DNA from: an uncultured Erythrobacter sp.
GTDB lineage: Bacteria > Pseudomonadota > Alphaproteobacteria > Sphingomonadales > Sphingomonadaceae
Direction: 5' to 3'
DNA: 64,000 nucleotides
Assembly (NCBI GenBank): GCA_947502815.1
Contig: CANNBH010000001.1
Location: 1 to 64,000 of the forward strand
Positions 1 to 64,000 of the stretch are shown here, one piece after another (position 1 is the first letter of the stretch; every line of letters starts with the position of its first letter). The notes beneath the pieces are model-generated. The model was given only the letters and a program-made list of their open reading frames with translations. It did not search any database and had not been told where the DNA came from. Both the position numbers and the translations under genes were made by a program.

Positions 1-140
1 GTTACACTTCGACTGTGTGAAACCATCGTTAGAACAGTGTCTTAGACTGTCGGTTGAGGTGTTCTTGTGCGACACCCTTGTGTTACACGATGGTGCATCA
101 GCGTTGTTAAGATGCTGGTTTCCCCACGGTTTTTGAATGA

Positions 141-217
<77 letters not shown>

Positions 218-368
218 GCGGTGGGCGTATGCACTTGCGCCGCCGCGGCGCTTAGCAAGCCTCTTGTGCGTGCGCCAGATCAATTATTGGCCACTGGTGC
301 AATTCGGAGTGAAATGGACGGGCTTGCGCTTAACCAATCTGCAAGGGGAGCAGGGTATCCCCTTGCCT

Positions 369-743
369 ATGTCAGCGCTTCCACCAGAACAAATGCGCGC
401 GATGCGCACCGCCGCCCAGCAGGCTAAACAGCCGCTCGGCACCCTTGCTCAACGCTGGGAGGATCTGCATGGAACCGCTGCCCAATTGGCCAAAATCGCC
501 GATCTGACGCCAGAGGTCTTTGATGCCGATCTGGCCGCGTTTCCCACCCTGCTGAGTCAAGCGAACGATTGGCAACAAACCATGGCGTGGCAAGGCATCG
601 AAGATATTGATGCGATGATGCGGCCAGGGCTAAACGCGCTTTCCACGATCACCGCGCGCGGACAGGATGCAAGCGCGCCCGCTTTGGCGTTGTGGCGCGA
701 ATTTCACCATGCGCGCAACGCCGTGCTCGCGCTGGCCCGGTAA
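369..743 (+). CDS. hypothetical protein
   Basis: A 124-residue protein if it starts at ATG 369; the frame stays open upstream to ATG 264, but the extra residues look like non-coding sequence. I do not recognise a family. The protein is Ala/Leu/Gln rich with several Trp residues, has no signal peptide, membrane segment or Cys, and looks mostly helical. It stands alone between the tRNA and the SOS-regulated mmcB. A purine-rich AAGGGGAG lies about 20 bases before ATG 369, rather far for a ribosome binding site, so the start is uncertain. Confidence 0.55.
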
Positions 744-785
744 CACCCATTCAGGACCGCAGGCTGTTTGAGACGGCTTGACTGT

Positions 786-800
786 GTTCGCTCTATGTTC
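786..800 (+). promoter_or_regulatory. LexA (SOS) box, GTTC-N7-GTTC
   Basis: The sequence GTTC-GCTCTAT-GTTC is an exact match to the direct-repeat LexA operator used by alphaproteobacteria. It ends 3 bases before the preferred mmcB start (ATG 804) and would overlap the alternative ATG at 795. A repressor there would block transcription or sit at the 5' end of a leaderless message. Confidence 0.8.
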
Positions 801-803
801 CAA

Positions 804-1322
804 ATGTTGAGGGTGACTGATACTCCCGCACCTGCACTCGATTCGCATTCCGCTTCGTCTTCACCGCACACCGCTCAGGATGTGGCGCGGGGGATCATGC
901 GGCTGTTTGCGCGCAACGACATTTGGTGCCTTTCCGAAGTCCCGCTTAAAAATAATCGGCGCGCTGATCTGATGGGTGTGGACGCCAAAGGGCTGGTTGT
1001 GATTGTTGAGATTAAGGTCGCGCGCGGTGATCTATTGGGCGACGGCAAATGGCCCGATTATCTCGATTATTGTGACCGTTTTTTCTGGGGGGTGCCGCCG
1101 GGTTTGGGCCGGGCGCCGCTGCAGACAGAGGCCTATCAACCCGATCGCTGCGGTGTGATTGTGGCCGATGCCTATGATGGAGAAATCCTGCGTCACGCTC
1201 CGCTGGAACCGCTTGCCGCCGCCCGCCGAAAGGTGCAGGTTGAGCGACTGGCGCGCATGGCGATGCGGCGTCACACCGGGCTGCTCGATCCGAAAATGTC
1301 GGGATTCAATATCAGCAAATAG
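804..1322 (+). CDS. mmcB: MmcB-family DNA repair protein
   Basis: About 172 residues. The family is named after a Caulobacter gene of the SOS regulon needed for mitomycin C resistance. From ATG 804, E45, D55 and the E69-I-K71 triplet are spaced like the core of the PD-(D/E)XK nuclease fold, so a nuclease or DNA-binding role is inferred. There is no signal peptide, so it is cytoplasmic. The start is placed at ATG 804 because ATG 795 and everything upstream lies inside the LexA box at 786-800; GTG 813 is another option. It is a single-gene unit. Confidence 0.82.
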   Translation: MLRVTDTPAPALDSHSASSSPHTAQDVARGIMRLFARNDIWCLSEVPLKNNRRADLMGVDAKGLVVIVEIKVARGDLLGDGKWPDYLDYCDRFFWGVPPGLGRAPLQTEAYQPDRCGVIVADAYDGEILRHAPLEPLAAARRKVQVERLARMAMRRHTGLLDPKMSGFNISK

Positions 1323-1399
1323 GGCAGCCGGCCTTGCCATGATGCGCATGATACCAGATGCGGCTGTTCGGTTGAAATGTTTTGCGCCATACTTGCTGT

Positions 1400-2152
1400 A
1401 TGATCCCCGCTGACACTCCGATCTGGCTTGCCTTTTTGTTGGTGAGCGCCGCGATGACAGTGATGGTGGCTGCGCGATATTTCCTTGCCAGCGGAGCCTT
1501 AGCTTGGGCGACATCGCGCTTTCGGCCCGGCCTTTACGATGGGATGCGGCCGCAAATTCTGCGGGAGATCCGTTGGTCGCTCATTTCAGCATGCATCTAT
1601 GGAGCGCCAGCGGGCATTGTGTTCTGGATGTGGCGGCACCGCGATTGGTCGCTGCTTTATACGGATTTGTCGGCCTATCCCTTGTGGTATCTGCCGATTT
1701 CGGTGCTGCTCTATCTGTTTGTGCAAGACAGCTGGTTTTATTGGAGTCACCGCGCAATGCACCATTATCCGCGCCTGTTCCGCATCGCCCATGCGGTGCA
1801 CCACGACAGCCGCCCGCCCACGGCGTGGACCGCGATGAGCTTTCATCCCATCGAAGCGGTGAGCGGCGCGATTGTTGTGCCGATCCTTGCCTTTGTCGTT
1901 CCCATTCATCTGGCCATGCTTGGCGTGGTTTTGACGATCGCCACGATCATGGGTGTGGTCAATCATATGGGGTGGGAGGTGTTTCCCCGCCGTTTCGTTC
2001 ATTCGCCGTTGGGAAGATGGGTGATAACAGCCAGCCATCACGAGCGGCATCATGAGGAATACAGATGCAATTTCGGCCTATATTTTCGTTTTTGGGATCG
2101 CGTCTGCGGGACGGATCGCGGCCTGTCAGCGCGGCTGGACCCCGCGCAGTGA
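1400..2152 (+). CDS. fatty acid hydroxylase / sterol desaturase family membrane protein
   Basis: About 250 residues with four or more hydrophobic helices and the histidine clusters of the membrane di-iron hydroxylase superfamily: HRAMHH near residue 118, HAVHH near 133 and HHERHH near 210. The family oxidises C-H bonds of lipids or carotenoids in the membrane; the substrate cannot be told from sequence (beta-carotene hydroxylase-like and lipid hydroxylase activities occur in the superfamily). The start at ATG 1400 drops six residues of upstream open frame. Its stop overlaps the GTG start of the DUF2141 gene, a pairing that suggests co-transcription. Confidence 0.85.
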   Translation: MIPADTPIWLAFLLVSAAMTVMVAARYFLASGALAWATSRFRPGLYDGMRPQILREIRWSLISACIYGAPAGIVFWMWRHRDWSLLYTDLSAYPLWYLPISVLLYLFVQDSWFYWSHRAMHHYPRLFRIAHAVHHDSRPPTAWTAMSFHPIEAVSGAIVVPILAFVVPIHLAMLGVVLTIATIMGVVNHMGWEVFPRRFVHSPLGRWVITASHHERHHEEYRCNFGLYFRFWDRVCGTDRGLSARLDPAQ

Positions 2153-2598
2153 CCGGGCGATTTTCGCGCATGGCCGCGCTGGCCCTTGGCGTTGGCATGC
2201 TCGGCGGCGCGTCTTCTGCGGCGGCGGCGACCATCACCATCACCGTAACCGATGTTCGCTCTGACGAAGGGGTCGTGCGCGCCTGTATGACAACGATGGA
2301 AGATATCTTCCCGCGCTGCGCCCGCGATCCAAACTCGCATCGCAAAACCGTGCGCGCGGGCAACACCATCACCATCCGGTTTGAGAATGTGGAGCCGGGC
2401 GATTACGCCATCGCGCTGCTGCATGACGAAAACGAAGACGGCAAAGCCAACCGGGTGCTGGGCATGGCCCCGCGCGAAGGGTATGGATTTTCGCGCGACG
2501 CACCGGTTCGCATGGCTCCCCCGGATTGGGATGATGCGGTGTTTTCGATCGGCTCTGCATCGCAAAACCTGACGATAAAAATGCGCTACTTTCTATAA
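2149..2598 (+). CDS. DUF2141 domain protein, exported
   Basis: About 149 residues with an N-terminal signal peptide (Arg-containing n-region, Ala/Leu/Gly core, cleavage near AAAA-T) followed by a compact DUF2141 beta domain containing the typical GDYAIALLHDENEDGK stretch. Function of the family is unknown; it is periplasmic or outer. GTG 2149 gives a 4-base overlap with the stop of the hydroxylase and keeps the positively charged n-region; ATG 2170 is the alternative. Its place behind a lipid or carotenoid oxygenase suggests a linked envelope role, which is inference. Confidence 0.75.
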   Translation: MTGRFSRMAALALGVGMLGGASSAAAATITITVTDVRSDEGVVRACMTTMEDIFPRCARDPNSHRKTVRAGNTITIRFENVEPGDYAIALLHDENEDGKANRVLGMAPREGYGFSRDAPVRMAPPDWDDAVFSIGSASQNLTIKMRYFL

Positions 2599-2698
2599 GC
2601 ACAGAAGGGCGGATCGCCGGATGCGTGTTCGCGCGCCGCCTATCCATTCATGACCCATGGCCTTGCGCAGAAAAGTTCTCGCAACTTTCCGGCGCAAC

Positions 2699-2713
2699 TT
2701 AACGCAATGTTTA
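2699..2713 (+). promoter_or_regulatory. possible CtrA-type site (TTAA-N7-TTTA)
   Basis: TTAA-CGCAATG-TTTA differs by one base from the CtrA consensus TTAA-N7-TTAA and lies 59 bases before the PAS-domain gene at 2772. One imperfect site is weak evidence. Confidence 0.3.
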
Positions 2714-2771
2714 CCACGTCGCGCCAAAACCGTCGTGAACAGGCGTTATTCAAGGGGCAGTAAGCCAAGCC

Positions 2772-4523
2772 ATGGACACTTTGCGCGGCACATTCGACAC
2801 CGGCGTTCCCGCTGATGAAACTCAGGATTGGGATGCGGCCAACGACGCCGCACCAGCGCCTGCACCCGATTCCGGCACATCGCGCGAATTGCCACCCGAA
2901 GCGATCGGGCAGGACGAACGCCGCATGCAAGTGCGCGCCTACAACCATTGGGCCAGCCTTTTGGGCGACGCCACTTTCCCCTCTATCGAAGAGCTTGAGC
3001 CTGAAGAGCTGACCGATTTCGGACCCAACAGCGTGCTGCTCGATTTTTCGACCGGCATCGAAGACCCCGGCGTTCAATATCTTGGCGACAAACTGGCCGA
3101 AGAATGCGGCACCGATGGCTATATTGGTCAATTGTCCGATGTGCCGCCGCGGTCGTTGCTCAGCCGGATCACCGATCATTACATGCAGATCCTCGCCAAT
3201 CAGGCACCGATTGGGTTTGAAGCTGAATTCGTAAACCAGCGCGGAGCCTCGATCCTGTATCGCGGAATTTTGCTGCCATTTTCGAGCGATGATGAAACCA
3301 TCGATTTCATCTATGGCGTGATCAATTGGAAAGAGATGGCCGACGCCGCGACTGCGGATGAGCTGCTGCTGGAAATTGATCAAGCTCTGGAGGCGCAGGA
3401 TGACGAGCCCGCAGAGGACGAAGATCAGCCCCACAAACACCACACCGATCCGGTAACCGAATGGGCCGATTCGCCTGCGCATGAACCTTCTGCCTTGGGT
3501 GTCGAGCAAAAGAACCCGATCTCCAACAATGTTGCCTCTTTGAACGGTGCGCCTTTGGATGATTTCGGCGAAGAAACGGATGCTGAGGACGATGGCGGCC
3601 TGCCAATTCCCGATTTTGGCCAATACACACTCGACGATCCGGAAACCGACGAATTTGGCGAAGAAATCGAAGACGAAGACGATGATCGTTCGTCATACAG
3701 CTTTGCATCGCTCGCGGATTACATCGAAACGCCCGCCAAAAAGGCCGTCGATCTTGATGCAGAGCGGTTCGATCCCGACGATTACAAAGTCGAAGATGGC
3801 GGTAGCCAGCCAGAGAACGAAAACGAGAGCGAGCCCCTTGAGCTGACCGCGCCTGTTGAGGCGCCAGCCGCCGACCTTTCGCAGCCAGAAAATGCCTCAG
3901 TGCAAGACTTGCCGAGCGATGCTGGGCTGCACGATTGCCTCGCCTCTGCCCGTGAACTGGCGCAGACCGCTCGCGCATCAGAAGACCGCAGCCGCCATGC
4001 GCTTTATGCTGCTGTGGGCCGCGCCTATGACTTCTCACTCGCTTCAAAAGATGAGCCTGAAGAATTCAATGAATTGATCGAGGACAGTGGCCTGACGGTT
4101 CAGGAACGCGCCCCGATGACACCAGTGGTCAAACTCGTTTTCGGTCACGATTACGACAAGACTCGCCTGACCGAATATGCCGCTGTTCTGAGCCATGCCC
4201 ACCGGCTTGAGCTCGAACGCGGCAGCTTGGCCGATTATCTCGGCAAAGCCGATGGCGGGCTGAAAGGCGTTGTGAATGCAGAACGCCGTCTGCGCCGTGA
4301 AGAAAGCGGCAAAGAGGTCGAAAACGAAGGCGATGTCCGGGCACAATTGGCCAAGAAACTGCGCGAGCTTGAAGAGCTTTCGCTTGAGGCATTGTCGGGT
4401 GAAGGGCCAGAATTTTCACTGGTGATGCTGCGCCGTGATGGAACGGGCAAGATCGCCTTTATCGGTGAGATTGACGACGACGTTTCTCTGATCGAACGCG
4501 CGGGCAAAAAACTGGTCGGCTGA
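2772..4523 (+). CDS. PAS-domain protein with long acidic linker
   Basis: 583 residues without a signal peptide or membrane helix. Residues of about 55-200 resemble the PAS_5/DUF1457 family (YNHWASLLGD... PSIEELEPEEL... LLDFSTGIEDPGVQYLG). Residues of about 205-380 are a highly acidic, low-complexity linker that is probably disordered. About 385-583 form a charged helical domain I do not recognise, ending in a beta-like segment (FSLVMLRRDGTGKIAFIGEID). PAS_5 proteins act in signalling; the ligand here is unknown. A near-CtrA site lies upstream (2699-2713). It is a single-gene unit between two unrelated genes. Confidence 0.7.
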   Translation: MDTLRGTFDTGVPADETQDWDAANDAAPAPAPDSGTSRELPPEAIGQDERRMQVRAYNHWASLLGDATFPSIEELEPEELTDFGPNSVLLDFSTGIEDPGVQYLGDKLAEECGTDGYIGQLSDVPPRSLLSRITDHYMQILANQAPIGFEAEFVNQRGASILYRGILLPFSSDDETIDFIYGVINWKEMADAATADELLLEIDQALEAQDDEPAEDEDQPHKHHTDPVTEWADSPAHEPSALGVEQKNPISNNVASLNGAPLDDFGEETDAEDDGGLPIPDFGQYTLDDPETDEFGEEIEDEDDDRSSYSFASLADYIETPAKKAVDLDAERFDPDDYKVEDGGSQPENENESEPLELTAPVEAPAADLSQPENASVQDLPSDAGLHDCLASARELAQTARASEDRSRHALYAAVGRAYDFSLASKDEPEEFNELIEDSGLTVQERAPMTPVVKLVFGHDYDKTRLTEYAAVLSHAHRLELERGSLADYLGKADGGLKGVVNAERRLRREESGKEVENEGDVRAQLAKKLRELEELSLEALSGEGPEFSLVMLRRDGTGKIAFIGEIDDDVSLIERAGKKLVG

Positions 4524-4613
4524 TCAGGAAACTGTCACCGCCCCTTATTGGGGCAAAGCTTTGGCCAAACGCATGCTTGGATTTGTCACAATTCGTGGCT
4601 AACTCCCGCGGCC

Positions 4614-5738
4614 ATGCCTGTCGGTCCCCTCTCCCGGTCCCGCCGCAAACGCGAACCCGTCCGTGTTCAGCCATTTTTTGGCTTCCGCAATGCAGAGCGG
4701 CTGCTGCTTAACGCCCGCGCGCTGCGATCGCGCGAACCCGTGTTTGAAAAACGGTCCTTTTGGCGCGATTTCGCGACGATGGTGGGCCAATATATGTCCC
4801 ACGAAGTCGCTGATCTCACCGTAGAGCTCGAATATCAGACCGCCGATGGCCAGATTATGCGGCAAAAGGCGGTTAGCGGGCCAGAGGGATACGTCCGTTT
4901 CGACCTGCCAATCGATGCAAACAGCGCCCAGCCCGATCGAACTCGCTGGGAAAAGGCGCGATTGTTTTGGAAAACCGACGAAACCAGCGAAAATGCCGCC
5001 GAAGCCTATATCTTAGCGCCCGGAACGCAGACCCAATTCGGTATCATTTCCGACATTGACGACACGATTTTGGAGACCGGCATAACAGGAAATCTGCGCG
5101 CCATTGCCCGCAATTGGCGGCGCATTTTAACTCAAATGCCCGCAGACCGCACCGCCGTTCCTGGGGTCAGCGCGTTTTATGCCGCGATTGGCGGCAATCC
5201 CGCCGGATCGCGCGAACCCGCCGCCGCGATTGACGCATTGGTGCCTCAGGCCCGTGTACGCCCAGTGTTCTACGTTTCATCCAGCCCGTGGAACCTGTTT
5301 TCCTACCTCGTCACATTCAAACGGTCGCGCGGTTTGCCGATTGGCCCGGTGCTGCTGAGAGATTGGGGATTTAACCGCCAAACTTTGGGCAAGGAGGGGC
5401 ATGGATCGCACAAGCGAGAGGCGATTGCGCGTATCCTTTCCACGTTTCCGCATTTGCGTTTCGCCCTGATCGGCGACGACACGCAAAAGGATCTAGCCGC
5501 CTTTGGCGCTATCGCCGCTGCCTTTCCCGGTAGGGTCGCGGCGGTCTTTATCCGATCGGTTTCGGGAGAGCCCCTGAACGATGAACAAAGCCACGCCAAA
5601 GACATTCTCGACAAAGCCGGGGTGCCATTCTGGTCCGGCAGCGACTATCACGCTGCCGAAGGCTTTCTCAAAAGCGCCGGACTTGACCTAGAGGGCGGCG
5701 TCGAACGTTTGGTCAGAACGGCTAGCGAGGGTGAATAA
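4614..5738 (+). CDS. App1-type phosphatase (DUF2183)
   Basis: About 374 residues. The haloacid-dehalogenase-like DxDxT signature is visible as SDIDDTILETG near residues 146-156, with later YVSSSPWN and IGDDTQKD motifs, as in the catalytic domain of the yeast phosphatidate phosphatase App1. Residues 1-130 form a beta-rich N-terminal domain usual for the family. The reaction is probably dephosphorylation of a phospholipid or related phosphoester; the substrate is unproven. The start at ATG 4614 was chosen because it begins with a basic stretch after a region lacking coding character. The last codons overlap possible starts of the next gene. Confidence 0.85.
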   Translation: MPVGPLSRSRRKREPVRVQPFFGFRNAERLLLNARALRSREPVFEKRSFWRDFATMVGQYMSHEVADLTVELEYQTADGQIMRQKAVSGPEGYVRFDLPIDANSAQPDRTRWEKARLFWKTDETSENAAEAYILAPGTQTQFGIISDIDDTILETGITGNLRAIARNWRRILTQMPADRTAVPGVSAFYAAIGGNPAGSREPAAAIDALVPQARVRPVFYVSSSPWNLFSYLVTFKRSRGLPIGPVLLRDWGFNRQTLGKEGHGSHKREAIARILSTFPHLRFALIGDDTQKDLAAFGAIAAAFPGRVAAVFIRSVSGEPLNDEQSHAKDILDKAGVPFWSGSDYHAAEGFLKSAGLDLEGGVERLVRTASEGE

Positions 5739-5742
5739 AGGA

Positions 5743-6696
5743 ATGCGCAAAGTGCTTTGGATATTGGGCGGATTGGCCCTTTTCGCTGGTGTCGCCGCTA
5801 TCACCATACAGGTTGCGGTATGGCGCAATGGCCCCGCCGTTCTCAGCGCGGTCGACAATTTAACCGGCGGCGAACGCGACGCCCAATTGAAGGCGACCAT
5901 TTCCACCGGCGCGCACCCACAGCAAAAATTGCTGGTTTGGGGACCGGAACACCGCGACCCGGCGGACGCGCCGCTCCCCGTGATGCTTTTCGCACATGGC
6001 GGCGGTTGGCGAAGCGGCGATCCCGTCGATTATGGATTCATCGGACGCGCTTTCGTGCCCGAAGGGTTCATTGTGGTTCTTTCTGGCTATCGTTTGGGTG
6101 AAGACGGCAAATATCCCGCCATGCTCGAAGACACAGCCAGCGCGATTGCGTGGACCCACGAGGAGATTGCGGCCTATGGCGGCGATCCAGACCGGATTGT
6201 GATCGCTGGCCATTCGGCGGGCGCATACAATGTAGTTATGACCGCGCTGGAAGAACAATGGCTGGGCCGCAGGGGCCTGTCCTCCAGCGATATTGCCGGG
6301 GTGATTGGCATGTCGGGCCCGTATGATTTTGCGCCGTTCAAGAGCGATTCGACCATTGCGGCGTTCGGCCATGTCGATGACGCAGACAGCACACAGCCGA
6401 TCAACCACGCGCGCGCTGATGCCCCCAAAGTTCTGTTGATCCAAGGAGAGGAAGACACATTGGTCTTTCCGCGCAATTCGCGTGTTCTGGCCGAACAGAT
6501 TGAGAGCGCTGGCGCTGATCCGGACACGCGGTTTTACGCAGGTATGGACCACAATGCGCCGATCATATCGCTGGCCGCGCCATGGCGCGAGCGCCGCGAC
6601 GTGCTGAATGTGATGACACAATTTGCACGCTCAGTGTCGTCCGCTGCGCCTCAGATTGCGCAGACTTCAGTTCCCGTTCAGGGCGAATCACGCTAG
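5743..6696 (+). CDS. alpha/beta hydrolase (HSL/esterase type), membrane-anchored
   Basis: About 317 residues. An N-terminal hydrophobic helix (residues 5-28) anchors or exports the protein. HGGGW near residue 85 is the oxyanion-hole motif of the hormone-sensitive-lipase-like esterases, GHSAG near 156-160 carries the nucleophilic Ser, and DHN near 268 the catalytic His. It should hydrolyse a carboxylic ester; the substrate is unknown. ATG 5743 is preceded by GAGGG at 11 bases; GTG 5731 would overlap the App1 gene by 8 bases. Either start couples it to the upstream phosphatase. Confidence 0.85.
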   Translation: MRKVLWILGGLALFAGVAAITIQVAVWRNGPAVLSAVDNLTGGERDAQLKATISTGAHPQQKLLVWGPEHRDPADAPLPVMLFAHGGGWRSGDPVDYGFIGRAFVPEGFIVVLSGYRLGEDGKYPAMLEDTASAIAWTHEEIAAYGGDPDRIVIAGHSAGAYNVVMTALEEQWLGRRGLSSSDIAGVIGMSGPYDFAPFKSDSTIAAFGHVDDADSTQPINHARADAPKVLLIQGEEDTLVFPRNSRVLAEQIESAGADPDTRFYAGMDHNAPIISLAAPWRERRDVLNVMTQFARSVSSAAPQIAQTSVPVQGESR

Positions 6697-6708
6697 CATG
6701 ACCGCTTG

Positions 6709-8076
6709 ATGCGCGCTCTTCACTCCCTTGCCGCCTATGCACTGGCGTTGCTGGCCGCTTTTGCGCTCGCCGCACAGCCGGTGGCCGCGCAATCGGTGCT
6801 GCGCGATGCAGAGACGGAAGAATTGCTCAACGATATGGCCCGGCCTTTGATTGAGGCGTCAGAGTTGGAGCCGGGCAATGTCGAAATTGTCCTGATCAAT
6901 GATCAGTCGATCAACGCCTTCGTTGCCGGGGGACAGGTGGTCTATGTCCACGCTGGCCTGATCAATGCGGCCGAAACCGCCAATGAAGTGCAAGGTGTGA
7001 TCGCTCACGAATTGGGCCATATCACCGCCGGGCATGTTGTGCGTTTTAACGAACGGACCCGCGCCGCACAGGGGATCACGATCCTTTCGCTTTTGCTGGG
7101 TGTGGGCGCGGCTTTGGCTGGGGCGGGCGATGCCGCATTGGGTGCGCTCATGGCCGGGCAACAGGCCGCAACGGGCAGTTTCCTCGCCTTCAACCGCAAT
7201 CAAGAGGCCGCGACCGACCTTGCTGGAGCGCGCTACCTTTCGGGTGCGGGCATTTCGGGCCGGGGCAGTCTCGCGTTTTTTGAACGCCTGCGGAATATGG
7301 AAATTCGCCGCGGCTTTAGCCAGTCGGACGAAGCCGCTTATAGTCGCACCCACCCGCTCGCTGGCGACCGGCTGCAAACATTGCGCGGGCTCTATGCCGA
7401 AGACCCCGCTTGGGATACGCCCGATGATCCAGAATTGCAGGCCCGCTTTCTTGCTGTGCGGGCCAAATTGTACGGCTATCTCGCCCCATCAGAACGCACG
7501 TTGCAGCAATACCCGCTCAGCGATACGAGCGTGCCAGCGCGCTATGCACGGGCCTATGCCTATCACAAGGATGCGCAAATAGAGAACGCCTTGGCCGAAG
7601 CGGACGCTTTGCTCGCGCTCACCCCGGACAATCCCTATTACCTTGAATTGAAAGGGCAAATTCTGCTCGAATCCGGTCGTCCGGAAGAGGCCTTGGCACC
7701 CCTTCGCCGGGCGACAGACCTAACGTTGAACCAGCCGCTGATTGCGGCAATTTTCGGTCACGCGCTGATCGCAACAGAGGATGAGGCCAATTATGCCGAA
7801 GCAGAGCGCGTCCTGCGCGCGGCGGTGGCAAAGGACCGCTTTAACCCGTTCGCATGGTATCAATTGGGCGTGGTCTACGCCGCGCGCGGCGATATTCCGC
7901 GCGCGCGCCTCGCCAGCGCCGAACAACAGGTGATGAGCCGCAATTACCCCGAAGCGATCCGCAGCGCGCAGGCCGCCGAAGCGGGTCTGCCTTTCGGGTC
8001 TCCCGATTGGATCCGCGCACAAGATATTGGCCTTCAAGCGCGCGCCGCGCTGGAACGCATCCGCGACAGCCGCTAG
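6709..8076 (+). CDS. M48 metalloprotease with TPR repeats (BepA-like)
   Basis: About 455 residues with a clear signal peptide (cleavage after PVAAQ). The zinc motif HELGH is at about residues 100-104, with the third ligand in the NQEAATDLAGA stretch. TPR-like helical repeats fill residues 270-450. This layout matches periplasmic BepA/YfgC-type proteases, which assist outer-membrane protein assembly and degrade stalled substrates. It is followed after 24 bases by the DsbA-like gene and then another metallopeptidase, so the three form an envelope-quality-control cluster. Confidence 0.9.
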   Translation: MRALHSLAAYALALLAAFALAAQPVAAQSVLRDAETEELLNDMARPLIEASELEPGNVEIVLINDQSINAFVAGGQVVYVHAGLINAAETANEVQGVIAHELGHITAGHVVRFNERTRAAQGITILSLLLGVGAALAGAGDAALGALMAGQQAATGSFLAFNRNQEAATDLAGARYLSGAGISGRGSLAFFERLRNMEIRRGFSQSDEAAYSRTHPLAGDRLQTLRGLYAEDPAWDTPDDPELQARFLAVRAKLYGYLAPSERTLQQYPLSDTSVPARYARAYAYHKDAQIENALAEADALLALTPDNPYYLELKGQILLESGRPEEALAPLRRATDLTLNQPLIAAIFGHALIATEDEANYAEAERVLRAAVAKDRFNPFAWYQLGVVYAARGDIPRARLASAEQQVMSRNYPEAIRSAQAAEAGLPFGSPDWIRAQDIGLQARAALERIRDSR

Positions 8077-8100
8077 GCACCCCCCAAGGAAACGTCCCGA

Positions 8101-8802
8101 ATGGAACCGGCATTGCGAAACACACTTCTTACCGCGCTTTTGGCGCTCGTCTTTGGATTTTTGGGCGCGGCGACATGGTCTTACAGCGGCCTTGCTGACA
8201 ACCGCACGCGCGCCTTTTTGCTGGAAAAACCTGAGATCTTGAAAGAGGTCGCACAGGCTTTGGCTGATCAAGAATCGCGCGAACGCCTCTCCGCCTTGGG
8301 CGATGATCTGTACGCTCCGTTCCCCGGCGCGGTGATGGGCAATCCCGAAGGATCAAAGGTTCTGGTCGAATTTAGCGACTACAATTGCCCCTATTGCGAA
8401 TCCAGCCTTGCCGATGTTCAGCAGCTTATCGAAGCAGACCCCGATTTGAAGGTGGTGATGCGCGAATGGCCCATATTCGAAGGCAGTGAAGGCGCCGCTC
8501 GTATGGCTCTGGCCGCAGGAATGCAGGGCAAATACCGCGAATTTCACGAAACAATGTTCGCAATGGGCCCGGCCTCACCCGCCACAGTCGAAGCCGCAGC
8601 GCGCGCCATCGGCCTCGATATGGACAAGGCGCGGGCCGATGCCGCATCAGAGGCCGTTTCTGTCGAATTGGTCCGCAACCTCACCTTTGCACAATCCCTG
8701 GGCTTTAACGGCACACCCGCCTTTATCGCGGTGGAAACGCCGCTGGCCGGGGCGGTTGGTTATGACCGGTTGAAAGAAGCGCTCGACAATTCGGATTCCT
8801 GA
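8101..8802 (+). CDS. DsbA-family thiol-disulfide oxidoreductase
   Basis: 233 residues: an N-terminal hydrophobic export or anchor segment (residues 8-28), a helical linker, then a thioredoxin-fold DsbA domain with active site CPYC at about 96-99 and the conserved cis-Pro loop GTPAFI near the C-terminus. It should oxidise or isomerise cysteines of exported proteins (Com1/DsbA-like clade). Its stop overlaps the next ATG by one base (TGATG), indicating translational coupling to the second metallopeptidase. Confidence 0.9.
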   Translation: MEPALRNTLLTALLALVFGFLGAATWSYSGLADNRTRAFLLEKPEILKEVAQALADQESRERLSALGDDLYAPFPGAVMGNPEGSKVLVEFSDYNCPYCESSLADVQQLIEADPDLKVVMREWPIFEGSEGAARMALAAGMQGKYREFHETMFAMGPASPATVEAAARAIGLDMDKARADAASEAVSVELVRNLTFAQSLGFNGTPAFIAVETPLAGAVGYDRLKEALDNSDS

Positions 8803-9800
8803 TGCGCGCAAACCGTTTCCTTGGCGCGGGATTGGGCCTGTTTTTGGCCGCGATGCCCGCATCGGCTTCGGCGGATGTCGATTGGGACCGGATCGATCTT
8901 GATCAAGAACGCGCGGCGATTGCCTATTTCCAATCCGCCGATCAGCGGATGCAGGATGTCGGTTGGAAATTGGTGCGCGGCAACGCGGCGTTTTGCACCA
9001 GAGTGCACCCTTCGACTGGCCTGCAATTGCAGGATTTGGCCTCTTACGGCGAACCGGCGGTGGGCCGCGCCGCATTGGGCCTCAACGCGGACTTTGCTGT
9101 CCAAACGGCGGCGCAGGGATCGCCCGCTGCGCAAAGCGGCCTGTTCCCGGCCAACCGTGAAATTATCGGCCTTTCCGACGTCGACCCCAATGGATGGGAA
9201 GCGGACGAACGGCTCGATCCAGCCCGCCTGATCCGCGCGCACAATTTCCTCGACAGCGCATTGGCCGAAACAGGCCGCGTCACCATCACATTTGGCGATG
9301 GAGAGACCGCGCAGCTCACTGGGGTAGGTGCCTGCGCCACCCGGTTCATTCTGGTCGGAAACAGCGACACCGCCCGCGGCGGACGCGACCGGGTGTATCT
9401 GGGGATCAATTTCCCCGGCTTTTCCTATGACGAAGACGTGTTTGCCGCCGCGGTGGCGCATGAATTGGCGCACAATCTGCTGGATCACAGCGAATGGCTG
9501 GACCGCAACAGCCGCCGCCAGCGCAATGTCCGGCGGACCGAACGTGAGGCGGATCGGTTGATGCCGTGGCTGCTCGCCAATGCAGGCTATGACCCGGCGG
9601 CGGCGCAGCGATTTATGGAAATTTGGGGCCCGCGCCACGATGGCGGGCTGCTGCGTGACCGGTCACACGAAGGGTGGGACGAACGCGCCGAACATATCGC
9701 GGCGGAACTGCCGCTGATCCGCGCTGCAATGCAAAGCGGGGGTAAAGCGGATTGGTCTGTTCTCTTCCGCCGCGAGATTGACCCAAGCGCGGGGCTTTAG
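8802..9800 (+). CDS. exported M48-like metallopeptidase (HELAH) with PDZ-like region
   Basis: 332 residues with a signal peptide (cleavage near ASASA-D). Zinc site HELAH near residue 220 and a distal EREADRL near 246, as in M48-type peptidases. The middle part (about 85-170) looks like a degenerate PDZ domain (AAQSGLFPANREIIGLSDV). One Cys pair flanks it, which could be oxidised by the DsbA-like neighbour encoded in the overlapping upstream gene. The substrate is unknown. It differs from the BepA-like paralogue by lacking TPRs. Confidence 0.82.
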   Translation: MRANRFLGAGLGLFLAAMPASASADVDWDRIDLDQERAAIAYFQSADQRMQDVGWKLVRGNAAFCTRVHPSTGLQLQDLASYGEPAVGRAALGLNADFAVQTAAQGSPAAQSGLFPANREIIGLSDVDPNGWEADERLDPARLIRAHNFLDSALAETGRVTITFGDGETAQLTGVGACATRFILVGNSDTARGGRDRVYLGINFPGFSYDEDVFAAAVAHELAHNLLDHSEWLDRNSRRQRNVRRTEREADRLMPWLLANAGYDPAAAQRFMEIWGPRHDGGLLRDRSHEGWDERAEHIAAELPLIRAAMQSGGKADWSVLFRREIDPSAGL

Positions 9801-9914
9801 AGCGGTCAAAGTGCGCGCAAGCTGCGTTCAACGGTTCATCGCATGCGCCCACTTTCGCCCGGCGCGTCTGTTTGCCCCTGCACGGGCAGCAAAATTGCGC
9901 TACATAGGATCAAC

Positions 9915-11174
9915 ATGTCGATGATACGCATCCAACCTGCGCCGTTCTTTTCTAGTAAGAATCGCGCCTTTTGGAACCTGCAACTGGCGGGATGGGGCGG
10001 CGCGTTTCTGCTGCGCGTGCTCAACACGCTCGCCAATGGCCTGCCTTACAACCAGCTGGTTTTGATCCTCGTCACGATGATCACCGGATTTTCGATCAGC
10101 CTGGTTCTTTCGGTTGCCTATCGCCAATTGATCGACCGCAAACCGATTGTCACATGGGGCGGCACGGCGGTGATGTTGATCGCTGGGGTCATCGTCCACG
10201 CGTCGATCGATGCTTGGGTGCAAAATCTCTATTTTGCCGGCAGCCGCGACACCACTTTTGCCCAACGCTTCATCGGCATCACCTATATCCCGCTGACTCT
10301 GCTGGGCGGGTGGAGCGCGCTGTATTACGCGATCAATTTCTTCCTAACGGTTGAGGAACAGGCCGACCGGCTCGAACGGCTTGAGGCGCAGGCGACCTCA
10401 GCCCAATTGGCAATGCTGCGCTATCAATTGAACCCGCATTTTCTGTTTAACACACTGAATTCCATCAGCACTCTGGTCCTGCTCAAACAAACCGAGCCGG
10501 CCAATGCGATGCTCACCCGGCTATCAGGATTTTTGCGCCACACGCTGATCACGGAACCGGGCAGCCAGGTTACTCTGGCCCAAGAGGTTGAGACGTTGCA
10601 GCTCTACCTTGATATTGAGCGAATGCGTTTTGAGGAGCGATTGCGCACTCATTTTGAGATCGAAGACGCCGCGCTGGATGCGCAATTACCTTCAATGCTT
10701 TTGCAGCCTTTGATCGAAAATGCGGTCAAATATGCGGTCAGCCCGCAAGAAGAAGGCGCCAGCATTTCGGTAAGCGCGCGGATCGTGGGCGGCCGGCTTA
10801 GAATGACTGTCGAAGACACCGGGCCGGGCGTCGATGCGCCTGCGCAAATGAGCATGTTGGAATACACATCGACCGGCGCGGCAAAGCCCGCAGCCAGCGC
10901 CACATCAACCGGTGTTGGCCTTGGCAATATTCGCAATCGCCTGATGCAGGGATACGGCGATAACCACGCCTTTGAAACGCAATCGCGCCCCGGCGGCGGC
11001 TTCTCCGTTTTCATCGAAATCCCCTATGAACGCGCCGCGCAAAGCGAGGCCGCTGACAGTAAAACCCCCGAACCCACGAGGCCGCAATCCCCCCAAGGCT
11101 CATCCGCCCCCTCGGACGCAGCCACAGGCCCCGTGATTAACCTCAACCCCCAACGCGCCATTGGAAATACGTGA
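9915..11174 (+). CDS. LytS/YehU-type sensor histidine kinase
   Basis: About 419 residues. Four predicted membrane helices occupy residues 20-145, then a short coiled coil and a His_kinase domain whose phosphoacceptor lies in NPHFLFNTLNS (near residue 175). The N-box ENAVKYA and G-box GVGLGN follow; the tail after residue 375 is Pro/Ser rich and probably disordered. ATG 9915 is chosen over ATG 9843 because AGGA precedes it at a good distance. It overlaps the start of the LytTR regulator (TGATG), so the two form a two-component system. A second such pair is at 50714-52793. Confidence 0.9.
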   Translation: MSMIRIQPAPFFSSKNRAFWNLQLAGWGGAFLLRVLNTLANGLPYNQLVLILVTMITGFSISLVLSVAYRQLIDRKPIVTWGGTAVMLIAGVIVHASIDAWVQNLYFAGSRDTTFAQRFIGITYIPLTLLGGWSALYYAINFFLTVEEQADRLERLEAQATSAQLAMLRYQLNPHFLFNTLNSISTLVLLKQTEPANAMLTRLSGFLRHTLITEPGSQVTLAQEVETLQLYLDIERMRFEERLRTHFEIEDAALDAQLPSMLLQPLIENAVKYAVSPQEEGASISVSARIVGGRLRMTVEDTGPGVDAPAQMSMLEYTSTGAAKPAASATSTGVGLGNIRNRLMQGYGDNHAFETQSRPGGGFSVFIEIPYERAAQSEAADSKTPEPTRPQSPQGSSAPSDAATGPVINLNPQRAIGNT

Positions 11175-11971
11175 TGACCATCCGCACAATCCTCGTTGAT
11201 GATGAAAAACTCGCCATTCAGGGCCTGCAGCTGCGCCTACAGGCGCATGAAGACGTCGAAGTGATCGACACATGCTCAAACGGCCGCGAAGCGATCCGCA
11301 AGATCAAGACCGAGAAACCCGATCTGGTATTTCTCGACATTCAAATGCCCGGATTTGACGGTTTTTCCGTTGTGAAAGGCGTGATGGAAATCGAACCGCC
11401 TCTGTTCGTGTTCGTCACCGCCTATGAAGAACACGCGATCCGCGCCTTTGAAGCGAACGCGGTCAATTATCTGATGAAGCCGGTGGATGAAGACAAATTG
11501 GCCGACACGATCGAACGCGTGCGACACCGCCTTGCGGAGAAGAAATCCAGCGAAGACGCAGAGCAATTGTTGGGCGTGCTGGCCGAAGTCGCGCCAGATC
11601 GCGCCGCAGATTTTGGCGCGGATAGTGAAGAAAGCGCCGACCGTTTTGAGAAATTGATCAATGTGAAAGACCGCGGCCAAATCTTTCGTGTTGAGGTCGA
11701 TTCCATTGAGCACATCGATGCCGCCGGCGATTATATGTGCATCTTTACCGGCGACAATTCGCTGATCCTGCGCGAGACGATGAAGGATTTGGAGCGGCGG
11801 CTGGATCCGCGCAAATTCCAACGCGTCCACCGCTCCACCATCGTCAACCTCGACCAAGTGCGTCAGGTGAAACCGCACACCAATGGCGAATGCTTCTTGG
11901 TGCTCGATTCCGGCGCAGAGGTGAAGGTTTCGCGCAGCTACCGCGATGTCGTGGCGCGTTTCGTGCATTGA
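11174..11971 (+). CDS. LytTR-family response regulator
   Basis: 265 residues. The receiver domain (about 3-120) has the acidic pocket VDDE, phosphoacceptor Asp in FLDIQMPG near residue 54, and the KPVD lysine. The C-terminal LytTR DNA-binding domain (about 160-265) shows DAAGDYMCIF and FQRVHRSTIVNL, typical of the family. It is the partner of the upstream kinase, with overlapping start and stop. Targets of such regulators are usually near repeats in their own or adjacent promoters; none is evident here. Confidence 0.93.
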   Translation: MTIRTILVDDEKLAIQGLQLRLQAHEDVEVIDTCSNGREAIRKIKTEKPDLVFLDIQMPGFDGFSVVKGVMEIEPPLFVFVTAYEEHAIRAFEANAVNYLMKPVDEDKLADTIERVRHRLAEKKSSEDAEQLLGVLAEVAPDRAADFGADSEESADRFEKLINVKDRGQIFRVEVDSIEHIDAAGDYMCIFTGDNSLILRETMKDLERRLDPRKFQRVHRSTIVNLDQVRQVKPHTNGECFLVLDSGAEVKVSRSYRDVVARFVH

Positions 11972-11991
11972 TGTTTTGCGCACCCCATCCG

Positions 11992-12155
11992 GAGAGCGAT
12001 TTCCTCGCTCTCACGGCCTGAAGACCGCTTCGCTGCGGACGGGCCGTCGCCCTTGCGGAGTGCGGCGCTCGGACCCCAAAAGGGTCCGCAAGCCCGACCG
12101 GGCGCCCGCAGGCCTGACAAGGCCGAGGACAGCGCAAGCGCGGATGCGCTTGCGC
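11992..12155 (+). repeat. cluster of three perfect hairpins in spacer
   Basis: The 213-base spacer before nadC holds three inverted repeats: an 8-bp stem with 5-nt loop (11992-12012), a 7-bp stem with 5-nt loop (12070-12088), and a 10-bp stem GCGCAAGCGC with loop GGAT (12132-12155). None is followed by a T-run on either strand, so they do not look like simple terminators. They may be structured leader RNA of nadC or a dispersed palindromic repeat. Confidence 0.6.
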
Positions 12156-12184
12156 AAAACAAACGACTCATTCACACACAGGCC

Positions 12185-13054
12185 ATGTCTGAATTCACAC
12201 TCCCTGGCTTCGACCTTGACCGCTTCCTTCGTGAAACCCTTGCCGAAGATCTAGGCGTGGGGCTTGAAGGCGGAGGGGCGGACGTAACCTCGCAAAGCGT
12301 GATCCCCGCCGACGCCCGGTTTGCCGGAGTCATGGACAGCCGTGACCCGATTGTGGTCGCCGGACTGCCTCTGGCCGAGGCGTTCTTCCGCCATCTCGAT
12401 CCAGAATGCTCTGTAGAGGCTCTGGTGAGCGATGGAGACGCGGTGGCAGCGGGAACAGACCTCATGCGGCTCAAAGGCAACGCCCGCGCTCTGCTGACGG
12501 CTGAGCGCAGCGCGCTCAACATCGTGCAACACCTGTCGGGCATTGCCACCATGGCGCGCGACTATGTCGATGCGATGCGAAAAGGCTCGGCGACCTGCAC
12601 ATTGCTCGACACGCGCAAGACATTGCCCGGCCTGCGCGTGCTGGAGAAATACGCCACGCGCCAAGGCGGCGCGCAAAACCACCGCATGGGCCTGTGGGAT
12701 GCGGCGATGATCAAAGACAACCACGTCGCGGTCGCAGGCTCCGTGGGCGAAGCGGTCCGCCGCGCGCGCGATGCGGGGGTCAAACCGATCATTTGCGAAG
12801 TCGACCGGCTGGATCAGATTGAGCCCGCGATCGAGGCAGGCGCGCACCATCTGCTGCTCGACAATATGTCACCCGATGTCCTGCGCGAAGCGGTCGCCAT
12901 GGTCGCGGGCCGCACCGCAACCGAAGCCAGCGGCGGGATCAATCTGGACACCATCGCGGCCAAAGCGGCAAGCGGCGTCGATTATTGCAGTGTCGGCCGC
13001 CTCACCCAAAGCGCCCCTGCGGCGGATGTCGGGTTGGATTTCACGCCGGTATGA
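12185..13054 (+). CDS. nadC: nicotinate-nucleotide pyrophosphorylase (carboxylating)
   Basis: 289 residues, the usual length. The enzyme makes nicotinate mononucleotide from quinolinate and PRPP in NAD synthesis. Visible signatures are EDLG near the N-terminus, LTAERSALNIVQHLSGIAT, the DTRKTLPGLR loop, KYATRQGGAQNHRMGL and KDNH, and the C-terminal ASGGI and SVGRLT phosphate-binding segments. The start at ATG 12185 fits the family N-terminus; the open frame upstream runs through the hairpin cluster. Its stop overlaps the next gene (ATGA). No nadA or nadB lies in the window. Confidence 0.95.
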   Translation: MSEFTLPGFDLDRFLRETLAEDLGVGLEGGGADVTSQSVIPADARFAGVMDSRDPIVVAGLPLAEAFFRHLDPECSVEALVSDGDAVAAGTDLMRLKGNARALLTAERSALNIVQHLSGIATMARDYVDAMRKGSATCTLLDTRKTLPGLRVLEKYATRQGGAQNHRMGLWDAAMIKDNHVAVAGSVGEAVRRARDAGVKPIICEVDRLDQIEPAIEAGAHHLLLDNMSPDVLREAVAMVAGRTATEASGGINLDTIAAKAASGVDYCSVGRLTQSAPAADVGLDFTPV

Positions 13055-13494
13055 AACTGGCGAGGGGTGCGCGGCCTTGCACAATATGGGCGTTTGCTGC
13101 TTGTGCTGTGTTGATTGCATTAATCAATTTATTCGGCGCAATCACAGATCTAGAGCTTACAGAAGACCAGCTTGTGCACGCGATCCCTTGGGTTGACTGG
13201 AATGGCGAATCAACAATCATTGCGGTTTTCACAGGATTCACCATCTCGCTGATTCCTGTGGTCTGGATCGTCGGTTTTGCGTCAAGGATTGCGTGCTGGG
13301 TTTTGCTTTTCTTCGGGCTTCTGAAAATTCCCGGGGCCCTCTTCACATTGCTCACTTCCGTTTGGTTCGCTGATGGTGTGTTTCTCCACCTGATGGAGCC
13401 CTCGCTCATCTTGGCGGCACTTGTTTTTGTGTTTTCAGACAGCGCATCACGTTGGCTTCGGCAAGAGGAGGCAAGTCCTGAAACATTCGCTTAG
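13051..13494 (+). CDS. hypothetical membrane protein
   Basis: 147 residues with about four hydrophobic helices (residues 13-35, 57-78, 82-103 and 115-132) and a short charged C-terminus. No family recognised. The start overlaps the nadC stop by four bases. Its 3' end carries AGGAGG, which appears to serve as the ribosome binding site of the RNase T2 gene that overlaps it by 17 bases, so the three genes look like one operon. The A/T content of this gene is higher than that of its neighbours. Confidence 0.7.
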   Translation: MKLARGARPCTIWAFAACAVLIALINLFGAITDLELTEDQLVHAIPWVDWNGESTIIAVFTGFTISLIPVVWIVGFASRIACWVLLFFGLLKIPGALFTLLTSVWFADGVFLHLMEPSLILAALVFVFSDSASRWLRQEEASPETFA

Positions 13495-14191
13495 CCTCAT
13501 GGCAGCCGCAGCGCTTGCCTCGGCACTCACCCCCGCAACCGCCCACGCCCAAGCATACCAATGCCGCGCGCCGCAAATCTCCTCTGTTCCGCGCATTTCA
13601 CCGGATCAACGCCCCCGCGTGGTTCCGATCACCGGCTACACAATGGCGCTGAGCTGGTCGCCGGCGTTCTGCCGCACCCGCCAAGACAATCGCTCGCACG
13701 CCGCGCAATGTTCGGGTGACAATGGCCGCTTTGGCCTCGTGGTGCATGGTCTTTGGCCTCAGGGCAGCCGCACATGGCCGCAATGGTGCGGGTCAAGCAG
13801 CACGCTTTCCCCGGCGGAGGTGCGCGCCAACATGTGCATGATGCCGTCTGCCCGGCTGATCGCGCGGCAATGGGCCAAGCACGGCAGCTGTATGACGCGC
13901 CGTCCCGAAACCTATTTCGCCGTGACGCGCATCTTGTGGGACAGCTTGCGCATTCCCGATTACGACCGGATCAGCCGCGAAGATGGCCTTACCGCAGGCC
14001 GCATTCGCCAAGCCTTTGCCGATGCCAACGGCGGGTGGAGCCCCTCGCAAATCGGCGTAAAGCTAAACCGTGATGGTTGGCTGGAAGAAATCCGGCTTTG
14101 CTATGGAGCCCGTTTCCGCCCGACCCGCTGCGATGACCGTCGATTTGGCGCACGCGACGGTGTTAGCGCAAGGATTTGGCGGGGGCTTTAG
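13478..14191 (+). CDS. secreted ribonuclease T2 family protein, probable CTG start
   Basis: About 237 residues with a signal peptide ending near ATAHA-Q. CAS I (VVHGLWPQG) and CAS II (RQWAKHGSC) are present; the acid residue before Trp in CAS II, usually Glu, is Gln here. It should cleave RNA in the periplasm or outside. There is no ATG, GTG or TTG giving a charged signal-peptide n-region: ATG 13499 starts inside the hydrophobic core. CTG 13478 sits 6 bases after a perfect AGGAGG (13466-13471) and supplies the K-H n-region, so CTG initiation is proposed. The 3' end overlaps the convergent gene by four bases. Confidence 0.85.
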   Translation: MKHSLSLMAAAALASALTPATAHAQAYQCRAPQISSVPRISPDQRPRVVPITGYTMALSWSPAFCRTRQDNRSHAAQCSGDNGRFGLVVHGLWPQGSRTWPQWCGSSSTLSPAEVRANMCMMPSARLIARQWAKHGSCMTRRPETYFAVTRILWDSLRIPDYDRISREDGLTAGRIRQAFADANGGWSPSQIGVKLNRDGWLEEIRLCYGARFRPTRCDDRRFGARDGVSARIWRGL

Positions 14192-14682
14192 TGGAGCAGG
14201 GAATTGTGCCCTGCGTACAAGCCGTTCGGTTCTATGAGTTCGACCCGTGGTTCAACCCTTGTAACGACTTCTAGGCAAAACCACCGCGTTGCAATCATGT
14301 GACTGAATTCGGCGCCACCCATAATCCAAGCCAATTCGCTCTCATTTTGCCATTGATGCCCGCGGACCTTAAACGTCGTACCTGCTGGCCGTAATGCTTC
14401 GCTCGATGCCTGCCATAGCTCAGTTAAGCCATGCTCATCTAGAACGCGAAACGCACTTACTTCATCAAATTTGAACACCGCAACCAAGCGTTTTTCGAGC
14501 GATATAAAACTGGCTTCGAGGGCGCAATCGGGGGCCGCATAGGGCTCAGTATGTGAAAGTGTTATTCCTTCCTGCACACTGGTAATGGCATCCTCACCTC
14601 CAAATCGAAGGCCAACAAAAGTAAGATGATCGTTTTCTACGGACGTAGACCACGGGGCGAACTCAACTGCGCTTTTCGGCAT
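14188..14682 (-). CDS. hypothetical protein downstream of tadA
   Basis: 164 residues, no signal peptide or membrane helix, one Cys near the middle and one near the end. I do not recognise a domain; its alternating beta-like segments and Trp/Phe content suggest a small globular cytoplasmic protein. ATG 14682 overlaps the tadA stop (TGATG), so it should be translated from the tadA message. Its 3' end overlaps that of the RNase T2 gene by four bases in a tail-to-tail arrangement. Confidence 0.65.
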   Translation of the reverse strand: MPKSAVEFAPWSTSVENDHLTFVGLRFGGEDAITSVQEGITLSHTEPYAAPDCALEASFISLEKRLVAVFKFDEVSAFRVLDEHGLTELWQASSEALRPAGTTFKVRGHQWQNESELAWIMGGAEFSHMIATRWFCLEVVTRVEPRVELIEPNGLYAGHNSLLH

Positions 14683-15137
14683 CACCGCCGCTCCCTAAAG
14701 AACGCGCGCAGCATGTCCGCCGCTTCTGCCTCGCCCATGCCGGAATAGACCTCGGGCCGGTGCAGGCATTGTTCTTGTTCAAACACGCGCGCGCCGTGTT
14801 CAACCGCGCCGCCTTTGGCATCGCTGGCCGCATAATACAGCCGCGCGATTCGGGCGTGCGAAATTGCGCCCGCACACATCGCGCATGGCTCCAGCGTCAC
14901 GTATAAATCGCAATCCGTCAGGCGATCTTGACCCAAGGTTTCTGCTGCCATTCTCAAAGCCCGGATTTCGGCATGGCCTGTGGGGTCCGGGGGTGATCGT
15001 GTGGTGTTTGCAGCCACACAAATCACCGTATCCCCCCGCATAACCACCGCGCCCACAGGCACTTCCCCCGCCTCAGCGGCAGCGCGCGCCGCATCCAAAG
15101 CGGCCCTCATCGGGGCAGGAAGGGGCCATTGGGTCAT
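14682..15137 (-). CDS. tadA: tRNA adenosine(34) deaminase
   Basis: 151 residues. It converts A34 to inosine in tRNA-Arg(ACG), an essential decoding step. The zinc-binding deaminase motifs are HAEI (ligand His and proton-shuttling Glu) and PCAMCAGAI (two Cys ligands). The start at ATG 15137 gives MTQW and the family length; the open frame continues far upstream without conserved sequence and overlaps the rpmB region on the other strand. A one-base overlap joins it to the hypothetical gene downstream. Confidence 0.93.
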   Translation of the reverse strand: MTQWPLPAPMRAALDAARAAAEAGEVPVGAVVMRGDTVICVAANTTRSPPDPTGHAEIRALRMAAETLGQDRLTDCDLYVTLEPCAMCAGAISHARIARLYYAASDAKGGAVEHGARVFEQEQCLHRPEVYSGMGEAEAADMLRAFFRERR

Positions 15138-15303
15138 GACCCATGAGCTACCGGGGTCACGGTTGAGGTGCAACTCTGCTTGACGATTCGGCCACCGGTG
15201 GATATGTGGCGCGCTTTCCGGGAGAACCGAGCAACGGACCCGCTTTTGAAAAAGCGGCATGTGTTTGGCTTTGGCCCGCCACTTTGAACAGACGAGAGAT
15301 ATC

Positions 15304-15591
15304 ATGTCGCGGATTTGCGAACTGACTGGCAAAGGTCGCCAGGTCGGCCACAATGTGAGCCACGCCAACAACAAGACCAAGCGCGTCTTTCTGCCTAACC
15401 TGCAGAAAGTCACCTTGATGAGCGAAAAGCTGGAGCGCAGCTTTAAGTTCCGCGTATCGACCAATGGTCTGCGTTCGGTTGAGCACAATGGCGGCCTCGA
15501 CAATTGGCTGCTCAAAACGAAAGACGAAAAGCTTTCGGCGCGCGCTTTGAAAGTGAAGCGTGAGCTTAAGAAAGCCGCTGCGGCTGCTTAA
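15304..15591 (+). CDS. rpmB: 50S ribosomal protein L28
   Basis: 95 residues. The start [22 protein letters not shown] and the KVKRELKK tail are diagnostic of L28. It binds 23S rRNA in the large subunit. It is monocistronic: divergent from tadA upstream and followed by a strong terminator at 15631-15665. Confidence 0.97.
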
Positions 15592-15630
15592 AAATTAGCG
15601 CGCCGGGTTTTGATCCGGTTGCTGCTTATC

Positions 15631-15665
15631 AAAAGGGCGTGCGTTGATTTTCGCGCGCCCTTTTT
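15631..15665 (+). terminator. rho-independent terminator of rpmB
   Basis: AAAAGGGCGTGCG pairs with CGCGCGCCCTTTTT around an 8-base loop (one G-T wobble), followed by a T-run on the plus strand. Confidence 0.85.
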
Positions 15666-15708
15666 GTGTGCGTGCCGTGTTTGCAAAACGGGTGGGTTCG
15701 ATGCCGTG

Positions 15709-16692
15709 TTATTGGGATGGGTCTGTGGTTGCGGGCCAATCCAGCCGCACCAGCAGGCTGCGCTGAAACATCGATAGATTGTCATCGCTGATCAGATAGA
15801 TCGCCCCAGATCCATCGCTGGCCGCGTTCGGCACATAGGCGATGCCTTCAAAATTCTCGCCAAACAGCGGCCCGTCCAGATTGGCAATCACCTCTCCCGT
15901 CCACAATCCGCCCGGTTCGATGTCGCGCGGGTCGGCGTGCATGATTGCCGCGTCAAAGGCGGCGGGCACATCGATCTGAACCCGGCGCAGCAGGATCAGA
16001 ACCGATCCATCGGGCAAAGCGGTGGCATCAACAGGCGAAAATTTGGGCGGGGTCGAGATTAGGAATTGAACCGGGTTCAGTTCCTCCACCGGATCACTCG
16101 CAAACAACAGCGCAGGCCGATTGCGGCCGCTGGTGTCATCGGGGGCTTCGGCCATAACGATGAAAGACCCGTCTTGCAGACGCACCATCGCCTCTGGCCC
16201 GGAATTGGCGCTCCACCCGCGCATTTCGGCAGGGGCGCGTTGCTTCGTGGAGCCATCGACCTCATCACGCTGGATCACATTGTAGCCTTCGTAGCTCGAC
16301 CATAATGTGCCCGTTAACGGGTCGTGGGCCATCGCCTCCAGATCGACCATTGGCATAAAGGCATCGCGCCTTCGGGTGAAATTCACAAACTGCGCGTTCG
16401 CCGCGCTCGGTTCGCCGTCAAGAATTGGGATGTCGAGCGACCATCCCCGATCGCTGCCCGCCAAAAGGCCTGTGTCGCCCGCCGGATTCGCCACCTCAAC
16501 CAGTGCCGAAAAGCCGCCAAAGAACGGATGAGTCGCGGCGATTTCCCACACGCCGGAAACCGAAAGCTGACCGTGCACTCCGTCCCGTTCGGACAGAGGC
16601 GTGATGGTTATCGCTACATTTTGCGGGTCGGGATCAATGTTGGTGCGCACAAATGTGCCCGGCGCGGCGGCCAGCGCGATTGCGGCGATCAA
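15709..16692 (-). CDS. esterase-like activity of phytase family protein, exported
   Basis: At least 327 residues with an N-terminal signal peptide and a beta-propeller-like body (EAMAHDPLTGTLWSSYEGYN, FEGIAYVP, IYLISDDN) as in pfam13449. The enzymatic activity of the family is unproven. The start is unclear: TTG 16692 has no ribosome binding site and cuts the signal peptide after its basic part. Upstream codons give I-Y-R-R-L-L directly before it, starting at an ATC (16710) that follows AAGGGG by nine bases, so a rare ATC start is possible. The stop of the open frame is at 16729-16731. Confidence 0.75.
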   Translation of the reverse strand: MIAAIALAAAPGTFVRTNIDPDPQNVAITITPLSERDGVHGQLSVSGVWEIAATHPFFGGFSALVEVANPAGDTGLLAGSDRGWSLDIPILDGEPSAANAQFVNFTRRRDAFMPMVDLEAMAHDPLTGTLWSSYEGYNVIQRDEVDGSTKQRAPAEMRGWSANSGPEAMVRLQDGSFIVMAEAPDDTSGRNRPALLFASDPVEELNPVQFLISTPPKFSPVDATALPDGSVLILLRRVQIDVPAAFDAAIMHADPRDIEPGGLWTGEVIANLDGPLFGENFEGIAYVPNAASDGSGAIYLISDDNLSMFQRSLLVRLDWPATTDPSQ

Positions 16693-16763
16693 AAGGAGAC
16701 GGCGATAGATGGCAAGCCACCCCTTACACTAAAGCGAAAAAGCGGCGCAAAACGCAAAAGGGA

Positions 16764-17720
16764 TCAATTCATCGGCCCGACGAAAAGCAACGGATCAAGC
16801 CGAGCGGCTTTCCATTTAAGGCCCCAATGCAAATGCGGCCCCGTGGCGCGCCCAGTCGATCCAACATTGCCAATATGCTGGCCCTGCGTCACCGATTGCC
16901 CCTCTTCCACAACAATCCGGCTGGCGTGGAGAAAGGCGCTGTTGAGGCCCTGGCCGTGGTCGATGATGATAAGGCCCCCTTCGAGGCTGAAACCCGTCCG
17001 TGCGAGCACCACAACGCCGTCTGCTGGGGCAACAAAGGGCACGCCGTTGCCGGGCGCAATGTCGATGCCGCCATGATAACTGCCCGGTTCGCCGCGATAG
17101 ATCCGCTGGCGCCCGAACCGCCCCGAAATGCGGCCCTTTACCGGCCAGATAAAATCTTGGCTCCAACCCGTCGCGCCCGTTTGGCGTGCCCGCGATTCGC
17201 CGATGGCGTTCAATTCTGGGCGGCGGCGCGCCATAAAGGCGGCGCTGGGCCCGCCGGGACGGCGTGCGACGTTCACCCGTTCAATCTGCCAATCGCGCGG
17301 GGTTATGATCAGCGTTTCGCGAACAATTTCTCCGCTGGCCAAGGTTGCAGACAGCGCGAGTGATCCGGGACTGTCGCGGTCAAAGGCGGCAAAGAACGTT
17401 CCGTCGTCCGCGACATCAACTTGCGCTTCGCCCAATGACACTTGCGCTGCGTTGTCCGGCGCAGTCCCGCGGATAAAGCCGCCCTGCGTCAACTCACCCG
17501 AATACGCGAATGTGGTTACAACTGGCTCAGGCGGGGGAGGCGGGGGAGGCGGGAGCACTGGAGCCTCCGACAATGTCTCTTCAACCGCGATGGCTTGCGG
17601 AGTTGGCGCTTCGGAGGTCGGATCAGGCGCCGCCGCCCCGCTGCCCACACAGCTCGATAAAGCTGCAATGCCGAACGCCGCTGGTGCAAAGACAGTCCAG
17701 CCCATAGCTCGGCCCATCAT
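16764..17720 (-). CDS. M23 family metallopeptidase, lipoprotein
   Basis: 318 residues. A lipoprotein signal (ALSSC near residue 23) is followed by a Pro-rich spacer including a run of eight prolines, a beta domain, and a C-terminal LytM/M23 domain (about 200-318) with HGGIDI and HLHWGL zinc motifs. Such proteins cut peptidoglycan cross-links or act as amidase activators. ATG 17720 overlaps the DUF2093 stop by four bases (ATGA), so the two genes are coupled. Confidence 0.9.
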   Translation of the reverse strand: MMGRAMGWTVFAPAAFGIAALSSCVGSGAAAPDPTSEAPTPQAIAVEETLSEAPVLPPPPPPPPEPVVTTFAYSGELTQGGFIRGTAPDNAAQVSLGEAQVDVADDGTFFAAFDRDSPGSLALSATLASGEIVRETLIITPRDWQIERVNVARRPGGPSAAFMARRRPELNAIGESRARQTGATGWSQDFIWPVKGRISGRFGRQRIYRGEPGSYHGGIDIAPGNGVPFVAPADGVVVLARTGFSLEGGLIIIDHGQGLNSAFLHASRIVVEEGQSVTQGQHIGNVGSTGRATGPHLHWGLKWKAARLDPLLFVGPMN

Positions 17721-17932
17721 CCTTTTTCGAGCAACCGGTGCGTGGCGATTTCGCACGTCGCATAGGCCTCTTGGTACTCAGCGCTCCAATAGCGCAATTC
17801 TTCCAAGGGGATCACTTCGCCGGATACCGCGCAAAGGACATGCTGTCCCGGGCGCAGAACGCGAAAGCTGGAGGGGCCGTAATAGAGTTTGGCGGCTTTA
17901 TCGCTGGTCGACATCAACATAGGCGTGTCCAT
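17717..17932 (-). CDS. DUF2093 domain protein
   Basis: 71 residues. Conserved family text is visible (AKLYYG, FRVLRPGQHVLCAVSGE, IPLEELRYWSAEYQEAYA). Function is unknown; the family is alphaproteobacterial and usually lies beside xseA or M23 genes, as here: xseA ends 11 bases upstream and the M23 gene overlaps downstream. The start may be ATG 17932, 17920 or 17914. One CxxxC-like arrangement is not obvious. Confidence 0.88.
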   Translation of the reverse strand: MDTPMLMSTSDKAAKLYYGPSSFRVLRPGQHVLCAVSGEVIPLEELRYWSAEYQEAYATCEIATHRLLEKG

Positions 17933-17943
17933 AGCACGGTCTT

Positions 17944-19410
17944 TTATCCGAACAAATCGTCTTGCTGCGCGGAAACGGGTTTAGGCCGGGTTTTTTTGGT
18001 CGGTTTTGGGGCGGGCGGCGTCTCCCCAACTCCCACGCCAAGCGTCCCATCCTTAAATTGCAACGTCAGCGCCCGCTCTGCCTCTGCTTGCGCTTTGCCG
18101 GTCAGCGCCTTGCCATCGGTATCGCGCACGATGGCATAGCCGCGCTCCAACGGCTTTTCTGGATGGAGCTGGCTGGTCAGACGGGCCAACGCCTCCAGCC
18201 GATCCCGCGATGCCAGCAGAGGCCGCTCGACAAGCGCAGGCACAAGCCGCGCACTTTCCAACCGCCGCTGCGCAGTATCACGCGCACGGATCAAGACATT
18301 GGGCGACAGGCGCGACTGGATGCCCGCCAATTGCTCGCGCCCCTTACCCGCACGGTCCATCAGGCCCCGCCGCAAACGGTCTGACAATTCATCAAGCCGC
18401 TGCGCCTGAGGTTGCAGCACTGTTTGCGCGCGCGGCATGCGCCGGATTCGCGCCTCCAGCCGCTCTCTTCCCAGTTCAACCGGGCGGTGCACCGCGCGGC
18501 GTTGCCGGGCGGCGAAATCGGCCAGCGTCGCGTCGAGATCGGCGCGCACCGGGACCGCCATTTCCGCCGCTGCCGTGGGTGTTGGCGCGCGGCGGTCTGC
18601 GGCATAGTCAGCAAGCGTCGTATCGGTTTCATGACCCACGGCAGAAATAACCGGAATGGTACATTCTGCGATCGCGCGTACGACCACTTCTTCGTTGAAA
18701 CTCCACAAATCTTCAATCGAACCGCCCCCGCGCGCCACGATCACAATATCGGGCCGCGCCACAGGGCTGGTGCCATCCAGAGCGGAAAACCCCCGAATTG
18801 CGCCCGCAACCTGTTCCGCTGCGCCTGTGCCTTGCACCAAAACAGGCCACACAATCACATGGCTGGGAAACCGATCCGCAAGCCGGTGGAGAATATCGCG
18901 AATAACCGATCCGGTTGGTGAAGTGACCACACCGATCGTCTTGGGTAGGAACGGCAGCCGCTGTTTGCGTTCTGGCGAAAAGACCCCTTCGGCCTCCAGC
19001 CTAAGCCGCGTTTTTTCCAGCAGCGCCAGCAAAGCGCCTTCGCCAGCCAATTCCAGACTGTCGATCACAATTTGATATTTGGACCGTCCCGGATAGGTCG
19101 TCAGTTTACCAGTGGCGATCACTTCCAAACCGTCTTCGGGCACAAAGGCCATCCGCCCCGTGTTGCCGCGCCACATCACCCCATCCAGCACCGCTTTATC
19201 GTCTTTCAACGCGCAATACATATGCCCCGATGCCGCCCGTTTGACGCCCGACAATTCACCGCGAAGTCGAACATAGCCAAACTGATCCTCCACCGTTCGC
19301 TTTAGCCGCGTAGAAATCTCGGTGATCGACAGCGGCTCAGCGTTGTCGCCCTGCCGCTCTCGCGCTACCAGCCCGTCTTGGTCTGCAAATGAAGAAGGAG
19401 CGCGCGCCAT
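17944..19410 (-). CDS. xseA: exodeoxyribonuclease VII large subunit
   Basis: 488 residues. It is the catalytic subunit that degrades single-stranded DNA together with XseB (not in this window). The N-terminal OB domain (about 25-125) begins [18 protein letters not shown]; the catalytic domain has [28 protein letters not shown], and [24 protein letters not shown]. The C-terminal third is a long coiled coil. The start ATG 19410-19408 shares two bases with the purD start on the other strand (see finding). It runs into DUF2093 and the M23 gene, probably one operon. Confidence 0.95.
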
Positions 19411-20680
19411 GAATGTCCTGTTGTTGGGGTCGGGTGGCCGTGAACATGCGTTAGCGTGGAAGCTGGCGCAATCCCCCTCTTGCGATAGGCTGTATGCCGC
19501 CCCCGGAAATCCCGGCATTGCCGAAGAAGCAACCTGCGTTGCGATTGATATGACCGACCACGCGGCCGTCACCGCGTTTTGCGCCGCAAACACCATCGGC
19601 CTCGTCGTGATCGGGCCAGAGGCTCCGCTGGTGGACGGCCTTGCCGACAGTTTGCGCGCCGCGGGTGTCCCGGCGTTTGGACCGTCAAAGGCGGCGGCGC
19701 AATTGGAAGGCAGCAAAGGTTTCACCAAGGATCTGTGCGAACGCGCGAACATCCCCACGGGCGGCTATATCCGCACCACATCGCTGGATCAGGCGGTCGC
19801 CGCGCTGGCCGATTACACCGCACCCTATGTGCTGAAAGCCGACGGGCTGGCCGCAGGCAAAGGCGTGGTGATCGCCGCGACTTTGGAAGAGGCCAAGGCG
19901 GCTCTATCCGATATGTTCGGGGGCGGGTTTGGAGAAGCGGGCGCAGAGGTTGTGATCGAAGAATTCCTCGAAGGGGAGGAGGCAAGCTTCTTCGCTCTGA
20001 CCGATGGCACCGCGATTATGCCTTTTGGCACCGCGCAGGATCACAAACAGGTGGGTGAAGGCGATGTAGGCCCCAACACCGGCGGCATGGGCGCCTATTC
20101 CCCAGCCCCTGTTTTGACCGCAGACTTGCAGGCCCGCACGGTCAAAGAAATCATTCAGCCGACCGTCGACACGATGCGCGCAGAGGGCATGCCCTATTCC
20201 GGCGTGCTCTATGCCGGATTGATGCTTACCAAGGTTGGCCCGCAATTGATCGAATACAATTGCCGATTTGGCGATCCGGAATGCCAAGTGTTGATGATGC
20301 GCCTGCAGGGCGACTTGGTCGAAATTATGCACGCCTGCGCGCAAGGGCGTCTGAGTGAAGTGGACGCCGGTTTCGCCGATGAAACCGCCCTAACCGTGGT
20401 GATGGCCGCCAATGGCTATCCCGGAACGCCGGAAAAAGGCGGCGCGATCGATCTGAGCGCATCCGAAGAAGGCGGCGCGAAGGTCTTTCACGCCGGAACA
20501 AAGCGAGGCGACGACGGCGGGCTGATCGCCAACGGCGGTCGCGTGCTTAACGTCACTGCGAAGGGGGCAAATGTCACCGAAGCGCAGGCCAACGCCTATG
20601 AAGCGGTAGACCGCGTGGATTTTTCCAGCGGTTTTTGCCGCCGCGACATTGGCTGGAAAGAGGTTGCGCGGGAAGGGTGA
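19409..20680 (+). CDS. purD: phosphoribosylamine-glycine ligase
   Basis: 423 residues, the usual length. It joins glycine to phosphoribosylamine in step two of purine synthesis. The N-terminus [18 protein letters not shown], the ATP-grasp segments [14 protein letters not shown] and [14 protein letters not shown], and [11 protein letters not shown] are all typical. AAGGAG lies about nine bases before ATG 19409 and inside the xseA reading frame. The gene is divergent from xseA with overlapping start codons. Confidence 0.97.
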
Positions 20681-20690
20681 TGAAACCCGC

Positions 20691-21617
20691 CTATGCAACC
20701 GTTCCATCTGGGTCATAGGCGAAATGCGGCTCCATTTCTTTCATCAACCAATTGCGAAACGCGCGCACTTTGGGTGAAGCACGGCGCGCTTGGCTGTAAG
20801 CCAGCCGAAATACGCCGCCGGGCCTGACAATCGCTTCACCAATTCTGATCAGTTTGCCTTCGCCGATTTCAGACAGGAACAGGGTGGGCGCAAGGATCGC
20901 AGCACCATTGCCGGTCATTGCGGCGGCGGCGTCGAGAATTTGCGAATCAAATTGCAATCCGCGCGGCACAGGATTGCTGTTTTCGCCACCACGCGAAGCG
21001 CAGCGCGCGTCGCTCCAATCCCGCCACCACGCGTTGCCCGGCGAAATGCGCAAATCATCGTCAATCGTTGGATCGGCACCGTTTAGGCCCGGATGCCGGT
21101 CCAAGAATTCTGCGCTGGCAAAGGGCGCAATTCCGAGCCGCAGCAAAGAATGCGATTCGAGCGATGGCGGAACCTCACGCGACAACCGGATAGCGATGTC
21201 GCTTTCCCCCGCCTCAAGATCGATGAACCGGTCTGATACATCCAGCCGGACGGCAATTTCGGGATGCGCCAATTGAAACGTGCCCAGCCGCGGAGCGAGC
21301 ACTTTGGTCGCGAAGGTCTGAAAACACGCGATTGAAAGAATGGAACCGTCGCTGTCGCCCAATGACGAAAACGCCGCCTCCATCGATGCGAATGCCTGCG
21401 CAATGCGCGGGGCCAAAGCATCGCCAGCGGGCGTGAGTTCCATCAACCGGCCATTGCGGACGAAAAGCGGGGTGCCGACTCGCTGCTCAAGGCTTTTGAT
21501 CTGATAACTGACCCCGGCCTGTGTCAGTCCGAGTTCTTCGCCCGCACGGGTGTAATTCTTATGCCGAGCCGCCGCTTCGAATGCTCTGATCGCAGAAAGA
21601 GGGGGGAGTTTGCGCAT
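20691..21617 (-). CDS. LysR-family transcriptional regulator
   Basis: 308 residues. The N-terminal winged helix-turn-helix (ARHKNYTRAGEELGLTQAGVSYQIKSLEQRVGTPLF region, about 14-52) is followed by a LysR substrate domain. The opening LPPLSAIRAFEAAARH places it near the GcvA/AmpR group. It lies head-to-head with an UrcA gene and a perfect 7-1-7 palindrome sits at 21626-21640 just before its start, the usual arrangement for LysR autoregulation and control of a divergent target. The effector is unknown. It is tail-to-tail with purD, 10 bases apart. Confidence 0.93.
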   Translation of the reverse strand: MRKLPPLSAIRAFEAAARHKNYTRAGEELGLTQAGVSYQIKSLEQRVGTPLFVRNGRLMELTPAGDALAPRIAQAFASMEAAFSSLGDSDGSILSIACFQTFATKVLAPRLGTFQLAHPEIAVRLDVSDRFIDLEAGESDIAIRLSREVPPSLESHSLLRLGIAPFASAEFLDRHPGLNGADPTIDDDLRISPGNAWWRDWSDARCASRGGENSNPVPRGLQFDSQILDAAAAMTGNGAAILAPTLFLSEIGEGKLIRIGEAIVRPGGVFRLAYSQARRASPKVRAFRNWLMKEMEPHFAYDPDGTVA

Positions 21618-21625
21618 AGCTAATT

Positions 21626-21640
21626 ATAAGTCAGACTTAT
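21626..21640. promoter_or_regulatory. palindromic operator ATAAGTC-A-GACTTAT
   Basis: A perfect 7-1-7 palindrome in the LysR/UrcA divergent spacer, 9 bases before the LysR start and 78 bases before the UrcA start. It contains the T-N11-A spacing of LysR-type boxes (T27 to A39 of the site). It is probably the autoregulatory site. Confidence 0.6.
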
Positions 21641-21717
21641 GATAAAGGCCAGCGTTTGATTGGATATAGAGGGATCAGCGCTTCACCTTGTGATCATCAA
21701 CCACAAGGGAAACCGAT

Positions 21718-22062
21718 ATGAAAAATGCAAACTTGTCCTTCGCGCTTGCTCTTGCCGCGATCGCGGTTCCAGCCACAGTTCATGCAGAGCGCGGCGAAGA
21801 AAACCAAGTTTTTGTGGAGTATCAAGACCTCGATCTAAACCATGCAGCAGGCCGCGCGGCGCTCACTGAAAGGTTGGACCGGGCGATCAAAAAGGTGTGC
21901 CATTCGAGCCTTAGCCGATCGGTGCGCGCATCAAGCCAAGCGCGGCAATGTATCGCGGAAAAGCGCGCAGAACTTGCACCAGTGCGTGAAGCGATCATCA
22001 CATCGGCGCAAACAACGGATACTGGCGCGAGCACGCTGCTCGCATTTGATCAAGATCAATGA
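21718..22062 (+). CDS. UrcA family protein, exported
   Basis: 114 residues with a signal peptide (cleavage near TVHA-E). The mature part has the UrcA pattern VEYQDLDLNHAAGRAALTERLDRAIKKVC, with two Cys that could pair. Function unknown; the family is restricted mostly to Sphingomonadales and Caulobacterales. AAGGGA precedes ATG 21718 at a good distance. It is probably controlled by the divergent LysR protein. A second UrcA gene is at 50257. Confidence 0.88.
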   Translation: MKNANLSFALALAAIAVPATVHAERGEENQVFVEYQDLDLNHAAGRAALTERLDRAIKKVCHSSLSRSVRASSQARQCIAEKRAELAPVREAIITSAQTTDTGASTLLAFDQDQ

Positions 22063-22092
22063 CGCGCTCCCACGACCCTGCTCATATGAGGC

Positions 22093-22488
22093 ATGATCAA
22101 AAACCCGCCTCAGTTCGCCCGTCTCTCAGCGCTTAGCGCGCTCGCCGTCTTCGCATGCACCACAACTGGGCCTGCTGGGACGGCGAGCTCTGGTTCGGCT
22201 CAGTCCGCATTTGCCACAGCAGAGCCCAACCCGCCCGCTTTCGTAGAAGCGGCCTGCGGGGATTGTCATTCGGTAGAGCCAGCCTTTCTGTCGCCCAATC
22301 CGAACGCGCCCAGCTTTGAATCCATCGCCAATCGCGAGGGGCTAACCGATGACACGCTGTCATCGTGGCTGGCCGATGCGCACAATTACCCCGAGTTGAT
22401 GGATTTCGATCTCAATGCAGACCAGATTGACGTCGTGGCCGATTACATGATCACTTTGAGACGCGCGGAATACGGGCCGGAGCAATAA
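22093..22488 (+). CDS. small c-type cytochrome, probable lipoprotein
   Basis: 131 residues. One heme-binding motif CGDCH lies near residue 55, and a Met in PELMDFD near 102 could be the sixth ligand, as in class I cytochromes c. The N-terminus reads as a lipoprotein signal (AVFAC near residue 22). It should carry electrons in the periplasm, tethered to a membrane. It starts 30 bases after the UrcA gene, so the two may share a transcript, though they have no known link. Confidence 0.85.
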   Translation: MIKNPPQFARLSALSALAVFACTTTGPAGTASSGSAQSAFATAEPNPPAFVEAACGDCHSVEPAFLSPNPNAPSFESIANREGLTDDTLSSWLADAHNYPELMDFDLNADQIDVVADYMITLRRAEYGPEQ

Positions 22489-22634
22489 TTTTCCTACATG
22501 GGACGGGCCGGGTATGGTGTGCGCTGCTCTTTCCCATCGTCAAAACCGCGCCAAATGCGCCGCCCACGTTTCGCCCTCTGGACCGTGTAACATGCGGTCC
22601 ATGTCCCAATGTATCATGTGGTTGAGAGCGGCGT

Positions 22635-23651
22635 TCAGAGCTTGCTTGCCATAAGCGCCTGCATGTCCGTCGCGGGACGAGGGCCGTAGTGCGAGATGAC
22701 CTCGGCCGCTGCGATCGCGCCGCGTTTGAGGCACGTCTCCAGCGGCTCACCCTTGCCATGGCCTGACAGGAAGCCGGCGGCGAACTGGTCGCCCGCGCCG
22801 GTTGTGTCGACCACCCTTGCAACGGCCTCGGCGCTCACTTGAGCGCGTTCGCCATTGGCGCTGGCATGCGCACCGTGTTCGCCGCGTGTTGCGACCAGAA
22901 TCGGCACCTTGGCCGCGACCGCCTGAAAACCGGTTTCGAAGTCGTCCTCACCCGTCAGCGTCGCAAGCTCGCTCTCATTGACGAACAGGATGTCGATCAG
23001 CCCGCCGTCGATCATCGCGCGGAAATCGTCGCCGTGCCGGTCAATCACAAAGCTCTCACTTGCGGTAAACGCGACCTTGCGGCCAGCGGCGCGCGCGACT
23101 TCGATGGCCCGGCGCATGGCGCGGCGGGGCTCTTCGGGGTCCCACAGATACCCTTCGAGATAGAGGATCGCGGCAGACGCAATCAGCTCCTCATCCAACG
23201 CAGCGGCGGGCAAATACTGGCCTGCGCCAAGGAAGGTGTTCATCGTCCGCTCGCCATCGGGGGTCACAAAGATGAGGCAGCGCCCGGTCGGCGGTTCGCT
23301 GTCGCGCATTGGCGTTTCAAAATCGATCCCAACAGAGCGGATGTCATGTGCAAACACGTCGCCAAACTGGTCCTTCGCCACCTGGCCGATAAAGGCGCAG
23401 CGCGTGCCAAGCTCCGCCAGCCCCGCCAGCGTGTTGGCCGCCGATCCGCCAGACGTCTCCGTTGCCGGGCCCATCGCGGCATAGAGCCGGTCCGCACCGT
23501 CGGCATCGAGCAAGGTCATACCGCCCCGCTCTAGGCCCAGCTGCTCGATATCGGCATCCTCGCAGGACGCGATGATATCAACGATGGCGTTGCCAATGGC
23601 GATAACATCATAGCGCGGCGAATTGGCAGTCTGAGAGAGAGGGTCGGTCAA
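22635..23651 (-). CDS. PfkB-family sugar/adenosine kinase
   Basis: 338 residues. PfkB signatures are visible: GGSAANTLAGLAELG in the N-terminal half and DTTGAGDQFAAGFL near the C-terminus with the catalytic Asp. Close relatives in alphaproteobacteria are annotated as adenosine kinase; ribokinase-like substrates are possible. It is cytoplasmic and alone: the downstream neighbour is convergent and the upstream one divergent. Confidence 0.88.
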   Translation of the reverse strand: MTDPLSQTANSPRYDVIAIGNAIVDIIASCEDADIEQLGLERGGMTLLDADGADRLYAAMGPATETSGGSAANTLAGLAELGTRCAFIGQVAKDQFGDVFAHDIRSVGIDFETPMRDSEPPTGRCLIFVTPDGERTMNTFLGAGQYLPAAALDEELIASAAILYLEGYLWDPEEPRRAMRRAIEVARAAGRKVAFTASESFVIDRHGDDFRAMIDGGLIDILFVNESELATLTGEDDFETGFQAVAAKVPILVATRGEHGAHASANGERAQVSAEAVARVVDTTGAGDQFAAGFLSGHGKGEPLETCLKRGAIAAAEVISHYGPRPATDMQALMASKL

Positions 23652-23820
23652 GGCAAATGTCCTGTTGTGCGAATGCGGTTTCGATCGGTCCTGCGCCTAG
23701 CCCGATGCACGCAGCACGCCAAGGTCAAAAGGCGCAGCTGGGGAAAGGCGTAAGAAAAGCTGGGTTCTCATCGCCCGGCCATTTGACTTGCGCCGGACCA
23801 CGCCGCATCGCATTCACACG

Positions 23821-24537
23821 ATGCGCACCTTGATCGAAGCCTTTACCAACGCGTTTGGCCAATTGAGCGACAAAGCGGTGCTGCGCGTGCTGATCAAATC
23901 GATGCTGATCACTTTGCTCGTCTTCGTTGTGAAAGGCGTTGGTCTCTACTTCGGCCTTATCTGGATCGGTGCCTCCTATTCCAAAGACAGCGGCAGCGGT
24001 TTTGCAGAGGCGGCCGCGGCTGTGATTATCACAGGGCTCGCATTCTGGTTCCTGTTCCGCGTGGTGGCGGTGGCGGTGCTCCACTTCTTCGCCGATGAAG
24101 TTGTCGCTGCGGTGGAGGCACGGCATTTCCCCGATTTGGCCGACCAAGCAAAGCCATTGCCGTTTCGCCGCGACTTGCGCAATTCGCTTAAGGGGATGGG
24201 GCGCACAATCGGCGCCCACATCTTGGCTTTACCGCTGGCGGGTATCTTGCTGATCACCGGCGTGGGGCCCGCGTTGCTGTTTCTGGTTATCAACGCGTGG
24301 CTGCTGGGCAGAGAGCTGACCGAGATGGCTTGGCTGCGCCATTGTGAGGATCAAGAAGACGACAACCCCGTCCCGCAGCATCACCGCATGATGCTCGGCG
24401 GTATCGTTGCAGGGATCATGGTGATCCCCTTTGCCAACCTGCTCGCCCCCGTGGTGGGCGCAGCCGCGGGTACGCATTTGTCGCACCGCGCGATGCTAGC
24501 CAAGCGGGCCAAAGACAACAGCGAGAGCGCCGCATGA
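23821..24537 (+). CDS. EI24 domain membrane protein
   Basis: 238 residues, with four to five membrane helices. It resembles the EI24/CysZ family, which in some bacteria includes a sulfate uptake channel; here the transported substrate is unknown. Notable segments are LFLVINAWLLGRELTEMAWLRH and a glycine-rich last helix. ATG 23821 is chosen over ATG-less upstream frame. Its stop overlaps the next lipoprotein gene (ATGA). Confidence 0.85.
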   Translation: MRTLIEAFTNAFGQLSDKAVLRVLIKSMLITLLVFVVKGVGLYFGLIWIGASYSKDSGSGFAEAAAAVIITGLAFWFLFRVVAVAVLHFFADEVVAAVEARHFPDLADQAKPLPFRRDLRNSLKGMGRTIGAHILALPLAGILLITGVGPALLFLVINAWLLGRELTEMAWLRHCEDQEDDNPVPQHHRMMLGGIVAGIMVIPFANLLAPVVGAAAGTHLSHRAMLAKRAKDNSESAA

Positions 24538-24956
24538 CATCGCTGCCTAAATTGAGCTTTTGCGCGGCCGCTGCTCTGCTCGTTTCAGCATGCGCCGGGG
24601 GGTCGGCGGGATCCAGCGGTCAGGTTAGAACGCCCGCGGCCTCCACACCTGCGGCCGGCGGCGGGTTTCGCGCTCCGCAAATCATGCGCAACGCCGGGCT
24701 AGAAAGCGTCATTGGCCAGCGCGCTGCATCGCTTTCACGCCGGTTTGGCGATGCGCGAATCGACTTGTCAGAGGGGGACGCGCGAAAGCTGCAATATGTC
24801 TCTGACCGATGCGTGCTCGACATCTACCTTTACCCGCTGCAGGCAAACGCCGATCCAGTCGCCACCCATGTTGAGGCCCGTGAACGGCAAGGCGGCGCTG
24901 ACACAGACAGAGCCGGCTGCATCGCAGATGTAGAGCGCGCCGCCACCGTCCGGTAA
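24534..24956 (+). CDS. hypothetical lipoprotein
   Basis: 140 residues starting with a lipoprotein signal peptide (LVSAC, Cys near residue 20), then an Ala/Gly/Ser-rich linker and a compact domain with two Cys (RCVLDIYLYPLQ and GCIADVE). No named family recognised. It overlaps the EI24 gene by four bases, so it may act at the membrane with that protein. Confidence 0.75.
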   Translation: MTSLPKLSFCAAAALLVSACAGGSAGSSGQVRTPAASTPAAGGGFRAPQIMRNAGLESVIGQRAASLSRRFGDARIDLSEGDARKLQYVSDRCVLDIYLYPLQANADPVATHVEARERQGGADTDRAGCIADVERAATVR

Positions 24957-25026
24957 ACGGCCTGGTAACGCGGTCTTAAGCACATTGTGCGATGCCCTTT
25001 GTTGAATAAAGAGGGCTTTGAAGCAC

Positions 25027-25971
25027 ATGACCACGCACTTTACCGATTTGGCGCAGCGCGCTGCTGCTGATGGACAAGTTACATCGGAAGAAATTCTCGC
25101 GCTGCGACGTCAGGGTTGGGGCGATGGGATCATCACCCGTGAAGAGGCCGAAGCCCTGTTCGAGGTCAACAACGCGCTCGAAACCCGCGATGATGAATGG
25201 TGCGACTTCTTTGTCGAAGCGATCGGTGAATTTGTGCTTAACGGCACTCAGCCGCGCCTGCAATGCAATACCGAAGAGTCTGAATGGCTTATCGCGCAGG
25301 TGGACCATGATGGCGTGGTGGACAGCTTTGTTGAGCTTGAAACCATGGTTCGAATCATCGAACGCGCTGAGAACTTGGCGACCCAGCTGAAAGACTATGT
25401 GATCGCGCAAATTGAACGCGAAGTCCTTTCCGGGACCGGCCCAACGCGGCATGGCGGCGACCTTTCCGCGACGCATATCAGCTCTGCCGAAGCGCGCATT
25501 TTGCGCCGTGTCGTGTTCTCAAGTGGAGGATATGGCCCCGCAGCGGTTAACCGGTTCGAAGCGGAAATGCTTTTCCGCTTGAAAGACGCCACTCTCAGCG
25601 ATGAGAACGCGCCAGAATGGGATGATCTGTTCCTCGACGGGGTGAGCAATTACCTCAAGGGCTTCTCACTCCAGAATGCTCAGCTTGAGCATGGCCGCGC
25701 GCTGGAATTGCAAGAATTCGTCGCCGATAACAAAGCCAATGTCGGACGGTTCTTTGGCACAATGATCAAAGAAGCCCCGCAAGTTCGCAACCATTTCGGC
25801 AAAGTCTTTGGCAAACGCGATGCGTCACCCAGTATCGAAGAACAGGCGGCCGCTGGCGAAGAGGTCACCGATCACGAACAAAAATGGCTCGATGCCATGA
25901 TTGAGGCTGACGGGGACATCGATGATTTGGAGCGGCGTTTGCTCGCGCGAATTATCGAAGAAGGCGAGTAA
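25027..25971 (+). CDS. hypothetical protein with internal A-B-A-B repeat
   Basis: About 314 residues, acidic and helical, without signal peptide. Unit A (residues 16-75) has SEEILALRRQ...ITREEAEALF...DDEWCDFFVEAIGEFVL; it recurs at about 155-215 as SAEARILRR...VNRFEAEMLF...PEWDDLFLDGVSNYL. Unit B (about 85-140, EWLIAQVDHDGVVDSFVELE) recurs at the C-terminus (WLDAMIEADGDIDDLERRLL). The D-rich turns look a little like EF-hand or TerB segments, but the spacing does not fit a standard EF-hand. Function unknown. TTG 25018 is a possible alternative start. Confidence 0.72.
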   Translation: MTTHFTDLAQRAAADGQVTSEEILALRRQGWGDGIITREEAEALFEVNNALETRDDEWCDFFVEAIGEFVLNGTQPRLQCNTEESEWLIAQVDHDGVVDSFVELETMVRIIERAENLATQLKDYVIAQIEREVLSGTGPTRHGGDLSATHISSAEARILRRVVFSSGGYGPAAVNRFEAEMLFRLKDATLSDENAPEWDDLFLDGVSNYLKGFSLQNAQLEHGRALELQEFVADNKANVGRFFGTMIKEAPQVRNHFGKVFGKRDASPSIEEQAAAGEEVTDHEQKWLDAMIEADGDIDDLERRLLARIIEEGE

Positions 25972-26000
25972 AAAGCTGCGGTGGGATAGCGCGCGCCGCG

Positions 26001-26360
26001 CTAAACCATAAAGCTCTCACCGCATCCGCATGCCCCTTTGGCGTTCGGGTTTTCGAACACGAAACCAGCGGTGAAATCATCTTCACGCCAATCCATGGTC
26101 GATCCGACCAGATACAGCACACTCGCGCCGTCAATGTAGAACGTGCCGCCGGGTGTTTCGATTTTTTCGTCGAATTTTTCCTCTTCGGTCACGTAATCGA
26201 CCGAATAGGCAAGGCCCGAACACCCGCGCCGCGGGGTTGAGAGCTTAACGCCGATCGCCTCTTCTGGGGCCTGGCTCATCAAATCGGCGATGCGCGCCTC
26301 TGCGCCGGTGGTCAAAACCACGGCTGCGGGCAATTTGCGTGTCTTAGTTTCAGTGCTCAT
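26001..26360 (-). CDS. sufA: A-type Fe-S carrier SufA
   Basis: 119 residues. The three conserved Cys of the HesB/IscA fold are in GCSGLAY and CGCGESF. It accepts a cluster from the SufBCD scaffold and delivers it to apoproteins. It is the last gene of the suf operon and its ATG overlaps the sufT stop (TGATG). A related carrier, ErpA, is encoded at 60874. Confidence 0.92.
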   Translation of the reverse strand: MSTETKTRKLPAAVVLTTGAEARIADLMSQAPEEAIGVKLSTPRRGCSGLAYSVDYVTEEEKFDEKIETPGGTFYIDGASVLYLVGSTMDWREDDFTAGFVFENPNAKGACGCGESFMV

Positions 26361-26839
26361 CACAGCATCCCCAATTCAAGCCGCGCCTCATCCGACATTT
26401 TCTCCGGGCTCCAAGGTGGATCCCAGACCAAATTGACTTCGGCATCGCGAATGCCCGGCACAGAAGACGCGCGCAGCTCAACTTCGCCCGGCATGGATTC
26501 GGCCACCGGACAATGCGGCGTGGTCAAAGTCATCGTGATGGTGGCGTCGCATTCTGCATCGACATCCACCCCATAAATCAGGCCCAGATCATAGATGTTT
26601 ACGGGAATCTCTGGATCAAAAATCTCTTTCAGTGCGTCAACCACTGCGGTTTGCAGATCGCTGCCCGCACCGCCAGCTGGCCCTTCGGCCGGCTTTTGAT
26701 GAAGGAACCCATCGAGATAATCGCGTTCGCGCGCAGCAACAGCGGTATCGGCCACGTCATCGGTGTCGATCACATCTGAAACCCGCGCCCGGGGCGGCTT
26801 TTGTGCGGTCAAATCGTCATGGGGCTTGTTCATGGCCAT
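26360..26839 (-). CDS. sufT: MIP18/DUF59 Fe-S assembly protein SufT
   Basis: 159 residues: a variable acidic N-terminus (about 1-60), then the DUF59 domain with DPEIPVNIYDLGLIYGV, TLTTPHCPVAESMP and VWDPPWSPEKMSDEARLELG. SufT proteins help maturation of Fe-S enzymes, as MIP18 does in eukaryotes. It sits between sufS and sufA with one-base overlaps on both sides, so it should be produced with the Suf machinery. An alternative ATG is six bases downstream. Confidence 0.9.
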   Translation of the reverse strand: MAMNKPHDDLTAQKPPRARVSDVIDTDDVADTAVAARERDYLDGFLHQKPAEGPAGGAGSDLQTAVVDALKEIFDPEIPVNIYDLGLIYGVDVDAECDATITMTLTTPHCPVAESMPGEVELRASSVPGIRDAEVNLVWDPPWSPEKMSDEARLELGML

Positions 26840-28068
26840 CAGTGCCTTTTTCCAAAAATCTTGCGTGTTCGCGCAATGCCTTCGAGCAGCGCGTCAACGT
26901 CTTCTTGTGTTGAATACAATCCAAAACTCGCCCGCGCCGTGGCCGGAACGCCGAGATAGTCCATCAAAGGCTGCGCGCAATGGTGGCCAGCGCGGATCGC
27001 GACGTTTGCCTCGTCCAAGATGGTGCCCAGATCATGCGGGTGGATGCCATCAATCGCAAAGCTGACGATCCCCGCGCTGTCCGCTGGGCCAAAGACCGTC
27101 ACATCGTTCATCGCGGTCAATTCACGGCGAAGACGCGTGACCAATTCCGCTTCGGATGCAAGCATCGCGGAAAGCCCGACGTTGGAAACATAATCCGCAG
27201 CGGCACCAAAGGCGATGGCCTCGGTGATCGCAGGTGTCCCGGCTTCAAAGCGTTGCGGCGCAGAATTGTAGGTTGTTTTTTCAAAGGTGACGCGGTCGAT
27301 CATCGCCCCGCCGCCTTCCCAAGGAGGCATGGATTCCAGCAGCGCATGCGGCGCCCACAAGGCCCCGATCCCGGTCGGCCCATAAAGCTTGTGTGCGCTG
27401 AAGACATAAAAGTCACAGCCAAGCGCGGCGACGTCAACCGGCATATGCGGCACCGCCTGACACCCATCAAGAAGGAGCTTTGCGCCCACTTTATGCGCCA
27501 TCGCGGCGGCACGGCGCGCATCGAGGACGCTGCCCAAAACATTGGAAACATGCGCGAATGCGACCAGCTTGTGCCGTTCGGTCAGAATCCCCTCAGCCGC
27601 GTCCAGATCGATCCTGTGGTCATCTGTTAGCGGCGCGACATCGATCACCGCGCCGGTGTGCTCTGCCACCATCTGCCATGGCACGATGTTGGAGTGATGC
27701 TCCAATTGCGACAACATGATGCGATCACCCGGCTTCAGGTTTGCCCGGCCCCAAGAATTCGCCACAAGATTGATCGCTTCGGTTGCGCCGCGGGTGAAGA
27801 CGATCTCTGCCTCTTGCGCGCCAACAAAATCCGCAATCCGCCGCCGCGCCGCTTCATAGGCCAGCGTCATATCGGCAGATCGTGAATAGACGCCGCGGTG
27901 CACAGTCGCATAATCTTCGCCCAGCGCGCGCGCCATCGCATCGATCACCCCGCGCGGTTTTTGGGAAGTCGCCGCCGTATCAAGATAATGCCACGGCGCG
28001 CCGTCCGGCGTTACAAGGCCGGGGAAATCTGCGCGCAAATCGCGGGTCATGACGGCAGGCGCATTCAT
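26839..28068 (-). CDS. sufS: cysteine desulfurase SufS
   Basis: 409 residues. A PLP enzyme that takes sulfur from cysteine for Fe-S assembly. The PLP-binding Lys lies in FSAHKLYGPTGIG; the active-site persulfide Cys is in RAGHHCAQPLM, followed by RASFGLYST. No sufE gene is visible next to it, so its sulfur acceptor is elsewhere or is SufB itself. It overlaps sufD by four bases. Confidence 0.95.
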   Translation of the reverse strand: MNAPAVMTRDLRADFPGLVTPDGAPWHYLDTAATSQKPRGVIDAMARALGEDYATVHRGVYSRSADMTLAYEAARRRIADFVGAQEAEIVFTRGATEAINLVANSWGRANLKPGDRIMLSQLEHHSNIVPWQMVAEHTGAVIDVAPLTDDHRIDLDAAEGILTERHKLVAFAHVSNVLGSVLDARRAAAMAHKVGAKLLLDGCQAVPHMPVDVAALGCDFYVFSAHKLYGPTGIGALWAPHALLESMPPWEGGGAMIDRVTFEKTTYNSAPQRFEAGTPAITEAIAFGAAADYVSNVGLSAMLASEAELVTRLRRELTAMNDVTVFGPADSAGIVSFAIDGIHPHDLGTILDEANVAIRAGHHCAQPLMDYLGVPATARASFGLYSTQEDVDALLEGIARTRKIFGKRH

Positions 28069-28823
28069 AAATCTGCGCCTTCAAGCGCTTTAAGCGCCGC
28101 GTTGAGCAAGGCCGACCGGGTCTCTTCATCGTCCAATTCGACGAACGCATCGCCCAAAAATGCTTGCACCAACAGGCGCTGCGTCACTTCGGGTGAAAGG
28201 CCGCGAGCGGCCATGTAAAACCGCGCGGACTCGTCCAACTGGCCGATTGTGGCGCCGTGGGCGCATTTCACATCATCAGCGAAAATCTCAAGCTGCGGAA
28301 CAGCGTTAGCGCTTGCGCCGGCTTCCAATAGAAGCCCTTTGAAATCCTGCGCAGCGTCGGTTTTTTGAGCATGGCGGGCGACTTTTATCTCGCCCAAGAA
28401 ATTGCCCGTGCCGGTGCCCCAATGGACACTGCGCACGGTCTGGTTGCTGGTGCCGTTTGGGTGCGCGTGCACGGTCTTTGTCACAAATTCGCGTACGGCA
28501 TTGCCGCCGCCAATTGTCACGCCGCCAAATTCGAAATGTGCGCCCTCTTCGAGGGTGATTTCGATCTCAAGCCGGGTGAAATCTTGCCCTACGTTGGTGG
28601 CAAAGAGTTCACCGCGCGCGCCCTTGCCCACAGTCAATCGGATGCGGTGCAATTCGGGTGCATTGCCACCAATGACCATGGTTTCGCGCCATGTTTCACC
28701 CGCCTCAACGGTTATGTCACGCCATTGATCAAGCGCTGTAGCACCGATCCGGGCCACGGCGTCGATATCGGCATAGCGCCAGGCCTCATCACGGCGTGTG
28801 GGGAGGGTTGCGGCTTCAGGCAT
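28065..28823 (-). CDS. sufD: Fe-S scaffold subunit SufD
   Basis: 252 residues, shorter than the 400-plus of E. coli SufD. The beta-helix core is present, with the region QLEIFADDVKCAHGATIGQLD including the Cys and His near the C-terminus that are functionally important in SufD. It partners SufB and SufC in the SufBC2D complex. Start ATG 28823 overlaps the sufC stop by eight bases. Confidence 0.92.
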   Translation of the reverse strand: MPEAATLPTRRDEAWRYADIDAVARIGATALDQWRDITVEAGETWRETMVIGGNAPELHRIRLTVGKGARGELFATNVGQDFTRLEIEITLEEGAHFEFGGVTIGGGNAVREFVTKTVHAHPNGTSNQTVRSVHWGTGTGNFLGEIKVARHAQKTDAAQDFKGLLLEAGASANAVPQLEIFADDVKCAHGATIGQLDESARFYMAARGLSPEVTQRLLVQAFLGDAFVELDDEETRSALLNAALKALEGADL

Positions 28824-29577
28824 CCGCCATCACCGCGTCATAGCCCTCATCCTCGAGCTGCAAAGCCAGCTCTGGCCCGCCCGTTTGAACGATCCGCCCA
28901 CCGGCCAAAATGCTCACCCGATCAGGCTTCACCACGTCGAGCAGGCGTTGGTAGTGAGTGATCAGCAAAACACCCTTATCCGGCGCGCGCATGATGGCGT
29001 TGATCCCATCGCCCACAACGCGCAGCGCATCGATATCAAGGCCGCTGTCGGTTTCATCAAGCACTGCAAAGCTTGGGTCCAAAATGCCCATTTGGACCAT
29101 TTCGGCGCGCTTTTTCTCACCGCCGGAAAAGCCGACATTCACTTGTCGCTTAAGCATTTCCATATCGAGCTTAAGAAGGCCCGCCTTTTCCTTCGCGAGC
29201 TTTAGGAATTCGCCGCCGGACAAGGGATCTTCGCCGCGATATTTGCGCTGTGCGTTGGCCGCTTCGCGCAGGAATTGCACGTTGGAAACACCGGGAATTT
29301 CGACCGGATATTGAAAACCCAAAAACAAGCCCGTGGCCGCACGCTCATGCGGGTCTAGGTCGAACAAATCGGCCCCTTTGAACGTCACCGATCCACCTGT
29401 GACGTCATAGCCCGGCTTTCCGCCCAAAACATTGGCAAGTGTTGATTTGCCTGCGCCATTGGGGCCCATAATTGCATGCACTTCGCCTGCCGCAACCTGG
29501 AGGTTCAGCCCTTTTAGGATCTGCTTTGTACCACTGGCTCCGTCTACTTCAGCGGACAGATTTTCAATCGTTAGCAC
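28816..29577 (-). CDS. sufC: Fe-S assembly ATPase SufC, GTG start
   Basis: 253 residues. Walker A is GPNGAGKST, signature motif is NVGFSGGEKKRAE, and Walker B is FAVLDETDSGLD. It drives SufBCD with ATP. The start is GTG 29577, six bases after AAGGAG, giving the family N-terminus L-T-I-E-N-L; the longer frame from 29631 adds residues with no family match. The start lies 14 bases inside the upstream gene, so its translation is probably coupled to that of the 186-residue protein. Confidence 0.94.
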   Translation of the reverse strand: MLTIENLSAEVDGASGTKQILKGLNLQVAAGEVHAIMGPNGAGKSTLANVLGGKPGYDVTGGSVTFKGADLFDLDPHERAATGLFLGFQYPVEIPGVSNVQFLREAANAQRKYRGEDPLSGGEFLKLAKEKAGLLKLDMEMLKRQVNVGFSGGEKKRAEMVQMGILDPSFAVLDETDSGLDIDALRVVGDGINAIMRAPDKGVLLITHYQRLLDVVKPDRVSILAGGRIVQTGGPELALQLEDEGYDAVMADA

Positions 29578-30124
29578 CGCGTGCTCCTTCTCTTTCCTCA
29601 TAAGCAGCCTCTGCGGCGGCGGCGGTCGCATCGGTGCGCGCCTTCACAACAGACGCATCGTGCAATTCGAGGACCAAGCCCTTGGGCCGTTCTTCATTAT
29701 ATGCGTCTTGCGCAGCCTGGGCGGTGCGCATCAGATACGTGAATTGATTATCCAGATCGGCCCCACGCGCGATGTGGATGCGGCCCGCGTGCTCAAATAT
29801 CTGACGCACATCTTCTGCCGTAAAATCGGCATACTCGCCGCGCGCAGACAAAGCGGTTGTCGCGGCCGCTTGCGCCTCTTGGCTTTGTTCATCGCAGCGC
29901 GGCAGATCAGAGCGATGCTGCTCTTCGAAATTCGCATCACCGGTGACCCAGCGCATATTGCCGGTCAGACAGCGGCGATAATCCTCGACAAACGGTTGAA
30001 TCAGGCGTGGGTATTCGAGCGTCCAGGTCTCTGGCGCATCATTCTCGATCGCCGTGGGCGCTTCGCCAGCGGCTTGAAGCATCATCATTGGAGCTAGGAC
30101 TAAGGTAAAGCTGGTCATAGTCAT
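29564..30124 (-). CDS. hypothetical exported protein in suf operon
   Basis: 186 residues with an apparent signal peptide (Met-rich core, cleavage near LQAAG). Mature part is acidic with two Cys (RRCLTGN and LPRCDEQ), Gln/Ala-rich helices and no recognised domain. It sits between the DUF559 gene and sufC, overlapping both (4 and 14 bases), so it is surely co-expressed with the Suf proteins. A role in Fe-S metabolism is only inferred from position. Confidence 0.7.
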   Translation of the reverse strand: MTMTSFTLVLAPMMMLQAAGEAPTAIENDAPETWTLEYPRLIQPFVEDYRRCLTGNMRWVTGDANFEEQHRSDLPRCDEQSQEAQAAATTALSARGEYADFTAEDVRQIFEHAGRIHIARGADLDNQFTYLMRTAQAAQDAYNEERPKGLVLELHDASVVKARTDATAAAAEAAYEEREGARGAND

Positions 30125-30642
30125 TCGTCCGTTGAGCCAGTGTTGTAAGACGCGCCTGAATTCGAAGTCTCGCGGCTTTGGTGCCGTCTCTTGTTCTTAT
30201 CGTCGATGCGCATGCGCATGCCGAGCGTGATCCGCTCCAGCACGGCATCCATATTGTCCAGAATATCAGCCGCCTTTATCCGCATCACCCGGATGCCGAC
30301 GGCCTCAAGGCTTTTGTCGCGGCGTTTGGACAGGGTTTCGTCCTCGCCCTCTTCCTCAACCATGATCGCCATGCCGAGATTGTGGCAGTTAAAATCCACG
30401 ATGGCAGAGCCAACCACGGCAAAACGTTTGAAGGTGTAGCGGCCCAAATTGGCGCCCGCGAATTTGTCGGCCAAGGCCTTGTGAGCGGGCGAAGCAAAGC
30501 GCTTCATTTCGCGCGCACGGTCGTGCAATTCATCGAGACGCTTGTCCGAAATCTTCCACCCCCGGCCCTTTTTGTTGAGGGCTTCGGGATCGATGGCCTC
30601 GTCCGATGGCGGGCGCAGGTTTAAGGTTTTGCGATCTGTCAT
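30121..30642 (-). CDS. DUF559 (endonuclease-like fold) protein in suf operon
   Basis: 173 residues. The central part (about 55-140) matches DUF559: KFAGANLGRYTFKR, VGSAIVDFNCHNLGMAI, RDKSLEAVGIRVMRI, LDNMDAVLERI. DUF559 has a very-short-patch-repair-like PD-(D/E)XK fold; here the usual ELDGGQH segment is changed to a VEEEGED stretch, so activity is doubtful. The ends are charged and probably disordered. Its first 14 codons are duplicated in the chimeric frame at 31046-31168. ATG overlaps the stop of the upstream gene (ATGA). Confidence 0.82.
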   Translation of the reverse strand: MTDRKTLNLRPPSDEAIDPEALNKKGRGWKISDKRLDELHDRAREMKRFASPAHKALADKFAGANLGRYTFKRFAVVGSAIVDFNCHNLGMAIMVEEEGEDETLSKRRDKSLEAVGIRVMRIKAADILDNMDAVLERITLGMRMRIDDKNKRRHQSRETSNSGASYNTGSTDE

Positions 30643-31049
30643 CTGATAGCCTCGCGCCAGATTCGTTGCGAAGCAGCAAGCGCGTCAACGGCACCGAACG
30701 CACGCCTGATGACCTTGGTTCGTGCTTCGGTCGAAGTTATCCCTTGCTCGTCAAGAACTTCGTTCATTTGCGTCAAAGCCGCTTCACGTAACTCGTTGCA
30801 TTCGGAGCCGGTCGCTGGTCCCTCTTGAACCTCGCCGCCCATAATGACTCGAGATCCAGCCCTGCGCAGTTCGCAATGCAAGAAAGGCGTTAAAGCCGGA
30901 GAAAATTCGTCAGGATAGTTAGCGGTGCCAGTGAACCATGATTCCTCGATAAGCGCCTCCACCTTCTCGGCTTCGCTATCTCTTGCGACCGCTGGGTGCG
31001 AGGCCAAGGTGGCAGTAACGCCGAGCAATGCTGTCAGAACCCTAATCAC
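30639..31049 (-). CDS. hypothetical exported protein in suf operon, GTG start
   Basis: 136 residues with a signal peptide (TALLGVTATLA core, cleavage near PAVA-R). Contains two Cys (HCELRRAG and SECNELRE) and no recognised family. GTG 31049 overlaps the stop of the 40-codon chimera in the pattern GTGA, exactly as the gene at 31401 overlaps the true sufB stop. It is one of two unrelated genes held between copies of the sufB end and the DUF559 start. Confidence 0.62.
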   Translation of the reverse strand: MIRVLTALLGVTATLASHPAVARDSEAEKVEALIEESWFTGTANYPDEFSPALTPFLHCELRRAGSRVIMGGEVQEGPATGSECNELREAALTQMNEVLDEQGITSTEARTKVIRRAFGAVDALAASQRIWREAIR

Positions 31050-31168
31050 CCCACACTCCCTTCAAGTGAAATCGCCAGCAGCTTCTGTGCTTCCACCGCA
31101 AACTCCATCGGCAGTTCTTTCAGCGCATCCGATAGCGTGCGCAGGTTTAGGGTTTTGCGTTCAGTCAT
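31046..31168 (-). CDS. 40-residue chimeric ORF (DUF559 head joined to SufB tail)
   Basis: The first 14 codons read MTERKTLNLRTLSD, matching the DUF559 protein start MTDRKTLNLRPPSD. The remaining 26 codons read [17 protein letters not shown] and on to the SufB C-terminus, identical to SufB except one residue at the joint. Over the last 25 codons the five base differences from sufB are all synonymous. Its ATG overlaps the stop of the 78-residue gene, its TGA overlaps the GTG of the 136-residue gene. It is probably translated as a relay in the operon; a folded function for the peptide is unlikely. Confidence 0.7.
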   Translation of the reverse strand: MTERKTLNLRTLSDALKELPMEFAVEAQKLLAISLEGSVG

Positions 31169-31401
31169 TTCTTATACCCACTTTGGTGGCTCAATTCCTC
31201 GGTCGGCGCGCCATTAATGTTCGAAGAATCAACTGGTTCGGCAGGCGCAAAATGCGGGTTGTCAGTATGCTGACCAGTAGCAATGCTAGATTGGCCAGAA
31301 GGGTTCCCCCAATCTCGCGCCGTTTGACGGTCACGACGAACAAGCCAAGTCATCAAAAACACAAAGCCAATTGTGAAGCCTAAAACGAAGAGCGTTTCCA
31401 T
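31165..31401 (-). CDS. small single-pass membrane protein in suf operon
   Basis: 78 residues: an N-terminal membrane helix (about 3-22, LFVLGFTIGFVFLMTWLV) then an Arg-rich stop-transfer and a hydrophilic tail. No family recognised. ATG 31401 overlaps the sufB stop by one base (GTG 31404 would overlap it by four). The base composition is more A/T rich than in the suf genes around it, which fits recent acquisition. Confidence 0.6.
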   Translation of the reverse strand: METLFVLGFTIGFVFLMTWLVRRDRQTARDWGNPSGQSSIATGQHTDNPHFAPAEPVDSSNINGAPTEELSHQSGYKK

Positions 31402-32894
31402 CACCCCACACTCCCTTCAAGCGAAATCGCCAGCAGCTTCTGCGCTTCCACGGCAAACTCCATCGGCAATTCTTTAAGCACATCCTTGGCAAAGCCGTTG
31501 ACGATCAGCGCCACGGCCTCTTCTTCGTCCAGCCCGCGTTGCTGCGCGTAGAACATCTGGTCATCGCTGATCTTCGAAGTCGTCGCTTCGTGCTCAATTT
31601 GCGCGCCGGGGTTCTTCACTTCGATATAGGGCACGGTATGCGCGCCGCATTCATCGCCGAGCAGCAGGCTGTCGCACTGGGTGAAGTTGCGCACGCCCTC
31701 GGCCTTGGGCCCCACGCGGACGAGGCCGCGATAGGTGTTGTTCGATTTGCCCGCGCTGATCCCTTTAGAGATGATGGTTGATCGTGAGCCTTTGCCGTTA
31801 TGAACCATTTTGGTTCCCGTATCGGCCTGCTGGTGGTTATTTGTAACCGCCACCGAATAAAACTCGCCCACACTGTCTTCGCCGTTGAGCACGCATGACG
31901 GGTATTTCCACGTCACCGCGCTGCCAGTTTCAACCTGAGTCCAGCTGATCTTGGATCGGTCGCCTTGGCACAGGCCACGCTTGGTCACGAAATTGTAGAT
32001 CCCGCCTACGCCTTCGGCATTGCCCGGATACCAGTTTTGGACAGTCGAATATTTGATATTCGCATCTTCCATCGCGACCAATTCAACCACGGCGGCATGC
32101 AGCTGGTTTTCATCGCGCATCGGCGCGGTGCACCCCTCGAGATAGGACACGTGAGAGCCCTTTTCCGCGATGATCAAGGTGCGTTCAAACTGTCCGGTGT
32201 TTTCCGCATTGATGCGGAAGTATGTCGACAGCTCCATCGGGCAGCGCACGCCTTCTGGAACGTAGACGAAGGTGCCATCGGAAAAGACTGCGCAATTGAG
32301 GGCGGCAAAATAATTGTCGCGGACCGGAACAACCCGGCCCAGCCATTTCTTCACCAGCTCAGGATATTCCTTGATCGCTTCGCTGATCGACAGGAAGATC
32401 ACGCCTGCTTTTTTCAATTCTTCGCGGAATGTCGTCGCGACCGAAACGCTGTCGAACACGGCATCAACGGCGACTTTCTTTGCGCCCTTCACCCCGGCAA
32501 GCACTTCTTGCTCACCCAGCGAAATGCCAAGCTTGTCGTAAACCCGCTTAATCTCTGGATCGAGATCGTCGAGCGAATCCAGCTCCACCTTTTTGGTCGG
32601 CGCGGCGTAATAATAGGCGTCTTGGTAATCGATTTTGGGATAGCCAACCTTGGCCCAATCCGGCTCTTCCATTTGCTCCCACAGGCGGAACGCTTTCAAC
32701 CGCCAATCAAGCATCCATTGCGGCTCGCCCTTTTTGCCCGAAATAAACCGAACGGTGTCTTCGTTCAGGCCTTTTTCGGCAAATTCAGTTTCAATATCCG
32801 AAGACCAGCCGTGCTCATATTCTGCCGCCGCTGCAGCTGCATCCTTGGCATCTTGGTCCATTTCTGGATTTTGAAGGTCGAGATTATCGGTCAT
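31401..32894 (-). CDS. sufB: Fe-S scaffold subunit SufB
   Basis: 497 residues. Core scaffold for cluster assembly. Typical segments are [41 protein letters not shown] in the middle (read in parts), [37 protein letters not shown] and [11 protein letters not shown]. It follows the Rrf2 regulator with a four-base overlap. Its last 26 codons are duplicated at 31046-31123. Confidence 0.96.
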
Positions 32895-33328
32895 GCCGCA
32901 TGCTCTTTGGCTGGAATTGGGATGGAGGTGGGGGAGGCGCGCAAATGGTTGAGATTGATCTCAGCCAACGCCCCTCTCAGCTTTTGGTTGATCAGCGGCC
33001 AGTGCGGCTTCATCGAACAGTGCGGCTCAAGGTCGCAGGAACCCTCTTCAACGCAGGAGGCCAAGGCAATTGGACCTTCTACGGCCTCAACAATATCCGC
33101 CACGGTGATCGCCGCAGCAGGACGCCCGAGTTGCAAACCGCCGCCCGCGCCGCGCACAGAGCGCAGCAATCCCGCCGACGTGAGTTTTGAGACGAGCCGC
33201 TGCACTGTAGGGGTTGGCAGGCCTGTTTCGGTCGCCAATTCAGCCGCACTTACCCGGCCATCCCCGCAATGGGCGGCGGCCTGGCACATCGTAATGACGG
33301 CATAATCAGCTAGGTTTGAAAGGCGCAT
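32891..33328 (-). CDS. Rrf2-family regulator of the suf operon
   Basis: 145 residues. The winged helix-turn-helix (about 1-65: [28 protein letters not shown]) precedes the Fe-S binding loop with Cys in [18 protein letters not shown] (spacing C-X5-C-X5-C). This matches the SUF-system regulator subgroup of IscR-like proteins, which sense cluster supply. It is first in the operon, so it should repress its own transcript. The spacer upstream (33329-33461) has AT-rich segments and partial inverted repeats (AATCGG ... CCGAATT) that could be the operator, but no clear consensus. Confidence 0.92.
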
Positions 33329-33461
33329 ATCTCTTTCGAATTTCGTTGGTTCCGACCCAAACTCTTTAATCGGACAGATTTATTCCGAATTCGATTTATG
33401 GGCACATCGACAGAAATTCAACAGACAAGAGCTAGTTGCGAGTCGTTAGCGCTTCGCGGCG

Positions 33462-34400
33462 CTATTCCTGCTGATCAGAGTCGTCAGATTGGCGAGGCAA
33501 TTTCTCCACATGCCCGCTGTCGTGCAAAAAACCGGCGGGGTTGAGAATATCGGACAGCAGGCTGCTGCGCTCTTTGCCGATTTTAGAAGGCGACCGGCCT
33601 GTCGAAGCTTTCACATCGCGGATCATGTGGGATTGATCGAAATAGGTCTCGCCGATAGCAGCATCCACTTCAGCTGTGGTCTGCTGGTGACTTGTGACCG
33701 ACGCGACAAATGCGGCGCGCAGCCTCCTCGCAACCTGCGAGGGCGGCTGGCCGAAATACCGCTTCACTATCCGCTGAATTTGCCTCTCAGAATAGGGAAG
33801 CGCGTCATAGAGAACGTCGATGTCGGGCATCAAACTGTTCGTCGCCCATGCGCGCGTGGTTTGGATGACGCGTTTGAAGCGCTCCTCCAAAGGCGAAAAC
33901 TTCGGTTCAATGAAGGCTCGCATTCTCAAGGCGATGTCTTTGGAATTGATTTCACCAGCTGCATATTGCTGCAGACTTATCTGGGCGAATTCTGTCACAC
34001 TGGGGCCGAACACGTCCTCTGCGGGAACAGTGGTGTTTTTCACCTTGTCGACTGGCAGCCGCGTCAATTCGGCCCAACCCATTTCACTAAAGCCCAAGCC
34101 AACGAGATGCACCGGGCCACGAATAATCGTCTTGCTCGCCATGGTGGTTGGCGCGATAAAATAGCATTCCCCCGGCCTTGATAAACTTGTGCTGCCGTCA
34201 GGGAACTGAAGGGTTGTCTCGCCTTGTGATCGCAGAATGAACTGACCGCCCACCGCAGGCATTGCATCCTCCAGATAGGCCGCATCGGTTGAGCAGTAAT
34301 AGGCCGAACGCACCCGCTCGTCGGGCGAGAATTCGCCCGGCGGTAGGAACGTAAAGCCTCCGGATTGATCGGTGGTTTCGGTGTTCTTGCTGTCTCGCAA
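33462..34400 (-). CDS. AraC-family transcriptional regulator, TTG start
   Basis: 312 residues. C-terminal AraC double helix-turn-helix (about 195-280) with YSERQIQRIVKRYFGQPPSQVARRLR and YFDQSHMIRDVKASTGRSPSKI. The N-terminal half is a ligand domain of unknown specificity. It resembles the regulator at 36328-37254, so they are paralogues. The start at TTG 34400 lies four bases after the DUF885 stop, suggesting the genes are co-transcribed. A small hairpin (33447-33464) overlaps its stop. Confidence 0.88.
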   Translation of the reverse strand: MRDSKNTETTDQSGGFTFLPPGEFSPDERVRSAYYCSTDAAYLEDAMPAVGGQFILRSQGETTLQFPDGSTSLSRPGECYFIAPTTMASKTIIRGPVHLVGLGFSEMGWAELTRLPVDKVKNTTVPAEDVFGPSVTEFAQISLQQYAAGEINSKDIALRMRAFIEPKFSPLEERFKRVIQTTRAWATNSLMPDIDVLYDALPYSERQIQRIVKRYFGQPPSQVARRLRAAFVASVTSHQQTTAEVDAAIGETYFDQSHMIRDVKASTGRSPSKIGKERSSLLSDILNPAGFLHDSGHVEKLPRQSDDSDQQE

Positions 34401-34403
34401 ACG

Positions 34404-36257
34404 TCAGCCGCCCTGTTGACTCTCTTCGACCCATTTCATCACGTTTTCTTCCATGATGGACAAGGGAACCGGCCCGCTGGTGAGGATCGCATCGTGGAAA
34501 CCGCGAATGTCGAAATCGTCGCCCAACTCATCGCGGGCGCGTTGACGCAGTTCCATGATCTTGAGTTTCCCGATCATATAGGCGGTCGCTTGGCCCGGCG
34601 TGGTGATATATCGCTCAATCGCTTTCACGATGTCACCTTGCGGATTGGGCGTGTTGGTGGCGAGGTAATCAATCGCCTCCTCGCGGGTCCAGCGTTTGGA
34701 ATGGATGCCGGTGTCGACGACCAGACGGCAGGCCCGCCACAACTCCATACCCAGCCGGCCAAAATCGGAATACGGATCGGTGTAGAAACCCATGTCTTTG
34801 CCCAGCTCCTCAGAATAGAGCCCCCACCCTTCGGAATAGGCGGTTACGCCGCCGAACCGGCGGAACGCGGGCAGGTCACCCAACTGCGTCTGGATCGACA
34901 ATTGCAGGTGATGCCCCGGAAGCCCTTCGTGATAGGCAAGCGCCTCAAGCTCATTCTTCGACATATCGCGAAGATTGTAGAGGTTCACATAATAGGTGCC
35001 CGGACGCGAACCATCGGGCGCAGGCCGCTGATAGAACGCCTTGCCCGCGCTGCGTTCACGAAACGCCTCGACCGGTTTGATGGTCAGTGGATCCGTGGGC
35101 AAGACGCCGAAGAATTCCGGCATCCGCTCGCCCAAACGATCAATAGCGGCCTGCGCATCGGCGACATATTCTTCGCGGCTGGTGTAGAAAAATTGGTCGC
35201 CCGTGCGGGTGAACTCAAAAAAATCCTGCAAGCTGCCTTCGAACCCAACCTGCGCCATAATGCTGCGCATTTCGCCGTGGATCCGGTCCACCTCGCGCAG
35301 GCCGATATTGTGGATTTCATCCGCAGATAGGTCCGTGGTGGTGTAGCTCTTGAGCAAGGCAGCATAATATTGCTCCCCTTCTGGCAGACGCCAGATGCCA
35401 TCATCGGTCGGCGCAATCGCCTGTTGCCGCCGCATTTCGGCGAGCAAACGCTGATATGCGGGCAATGCTGAGGAATTCCATGCCTCTTTCGCCGATGCAA
35501 GCAAAGCGATGGTCGCGCTGGCCTCTCCCTCGCTGCCAGCCGGTAGATCGGGGGTCAGAGGCGCAAGCTTTGCGTCAAAATCATCGAGGATTGCATTGCT
35601 ATCCCCGGCCGCAATCAGCGCTTCGAGATCGGCAATGACATAGGGATAGACCCAATCGGGCGGCATCACGCCATTGTCAGCCCGCGCGCGCGCTTCTGCG
35701 ATCAGCGCGTCAAGCTGAGGGCCAATTCCCTCGATCCGCGACACATAGGCTTCTGCATCCTTAAAGCTATCTACGCGGTGGATGTTGATCAGGAATGCCG
35801 GGATGTTGGTGTGCGCCCCCCGGCGGTGATCGAACAAAAAGCGATAGCCGCGGAACGGATACAGCGAGGCACGGCGCTCTGCGAGCATTTCAAACAATCG
35901 GTAAGACAGCGCATCCTGATCGTTAAGCGCGGTCAGATCATACCGCGCCTGCATTTCGGTGACGCTGTCCTGCAGCAGAGCAAATTCGCGGGCTTCCGCC
36001 TCGTCGGAAACTTCATCCCACCGGCCGTAGTCCTCATCGCGTATACCGCGATACGCTTTGCCAATCGGGGATAGAGCCAGATTGTCCGCGTCATATTGCG
36101 CAAAGACCTCTGAAATCGGCGCTTGTTGAGCGGGCGGCGCGGCTTCGGCCGACGCAGACACAACGGGCGCCGATGATGACGCGGTGCAAGCGGAAAGCGC
36201 CACAGCGGAAACCGAAACTGCAATCGCGGCGATGGGGGATTTCGAATTGCGTCGCAT
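34404..36257 (-). CDS. DUF885 lipoprotein, probable zinc peptidase
   Basis: 617 residues. A lipoprotein signal (VALSAC, Cys near residue 24) leads into an all-helical DUF885 domain with the zinc motif HEGLPGHH and a downstream EGWGLYSEELG. The family resembles M32/M3-like gluzincin peptidases; activity is not proven for most members. ATG 36257 is preceded by GAGGA at six bases. It is flanked by two AraC paralogues on the same strand, which may control it. Confidence 0.88.
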   Translation of the reverse strand: MRRNSKSPIAAIAVSVSAVALSACTASSSAPVVSASAEAAPPAQQAPISEVFAQYDADNLALSPIGKAYRGIRDEDYGRWDEVSDEAEAREFALLQDSVTEMQARYDLTALNDQDALSYRLFEMLAERRASLYPFRGYRFLFDHRRGAHTNIPAFLINIHRVDSFKDAEAYVSRIEGIGPQLDALIAEARARADNGVMPPDWVYPYVIADLEALIAAGDSNAILDDFDAKLAPLTPDLPAGSEGEASATIALLASAKEAWNSSALPAYQRLLAEMRRQQAIAPTDDGIWRLPEGEQYYAALLKSYTTTDLSADEIHNIGLREVDRIHGEMRSIMAQVGFEGSLQDFFEFTRTGDQFFYTSREEYVADAQAAIDRLGERMPEFFGVLPTDPLTIKPVEAFRERSAGKAFYQRPAPDGSRPGTYYVNLYNLRDMSKNELEALAYHEGLPGHHLQLSIQTQLGDLPAFRRFGGVTAYSEGWGLYSEELGKDMGFYTDPYSDFGRLGMELWRACRLVVDTGIHSKRWTREEAIDYLATNTPNPQGDIVKAIERYITTPGQATAYMIGKLKIMELRQRARDELGDDFDIRGFHDAILTSGPVPLSIMEENVMKWVEESQQGG

Positions 36258-36327
36258 GATTATCCTCAATTGGTTTGGCTGGTAACTTTAGCGCGCCGGG
36301 ATCCGCTCTGGCGGAAAATTCTTGCGC

Positions 36328-37254
36328 CTATGATTCTAGTTCACGCAAATTCTTAGGCGCAATCATCTCTGACAAATAGGGGCTGTCGGGATCACGCAAC
36401 CGTGCCGGAGTCCGGCCAACAAAGCGGTTGATCTCACGGATCATGTGCGATTGATCAAAGAAGGCATCACCCAGTTGGGCTTCAAATTCCGGGGTCAATT
36501 GCGGAAATGACAGCAAGGCCGCCGCCCGCAAAGCGCGATATTTGCGCGCCAAAGCTTGAGGGGAGAGGCCAAAATACCGTTCTGTCAAACGCTGCACCTG
36601 GCGTTCTGAATAGGCGGCTTTATCAAGCAGATCGCCAAGGTCAGGGTTCAAAGATGATCCCAGCCATGCGTTCACCACTTTGATCAGATCGGCATGGCGC
36701 GAATTGATGGGCTTCACCGCCTTGCTGATATACTCTCCAATCGCCGTCGCGCATTCATGCCCGCTGCGCTTGCCCGCCCGATAATCTGCGTTCAATTCGG
36801 TGCCTAAGGCTAAGAACTCGTCTCCCAAAACCTCCTGCGCCGGACGCAAACGATCTCGGTGCTCGCCAGCATGCAAACCTGTCAGCGAAGCCCAACCCAA
36901 TGGCGTAAGAGCCGCTCCGATTGCATGAAACGGCCCATCCACAATGATCGGATTGGCGGTTGAAAGAGGCGTCATCACCGCCACCTCGTAATTTGGATCG
37001 CGGTGCCCGGCGCGAAAGTGCATTTCCCCTCTGCCATGGGGAAACAACGCCAAATGCCCAACCGACGAAGGCTGAATGTCGCGGAACTTGGGTTCGTCAC
37101 AGCGGAAATGATACAAAGTGGTGACGTAGTCGCTGATCGCTGCGGCGGGCGCGATATAGTCAACGGAGATGAGAGAGCTTTCTGTAAGCTCAAAACCCAA
37201 TTCATCCGATTCCATGCCGTGATCGGCTTTGATCGGTTCTAAAGTTTCAACCAT
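36328..37254 (-). CDS. AraC-family transcriptional regulator
   Basis: 308 residues. C-terminal helix-turn-helix motifs YSERQVQRLTERYFGLSPQALARKYR and FFDQSHMIREINRFVGRTPARL; N-terminal domain of unknown ligand. It is a paralogue of the regulator at 33462 on the far side of the DUF885 gene; the three genes run in the same direction with gaps of 70 and 3 bases. A strong terminator (37306-37339) lies upstream on the same strand, so it either has its own promoter in the 50-base gap or is reached by read-through. Confidence 0.88.
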   Translation of the reverse strand: MVETLEPIKADHGMESDELGFELTESSLISVDYIAPAAAISDYVTTLYHFRCDEPKFRDIQPSSVGHLALFPHGRGEMHFRAGHRDPNYEVAVMTPLSTANPIIVDGPFHAIGAALTPLGWASLTGLHAGEHRDRLRPAQEVLGDEFLALGTELNADYRAGKRSGHECATAIGEYISKAVKPINSRHADLIKVVNAWLGSSLNPDLGDLLDKAAYSERQVQRLTERYFGLSPQALARKYRALRAAALLSFPQLTPEFEAQLGDAFFDQSHMIREINRFVGRTPARLRDPDSPYLSEMIAPKNLRELES

Positions 37255-37305
37255 CGATTACGCCCCGTTAAGACGCGTCTAACGGCACTTTGAGCGATTT
37301 GACAC

Positions 37306-37339
37306 AAAAAAAGGGCGGCCCCACTAACAGAAGCCGCCC
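37306..37339 (-). terminator. rho-independent terminator, minus strand
   Basis: On the minus strand GGGCGGC (37339-37333) pairs with GCCGCCC (37319-37313) around a 13-base loop, followed by seven T. No annotated gene ends here, so it must serve an RNA initiated in the pyrD/araC spacer. Confidence 0.8.
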
Positions 37340-37415
37340 ATTTGAGTTGAGGAACTCTTCGCATTGCTGCTCCAAGCCCTTCGGGTCGCTCAGGTGTATT
37401 AGCCGGGGTCCCAAA
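37306..37415 (-). ncRNA. candidate small RNA or attenuator leader
   Basis: A minus-strand transcript starting near 37415, after a TACAAT hexamer at 37427-37422, would run about 110 bases to the terminator at 37339-37306. It can form GAGTT-CCTC-AACTC (37357-37344), an exposed CCUC loop able to pair with ribosome binding sites, and a CCC-GAA-GGG hairpin further upstream. The -35 region is poor. It matches no RNA I can name (not SRP RNA, not tmRNA). It could instead be a regulated leader of the AraC gene downstream. Confidence 0.4.
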
Positions 37416-37506
37416 CATTGAATTGTATGCAAACGACAAGCTGCTATTTCGCCAATTCCAAGAGGGGCTTGAGGCCGAGATGTAACAAAATCTCCTGTCC
37501 CGCTCG

Positions 37507-37524
37507 ACAAAAGGCACCTTTTGT
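37507..37524. promoter_or_regulatory. palindrome ACAAAAGG-CA-CCTTTTGT before pyrD
   Basis: An 8-bp perfect inverted repeat with a two-base centre, too tight to be an RNA hairpin, ending 22 bases before pyrD ATG 37547. It looks like a repressor operator; the regulator is unknown. Confidence 0.45.
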
Positions 37525-37546
37525 TGCTTAGGCAGGATCGATGATT

Positions 37547-38599
37547 ATGCGCCGCACCCTTTTCGACCTAGTCCGCCCCGCCATTTTTGCGCTCGATTCG
37601 GAAACTGCGCACCGTTTGGCAATCACTGCGCTAAAGGCTTCGCCAAAGCGCAAAGGCAGGGATGATGTTTCGTCAGCAATGGCGGTCAATGTCGCCGGCC
37701 TGAACTTTCCCAACCCCGTCGGCGTCGCTGCGGGCTTTGATAAAGACGCCGAGGTGCCGGATGCCTTATTGGGATTGGGCTTTGGTTTTACCGAAGTCGG
37801 TTCAATCACACCCCTTCCCCAAGCTGGAAACCCCAAACCGCGCCTATTTCGATTGGTTGAAGACAAAGCGGTGATCAACCGTATGGGGTTCAACAACGCC
37901 GGTGGGCAGGCTGCCTTTAAGCGTCTGACCGCGCGCTGTGACAAAGTTGGGATTGTTGGGATCAATATTGGCGCGAACAAGGATTCCGACGATAGGATCG
38001 CCGATTACGCCCATATGGCGCGGCTGATGGCACCACTCGCCAGCTATCTGGCGGTCAATATTTCCAGCCCCAACACGCCGGGACTGCGCGCGTTGCAGGA
38101 TGAAAGCGCGCTGACGGGTCTCATCGATGCTGTGGTTGAAGCTCGCAATGACGCTGGGGCGGCCAGACCGCCGATCTTCCTGAAAGTGGCCCCTGATTTG
38201 GAGCCCGCCGATATTGACGCGATTGCGCGAATTGCTTTGGATAAGAATCTCGACGCGCTGATCGTTTCAAACACCACCATTGCCCGCCCAAACCTAGTCT
38301 CGCGGCATGCGGCGGAGACAGGCGGCCTATCAGGAGCCCCTTTGCGCAAGGTTGCCTTGCAAAGAATTCGCGATTTCCGCGGGGCAACCGGCGGGGCAAT
38401 CCCATTGATCGGAGTCGGCGGCATCGCCAGCGCCGATCATGCGTGGGAACGCATTCGTGCCGGTGCAAGCTTGGTCCAGCTCTATTCCGCAATGGTCTAT
38501 CACGGCCCCGGATTGGGCGCGCAAATCGCGTCAGATTTGAAGCGGTTGATGAAACGCGATGGCTTTGCGAGCATTGCAGAGGCGGTCGGAACCGAATAG
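37547..38599 (+). CDS. pyrD: quinone-dependent dihydroorotate dehydrogenase
   Basis: 350 residues. It oxidises dihydroorotate to orotate and passes electrons to ubiquinone (class 2). Signatures: NPVGVAAGFDKD near residue 55, FTEVGSITPLPQAGNPKPRLFR, NRMGFNN, AVNISSPNTPG with the catalytic Ser, and GVGGIAS with FMN phosphate contacts. The N-terminal helices bind the membrane. ATG 37547 is nine bases after AGGA; ATG 37541 is only three bases from it. Confidence 0.95.
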   Translation: MRRTLFDLVRPAIFALDSETAHRLAITALKASPKRKGRDDVSSAMAVNVAGLNFPNPVGVAAGFDKDAEVPDALLGLGFGFTEVGSITPLPQAGNPKPRLFRLVEDKAVINRMGFNNAGGQAAFKRLTARCDKVGIVGINIGANKDSDDRIADYAHMARLMAPLASYLAVNISSPNTPGLRALQDESALTGLIDAVVEARNDAGAARPPIFLKVAPDLEPADIDAIARIALDKNLDALIVSNTTIARPNLVSRHAAETGGLSGAPLRKVALQRIRDFRGATGGAIPLIGVGGIASADHAWERIRAGASLVQLYSAMVYHGPGLGAQIASDLKRLMKRDGFASIAEAVGTE

Positions 38600-38609
38600 C
38601 GAGCTAAAC

Positions 38610-40367
38610 ATGCTCAAACCGATCTCCTTGCTATCGCCCTTCACGCTCTTCTTGGCGGGATGCACCGCCTACTCGGCCCCGGTTGCTTCTGTGTCCCAGA
38701 CACCAGCTGTCGAAGAGTCACCTGTCTCACTAGACGATGTCTCACAGGGCGATGTCTCACAGGGCGCCGTCAGCGCCGCTGATCCGCGCGCTCAGGCGGC
38801 AGGGGAGGCGATATTGGCCCAAGGCGGCTCTGCGACCGATGCTGCTGTGGCCGTTATGCTAGCGCTCACTGTGGTTGAACCGCAAAGCTCTGGCATTGGC
38901 GGGGGAGGCTTCATGATCCACGCTGGTGCAGATGGTGTCGTGACCTTTGACGGACGCGAAACGGCTCCGGCCACCGCAACCGGGTCGCGGTTCTTGGACG
39001 CATCGGGAGAACGTCTTGCGTATGAGACGCGCGTTATTTCAGGTCTGAGCGTTGGCGTGCCGGGCAATATTGCGCTCGCCGCAGAGGCGCACGACAAATA
39101 TGGCAAGCTGCCTTGGGCGGACTTGTTTGCTCCCGCCATCGCCTTGGCCCGCGATGGTTTCTTGATGAATCGCCGGTTGAACGGATCGCTTTCGAGCCGC
39201 GCCGAACGCGCCGGACACTCAGAGGCAGCCCGGGCCATATTCTTTGGCGAAGACGGTGAACCCTTGCCTGTTGGCACGGTGATCACGGTCCCCGATCTTG
39301 CAGACACATTCGAACGGATCGCCGTGCAAGGGCCAGCGGCTATGTACGACACAAGTGCCGATGCTTTGGCCGCATATGTCGCGGACGAAACCCCGCAAGA
39401 TGGGCGCATGACGCCTGCTGACATCCGCGGTTACACCGCAAAGGAACGCGATCCCGTCTGCCTGCCCTATCGCATTTACACGGTGTGCGGGATGGGTCCG
39501 CCCAGTTCCGGCGGCGTGGCCGTTGCGCAAATGCTGGGCCAGCTTGAACGTTTCGACATCGCTGCCCTTGGCCCAGAAAACCCGCAATTCTGGCATCTCT
39601 TCCTTGAATCTCAGCGCATCGCCTATGCTGATCGCGAATTGTACAGCGGCGATGCGGATTTCGTCGCGGTGCCCGTGTCTGGCCTGATCGATCCGGCCTA
39701 TATTGCGAGCCGAAGCGCACTCATAGATCCAGCCTCAGCGCTTGATAAGGTCGAGGCGGGCACGCCTCCCGGTGCACCCCTTGCCCGCGCGGATGGCGAT
39801 GAACCGCCCGAAAATGGCACGACCCATTTTTCCATCGTCGATGGGGAAGGCAACGCGGTCAGCTACACCTCCACCATCGAAGGGGCATTTGGGTCGGGGC
39901 TGCATTTCGGCGGGTTCTATCTCAACAACGAACTCACCGATTTCAGCGCGTCGCCAGAAGTGAACGGCGTGCCGGTCGCCAACCGCGTGGAAGGCGGAAA
40001 GCGTCCGCGATCTTCCATGGCCCCGACGATCGTCTTTGACGAAGACGGGGACGCCGTGTTGATCATCGGTGCCGCTGGCGGGCCAACCATTCCCGTTCAA
40101 GTGGCGCGATCAATCATCGGGGTTCTTGATTTTGGGATGAGCGCAGAAGAGGCATTGGGCCTCCCGCTGCTTATGTCCGTCCGATCGACTGTCATCACCG
40201 AAGAGGGCAGCGTTGTCGAAAGTATGGTCGGGGATTTGCGCGCACTCGGCCACGGCCAGATCCGCGTTTTGTCACCGCGGGGTAAAGCGAATGCACTGCG
40301 CCGCACCGAAAATGGGTGGGAAACTGCCGGTGATCCGCGTGTTGCCGATCTGCTGGGTTACGAATAA
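38610..40367 (+). CDS. ggt: gamma-glutamyltransferase, lipoprotein
   Basis: 585 residues. A lipoprotein signal (LFLAGC, Cys near 17) is followed by the Ntn-hydrolase gamma-glutamyltransferase fold. The autocleavage nucleophile is the first Thr of TTHFSIVD near residue 410, with GFGSGL-like and GKRPRSSMAP segments conserved. It cleaves gamma-glutamyl bonds of glutathione and related peptides at the cell surface. Two exact 15-base repeats (38736-38765) code DVSQG twice in the linker. It begins 10 bases after pyrD, but the pathway link is unclear. Confidence 0.92.
   Translation: MLKPISLLSPFTLFLAGCTAYSAPVASVSQTPAVEESPVSLDDVSQGDVSQGAVSAADPRAQAAGEAILAQGGSATDAAVAVMLALTVVEPQSSGIGGGGFMIHAGADGVVTFDGRETAPATATGSRFLDASGERLAYETRVISGLSVGVPGNIALAAEAHDKYGKLPWADLFAPAIALARDGFLMNRRLNGSLSSRAERAGHSEAARAIFFGEDGEPLPVGTVITVPDLADTFERIAVQGPAAMYDTSADALAAYVADETPQDGRMTPADIRGYTAKERDPVCLPYRIYTVCGMGPPSSGGVAVAQMLGQLERFDIAALGPENPQFWHLFLESQRIAYADRELYSGDADFVAVPVSGLIDPAYIASRSALIDPASALDKVEAGTPPGAPLARADGDEPPENGTTHFSIVDGEGNAVSYTSTIEGAFGSGLHFGGFYLNNELTDFSASPEVNGVPVANRVEGGKRPRSSMAPTIVFDEDGDAVLIIGAAGGPTIPVQVARSIIGVLDFGMSAEEALGLPLLMSVRSTVITEEGSVVESMVGDLRALGHGQIRVLSPRGKANALRRTENGWETAGDPRVADLLGYE
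38736..38765 (+). repeat. two exact 15-base tandem copies in ggt
   Basis: The unit GATGTCTCACAGGGC occurs twice in a row inside the linker after the lipoprotein signal. It is in frame, so copy changes would only lengthen the linker. Confidence 0.9.
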
Positions 40368-40535
40368 CCGCCTGAATTACCGTGCTATTCAATGGAACAC
40401 CCTCACCGCCGGTTGACGGTTGCGCTTGCCGCTACGGATTTGAGCGCTTAATTCAGTAGAACAATCGTAATGAATACGAGGCTCACGAAAGGCCAATAGC
40501 GGCTTTCTTTGAGCGGGAAGAGGAGCTTTTTGTCT

Positions 40536-42383
40536 GTGCACGCCCCCTATTCGAAACCTGTTATCGATCCGAATGACGACCTCATCCTTCAGGACATCGA
40601 TCGAGCGCAAAACTTGGTTGAGCTATTCCTGAAACGCGCCGACGAAGGGGGCGACACGCCGTTTCTCGGCCGCAAATCGAATGGCGAATGGACGACACAA
40701 AGCTGGAACGAAGTTGCCGGCCAAGTGTGCTTGCTCGCGGAAAGCCTGCGCCGATTGGGCCTGAACAAAGGTGACCGTGTCGCGCTGGTTTCAGAAAACC
40801 GTCCCGAATGGTGCATCGCTGACCTCGCCATTATGGCCGCTGGCTGCGTTTCCGTTCCGACCTATGTCACCAACACAGAGCGTGACCACGCGCATATCCT
40901 CGACAATTCGGGTGCGCGCGCGATTATCGTTTCGAATGAAAAATTGCTGGCACCATTGGTGGGCGCCATCAGCCGGACCGGGATTGCGGATCATGTGATC
41001 GGCATCGACGATCTTCACCGCAAACAATCGAGCAGTTTTGAATATCACAATTGGGACGCGTTGGTCGATGGCGACGCAGCCGCTGCCCGCACCGCAGTTG
41101 AGGCACGCATTGCAGAGATCGGCCGCAACGACACGGCCTGCCTGATCTACACCAGCGGCACCGGCGGCGCGCCGCGCGGCGTGAAACAGCATCACGGCGC
41201 GATCCTTTGCAATATCGCCGGGGCTGCCGACATCGTCATCACCGATTTCGGGGTCGAGGATGAACGGTTCCTTTCGTTCCTTCCGCTCAGCCACGCTTAC
41301 GAACACACCGCTGGGCAATATCTTCCGATCGGTTTGGCGGGCGAGATCTTCTATTCCGAAGGGCTCGAAAAACTCGCATCCAACATCGAAGAGGTCAGGC
41401 CCACCATTATGGTTGTGGTCCCGCGTCTGTTTGAGGTGCTGCGCACGCGGATCATCAAACAGATCGAAAAACAGGGCCGCGTTGCCAATTTCATGATGGA
41501 TAACGCGCTGAAAATCAGCGATAAATCGCGCGATGGAAAAACGCGAAAGCGCGACCGCCCGCTCGATTTTCTGGTTGAGAAAACCCTGCGCCCGAAAATC
41601 CGCGACAAATTCGGTGGGCGGATCAAAGCGATGGTCTCTGGCGGTGCGCCGCTTAATCCAGAGGTTGGCAATTTCTTCGACGCAATGGGTCTGACCATGC
41701 TGCAAGGATACGGTCAGACCGAAAGCGGACCGATCATGAGCTGCAACCGCCCATCGGCGGGACTGAAAATGGACACAGTCGGCCCGCCGATGCGCGGTGT
41801 TGAAATCAAAATCGCTGAGGATGGCGAGATTTTGTGCCGCGGTGAGCTGGTGATGCATGGCTATTGGCAGAACGATGCCGAAACCGCGCGCACCATTGTC
41901 GATGGCTGGCTGCACACGGGCGATATTGGCCATTTGGACGCCAATGGCCGGATCGTGATCACCGACCGCAAGAAGGACATGATCGTCAACGACAAGGGCG
42001 ACAATGTTGCCCCGCAAAAGATCGAAGGCATGCTGACCCTGCAACCCGAAATCGCGCAAGCGATGGTGAGCGGCGACAAGCGGCCCTATGTCGTCGGCCT
42101 GATTGTGCCGGATGCGGAATGGGCACTGGAATGGGCGCGGGCGAATGATGAGAAATTCGATTTGAAAGCGCTTCAGGACCTACCAGCGTTTAAAAACGCG
42201 GTGCGCGCGGCGCTTGATCGGACGAACAAGGACCTCTCCGTGGTCGAAAAGGTCAAGAATTTCGCTTTTTCCGATGAAGCGTTCTCAATCGAGAACGAGG
42301 AAATGACGCCGAGCATGAAGATCCGCCGCCACAAGATCCGTGATCGCTATCAAGAGCGGATTGATGGGATGTACCGGAGGTAA
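40536..42383 (+). CDS. long-chain acyl-CoA synthetase / AMP-dependent ligase
   Basis: About 615 residues. AMP-binding motif is YTSGTGGAPRGVKQ (third position differs from the usual TSGTTG), then GYGQTESGP, LHTGDIG and TDRKKDMIV. It activates a fatty acid to acyl-CoA for degradation or lipid synthesis. No ATG is near the beginning; AGGAG at 40521-40525 is ten bases before GTG 40536 and four before TTG 40530, so the exact start is uncertain. Single-gene unit. Confidence 0.9.
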   Translation: MHAPYSKPVIDPNDDLILQDIDRAQNLVELFLKRADEGGDTPFLGRKSNGEWTTQSWNEVAGQVCLLAESLRRLGLNKGDRVALVSENRPEWCIADLAIMAAGCVSVPTYVTNTERDHAHILDNSGARAIIVSNEKLLAPLVGAISRTGIADHVIGIDDLHRKQSSSFEYHNWDALVDGDAAAARTAVEARIAEIGRNDTACLIYTSGTGGAPRGVKQHHGAILCNIAGAADIVITDFGVEDERFLSFLPLSHAYEHTAGQYLPIGLAGEIFYSEGLEKLASNIEEVRPTIMVVVPRLFEVLRTRIIKQIEKQGRVANFMMDNALKISDKSRDGKTRKRDRPLDFLVEKTLRPKIRDKFGGRIKAMVSGGAPLNPEVGNFFDAMGLTMLQGYGQTESGPIMSCNRPSAGLKMDTVGPPMRGVEIKIAEDGEILCRGELVMHGYWQNDAETARTIVDGWLHTGDIGHLDANGRIVITDRKKDMIVNDKGDNVAPQKIEGMLTLQPEIAQAMVSGDKRPYVVGLIVPDAEWALEWARANDEKFDLKALQDLPAFKNAVRAALDRTNKDLSVVEKVKNFAFSDEAFSIENEEMTPSMKIRRHKIRDRYQERIDGMYRR

Positions 42384-42401
42384 ATTGGCTGGAGGTTCGT
42401 T

Positions 42402-42878
42402 TTGTTAATGGCTGCACTTTCCAGTGTTTTTTTGGCGACACAGACACCGTGCCCTGTGGAATTGCCGAGTGGGCACGGCGTGCGAGGTGGCTTTGCAGCT
42501 AACCCGCGATTACCCCGCTTTACTGTCCACAATCGCCGCAGCGACCATGCATTTGTGAAATTGGAAAATGTGGATAGCGGCGAAACGCATGTGTTCTTTG
42601 TTCCCCGCCAAAGCAGCGTAGGGATAGATTCCATTCGGCTTGGCACCTACACGGTGAGTTACGCCATGGATGGAAGGCTCGGGCCCGATTGCGCCACACT
42701 TGTTCAAGCCAAAAGTGTCACGCAATTTTCCGCGCCGTTCCAATTCTATCGCCGCGAAGTAATCAATTCAGACGGTTCGACTGGTATCGAAATAGGCGAC
42801 AATTGGATTGAACTGGGAGCTGAGATGCAGAATTCGGCGGAAGCGAGTCAGATTTCGCTCGAAAACTTCAACCAGTAG
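42402..42878 (+). CDS. hypothetical exported protein, TTG start
   Basis: 158 residues. A short signal-like N-terminus (residues 2-14) precedes a beta-rich domain with FTVHNRRSDHAFVKL and SIRLGTYTVSYAMDG, resembling small surface-attachment or carbohydrate-binding folds, but no family is assigned. GGAGG lies six bases before TTG 42402; ATG 42408 would be twelve bases away, so TTG is preferred. It has two Cys in the mature part. It begins 18 bases after the acyl-CoA synthetase and may be co-transcribed. Confidence 0.6.
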   Translation: MLMAALSSVFLATQTPCPVELPSGHGVRGGFAANPRLPRFTVHNRRSDHAFVKLENVDSGETHVFFVPRQSSVGIDSIRLGTYTVSYAMDGRLGPDCATLVQAKSVTQFSAPFQFYRREVINSDGSTGIEIGDNWIELGAEMQNSAEASQISLENFNQ

Positions 42879-42895
42879 GTGCGGCTTTCTGTGGG

Positions 42896-43426
42896 TTAGG
42901 CAGCCTCAACATCTTCGATAAATTCGGGATAAAAGCTTGGCTCTCGGCCTGACCAACCCGGCGCAGTGGCGGCGGCTTCGCTTAGGCTTTGGAGCAGCAC
43001 TTTGCGGTGGCCGGGCCGGATCGCTGGCAACGCCGCGGCGGCGCAAAACGCGGCCGGAAGGTAAGGACGCGCCTCTGCGCCCAGCAACCGCTCATAGAGA
43101 AAGCGGAAGGCGGAAAAGCTTACAATCCGCTCCGCTTCGAGGTCATGGACAGCCAAACCGATGAGTTTGCCAATAAACCGCTCCAGCTCGACCGGCTCAT
43201 CGTGATGCGGGACAAGGGTGCGAAGGGCCTTTAGGTCTTGATAGACGACATATTGTCGGCGGATGGCGCGGCTCTCGTCCTCGCTATCGCCCCACAATTG
43301 GAATGCGTCACACCGTGCGAGCCCAATATCGAGGCTGCGCTTGATATAGCGCTGCTCGCTTGGTTCAAATCCTGCGAATTCGCGCATTTCGCCGATGGCC
43401 ATGGTCGCGGTGTTGGCAAGTGTCAC
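42896..43426 (-). CDS. hypothetical protein, GTG start
   Basis: 176 residues, no signal peptide or membrane helix; helical with a C-terminal FYPEFIEDVEAA. No domain recognised. GTG 43426 is seven bases after GGAG. Two palindromes (43453-43465 and 43467-43486) lie 27-60 bases upstream and are the likely control sites. The neighbour thiSG ends 130 bases upstream on the same strand, so it could be read through, but the palindromes suggest an own promoter. Confidence 0.65.
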   Translation of the reverse strand: MTLANTATMAIGEMREFAGFEPSEQRYIKRSLDIGLARCDAFQLWGDSEDESRAIRRQYVVYQDLKALRTLVPHHDEPVELERFIGKLIGLAVHDLEAERIVSFSAFRFLYERLLGAEARPYLPAAFCAAAALPAIRPGHRKVLLQSLSEAAATAPGWSGREPSFYPEFIEDVEAA

Positions 43427-43452
43427 GGAACGTCTCCTGAAATCGGAGAACG

Positions 43453-43486
43453 GTTGTCCGACAACTTGGTTAATACGTAGTAACCA
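43453..43486. promoter_or_regulatory. double palindrome upstream of the 42896-43426 gene
   Basis: GTTGT-CCG-ACAAC (43453-43465) is followed after one base by TGGTTA-A-TACGTA-G-TAACCA (43467-43486), a 20-base palindrome with a single mismatched pair. The second has the size and symmetry of a TetR-type operator. Confidence 0.55.
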
Positions 43487-43556
43487 CGGGAAGGTTTTTC
43501 CGCCGAGCTTGGCGCAATTCCGCCTCGGCCTGTTCGCAAAGTGGGCTGGGGGCGAG

Positions 43557-44540
43557 CTAAATCAGCCCAGCGAGCGGGCTGCTGGGATCAGCGTATTTCC
43601 GCCGCCCCATGCGCCCGGCAAGATAGGCTTCACGCCCGCCTTCCACCGCCAATTTCATCGCACGCGCCATGCGAATGGGTTCTTTCGCTTCGGCGATAGC
43701 GGTGTTCATCAAGATACCATCGCAGCCCAATTCCATGCCCACGGCCGCATCAGACGCGGTGCCCACACCGGCATCAACCAGAACAGGGACATTGGCGCCC
43801 TCGACTATCAGACGGATCGTCACTTGGTTTTGAATGCCCAAGCCCGATCCAATCGGCGCACCCAGCGGCATAATCGCCACCGCGCCTGCGTCTTCCAATT
43901 GCTTCGCCGCGATGGGATCATCGACGCAATACACCATCGGGTGAAACCCTTCTTTGGCGAGCACTTCGGTCGCCTCAAGGGTCTCTTTCATATTGGGGTA
44001 GAGCGTTCGCGCTTCGCCCAGGACTTCGAGCTTCACAAGGTCCCAGCCCCCAGCCTCTCGCGCCAGCCGCAAAGTGCGGATTGCATCGTCTGCATTGAAG
44101 CAGCCTGCAGTGTTTGGAAGATAGGTGACCTTCTTGGGGTCGATAAAGTCGGTGAGCATGGGCGCTTTGGGGTCGGTCACGTTCACGCGGCGCACGGCCA
44201 CGGTGACGATTTCCGCCCCGCTCGCTTCGACGGCGGCTGCGTTCTGCTCAAAGTCCTTATATTTGCCGGTCCCGACAATTAGGCGCGAAGTGAACGTGCG
44301 CCCCGCAACCGACCAAGTGTCTTGAACCTTAGCAGCCTGATCGCCGCCGCCCACAAAATGCACGATCTCCAGCGTATCGTTCGCGCTCAACGCGGCCGCC
44401 GAAAGGGTCGAGCGCGGCACGATCTCGCCATTGCGTTCAACGGCCACCTTTTCGGGAGAGAGTTCCAGTTCCTTAACCAGATCGGCGATGGTGGCTGCGG
44501 ATGTCCGGCGCATTTCGCCGTTCAATGTGATGGATTTCAT
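43557..44540 (-). CDS. thiSG: fused ThiS-ThiG thiazole synthase
   Basis: 327 residues: an N-terminal ThiS ubiquitin-like sulfur carrier (about 1-66, ending VHFVGGG) and a C-terminal ThiG TIM barrel (about 80-327) with [15 protein letters not shown] carrying the Lys that forms an imine with deoxyxylulose phosphate, and [12 protein letters not shown]. ThiS normally needs a free C-terminal GG for adenylation, so the fusion must be activated internally or trimmed. ATG 44540 gives MKSITLNG, the usual ThiS start. No TPP riboswitch precedes it. Confidence 0.93.
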
Positions 44541-44606
44541 ATGATGCATGCATAGTGAAATAGCCGCGCAGCGCGCCGGCGCAACCTTGCTTTTGATGAA
44601 GCCGGT

Positions 44607-44996
44607 TTATTGTGAGAGCGTGGCGCGCATATTGAATAAGTGACCAAGCGAAACCAGCGATACGCCGATAATGGTCAGGATAAACTCCTCATTGCCGTGA
44701 GGCACTGCGAGCGCCCCACCCATAAAGGTCAGACCCATCATCGCCACGACAAAGGGAACCGCGCGCCGGTGCTTTAGCGCCCCCCACCCAATCGCCACAG
44801 CGGCGATAAGAAGCGCAAGAGCGAGACCAAATCGGTGGATTGAGGGTGAAAGCAAGAAATGCCCGCCCAGCCCCAAACCCGAAACCAAAACCACAGTCGC
44901 AACGCAATGCAACGCGCACAGGCCAGCAACCCCGATACCCATTTGGTCGAGCAAAGCGCGCCGTTGAAGACGAATCGGGGTGTTTGGATCCTGCAT
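44607..44996 (-). CDS. MerC domain protein
   Basis: 129 residues with four membrane helices. GLCALHC near residue 20 carries the Cys pair typical of MerC mercury transporters; non-mer homologues likely move other soft metals, probably zinc. ATG 44996 is used because the frame from 45050 runs through the Zur-like box at 45011-45033. The box suggests zinc regulation. Confidence 0.82.
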   Translation of the reverse strand: MQDPNTPIRLQRRALLDQMGIGVAGLCALHCVATVVLVSGLGLGGHFLLSPSIHRFGLALALLIAAVAIGWGALKHRRAVPFVVAMMGLTFMGGALAVPHGNEEFILTIIGVSLVSLGHLFNMRATLSQ

Positions 44997-45010
44997 AGCG
45001 TTGAGGGTCA

Positions 45011-45033
45011 CATATGTAACATTATCACATTTC
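45011..45033. promoter_or_regulatory. Zur-like box upstream of the MerC-domain gene
   Basis: Read on the minus strand it starts GAAATGTGATAATGTTACAT, matching 18 of 23 positions of the E. coli Zur consensus (GAAATGTTATA and its inverse). It ends 15 bases before ATG 44996 and would also be near the divergent heme A synthase promoter. Confidence 0.5.
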
Positions 45034-45168
45034 GCAAGGTTATTCCCCATATCTCGTCCACTATCAGACGCCTATTTGCTCTCATCCTAAGAATTGCGCG
45101 CGCCGCATCACGCTTTGCAGCAATCAGACTTGCAAGGATCACCAACTCGTCTCATTGACGCGGGCGTG

Positions 45169-46257
45169 ATGACAGCAACCGACAGCTCTCAGTACCCCCC
45201 AACTGAAGGCGCGCCCAATGCCGGGCCGCGCCCCTTAGTGATTGCGCGCTGGCTGGAAGTTGTTGCCGCGATTGTGGTTGTCATTGTTTTAATCGGCGGA
45301 ATCACGCGGCTCACAGAAAGCGGCCTGTCGATTACCGAGTGGGAGGTTGCGACCGGCATTTTGCCGCCACTAACCGAAGCAGCTTGGCAAGAAGAGTTCG
45401 CCAAATATCAGGCGACGCCGGAATACCGGCTTGAGGCCAGTTTGGCGGGCATGTCGCTCACAGATTTCAAGTTCATCTATTTCTGGGAATGGTTCCATCG
45501 GTTGCTCGCGCGGTTGGTGGGGCTGGTTTACGCTCTGCCGCTGATTTGGTTTTGGGCAAAAGGCGCGATCCCTGTTGGATTCAAAGGGCGGTTTCTCGCT
45601 CTCTTGGCGTTGGGCGGGCTTCAGGGCCTTTTCGGCTGGCTCATGGTGCAGTCTGGTCTGGTTGGCGACATGACCGACGTTAGCCATTTTCGCCTGTCGG
45701 TCCATTTGCTCACCGCGCTGCTTTTGTTGGCCGCTTTGGTTTGGACTGCGCGTGACATGCGGCACATTGCTCAAAACCCGGCATTCGGTGCAGCGCCTAT
45801 GACGCTACCTTCGGCTATTGTTGCAGCGGTTGTGTTTGTTCAAATGTTGCTGGGCGCTTGGGTGGCAGGTTTGAATGCTGGGCACGCTGCTTACGATTGG
45901 CCTTTGATGAACGGGCGTCTCGTGCCGGAGGTGGATTTTAAAGGCGGCGTGATTTGGACGCTGACGCATGATCCGTTCTTGCTGCATTTCCTTCATCGCT
46001 GGTGGGCATGGGTTGCGGTGGCGGCCTTAGTGTATCTGGCGCGGCGGGTGCGCGCATTTGACCGGCGCGCTTCGATCGCGCTCCACAGCGTGTTTGGTGT
46101 GATGATTCTGTTGGGGATCGCGACCGTGATGACACAGGTCAATTTGTGGGTCGCCGCAGCGCATCAGCTCACCGGCGCTCTGTTGGTGGCAGCATTGGCT
46201 TGGACTATGCACAGCGATGGTCTGCAAAAGCGTCGGACGCGCAAAATCTCTCCCTGA
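45169..46257 (+). CDS. ctaA: heme A synthase
   Basis: 362 residues, Cox15/CtaA family. It converts heme O to heme A for cytochrome oxidase. Eight predicted helices; the four heme-ligand His are in EWFHRLLARLVG, HFRLSVHLLTALL, LHFLHRWWAWVA and AAHQLTGALL. ATG 45169 is preferred; GTG 45166 is adjacent. It is divergent from the MerC-domain gene and separated from cutA by two bases. Confidence 0.94.
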   Translation: MTATDSSQYPPTEGAPNAGPRPLVIARWLEVVAAIVVVIVLIGGITRLTESGLSITEWEVATGILPPLTEAAWQEEFAKYQATPEYRLEASLAGMSLTDFKFIYFWEWFHRLLARLVGLVYALPLIWFWAKGAIPVGFKGRFLALLALGGLQGLFGWLMVQSGLVGDMTDVSHFRLSVHLLTALLLLAALVWTARDMRHIAQNPAFGAAPMTLPSAIVAAVVFVQMLLGAWVAGLNAGHAAYDWPLMNGRLVPEVDFKGGVIWTLTHDPFLLHFLHRWWAWVAVAALVYLARRVRAFDRRASIALHSVFGVMILLGIATVMTQVNLWVAAAHQLTGALLVAALAWTMHSDGLQKRRTRKISP

Positions 46258-46259
46258 AC

Positions 46260-46586
46260 ATGTCCGATGCTGCGACGATCATATGGTGCCCCTATCCTGA
46301 TCCTGACACTGCGCGGAGAGCGGCGGAGGTCTTGTTACGCGAAAAGCTGATCGCCTGCGCCAATATCATCCCAGGTGTGCAATCGATCTTTGAATTTGAG
46401 GGCACGGTTTCCAGCGCAGAAGAAGTGATTGTTGTGTTCAAAACCACCGCGCAACAGCAACAGAATGCGATAGCCCGTTTGGGTGAGCTCCATCCCTATG
46501 ATACACCCGCGATTGTCGGTTCGGATTGCACGGCAGCGCATCCTGCCACGTTAAATTGGCTGATTGAGACAACCGGCACATCATGA
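46260..46586 (+). CDS. cutA: divalent-cation tolerance protein CutA
   Basis: 108 residues. CutA1 signatures: CANIIPGVQSIFEFEG and AEEVIVVFKTT, then HPYDTPAIV. It forms a trimer with copper-binding and ferredoxin-like fold; physiological role is debated. It starts two bases after the heme A synthase stop, so they share a message, a possible copper/heme-oxidase link. Confidence 0.93.
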   Translation: MSDAATIIWCPYPDPDTARRAAEVLLREKLIACANIIPGVQSIFEFEGTVSSAEEVIVVFKTTAQQQQNAIARLGELHPYDTPAIVGSDCTAAHPATLNWLIETTGTS

Positions 46587-46631
46587 ACTGCCAAAAGGGG
46601 CTCCTAAAACCATGCAATCAAAGGTGGAGAG

Positions 46632-47372
46632 ATGACAGAGCCCTCGCGCCGCAGGGCGATGAGCATATTTGCCGGACTCGGATGCTCGATAACTTTGGGC
46701 GCGGTCCCTGCGGCAGTTTTTGCACAATCTTCAAAGGCGCTCCCTTCAGGTCCAATGCGCCTCACTCGCCTGCTCGAACGCACGTTACGCGGCGGCGCCA
46801 TGCTGAGCGTCAATCGCGGTTGGCAGGTCGAATTTTCACGGCGCGCCAACGGGAACACGACGGAGATTGTGATTGATGGCGTTCAGGTTGGCGTGAATGT
46901 GAGCGCGCCAACGGCGCTATCCTCTTTGGCCACGATAGAAGAAGGGCGATCGACTGACTCAATGTGGCCGATCAGATTGACCGATGCAGGCACAATTGTG
47001 TCGGCGGGTTCAGGGGCGACCAGCGAAGATATCGAAGCAGCGATTGCTCAGGCGCGGGCCATGATTGCCGCGCGGCCAATTCCAGCCAGCCAAATTGAAT
47101 CACAACAGCAATATTTGCGCGAAATGCAGCGTGCTGGATCCTCGCTACTCGAACGGCTGCCCAGCGATCTGTTTTTCCCATTTGAGCGGCCGCTGCATTC
47201 GCTTCGCAGCATGGAATTGCCAAGCGGGCTGATCGGAGAATTTGAGGTCACCTATGATGCGCGCTCCTCAGCGCTAGGCGGTTGGTTGCAGCATGCCGAG
47301 CGTGAAATTGTGACCCGCATTGGCCAAAGCGAACAACGCGCCAAAGAGCAATGGACACTCGCGGAGCTTTAA
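46632..47372 (+). CDS. hypothetical protein with possible Tat signal
   Basis: 246 residues. The N-terminus SRRRAMSIFAGLGC followed by a hydrophobic stretch and AVFAQ looks like a twin-arginine or Sec signal peptide. The mature part has alternating beta/alpha segments and many Ser/Arg; no family recognised. GGTGGAGAG precedes ATG 46632. It is the last gene before the ribosomal protein pair and probably has its own unit with cutA upstream (46-base gap). Confidence 0.65.
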   Translation: MTEPSRRRAMSIFAGLGCSITLGAVPAAVFAQSSKALPSGPMRLTRLLERTLRGGAMLSVNRGWQVEFSRRANGNTTEIVIDGVQVGVNVSAPTALSSLATIEEGRSTDSMWPIRLTDAGTIVSAGSGATSEDIEAAIAQARAMIAARPIPASQIESQQQYLREMQRAGSSLLERLPSDLFFPFERPLHSLRSMELPSGLIGEFEVTYDARSSALGGWLQHAEREIVTRIGQSEQRAKEQWTLAEL

Positions 47373-47580
47373 CTGGAACGGGCTCAAACTAGGCAGGTGG
47401 TATTATTTTACCTCCTCGCGAACGCCCGGTTTTGGTTGACTTAACGCGCATTGGCGCACAAATGCCCGCTTCCAAGCTGTTGGATAGAACTTGAAACCTG
47501 TGCGATTCGTCGCCGGCGACCAAGAACTGCCCACAGCGAATAATTTCAAATTCATCCCTTTGATTGAAGGACGTTCAGCC

Positions 47581-48060
47581 ATGAAGGCTATCAGCAAACA
47601 GACCCGGTCGATTAAACCGGCAGAGGTCGAGAAAAAATGGCATTTGATTGATGCCGATGGCCTCGTAGTTGGCCGCCTCGCCTCGATCATCGCCAATCAC
47701 CTGCGCGGCAAGCACAAGCCAAGCTACACCCCGCATGTTGATTGCGGCGATCACGTGATTGTCATCAACGCCGACAAGGTGAAATTCACCAGCAACAAGG
47801 CGACGAAGAAAGTCTATTACAAGCACACCGGCCACCCCGGCGGCATCAAAGAAACGACCCCTGCGAAAATTCTCGAAGGTCGTTTTCCAGAGCGCGTGCT
47901 TTCCAAAGCTGTTGAGCGGATGATCCCGCGTGGTCCTTTGGGCCGCGAGCAGATGCGTTCGCTCCACCTGTATAACGGCACAGAGCACCCACACGACGGA
48001 CAAGCTCCTGAGGTGCTCGACGTGGCTTCTATGAATCGTAAGAACAAGGTGTCTGCATAA
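47581..48060 (+). CDS. rplM: 50S ribosomal protein L13
   Basis: 159 residues. [34 protein letters not shown] and [11 protein letters not shown] are diagnostic. ATG 47581 gives the family N-terminus ([10 protein letters not shown]). It is coupled to rpsI by a one-base overlap (TAATG), the usual pairing. The 208-base leader before it (47373-47580) has a TTGACT at 47436-47441 but no convincing -10. Confidence 0.97.
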
Positions 48061-48617
48061 TGGCTGGCGAAAACACCCCCGACACGAAGAGCGCCGAAAC
48101 GACCACTGTTTCCGATCTCTCCGATCTGAAAGAAATTGCTGGCGATGCCCCTGCGGGTGATGCAGCGGAAATCGCTGAAACCGTTGCGGCACAGCCAACT
48201 ATGCCTTTGCGCGATCAAGAGCTCGACGCTCAAGGCCGTGCCTATGCAACCGGTCGTCGTAAGGATGCCAAAGCACGCGTTTGGATTAAGCCAGGCACGG
48301 GCAAGGTTATCGTCAACGGCCGGGATCAAGAAGTGTATTTTGCACGTCCAACCCTGCGTTTGATCATCGACCAGCCTTTCACCATCACCGATCGCCAAGG
48401 TCAGTATGATGTGGTTGCTACGGTTCGCGGTGGCGGCCTTTCGGGTCAAGCTGGCGCGGTTAAGCATGGCATCAGCCAAGCTCTGACCAAGTATGAGCCG
48501 GAATTGCGGGCGACAGTTAAGTCAGCTGGTTTCCTCACGCGCGATAGCCGCGTTGTGGAACGTAAGAAATATGGCCGTGCGAAAGCCCGCCGTAGCTTCC
48601 AGTTCTCGAAGCGTTAA
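48060..48617 (+). CDS. rpsI: 30S ribosomal protein S9
   Basis: 185 residues; about 55 residues of acidic N-terminal extension precede the S9 core, which begins near [18 protein letters not shown] and ends FQFSKR. Extensions of this kind occur in alphaproteobacterial S9. It contacts P-site tRNA in the 30S. A bidirectional terminator follows. Confidence 0.97.
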
Positions 48618-48640
48618 TTCGAGCGGCTTTCACCGCTTAC

Positions 48641-48680
48641 AAAAAAGGGCGGCCTTCCAATCGGAAGGTCGCCCTTTTTG
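48641..48680. terminator. bidirectional rho-independent terminator
   Basis: GGGCGGCCTTCC-AATC-GGAAGGTCGCCC with an A-run on the left and T-run on the right serves rpsI on the plus strand and the small membrane protein on the minus strand. Confidence 0.9.
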
Positions 48681-48695
48681 CATTTGTGCGTGGGA

Positions 48696-48893
48696 TTATC
48701 GCTGAAGGAGCAGCAAGCCCCAGAACAACCCGGTGGAAACCAAAAATAGCGACCACGACCAATACACTTTGAAATCTGCGACTTCGAAGGACTGAATCGC
48801 CAATTGCCCTCCGGTTGATCCTTGTGTGCCAATCACAACCGAAACACAGCAGGCAATAAGCGCCCCGAAACCCATCGCCTTGAGTAGGTCCAT
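48696..48893 (-). CDS. small two-helix membrane protein
   Basis: 65 residues with hydrophobic helices at about 5-24 and 43-62, CC pair in the first. AGAGGA precedes ATG 48893 by seven bases, which chooses this start over upstream GTG 48932. No family recognised; it is monocistronic and ends at the terminator shared with rpsI. Confidence 0.68.
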   Translation of the reverse strand: MDLLKAMGFGALIACCVSVVIGTQGSTGGQLAIQSFEVADFKVYWSWSLFLVSTGLFWGLLLLQR

Positions 48894-48986
48894 TTGCTTA
48901 TCCTCTTTATGTCTGTGGTTATTATCCACCACAGAGTCCTAACGCAGCCCAGCTAAGGAAAGTTAAATTTGAAGCGCCTTATCTTA

Positions 48987-49736
48987 CTAAGAAGGCGGCG
49001 TTAGTTCTCGCAGCTCACTGGTGATCGGATCGCCGCGTTCCGCGGTGATGACGCGGTATGATGGGGGGGCGCCGTGACGCAATCGCGTTGAAAGCGTGCC
49101 TGCGCCAATAAGCAAAGCGCGCGCTTCATCCACTTCGCGCATTTCATGAAACGCAATATGCACATGGCCGGACATTATCGCATCCGCCCCAGCCGCAGCG
49201 AGAGCTGCAAAAGCTTTGTTCCCGCCAATGGTCGGGTTCACCGCGGAACCCTTTGGCCCCAAAAGCGGATGGTGGCCCGTAACCACAATGTGCCGCGGAT
49301 CATCGCGCAACGCGGCCAACTGCTTCAGCGTTTCATCCAAAGCAGCATCCGTGACCACTCCATCAGACCACGGAAACCGGCTTTGCGCTCTAACCGTGGT
49401 CTTTAGCGAAACCAGCGCAACATCGTCGCTTTCGAACGCGCCCGCTACTGCACGGCGCAGCCGGCGAAACCGGCGATAGGGGTCCGTGAAACGTTCGACC
49501 GGGCTGTAATAGGGCATGTCGTGATTGCCCGGTTCAAGCAGGACAGGCACACCCAACCCCCCAAACCATTCGGCGGCGGCGGCATATTCGCTGTGTTTGG
49601 CGCGCTGTGTAATGTCGCCTGTGCAGATAACGGCATCGGGGGCTTCGGCTGCGACAGCGCGTTCGACGCTGGAAAGGGCAGCGCGATCCTCGACCCCAAA
49701 ATGGACATCACTGATATGAAAAATCCGTGTTGCCAT
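48987..49736 (-). CDS. metallophosphoesterase
   Basis: 249 residues. Calcineurin-like motifs: HISDVHFG near the N-terminus, GDITQ, GNHD, TGHHP and SGHVH. It probably hydrolyses a phosphodiester or cyclic nucleotide (CpdA-like); substrate unknown. ATG 49736 gives MATRIFHISD, the expected beginning. Its ATG lies five bases after the stop of the small membrane protein gene upstream. Confidence 0.9.
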   Translation of the reverse strand: MATRIFHISDVHFGVEDRAALSSVERAVAAEAPDAVICTGDITQRAKHSEYAAAAEWFGGLGVPVLLEPGNHDMPYYSPVERFTDPYRRFRRLRRAVAGAFESDDVALVSLKTTVRAQSRFPWSDGVVTDAALDETLKQLAALRDDPRHIVVTGHHPLLGPKGSAVNPTIGGNKAFAALAAAGADAIMSGHVHIAFHEMREVDEARALLIGAGTLSTRLRHGAPPSYRVITAERGDPITSELRELTPPS

Positions 49737-49741
49737 CGTCG

Positions 49742-50014
49742 TTAAATCCGCCCGCTCAATATCATCCATGCCGACACACCGTTTAGCGCGGTGTAGCCAG
49801 CATACACCCAAACCAGCGCACTCCAGCCATGGGCCACCAAAAGCATCGCGGTCAACAAGACTAGGAATTCAGCGACCAAGGTCAGCCGCCCACCCAACAT
49901 TTCGACAAAATTCGGCATTTGACCCAGCAGCGGATGGCCGCTGCCGAGCACAGCCCGGTGAAGCGCGAAATTTCCGATGCCAAGCAGGAACATGAAGGTG
50001 ATGGGCAGAATCAT
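49742..50014 (-). CDS. hypothetical membrane protein
   Basis: 90 residues with three membrane helices (about 1-20, 36-55, 62-85). The frame is open to ATG 50131, but the extra 39 residues have no membrane or domain character, so ATG 50014 is favoured. No family recognised. It leads directly into the phosphoesterase gene. Confidence 0.6.
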   Translation of the reverse strand: MILPITFMFLLGIGNFALHRAVLGSGHPLLGQMPNFVEMLGGRLTLVAEFLVLLTAMLLVAHGWSALVWVYAGYTALNGVSAWMILSGRI

Positions 50015-50256
50015 TCGTGACACTATGGCGTAATCGCACGTCGGATGAAATGCGCGCTTTGTCGGGAGTGGTGGCGCATCGATCATTTCACGCGCCGCCA
50101 ATCGACAATTGAAGCCGGTTTGGTCGACCATCGCATGACCACCATACGCAACTGCCCTATTTCTTAATCACAGCAAGGCGATCGGCACCCCCGTAAGTCC
50201 CCGCCGGTCCCCCCTTTTGATTTGGCGGCCCCTGCCTTGCTGACAGGAGAGAAACT

Positions 50257-50565
50257 ATGAAAAGCATTGCACTTGCAACAGCCACACTTGGCCTTGTCTT
50301 TACCGCCGCCCCTGCGCTGGCCGGTCCAGAGCAACTGCCGACGCAATCCATCAGCACCGCTGGACTCGATCTTAACACGGCCGAAGGTCAGCGGTTGCTG
50401 GATGAACGGATTGAACGCGCAGCGCGCGAAGTTTGCCGGGTCAATTATGTCCGGACCGGAACGCGCATCCCATCAACCGAAGCGCGCGCGTGCGTCGCCA
50501 AAGCGCGGGCCAGCGCGCAGCGCCAAATGGCCACGATCACACAAAATCAGCGACGCGGCGGTTAA
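50257..50565 (+). CDS. UrcA family protein, exported
   Basis: 102 residues with a signal peptide (cleavage near PALA-G) and the UrcA pattern GLDLNTAEGQRLLDERIERAAREVC. Two Cys. ACAGGAG is at a perfect distance before ATG 50257. It stands alone with its own terminator at 50612-50655. It is a paralogue of the gene at 21718 but with no LysR gene next to it. Confidence 0.88.
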   Translation: MKSIALATATLGLVFTAAPALAGPEQLPTQSISTAGLDLNTAEGQRLLDERIERAAREVCRVNYVRTGTRIPSTEARACVAKARASAQRQMATITQNQRRGG

Positions 50566-50611
50566 AATCGCACCCTAAACCGGCGCGCCCCCCGAATGGC
50601 GCGCTGGCATT

Positions 50612-50655
50612 GCGGCCCGAACCCTCGTTAGTCCCTGGGGTTCGGGCCGCTTTTT
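50612..50655 (+). terminator. rho-independent terminator
   Basis: GCGGCCCGAACCC pairs perfectly with GGGTTCGGGCCGC, 13-base stem and 13-base loop, then TTTTT. It terminates the UrcA transcript. Confidence 0.9.
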
Positions 50656-50713
50656 CTTGGAACTTTTCTTAGAACAGTGGGGCCAACTGGAGGCGACTTT
50701 CAAACAGCGGCGA

Positions 50714-51481
50714 TCAACGCCCTGCCATTGCCTTCACCTTGGACAGATATGTCCGTCCGATCCGCAAGGCTTCGCCATTCTGCAACTCCGCCGACCAAAC
50801 GCCCAGGCCATCATGGCGCAGCCCACGAATATTGTCGCGCCGCAAGATGGTGGAGCGGTGGATGCGGATAAATTTCTCAGGGTCGAGGCGCGCCTCCAGC
50901 CCGGCAATGGTCTGAAGCAGCAGATATGAGCGCGTGTCACCTTCTCCTTGCGCGGGATCGCCAACGTGCAGACGGACATAATCGCGCTCCGCATCGATTT
51001 GATGCACTTCGCTCACCGCAATGCGTAGCAATTCAGACCTGTGCGGCACCCACAATTCATCAAGCCACTTGCTCGGTGCCTCCTTACGCTCTCCACTCCG
51101 GGCGATGGCCCGCTCAATCGCGCGTTCCAACCGATCGGCTGACACGGGTTTGAGAACATAATCGATGGCGTCAAGATCGAATGCCTCCACAGCGAAATGA
51201 TCATGCGCCGTCACAAAGATTACTGCGGGTGGCTCTTCATTCTCGGCAAAACTGCGCGCCACGCCCAGTCCATCCAGCTCAGGCATGGTCATATCGAGCA
51301 GGACCAGATCTGGCTCCAGTTTTTCCGCCAATCGCAGGGCTGCCGCGCCGTCGCTGGCCGTGCCGACAACGTTGATCGCTGGAATCTCGGCGCAAATGAC
51401 TTGAATGCGCTCCACCGCCAAAGGTTCATCATCAACGATTAGCGTCCGCAGGGCGGCGGTTTCGGTTTCGGTATCAGCCAT
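50714..51481 (-). CDS. LytTR-family response regulator (second pair)
   Basis: 255 residues. Receiver domain with VDDEPLAVERI, phosphoacceptor Asp in LLDMTMPEL near residue 63 and KPVS, then a LytTR domain with DAERDYVRLH and IRIHRSTILRR. It is the downstream partner of the kinase at 51522, 40 bases away. Compared with the pair at 9915-11971 the regulator is similar in domain order but only partly similar in sequence, so the duplication is old. Confidence 0.93.
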   Translation of the reverse strand: MADTETETAALRTLIVDDEPLAVERIQVICAEIPAINVVGTASDGAAALRLAEKLEPDLVLLDMTMPELDGLGVARSFAENEEPPAVIFVTAHDHFAVEAFDLDAIDYVLKPVSADRLERAIERAIARSGERKEAPSKWLDELWVPHRSELLRIAVSEVHQIDAERDYVRLHVGDPAQGEGDTRSYLLLQTIAGLEARLDPEKFIRIHRSTILRRDNIRGLRHDGLGVWSAELQNGEALRIGRTYLSKVKAMAGR

Positions 51482-51521
51482 CAGACATCATCCGTTCTGC
51501 AAAACATAAAGGGATACAAAT

Positions 51522-52793
51522 TTACAGGGTTATTGGGCGTGAAAGAGGGAGGCGCATTTCGGTTTTGTAGCCACCGGGCACAGGCCCAGAGGAAAATGCA
51601 ACATCAGAGCCAAAGCGTGCCTGCAACCGGTCCCGCACATTGGCAAGCCCAATGCCAAAGCCATGGGCGGCGTCATCGGGAACACCGGGGCCATCGTCGC
51701 TGACGCTGACAACCAAGCGATCAAACTCTTCGCGCGCGCTGACCCTAATATGGACCGACCGCGCCACCGCAGACACGGCGTATTTGACTGAATTCTCTAC
51801 CAGAGGCTGCAATATCATTCCCGGCACCCGCGCTTTGTCGAGATCTTCTGGCAGATCAAATTCCGCCTTGAGCCTATCTGGAAAGCGAACCGCTTCGATA
51901 TCCAGATAGAGTTGCTGCAGGTCGAATTCGTCTTTCAAATACACATCACCGGTCGGCTCATCGGCAAGGCTGTGCCGATAAAACCGGCTGATCGTTTGGA
52001 TCATGCGTTCGGCCCGGTCCGCTTTGCCGGTCATCACCAGGGCGGAAAGCGAATTGAGCGTGTTAAACAGGAAATGCGGGTTCACCTGATAGCGCAGAGA
52101 CCGCAATTCGGCCGCTTTGGCTGCGGACCGGAATTGTTGCTCTCGCCGCTCTGCCGCGCGCGCCTGATATCCGGCAAGCAGCGCAAAATACGTCGAAGCC
52201 CAAGCAAGCAATAGGAAATACCGGCCCAAGGCAATTTCAAGCACCGATTTCCACGAATCGTCGCGCATTTCGGCGGGTGCGATGATCAAGGATTCGGAAA
52301 GCTGCGGCGCGCCCGTCCCATCTGGGCCAGGTTCCTTAACCGCGACCCCTTCGGGCAGATCGAACATCAAATTGCCTTCTTCATCAAAGCGGAAGCCGCG
52401 CTCTTCAACAAAGCGTTGTTCCAACTTCTCCGAAATGTCCTGAAAGGCGTAATGGTTGATCTGACCAATCGATATCGCGACTGGAATGGCAAACAGAGTT
52501 GCTGCACCGATTTTGATCCACAATGCTTGGCGATCGACCAGACGCAAAAGCGCCCAAAGGACGATGGTCAGCCCAATCCCAGCAACAGTGACCAACGCGC
52601 GCCGCATCGCCATCGGCGTTTGCATGTCAAGGTCGAGAATATAGCTGCGTGCCGTGATCAGCACGAAATAGGTCGACCACAGCACGACCATAGAGATCAG
52701 CACAGTCCGAAACGGTACGCTGATCGATGGCTCACTGCTCAGCGCCGATGTTGGCGCCTTCATGGCCGCGTTGATTGTTGAGTTCGTGTCCAT
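51522..52793 (-). CDS. LytS/YehU-type sensor histidine kinase (second pair)
   Basis: About 423 residues. Membrane helices near 25-45, 60-80 and 90-110, an extracytoplasmic acidic stretch, another helix near 185-205, then kinase motifs: NPHFLFNTLNS, ENSVKYAVS and GFGIGLANV. The start is uncertain: ATG 52793 is preferred because codon use upstream (many CGA and CCA) looks non-coding; ATG 52871 would add 26 residues. Coupled functionally to the LytTR gene downstream. Confidence 0.9.
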   Translation of the reverse strand: MDTNSTINAAMKAPTSALSSEPSISVPFRTVLISMVVLWSTYFVLITARSYILDLDMQTPMAMRRALVTVAGIGLTIVLWALLRLVDRQALWIKIGAATLFAIPVAISIGQINHYAFQDISEKLEQRFVEERGFRFDEEGNLMFDLPEGVAVKEPGPDGTGAPQLSESLIIAPAEMRDDSWKSVLEIALGRYFLLLAWASTYFALLAGYQARAAERREQQFRSAAKAAELRSLRYQVNPHFLFNTLNSLSALVMTGKADRAERMIQTISRFYRHSLADEPTGDVYLKDEFDLQQLYLDIEAVRFPDRLKAEFDLPEDLDKARVPGMILQPLVENSVKYAVSAVARSVHIRVSAREEFDRLVVSVSDDGPGVPDDAAHGFGIGLANVRDRLQARFGSDVAFSSGPVPGGYKTEMRLPLSRPITL

Positions 52794-52924
52794 AGCTACA
52801 GGTTTAGGTAGCGCTTCATACAGCAAAGCGCCAACCGGTCGTCGGCCAGAGTCCTCGTTTGGTCGAATCATCCAAAAGGGGAAAATCCGCTGCCTTCCCC
52901 CTTCAGACGCTGCGTCACGCTATA

Positions 52925-54385
52925 TTATGCGCGCGGTTTGATCATATCCGCAGGCACAACCCACTGCACAAATTGCTCTTCGGTGAGCAAGCCGAGCTCA
53001 AGCGCCGATTCCTTCAACGTCGTGCCATCCGCATGCGCTTTCTTCGCGATTTTCGCGGCGTTATCGTATCCGATATGCGGGTTGAGCGCGGTAACCAGCA
53101 TCAGGCTTTCGTTCATCAACTGATCGATACGGCCGGTGTTGGCCTCAATGCCCACCACACAATTATCGGTAAAGCTGCGCGCCGCATCGCTGAGCAAACG
53201 AATGGATTGCAGGACCGCGTTGATCATCACCGGTTTGAACACGTTCAATTCTAGGTGACCGTGCGATCCTGCGACGCTGACGGTCGTGTTGTTGCCCATC
53301 ACCTGAGCGCACACCATAGTCAGCGCCTCGCATTGCGTCGGGTTGACCTTGCCCGGCATGATGGATGAGCCCGGCTCATTGGCGGGCAGCGCAATCTCAC
53401 CAAGCCCTGAACGCGGGCCCGATCCCAACAGGCGAATATCATTGGCGATTTTCATCGAGGATACCGCGACCGAATTCAGCGCGCCCGACAATTCAACCAG
53501 GCCATCATGCGCGGCCAGCGATTCAAACTTGTTGGGCGCAGTCACAAAGTTTTGCCCGGTGATCGCGGCAACATGCTCTGCGAATTTCTCCGCAAATCCC
53601 GCTTTGGAATTGATCCCGGTGCCCACCGCGGTGCCGCCTTGCGCCAATTCAAGCACGCGGGGCAGAGCGTTTTTCAGCCGCGCGATCCCATATTCGATTT
53701 GTTTGGCGTATCCCGAAAATTCCTGCCCCAGCGTTAGCGGGGTGGCATCTTGCAAATGGGTGCGGCCGATCTTGACGATATCCGCATAGGCTTTTGCCTT
53801 ATCGTCGAGCGCGCTGTGAAGATGCGAAAGCGCCGGGATCAGCTGCTCAATCGTTTCAACTGCGGCCGCGATGTGCATGGCTGTGGGGAATGTGTCGTTT
53901 GAACTTTGCCCCATATTGCAATGATCATTGGGGTGAACGGGGTCCTTGCCGCCGTGTTGACCGGTCAAAATCTGGTTCGCCCGGCTGGCGATCACTTCAT
54001 TGGCGTTCATATTGGACTGAGTGCCCGAACCGGTTTGCCAAACGCTAAGCGGGAATTGATCCGCGAGCGTGCCATCGATCACTTCTGCTGCGGCAGCAAC
54101 AATCGCATCGCCAATCTTGGCATCCAAAACGCCCAAATCCATGTTGGCCTTGGCAGCCGATTGTTTTTGAATACCAAGCGCCTTTACCAATGGCGCCGGC
54201 AAAGTTTCAGTTCCGATGGCAAAATTGGCCAGACTGCGCTGGCTTTGCGCTCCCCAATGGGCATCAGCCGGGACCGCAACATCGCCAAGCGAATCGCTTT
54301 CAATACGCACTTCACCTGTTGCACCAAAAATCTGTCCGTCGTTATGGACAGTCTGGCTGTCGTCATTTGTTCCAATGTCACTCAT
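52925..54385 (-). CDS. fumC: class II fumarate hydratase
   Basis: 486 residues. Catalyses fumarate/malate interconversion in the TCA cycle without an Fe-S cluster. Signatures: [25 protein letters not shown], the loop [11 protein letters not shown] with the catalytic Ser. An N-terminal extension of about 20 residues is present. It is divergent from the Pcm-like gene; the 165-base spacer holds the promoter at 54506-54535 for that gene. Confidence 0.96.
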
Positions 54386-54505
54386 CGAAGCTCTCCTGGT
54401 ATCGGTCGAAACCGGATGCCGGTCTCTTTGCGGGTTCTTTAAGACGCCGCTTGGCCTTAGGTCAAAGGGAAGCTTGGAACTTGAGCGTGTGATGGCTAGG
54501 AAGGG

Positions 54506-54535
54506 TTGACGAACTGTATTGCGATACTAATACAG
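54506..54535 (+). promoter_or_regulatory. sigma70-like promoter with overlapping inverted repeat
   Basis: TTGACG (54506-54511) and TAATAC (54528-54533) are spaced 16 bases and match RpoD consensus well. An inverted repeat CTGTATT-N8-AATACAG (54514-54535) covers the -10, a layout typical of a repressor operator. It precedes the Pcm-like/tolC genes. Confidence 0.5.
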
Positions 54536-54550
54536 TCTGACGGAGTAGGT

Positions 54551-55162
54551 ATGAGCAACATTACCATGACACGCGATACAATGACGGCGCGCAAAGCCAT
54601 GATCGATAGCCAGCTGCGGACCAGCGGCGTGAACGAAGAATTCGTTTTGGCGCGGATGATGGCCGTCCCACGCGAAAATTTCTTGCCTAAAGACAAGGCC
54701 GGGCTCGCTTATATCGATCGGTCGATCACATTGGATGGCAAACGCGGCGCCGGCGTGCAGCTCGCATCACCTCTGTTTTACGGCAAATTGTTGCTGGAGG
54801 CCGCACCGACCCCTTCGGACCGCGTTTTGGTGATCGAAGGCGGCACGGGCTATCTCGCCGAATTGCTGCGCCCTCTCGTTGCAGAAGTGACGACTGTGTC
54901 GGCCAGCGACGCAGCACAGGGCAACCTGCCTAAGGGAAGTTTCTCGCTGATCCTTATCGATGGCGCGATCGAAGCCTTGCCCCAGCCCATCGCCGATGCG
55001 CTGGAAGATGGCGGCTCTATTGTTACCGGACTGTTGCTGCGCAAAGTCACCCGGCTTGCGTCCAGCCGCAAAATTGCCGGTCACGTTGCACTCCAACCTG
55101 TTGAAGACCTTGGCATCCCAGTCCTGCGCGACTTTGATGTCCCAACCAAGTGGACCTTTTAA
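54551..55162 (+). CDS. protein-L-isoaspartate methyltransferase-like protein
   Basis: 203 residues. It resembles Pcm: RKAMIDSQLRTSGVNEEFVLARMMAVPRENFLP at the N-terminus and IEGGTGYLAELLRPL where the SAM-binding motif GxGxG is expected (EGGTGYLA). The body is truncated compared with Pcm, so it may not be active. GGAG lies before ATG 54551. It overlaps tolC by one base (TAATG), a conserved pairing in sphingomonads, which suggests the protein serves envelope biogenesis. Confidence 0.82.
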   Translation: MSNITMTRDTMTARKAMIDSQLRTSGVNEEFVLARMMAVPRENFLPKDKAGLAYIDRSITLDGKRGAGVQLASPLFYGKLLLEAAPTPSDRVLVIEGGTGYLAELLRPLVAEVTTVSASDAAQGNLPKGSFSLILIDGAIEALPQPIADALEDGGSIVTGLLLRKVTRLASSRKIAGHVALQPVEDLGIPVLRDFDVPTKWTF

Positions 55163-56667
55163 TGAAGCATCAGCCCCGCATTTTGAGCGCTGCCAAGACG
55201 GCCTCTTGTATGGGGGCGTTTGCTCTGATTGGCGTTTCCGGGCTTGGCCTTTCGGCCCCTGCTCAGGCTGAGACCCTGCGCGATGCGCTGGTCGCTGTCT
55301 ACAACACCAACCCCACGTTAGAAGGGGCCCGCGCAACGCAGCGCGCCACCGACGAAGAGGTCCCCATTCAACGCGCATCCGGTTTGCCCAGCGCGACTGC
55401 GACAGCCACCCATTTGGAATTTTTGCGCCAATCGGCGAACTCCTTCACCGCGCCAGAGCGTAACCTTGGCGTGAACGCGCAGTTGCAAGTTCCGATCTAT
55501 TCGGGCGGCGCGGTGCGCAATGGGATTAATGCTGCGCAAGAACGCATCGCCGCAGGCCAAGCCGATTTGCGCGGCACGGAAAGCTCCGTCTTCAGCCAAA
55601 CGGTTGCTGCGTACATGGATGTCTTGCGCACAGAGGCGCTGGCTCAGCTGTCCGCAAACCAAGTCGAAGTGTTACGGGTCACGTTTGAATCGACCAGCGA
55701 CCGGTTCGAAATTGGCGATCTCACCCGCACGGATGTGGCGCAAGCGCAATCCCGGCTGGCTGTTGCCGAAGGCGATTTGCGCACAGCATACGCCAATATG
55801 ATCAACGCCCAGCAGACCTATATTCAACTGGTGGGCCGCGCCCCAATGGACTTGGAAGCGCCTCCGCCCCTTCCCGGCCTCCCCGAAACAGTCGGTTTGG
55901 CAGTCGTCACCGCGCTAGAGAACAATCCAGACCTCATTGCCGCCAAAGAACGGGCCGAGGCCGCCGGTTATGACACTGAGGTTGCCGGATCCGGCCGCCT
56001 TCCCACTATCGGCCTATTCGCCAACTACGATTACAGCAATTTCTTCGGCACTTTGGGCGGACCCATTGCCTCTGATTTTCAGCAACGCGAAGCGACCGCC
56101 AATGCCGGCGTGCGCATCACCATCCCGATATTTCAGGGTGGCCGCCCAGCAGCGCAACAGCGGCAGGCCGGTGCGCGCGAAACCGCAGCGCTGGAACAGG
56201 TCATCGCCGCCGAACGCAGTGTGATCGCACAAACCCGGTCAGCCTATTCCAGTTGGGCTGCATCCAATGCGGTTATTGAAAGTTCACAAACCGCAGTGGA
56301 AGCAGCGGAATTGAGCCTTGAAGGCGTGCGCGCTGAAAACTCGATCGGAAACCGGACGATTATCGACGTGTTGAACGCCGAACAAGAATTGCTCTCCGCT
56401 CGGGCGCAGCTCGTGACCGCGCGCCGCAACGCCTATGTCGCAGGATTTACCCTCTTGGCGGCGATGGGGAAGGCCGAAGCCCGCGACCTGAATCTGGACA
56501 CAGGCGGTCCACTTTACGACCCGCAAGTGAACGCAGACCGCGTCGGCGGGCGGTTCTGGGATTGGGATCGCGATCCCGAAGCTGCGCCGAATTCGAGCAG
56601 AACCGTTGACATAAACACTTCCGATGACTTGATTGGTCCCGTATTAAACCCAGACGAAGCGCGGTAA
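55162..56667 (+). CDS. tolC: TolC family outer membrane efflux protein
   Basis: 501 residues with a signal peptide (cleavage near PAQAE). The two outer membrane efflux repeats are visible (ALVAVYNTNPTLEGARA near the start, AENNPDLIAAKE in the middle, then ENSIGNRTIIDVLNAEQELL). It forms the outer membrane channel of RND or type I exporters; the inner membrane partners are elsewhere. The C-terminal tail after residue 460 is acidic. Operon with the Pcm-like gene upstream. Confidence 0.94.
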   Translation: MKHQPRILSAAKTASCMGAFALIGVSGLGLSAPAQAETLRDALVAVYNTNPTLEGARATQRATDEEVPIQRASGLPSATATATHLEFLRQSANSFTAPERNLGVNAQLQVPIYSGGAVRNGINAAQERIAAGQADLRGTESSVFSQTVAAYMDVLRTEALAQLSANQVEVLRVTFESTSDRFEIGDLTRTDVAQAQSRLAVAEGDLRTAYANMINAQQTYIQLVGRAPMDLEAPPPLPGLPETVGLAVVTALENNPDLIAAKERAEAAGYDTEVAGSGRLPTIGLFANYDYSNFFGTLGGPIASDFQQREATANAGVRITIPIFQGGRPAAQQRQAGARETAALEQVIAAERSVIAQTRSAYSSWAASNAVIESSQTAVEAAELSLEGVRAENSIGNRTIIDVLNAEQELLSARAQLVTARRNAYVAGFTLLAAMGKAEARDLNLDTGGPLYDPQVNADRVGGRFWDWDRDPEAAPNSSRTVDINTSDDLIGPVLNPDEAR

Positions 56668-56719
56668 CGTGTGATTCGTTATGGTTAACGCTGGAACGGT
56701 TTAGAGGCGGGGCACAATC

Positions 56720-57226
56720 GTGGCACATTCGAATGAAGCATCAGTCGAAGAGATTCTTGAATCGATAAAAAAGGTCATCGCCCGCGATAGCCGCGACACC
56801 GCAATTGACACGCGCAAGCGCAAAGTCGAGGCCGCTCAAAAAGCCGAAACAGAGCGGAGCGCGCCCGCGCAAAACATGCCGTCACACAGCGCCGAACTCT
56901 CTGAATCTGACGAAATTCTCGACCTTGCAGAAATGGAACTTTCTGAGGCTGTTGAGATGGACGACATGATCGATGACGCGGCCGACTCTTCGCTCATCAA
57001 TGATGAAGTGCGCGGAGCAATGCAGGACAACCTTGCCGCGCTGGCAATGTTGGCGGAACCGGGGGCGAAACCCCAGATTGTTCGCTCTGGCGAAACATCG
57101 CTCGAAGGTATGACCCGCGAATTGCTGCGTCCGATGCTCGCCGAATGGCTGGACAAGAACCTTCCCGGGATGGTGGAAAGCATGGTTCAGGCTGAAATTT
57201 CACGGATCGCTGGAAAGCGCGGCTAA
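56720..57226 (+). CDS. PopZ-like protein (DUF2497)
   Basis: 168 residues, GTG start after a GAGGCGGGG stretch. The N-terminal helix ASVEEILESIKKVIAR and C-terminal block LRPMLAEWLDKNLPGMVESMVQAEISRIAG match DUF2497, the family of the Caulobacter polar organising protein PopZ. The middle (about 35-110) is acidic and disordered, as in PopZ. It could form a polar condensate that anchors chromosome or cell-cycle proteins; this is inference. It follows tolC by 52 bases. Confidence 0.82.
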   Translation: MAHSNEASVEEILESIKKVIARDSRDTAIDTRKRKVEAAQKAETERSAPAQNMPSHSAELSESDEILDLAEMELSEAVEMDDMIDDAADSSLINDEVRGAMQDNLAALAMLAEPGAKPQIVRSGETSLEGMTRELLRPMLAEWLDKNLPGMVESMVQAEISRIAGKRG

Positions 57227-57239
57227 ACGCCCCTGTTCA

Positions 57240-57259
57240 GCAGTTTCTCTGGAAACTGC
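57240..57259 (+). repeat. hairpin GCAGTTTC-TCTG-GAAACTGC
   Basis: A perfect 8-bp stem with a four-base loop between the PopZ-like and S9 genes, without a T-run. It may be a weak terminator, an mRNA processing site or an operator. Confidence 0.5.
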
Positions 57260-57285
57260 GGTGAACTCGGGTTAACCCCTAGCGC

Positions 57286-59490
57286 ATGGGACAAAACTTC
57301 TTAAAAGGCGCCGCTGTCACAGCCGCTTTGCTGATGGCAACATCACCTCTTGCCGCAGATGGGCATTCTGAACCAGCTTCGGCTGAGAATGTTCCGGCGC
57401 AAGACGCCCAAGACCCGGGCATTCCCGGCGTCACAAAGACACCGATGAGCGCGCTTGACCTCATCACGATGCCGCGACTGGGCGCGCCCACCGTTACACC
57501 GTTTGGACGGTATGCGGTTTTTTCAGTGACGAACACCGATCCCGACAGCTTCGCCCGCACCCCAACGCATTATGTGCTGGACCTTGCTGTGCCCGGCGCA
57601 AAACCGGCAGCGTTTGATCCGGGGTTGGCTGGTTTTTCGATGGCCTTTGGCCCTGACAATTTCCTCTATTTCCTGAGCTATGAGCACACGGACGAGGACG
57701 CCGAAGAACGCGGGCGGCTGTGGCGCATCGCGTTGGAAGCAAATGGCAATGTAACAGGCCCGATGTTGGTCGCGGATATGCCCGGCACCGATATTGACGG
57801 TTTTTCCATCGCCCCCAGTGGCGACAAGATTGCCCTTTGGTCGGCAATTGGACGAGACTGCGAAAATCTTGCTTGCGAAACAACACCCCAAGAACTGGGA
57901 ACCGGGCGCCTTTATGAAGGCGACAGCGGGTTTTTCCGCCATTGGGACAGGTGGAACACGCCCGGCGAGTTTAACCGGGTTTTCGCGTTCGATCTGATTG
58001 AAGGTGCGGTCTCAGGCGAAGGTGTCGCTTTGGATGGCGGCAGCGCAGACGGGGCGATCACGGGGAACACGCCAACCATGCCCTTTGGTGGGGGTGAGGA
58101 TATTGCCTGGGCCCCGGATGGTTCTGGCATCTATTTCGTCGCACGCGAAACAGGTTCGCAGGAACCCCTGTCGACGGATCTCGATATCTATTGGTCCGAC
58201 CTGTCGGGCGGTGCACCAACAGGTCTGACCGACGCCAATGAAGCGCATGATTCGTCCCCTGCCCCATCGCCTGATGGCAAATTCCTCGCCTATCTTGCGA
58301 TGGCTCGACCCGGATACGAAGCTGACCGGATGGTGGTGCATCTGCGCGATTTGGAAACGGGAGAGACTCGCGCCCTCACCCAAGACACCGACCTGTCCTT
58401 TGGGGGTCTAAGCTGGAGCGCCGATGGCGACCATTTGCTCGCTTCGGCCGCTGATGTTCTCGACACGCCCGCGTTCCGCATTGATCCGCAATCCGGCGAA
58501 GTGACAGAACTGGACCTGATCGCGGGCAACGAAGCGCATATCGGCAATATCACCTCTTTGCCCGGTGGCAGGTTGTTGTTCACCCGCGATTCCATTGGAG
58601 TGCCCAGCGAATTGTTCATCGCATCGAACGAGGCGCGCGCGCGCCCTCTCACCGATGTCGTGACCAGCCAAATGGGCAAGATGGCATCCACTGTAACACG
58701 ACGTTTCAGTTTTGCCGGAGCACAGGGCGACACAGTTTGGGGTCAGATCACCCGGCTCGAAAATCAAGAAGGCCCAATCCCAGCCATTCTCTATATCCAT
58801 GGCGGGCCGCAGGGTTCGTTTCGCGATGGTTGGTCATCGCGCTGGAACCCGCGTGTTTTGGCCAGTCAAGGCTATGCTGTCATATCGGTCGATTTCCACG
58901 GAAGCGCCGGATACGGCCAAGAATTCATGGATTCCATCAACCGTGATTGGGGTGGTAAGCCCTTAGAAGATTTGCAAAAGGGTCTTGCTGCGGCGCTTGA
59001 GATCGACGGCCAGATCGACGGGACACGCGCCTGCGCCATGGGGGCAAGTTACGGCGGATATATGGTCAATTGGATCGCGGGCAACTGGCCCGATCGCTTT
59101 GATTGCCTGGTCCAGCATGATGGATTGTTCGACATGCGCAGTTTTTATTATTCGACCGAAGAATTGTGGTTTCCGCGCTGGGATTTTGGCGGATCCTATT
59201 CCGAAGCGCGCGAAACCTATGAACGGTGGAACCCGGTGAACCACGTCGATCAATGGCGCACCCCAATGTTGGTGATCGCCGGAGAGCAAGATTTCCGCGT
59301 TCCCTACACGCAGGGCCTGCAAAGCTTCACCGCCCTTCAAGAGCGCAATATCCCCTCGCAATTGCTTGTATTCCCGGATGAAAATCACTGGGTTTTGGGC
59401 GCCGAAAACTCCCTCCAATGGCACGGCACCGTGTTTTCTTGGCTCGAACGCTGGTTGAAAACTGACAAAGCGGACGCAGCCGAAGAATGA
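57286..59490 (+). CDS. S9 family prolyl oligopeptidase, exported
   Basis: 734 residues with a signal peptide (cleavage near LAADG). Residues of about 60-450 form a beta-propeller; the hydrolase domain has the nucleophile Ser in GASYGGYM near residue 588, Asp in AGEQDFRVP near 667 and His in DENHWV near 700. It resembles DPP-IV/acylaminoacyl peptidases and should cleave short peptides outside the cytoplasm. Its stop overlaps the ferredoxin-like gene by four bases. Confidence 0.93.
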
Positions 59491-59903
59491 ACGACCAAGA
59501 TTTGCTGGCGGCGCAAACCGCTTTATCGAAGAAATATGGCGGCGATGGCGGCGCGGGCGTGGATCGCCACATTTTCCTCTGCGCGGTTTCGGACAAACAG
59601 AAATGCTGTTCGCGCGGCGAGGGTGAGATCGCTTGGCAATTCCTAAAAGACCGCTTGAAAGAACGGGGTCTAGTGGGACCCAAAAGGACTGACGAGCACC
59701 CAAGGGGGCCCGGCGGCGGGATTCAGCGCGGGAAAGCGGATTGTTTGCAGATTTGTTCAGCCGGACCCATCGCCGTCGTTTGGCCAGATAATGTCTGGTA
59801 CCATTCGTGCGGGCCAGAGGTGCTGGAACGGATCATCGATGAGCATTTGATCGGCGGCGATCCGGTGGAAGACTTTCGCCTTACCGTGCCACAAAAACCC
59901 TAA
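59487..59903 (+). CDS. (2Fe-2S) ferredoxin domain protein
   Basis: 138 residues. A thioredoxin-like 2Fe-2S ferredoxin fold with Cys in [14 protein letters not shown] and [11 protein letters not shown], spacing matching the NuoE-like/Aquifex ferredoxin family. Electron carrier of unknown partner. ATGA overlap with the S9 peptidase is odd functionally, since that protein is exported; convergent with the membrane protein gene downstream. Confidence 0.85.
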
Positions 59904-60229
59904 TCATCATCTTTGCGTGCGTCGTCTTTTGGCGCCCACAATTCGTCTGCGCTCGGCAAGCGGTTGTCGACCGATTCGTCGTGGCCTGTGCCATTTGACA
60001 AAAATGCGAGCCCCATCAACCCGCCGCCCAGCAGCATCGTAAAGCTAATGCCAAGAGCGGTGGCGATGTAGAAATGCACCGAAATCGCGCCGTTGTATGC
60101 ATAGAGCAATCCGACCGCGATCAGCACGGTGGCCACGGTAACAGACATGAGAATTTTCATAATCTGGCGATAACGCGCCCAAGCGTGAGCGGCATTTTCG
60201 GGGTCGTCGAGAGGGGATTTTTTGACCAT
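59900..60229 (-). CDS. hypothetical membrane protein
   Basis: 109 residues with two membrane helices (about 25-45 and 52-72) and a charged C-terminus. No family recognised. ATG 60229 is preceded by GAGAG; an ATG at 60260 would add ten residues. It overlaps the end of the ferredoxin gene by four bases tail-to-tail and is divergent from the CBS gene. Confidence 0.65.
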
Positions 60230-60402
60230 GAGGCTCTCATGCGGTTCGCGCTGCTTCATTGCAACGGTGAAGATACGCAGGCAGTGCCCAATCAGAGGCA
60301 GATCCTGCCATCCAGAGGAGCGCCAAAACACTGCGCACTGTCCCTGATTCGCCTTTTGCGCAAATTGATGGCATTTTCTTTGGGGGAAAGAGGAGCGCCA
60401 CC

Positions 60403-60834
60403 ATGACCATAGCAAAAATCATCAGCGATAGAGACGCAGGCCAAGTCGTCTCGTGCGATGTCACCACACCCGTTTCGCATGCGGTTTCTATCCTTGCGGG
60501 TAAGCGGATCGGCGCCTTGCCTGTGATGCAAAATGGTAAGGTCGTCGGCATCGTTTCCGAACGGGACATCATCTATCGCCTCGCCGACAAAGGCAGCACA
60601 TGTCTTGATCTGCCGGTGGGGGAGATCATGACATCACCTGCCATCACGGTGGAATCGAGCACGCATATTGATGATGCTCTTGCCTTGATGACGCGCCGCC
60701 GGTTTCGGCATTTTCCAGTGGTCGACAACGGACAATTGGTCGCCTTTATTTCCATTGGAGATCTTGTGAAAAACAAGATTGATGAGGTGGAACACGAAGC
60801 CGCCGCTTTGCGTGACTACATCCAAACGGCGTAA
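60403..60834 (+). CDS. CBS domain pair protein
   Basis: 143 residues consisting of two CBS domains: GALPVMQNGKVVGIVSERD and RFRHFPVVDNGQLVAFISIGD. Such stand-alone proteins bind adenine nucleotides and regulate partners; related alphaproteobacterial proteins are widespread. It is 39 bases before erpA and may share its transcript. Confidence 0.88.
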   Translation: MTIAKIISDRDAGQVVSCDVTTPVSHAVSILAGKRIGALPVMQNGKVVGIVSERDIIYRLADKGSTCLDLPVGEIMTSPAITVESSTHIDDALALMTRRRFRHFPVVDNGQLVAFISIGDLVKNKIDEVEHEAAALRDYIQTA

Positions 60835-60873
60835 TCGCTTGAGAAACGGGCCTCTGCACCCTAAATTGCATCT

Positions 60874-61203
60874 ATGGCAGACAACATGACCCTCACACCC
60901 GCGGCGGCAAAACGTATTGCGTGGATCGCCGAGAAACAGACCAAGCCTGCGATATTGCGGCTTTCTGTTGAGGGTGGCGGCTGTTCTGGTTTTCAATACA
61001 AATTCGATCTGGCCGATGGCGCGGAAAGCGACGACGCGGTTAGTGAGACCGACGGCGTAAAGCTGCTCGTCGATCCGATCAGCCTTGATCTTGTTGGCGG
61101 CAGCGTGGTCGATTTTGTGGAATCGCTCGGCGGAGCGGCCTTTAAGGTCGAAAACCCCAATGCTGCTGCTGGCTGCGGATGCGGGTCCAGCTTCGGCATC
61201 TGA
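60874..61203 (+). CDS. erpA: iron-sulfur insertion protein ErpA
   Basis: 109 residues. HesB/IscA fold with conserved Cys in GGGCSGFQY and CGCGSSF. It transfers Fe-S clusters to apoproteins and complements SufA encoded at 26001. Between CBS and xth genes; the operon with xth is possible (59 bases). Confidence 0.92.
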   Translation: MADNMTLTPAAAKRIAWIAEKQTKPAILRLSVEGGGCSGFQYKFDLADGAESDDAVSETDGVKLLVDPISLDLVGGSVVDFVESLGGAAFKVENPNAAAGCGCGSSFGI

Positions 61204-61262
61204 GGCCTACCCGCCCAACCTTGCGATAGACCTTCGCGCGATGATCCTTCATGGATGGGCGT

Positions 61263-62069
61263 ATGAAAATCGCGACCTACAACATCAATGGTATCAAAGC
61301 GCGGCTGCCGCGGCTTAAAGAATGGCTCACCGAAACGCGGCCCTCAGTCGCGTGCCTTCAGGAAGTGAAGAGCCAGGATAAGGACTTTCCCGCCGCAGAA
61401 TTTGAGGAGCTTGGCTATCAGCCAATCTGGCACGGTCAGAAAAGCTTCAACGGGGTCGCCATTTTGGCCGACACCAAAGCGGGATACTCACTCGAAGAGG
61501 TTCAGCGCGGGCTGGGCATTGATGGCCCCAAAGAAGGGGAGGGCGAGCAAGCCCGCTATTTGGAAGCTGATGTTTCAAAGGATGGGCAAACCACCCGGAT
61601 CGTCTGTATCTATTTGCCCAATGGAAACCCTCTGCCAGGGCCAAAATTCGACTACAAAATCGCTTGGATGGAAAAATTGCGCGCCCGCATGGCTGACATC
61701 TGGACCAGCGAGGTGCCAGCGGCGGTTTTGGGCGATTACAATGTGATCCCCGAAAACGACGATGTCTATGCGGTCAAGGCAATGGAATCGGATGCTTTGA
61801 TGCAGCCCGAATCGCGCGCGGCCTATGCCCGATTGCTGGCCGATGGCTGGTGCGATGCGGTGCGCACGCTGAATCCACGCGGCGGCGTATGGACCTATTG
61901 GGATTACCAAGCGGGCGCATGGCAGCGAGATCACGGGTTCCGTATCGATCACATCTTGTTGACGCCTGAACTGGCTGATCGGCTCGATTCCGTTGGCGTC
62001 GACAAAGAGCATCGAGGCCGCGAAAAAGCGAGCGACCATGCGCCGACTTGGGCGATCTTAAGGGATTAA
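61263..62069 (+). CDS. xth: exodeoxyribonuclease III
   Basis: 268 residues. AP endonuclease family: YNINGIKARLPRL, CLQEVKSQDKDFP with the metal-binding Glu, LGDYNVIPENDDVY, and the SDHAPTWA catalytic His. It repairs abasic sites. ATG 61263 fits the family start (MKIATYNING); ATG 61251 is only 12 bases upstream. It ends at a terminator. Confidence 0.95.
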   Translation: MKIATYNINGIKARLPRLKEWLTETRPSVACLQEVKSQDKDFPAAEFEELGYQPIWHGQKSFNGVAILADTKAGYSLEEVQRGLGIDGPKEGEGEQARYLEADVSKDGQTTRIVCIYLPNGNPLPGPKFDYKIAWMEKLRARMADIWTSEVPAAVLGDYNVIPENDDVYAVKAMESDALMQPESRAAYARLLADGWCDAVRTLNPRGGVWTYWDYQAGAWQRDHGFRIDHILLTPELADRLDSVGVDKEHRGREKASDHAPTWAILRD

Positions 62070-62086
62070 CGGCCAGACAAACAAAA

Positions 62087-62118
62087 ACCCCCGCCGATGA
62101 AGGCGGGGGTTTTGTTTT
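62087..62118. terminator. rho-independent terminator, usable on both strands
   Basis: AACCCCCGCC-GATGAA-GGCGGGGGTT followed by TTGTTTT on the plus strand and by TTTTTG-like T on the minus strand. It separates xth from the convergent cell-wall hydrolase. Confidence 0.88.
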
Positions 62119-62148
62119 CATCTGAGCAAGCAGCCTGTTGGCTGAGGC

Positions 62149-62817
62149 TCAACGATAGAAAACGTGCGTGTCGATCCGCGCAAGCGGGGTTTTTGCCCGG
62201 CTCCAACGTGGTCGGACATAGTTTGCGTGGAAATAGACCGCGTCGGCGGCTTCCGATTCCCACAAACCCTCATGCGCAATCTGTGCGACCGCTTTGGCGC
62301 GGTTCCATGCTGCTGACGATGTGTTGATGTTCGGCATGCGGCCACCGCGCACGAACGAGAATTGCGAGCGTTGATAGACCACACCGCAATAGCTGGCAGG
62401 CCAGCGGCGATCTTCGGCGCGGTTGATAACAACCTGTGCCACAGCCAACTGACCGGCGAGAGGTTCACCGCGCGATTCAAAATACACAGTGCCGGCAAGG
62501 CAGCGCATTTGTTCGGTCAGTTCGGCATCATTGTCGATGAGGCCAACCAATTCGCGCAGCGAGGTGGCTTGAATATCAGATTGTGCAGTTTCATCCGGGT
62601 TGGTTTCAGCGAGCGGCTGCACCACTTCTTGCGAAACAAACACGGTTTGATCTGGCATGATTTCGGTCACGGGTGTGACCGGAGCGATTTCGCTTTGCAC
62701 GGCCGATTCTTGATCGGTGTCTTGTGCGAAAGCAACAGCGCCATCGGCGCTGGAGAAACTCAAACTTGCCGTCGCCGCAACGGCGACAGCGCTTAGGGAA
62801 TAAGTCTTACGACCCAT
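62149..62817 (-). CDS. cell wall hydrolase (SleB/hydrolase_2 family)
   Basis: 222 residues with a signal peptide (cleavage near VAFAQ). The C-terminal half is a SleB-type hydrolase: CLAGTVYFESRGEPLAGQLAVAQVVINRA with the catalytic Glu, YCGVVYQ, FSFVRGG. It cleaves peptidoglycan glycan strands. Its 204-base upstream spacer (62818-63021) contains no other gene that I can support. Confidence 0.9.
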   Translation of the reverse strand: MGRKTYSLSAVAVAATASLSFSSADGAVAFAQDTDQESAVQSEIAPVTPVTEIMPDQTVFVSQEVVQPLAETNPDETAQSDIQATSLRELVGLIDNDAELTEQMRCLAGTVYFESRGEPLAGQLAVAQVVINRAEDRRWPASYCGVVYQRSQFSFVRGGRMPNINTSSAAWNRAKAVAQIAHEGLWESEAADAVYFHANYVRPRWSRAKTPLARIDTHVFYR

Positions 62818-63021
62818 GTTTTCTACTGTATCTGCGGTGAGCGAGCTCCGACGCAGGCTTGGACCTGTTGCGAGTGTTTTCGCGGGGTATGAAAGGGGTG
62901 ATCCGTTTAGCCTACCGGCTGCCCCCCGTCTGCGTGCCGATCAATCGGCCGTATTGCCGATCTCCTGGCCTCCGCATCTGGAAGCAAGGGCGCAGATAGT
63001 GATAAACTTTTTTACGTCAAG

Positions 63022-63357
63022 TTAACGCGGCAATAGTTCGATGAACCGTTCTGGATTGTCGATATCCACCTCCAAAACCCAAATATCGGGATCTTGCTGG
63101 CTGCGGCGAGTGAGATAGTCGGAAAATTCCGTTGGATTTTCAACGTCTTGTGTTTTCGTCGTAACGAAAGAGCGGGTTCCATCCATCTGAGGCATTCTTT
63201 CGAAAAGCCGAGCGTTCTCACCGCGAAACATGGTTACAATCAAAATGGTTCCAGCGTCGCGTTCACCCTTAGACAGGACCATCGCGGTGCCGCCGTGCGA
63301 TTCGGTGAGGCGAATCAGGCTCGCGATCTCCAGATGCGCTGGAAGCCGGGTGCTCAG
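63022..63357 (-). CDS. DUF1491 protein, probable CTG start
   Basis: 111 residues. The family text is RLPAHLEIASLIRLTE... TAMVLSKGERDAGTILIV... MPQMDG... DIWVLEVDIDNPERFI. The first ATG (63282) lies inside the conserved domain, so translation must begin earlier. No ATG, GTG or TTG is in frame after the upstream stop; CTG 63357-63355 gives L-S-T-R-L-P-A-H at the exact place homologues begin with Met, follows GAGGG by nine bases, and overlaps the thioesterase stop as CTGA. Function unknown. Confidence 0.82.
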   Translation of the reverse strand: MSTRLPAHLEIASLIRLTESHGGTAMVLSKGERDAGTILIVTMFRGENARLFERMPQMDGTRSFVTTKTQDVENPTEFSDYLTRRSQQDPDIWVLEVDIDNPERFIELLPR

Positions 63358-63809
63358 GCGGAATATCCCTCTAAGCTCGATAGGGCGATGCGGGATCGCA
63401 TGAATGTGCCCGTGCCGCGGCCTATTTCATCGCCTTCGCTGTCTATCAGCCGAGATTCTGCCACCAGCACGCGCCTTTTCCCGCTAACCCAGCGCCCTTC
63501 GGCGATAACTTCGCCTTCGCGCACCGGTTTGGTGAAATGCAGGTTGAAACTGGTGGTGAGCAGAAAACGATCCGTCGCCAGCGTGTTTGCCGCGTAAAAC
63601 GCCGCATCATCAAGCATTTTGAAGTAGATCGTGCCATGCGCCGCGCCCGCTGCGTGATACACATCAGGCGTTATGGTGAAGGTGAGGCGTGAATGCCCTT
63701 CGCTGGGGATCTCAAGCCGTGACGAAAAGACCTGGTTGACCGGGGCGGACTGATACAACCGTTCCAGCGCCCGGTGGTGAAGGTCCGCTCCAGCAGGCTT
63801 GGCCGCCAT
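63354..63809 (-). CDS. PaaI family thioesterase
   Basis: 151 residues, hot-dog fold. HAAGAAHGTIYFKMLDDAAFYAANTL contains the catalytic Asp region typical of acyl-CoA thioesterases of the PaaI group. Substrate unknown. It lies between ptsN and DUF1491 and is probably in one operon with both (2-base gap to ptsN, 4-base overlap with DUF1491). Confidence 0.87.
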   Translation of the reverse strand: MAAKPAGADLHHRALERLYQSAPVNQVFSSRLEIPSEGHSRLTFTITPDVYHAAGAAHGTIYFKMLDDAAFYAANTLATDRFLLTTSFNLHFTKPVREGEVIAEGRWVSGKRRVLVAESRLIDSEGDEIGRGTGTFMRSRIALSSLEGYSA

Positions 63810-63811
63810 TC

Positions 63812-64000
63812 TTAGGCAGCAACCCGCAAGAGTTGATTGGTCAAAACCGCAAAGACGGCTTCTGCATCGGCGGCATCGGTCAAACGATTGATCATCGTTT
63901 CATCGCGCACAAGCCGGGAAATCGCTGCGAGCGCGTGAAGGTGAGTCGCGCCAGCATTCTCTGGCGACACCAAACCAAACACGAAAGAGACGGGAATGCC
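63812..64000 (-). CDS. ptsN: PTS IIA-Ntr protein, 3' end
   Basis: Only the last 62 codons are in the window; the 5' end lies beyond 64000. The visible sequence GIPVSFVFGLVSPENAGATHLHALAAISRLVRDE and the following helix are typical of the PtsN C-terminal half. It is the phosphoryl acceptor of the nitrogen-related PTS and signals carbon/nitrogen/potassium state. Confidence 0.85.
   Translation of the reverse strand, partial: GIPVSFVFGLVSPENAGATHLHALAAISRLVRDETMINRLTDAADAEAVFAVLTNQLLRVAA

Follow-up and report, generated by a model that had tools for sequence, protein, structure and literature searches.

The effector-immunity arrays of the T6SS of Vibrio cholerae have been proposed to grow by homology-facilitated illegitimate recombination, in which one end is homologous and the other illegitimate (Kirchberger et al. 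2017, PMC5361080). The locus described here, a slot in the suf operon of an uncultured Erythrobacter sp. and its relatives, resembles these arrays, as they are portrayed in that work, in that alternative modules are added beside a conserved anchor while older genes and remnants are left stacked. Contrary to them, the suf slot belongs to a housekeeping operon, where it separates sufB from sufC, its cargo families are mostly unknown, and its remnants keep a chain of overlapping ORFs.

A second comparison is offered by small variable segments, also known as microdiversity loci, which are short non-homologous segments between conserved genes. Short repeats flank 10-18% of them, and illegitimate recombination has been invoked for their origin (PMC2884548). 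The suf slot likewise holds short non-homologous segments between conserved genes; however, the survey as presented was made within species, whereas the suf slot was compared between species and is located inside a co-directed string of overlapping genes. Merodiploids of Streptococcus pneumoniae, in turn, are described as arising when incoming DNA in natural transformation prompts unequal exchange, with tandem duplications as the outcome (PMC3784515). Unequal exchange is also proposed for the suf site, but the pneumococcal duplications reported there are ~100-900 kb long and repeat-dependent, whereas the suf site gained 526 bp with a joint of 3-5 nt.

Finally, termination-reinitiation coupling at overlapping gene pairs has been shown experimentally, with a variable role for the Shine-Dalgarno sequence (PMC6728339). 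As in those pairs, stop/start overlaps and intragenic Shine-Dalgarno sequences are found at the borders of the suf slot and on both sides of the junction ORF described below. The pairs treated in that source are ordinary gene pairs, whereas the candidate bridge in the suf operon would be a recombination scar. Literature searches pairing DUF559 with SufB, or the suf operon with Erythrobacter, returned no published description of the slot.

A junction ORF between two cargo genes

The window, which is the whole stretch of 64,000 nucleotides analyzed, carries on its minus strand, in this order, sufB, a first cargo gene named X79, a 40-codon ORF, a second cargo gene named Y136, a DUF559 gene, a gene for 186 amino acids, and two genes that, from their position, we take to be sufC and sufD. 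The sufB gene (31401..32894, minus strand, like all features given here; 497 amino acids; Pfam SUFBD_core, 3.4e-79) has a Shine-Dalgarno-like motif in its last codons, where the next gene also starts, overlapping sufB by GTGA. X79 (31165..31404) has an N-terminus that is hydrophobic by eye, and encodes 79 amino acids counted from its own GTG; the 78 residues given in the first-pass annotation correspond to a count from the next ATG, so that the correction is small. Y136 (30639..31049, 136 amino acids) begins with what looks by eye like a signal peptide. The right border of the slot is the DUF559 gene (30121..30642, 173 amino acids; PF04480, 2.7e-13), which is intact and continuous, and in which comparison with its homologue in genome G067 placed no mosaic boundary.

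The 40-codon ORF (31046..31168), running from ATG to TGA, had been read as a DUF559 start joined to a sufB end, and this reading is confirmed: 14 codons of DUF559 (36/41 nt identical) are fused in frame to the last 25 codons of sufB. The DUF559 5' end remnant (31128..31168) repeats the resident 5' end (30602-30642) over 41 nt with 88% identity. By direct-repeat comparison, the second sufB 3' end (31045..31130), which terminates in a Shine-Dalgarno-like motif and the start of Y136, repeats the resident one (31400..31485) over 86 nt with 93% identity. When the interval was shuffled with its dinucleotides preserved, none of 300 shuffles equalled the score of either match (z=49 for sufB, z=19.8 for DUF559); the two-part repeat match is far beyond chance. 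A search of the same genome with positions 30600-31490 matched no second place.

The five base changes over the last 25 sufB codons and the stop are all synonymous relative to the resident gene, as had been observed earlier, with one extra, non-synonymous difference where the two parts meet, a GTG codon changed to GCG (Val to Ala). Three residues differ in the DUF559 part (MTERKTLNLRTLSD vs MTDRKTLNLRPPSD). At the joint, the bases common to both parents are GGA, if the DUF559 parent was like the window's own, or GGATG, if it was like that of G067. Such a joint, with 3-5 nt in common at codon 14 of DUF559 and a point ~26 codons before the end of sufB, is what is expected of an end formed with little or no homology. 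On one side the junction ORF overlaps X79 by ATGA and on the other it overlaps Y136 by GTGA, with GAAGGGAG upstream of the latter, which is the combination of stop/start overlap and Shine-Dalgarno sequence that characterizes termination-reinitiation pairs.

The junction ORF is probably the scar of a single unequal recombination in which two versions of the suf operon took part and through which the second cargo gene was added. One parent would have been organized as sufB-X79-DUF559 and the other as sufB-Y136-DUF559. The joint would have formed where codon 14 of DUF559 in the X79 parent met the sufB of the Y136 parent, at the few bases common to both, while the DUF559 side would have paired by homology, either in homology-facilitated illegitimate recombination or in an equivalent unequal exchange. 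The product would have gained the 526 bp that include Y136 and kept X79. Both the single step and a donor of this kind are what we infer from the locus. Gene transfer agents are a possible source of DNA in Alphaproteobacteria.

An identical joint geometry would result if a segment comprising the sufB tail, a cargo gene, and the DUF559 head had been duplicated in tandem within the lineage, and one of the two cargo copies had later been replaced by homologous recombination. This route, the main rival of the single exchange, is less likely, as it requires two events, the second of which needs a crossover in the 41-nt DUF559 remnant or in the short tail copy. Furthermore, X79 and Y136 belong to different sequence families, and a plain tandem duplication would have the same gene in both units.

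Cargo and scars in related genomes

From the 114 genomes of the genus, 100 were searched and 82 were used, namely the window, G058, and 80 stretches consisting of the sufB end and ~3.8 kb downstream (less at contig ends), at one genome per species; those left out are the 14 that were not drawn and genomes whose sufB match was partial or ranked low. DUF559 was reached in 81 of the 82 stretches. The interval between sufB and DUF559 holds an insert of 63 to 1236 bp in 65 of these 81, is replaced by a 4-nt gene overlap in 15, and is mis-anchored in one, L113, which is counted among the 81 although its DUF559-head query starts inside sufB (interval -25). The inserts encode 63 cargo proteins, a count that includes cargo fused to DUF559 and from which palindrome ORFs, the junction ORF, and nine further ORFs, taken to be remnants or out of frame, were removed. 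These proteins fall into 46 sequence families (phmmer, E 1e-3), an upper bound because short or fast-evolving homologues may be split. DUF559 is 90-95% identical at the DNA level in 93 genome pairs; both members carry cargo in 58 of these, and a cargo family is common to 2 of those 58. The sufB/DUF559 junction is an interchangeable gene slot, and most of the related species examined differ in what they carry there. Since the cargo differs between most related pairs, cargo replacement appears to be frequent, which lends some weight to a duplication followed by a swap.

Within the suf operon of the window and 22 named loci, the slot stands apart from the other junctions, as gaps larger than 30 nt occur at 19/23 sufB-DUF559 junctions. 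Elsewhere in the operon they are found at 8/22 sufC-sufD, 2/22 sufD-sufS, 5/22 sufS-sufT (the largest of 44 nt), and 1/12 sufT-sufA junctions. The sufC-sufD count, taken from the window plus L031-L052, suggests a second, weaker slot.

Few of the cargo proteins match annotated families. When the five fused proteins are set aside, Pfam returned 5 families at E up to 0.01 for the remaining 58, with only DUF2158 found in more than one member, and other annotation amounted to 2 PHROGs and one NCBIfam match in one member. A role of the cargo in defence was considered and dropped, as 0/58 proteins had a PADLOC match. In a few loci the frame from the sufB end continues into the N-terminus of DUF559: L064 (G065), L078 (G018), L101 (G089), L111 (G020), and L058 (G047). 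The one in L064 contains an acetyltransferase (GNAT) domain, and those in L078 and L101 belong to the same family.

The first-pass annotation had interpreted the locus as two alternative cargo genes stacked by recombination, and had proposed a search for strains carrying only one of them. For the 136-residue gene, a genome with only a relative of it was found. G058 has sufB, a Y136 relative (58%) that starts in the sufB stop codon, and then DUF559, with no other cargo, which is the gene order expected of one of the two parents. In this genome, sufB (L054 1-154) is interrupted in frame by a TAG 12 codons short of its normal stop, possibly an error, as the assembly is 73% complete. A Y136-type gene is also located directly behind sufB, overlapping its stop, in G480, which belongs to another genus; no DUF559 match was seen at that locus. 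For X79 the search had the opposite outcome, with no strain carrying it alone among 114 genus or 397 family genomes. Its matches were one of 30% in the genus, in G022 and away from the slot, and two weak ones in the family, without sufB or DUF559 alongside; on this evidence X79 appears to have no convincing relative in either set.

The gene behind DUF559 (29564..30124, 186 amino acids) is hit by a profile, A2, made from members of the Y136 group; the match is in part circular, as A2 includes two 186-aa-like members. The two families (30639-31049 and 29564-30124 in the window) are linked by profile search and occur as adjacent pairs in G115, G318, and G356 (another genus); in G115, the Y136 relative sits between DUF559 and the 186-aa gene. 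The profile link and the adjacency together suggest that the families may be old tandem paralogues.

The stacking itself has a counterpart in G053. Its slot contains an 83-aa gene, a 38-codon ORF beginning with a DUF559 head, a 230-aa gene, and then the real DUF559. Both stacked genes occur singly elsewhere, the first as an 84-aa homologue in L109 and the second in L070 and L074, and from its gene order this locus reads as a stack analogous to that of the window. A DNA scan found no significant sufB tail after the DUF559 head of G053, and the DUF559-sufB chimera of the window was detected in none of the 81 other genomes examined. In G022, a DUF559 head continues in frame into the following ORF. 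The scan for DUF559 heads gave 15 rows, of which only those of the window, L068, and L123 are real heads, with one panel query mis-anchored (L113). Taken together, the interchangeable slot, the single-cargo state of G058, and the analogous stack of G053 support the stacking of alternative cargo genes by recombination.

Second sufB tails are more widespread. They were found in 14/65 intervals, including that of the window, by a DNA scan with a panel of tails, used because queries with a genome's own sufB end miss copies whose resident end has changed; 14/14 are reached in frame. Palindromes, here called REP-like in a naming of our own, lie directly behind sufB in 18/65 intervals. They are of at least three kinds and are placed inside open frames (for example in L085, L090, L102, L108, L114, and L120); the motifs searched were themselves taken from these inserts. 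Each of the 18 inserts with a palindrome starts with an open frame that overlaps the sufB stop by 4 nt; 13/18 additionally contain a copy of the sufB end, and 13/18 have a resident sufB end without the Shine-Dalgarno-like motif.

The 13 tail copies outside the window are located behind such palindromes and not behind DUF559 heads. In 12 of these 13 intervals, the copy that follows the palindrome is 18-31 nt long; six of the 12 short copies align from GGCGAT and the others begin later. Most of them may trace to one ancestral event, since six start at the same base. Two copies look independent in origin, namely the one of 86 nt that follows a DUF559 head in the window and that of L079 (57 nt).

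These palindromes, and the short tail copies that follow them, could be expected if a small mobile element had inserted at the sufB 3' end, carrying or duplicating the gene end as integrative elements do. For the window this is very improbable: none of the palindrome motifs searched is present in its slot, the DUF559 half of the chimera would be left unaccounted for, and Pfam gave no recombinase match in the six proteins of the site that were scanned, three of which, X79, the junction ORF, and Y136, are free of any Pfam match.

Origin of the second sufB end

The synonymous changes in the sufB part had been attributed to the import of a tail from a diverged but functional allele, with an alignment of sufB 3' ends proposed as the way to find the donor. 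In this alignment the tail copy differs from the resident sufB at 5/78 positions, from the nearest other tails at 6/78 (five species), and from other tails at a median of 10/78. The tail of G058, with 8/78 differences, is not that of the donor. No donor emerged from the 81 other tails, 0/81 of which are nearer to the copy than that of the resident gene. A source among the other sampled species was therefore discarded, and import from a diverged allele in general stays unproven. Regarding the observations that had been named as contrary to import, a scar common to all relatives was not seen in the 81 genomes, while the first half of the other, a copy nearest to its own sufB, was found.

The copy and the resident tail have four minority states in common, each present in less than 35% of the 81 other tails, with about two private changes per side. 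Under a stricter cut (<20%) there is one common state, as there is in 73/482 pairs of other tails differing at 4-6 places, so the kinship signal between copy and resident is weak. Duplication within the lineage and later replacement of the cargo keeps its place among the explanations because the resident sufB is the closest match of the copy; the four minority states point weakly in the same direction. Nor does the synonymous pattern speak against decay as firmly as the first-pass annotation had it. In the absence of selection, the chance of an all-synonymous outcome is 0.0014 if all five changes fell on the copy, but 0.07-0.02 if only two or three did, in which case slow decay is compatible with the data; the argument thus points in the right direction with less force. 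Judged by these differences, the tail copy would fit an origin in a sister lineage, or as an older copy made within its own.

In the DUF559 remnant, 5/41 positions differ from the resident head and 4/41 from that of G067 (that is, 37/41 identical). A recent transfer of DUF559 from G067 was also considered, as the DNA identity is 90.0% in DUF559 vs 85.6% in sufB, but with no sharp boundary it does not make a strong case.

Translation across the slot

If the junction ORF is the scar of an unequal recombination, its preservation may be explained by what the sufB tail contains. In many species the last codons of sufB read like GAGGGGAG(C/T)GTGGGGTGA, a sequence that combines a Shine-Dalgarno-like motif with a GTG start that overlaps the stop. 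A loose form of this motif is present in 61/64 resident tails without a palindrome behind them and in 5/18 with one. It is kept in 12/14 second tails, by reading of the sequences, with L079 and L134 as those without it. Because the sufB tail carries the Shine-Dalgarno sequence and overlapping start of the next gene, the tail copy may preserve the translation of Y136. The scar would have been kept because the tail supplies these two elements to Y136, and the in-frame joint would let ribosomes pass from gene to gene. The junction ORF may in this way act as a translational bridge between X79 and Y136.

Continuity of this kind is common in the slot. Among intervals of at least 100 bp, 53/64 are fully crossed by ORFs of at least 30 codons that overlap one another by 8, 4, or 1 nt, compared with 296/3840 shuffles; with 4- or 1-nt overlaps alone, 40/65 are crossed, against 166/1950 shuffles. 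The 11 uncrossed intervals include five (L058, L064, L078, L101, and L111) that have instead the frame of the sufB end running into DUF559. All junction ORFs (17/17) are divisible by three in length, a figure biased by selection, as they were taken from the ORF list; the frame-blind figures are those of the DNA scans.

The open frame, the overlaps on both sides, and the five synonymous changes could also indicate that the ORF encodes a functional peptide on which selection acts directly. We give this little credence, since the chimera was seen in none of the 81 other genomes, and comparable junction ORFs keep their frame and overlapping start while the encoded ends drift (AISLEGSVG to GGMLEGSVG or VGSLERSVG). 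In the short copies of L103, L118, L126, L129, and L134, upstream residues are lost or changed, and the in-frame end and the overlapping start are kept.

A broader proposal, which we put forward tentatively as a possibility, is that the sufB 3' end is a portable module for ribosome binding and restart. New genes would enter behind a fresh copy of it, the intervening ORFs, whether chimeric or containing repeats, would be kept open and in frame as ribosome relays, and the operon would be a standing expression site where small, largely unknown genes turn over faster than their neighbors diverge.

New genes need to be expressed without breaking their neighbors, and the suf operon provides a natural series for this problem, with one junction, dozens of unrelated inserts, and recorded scars. 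Because the scars keep frame and start while residues drift, selection for overlapping genes and the entry of genes into operons become open to direct test. The slot also places about 46 small protein families, as an upper bound and most of them unannotated, in line with the pathway of iron-sulfur-cluster assembly.
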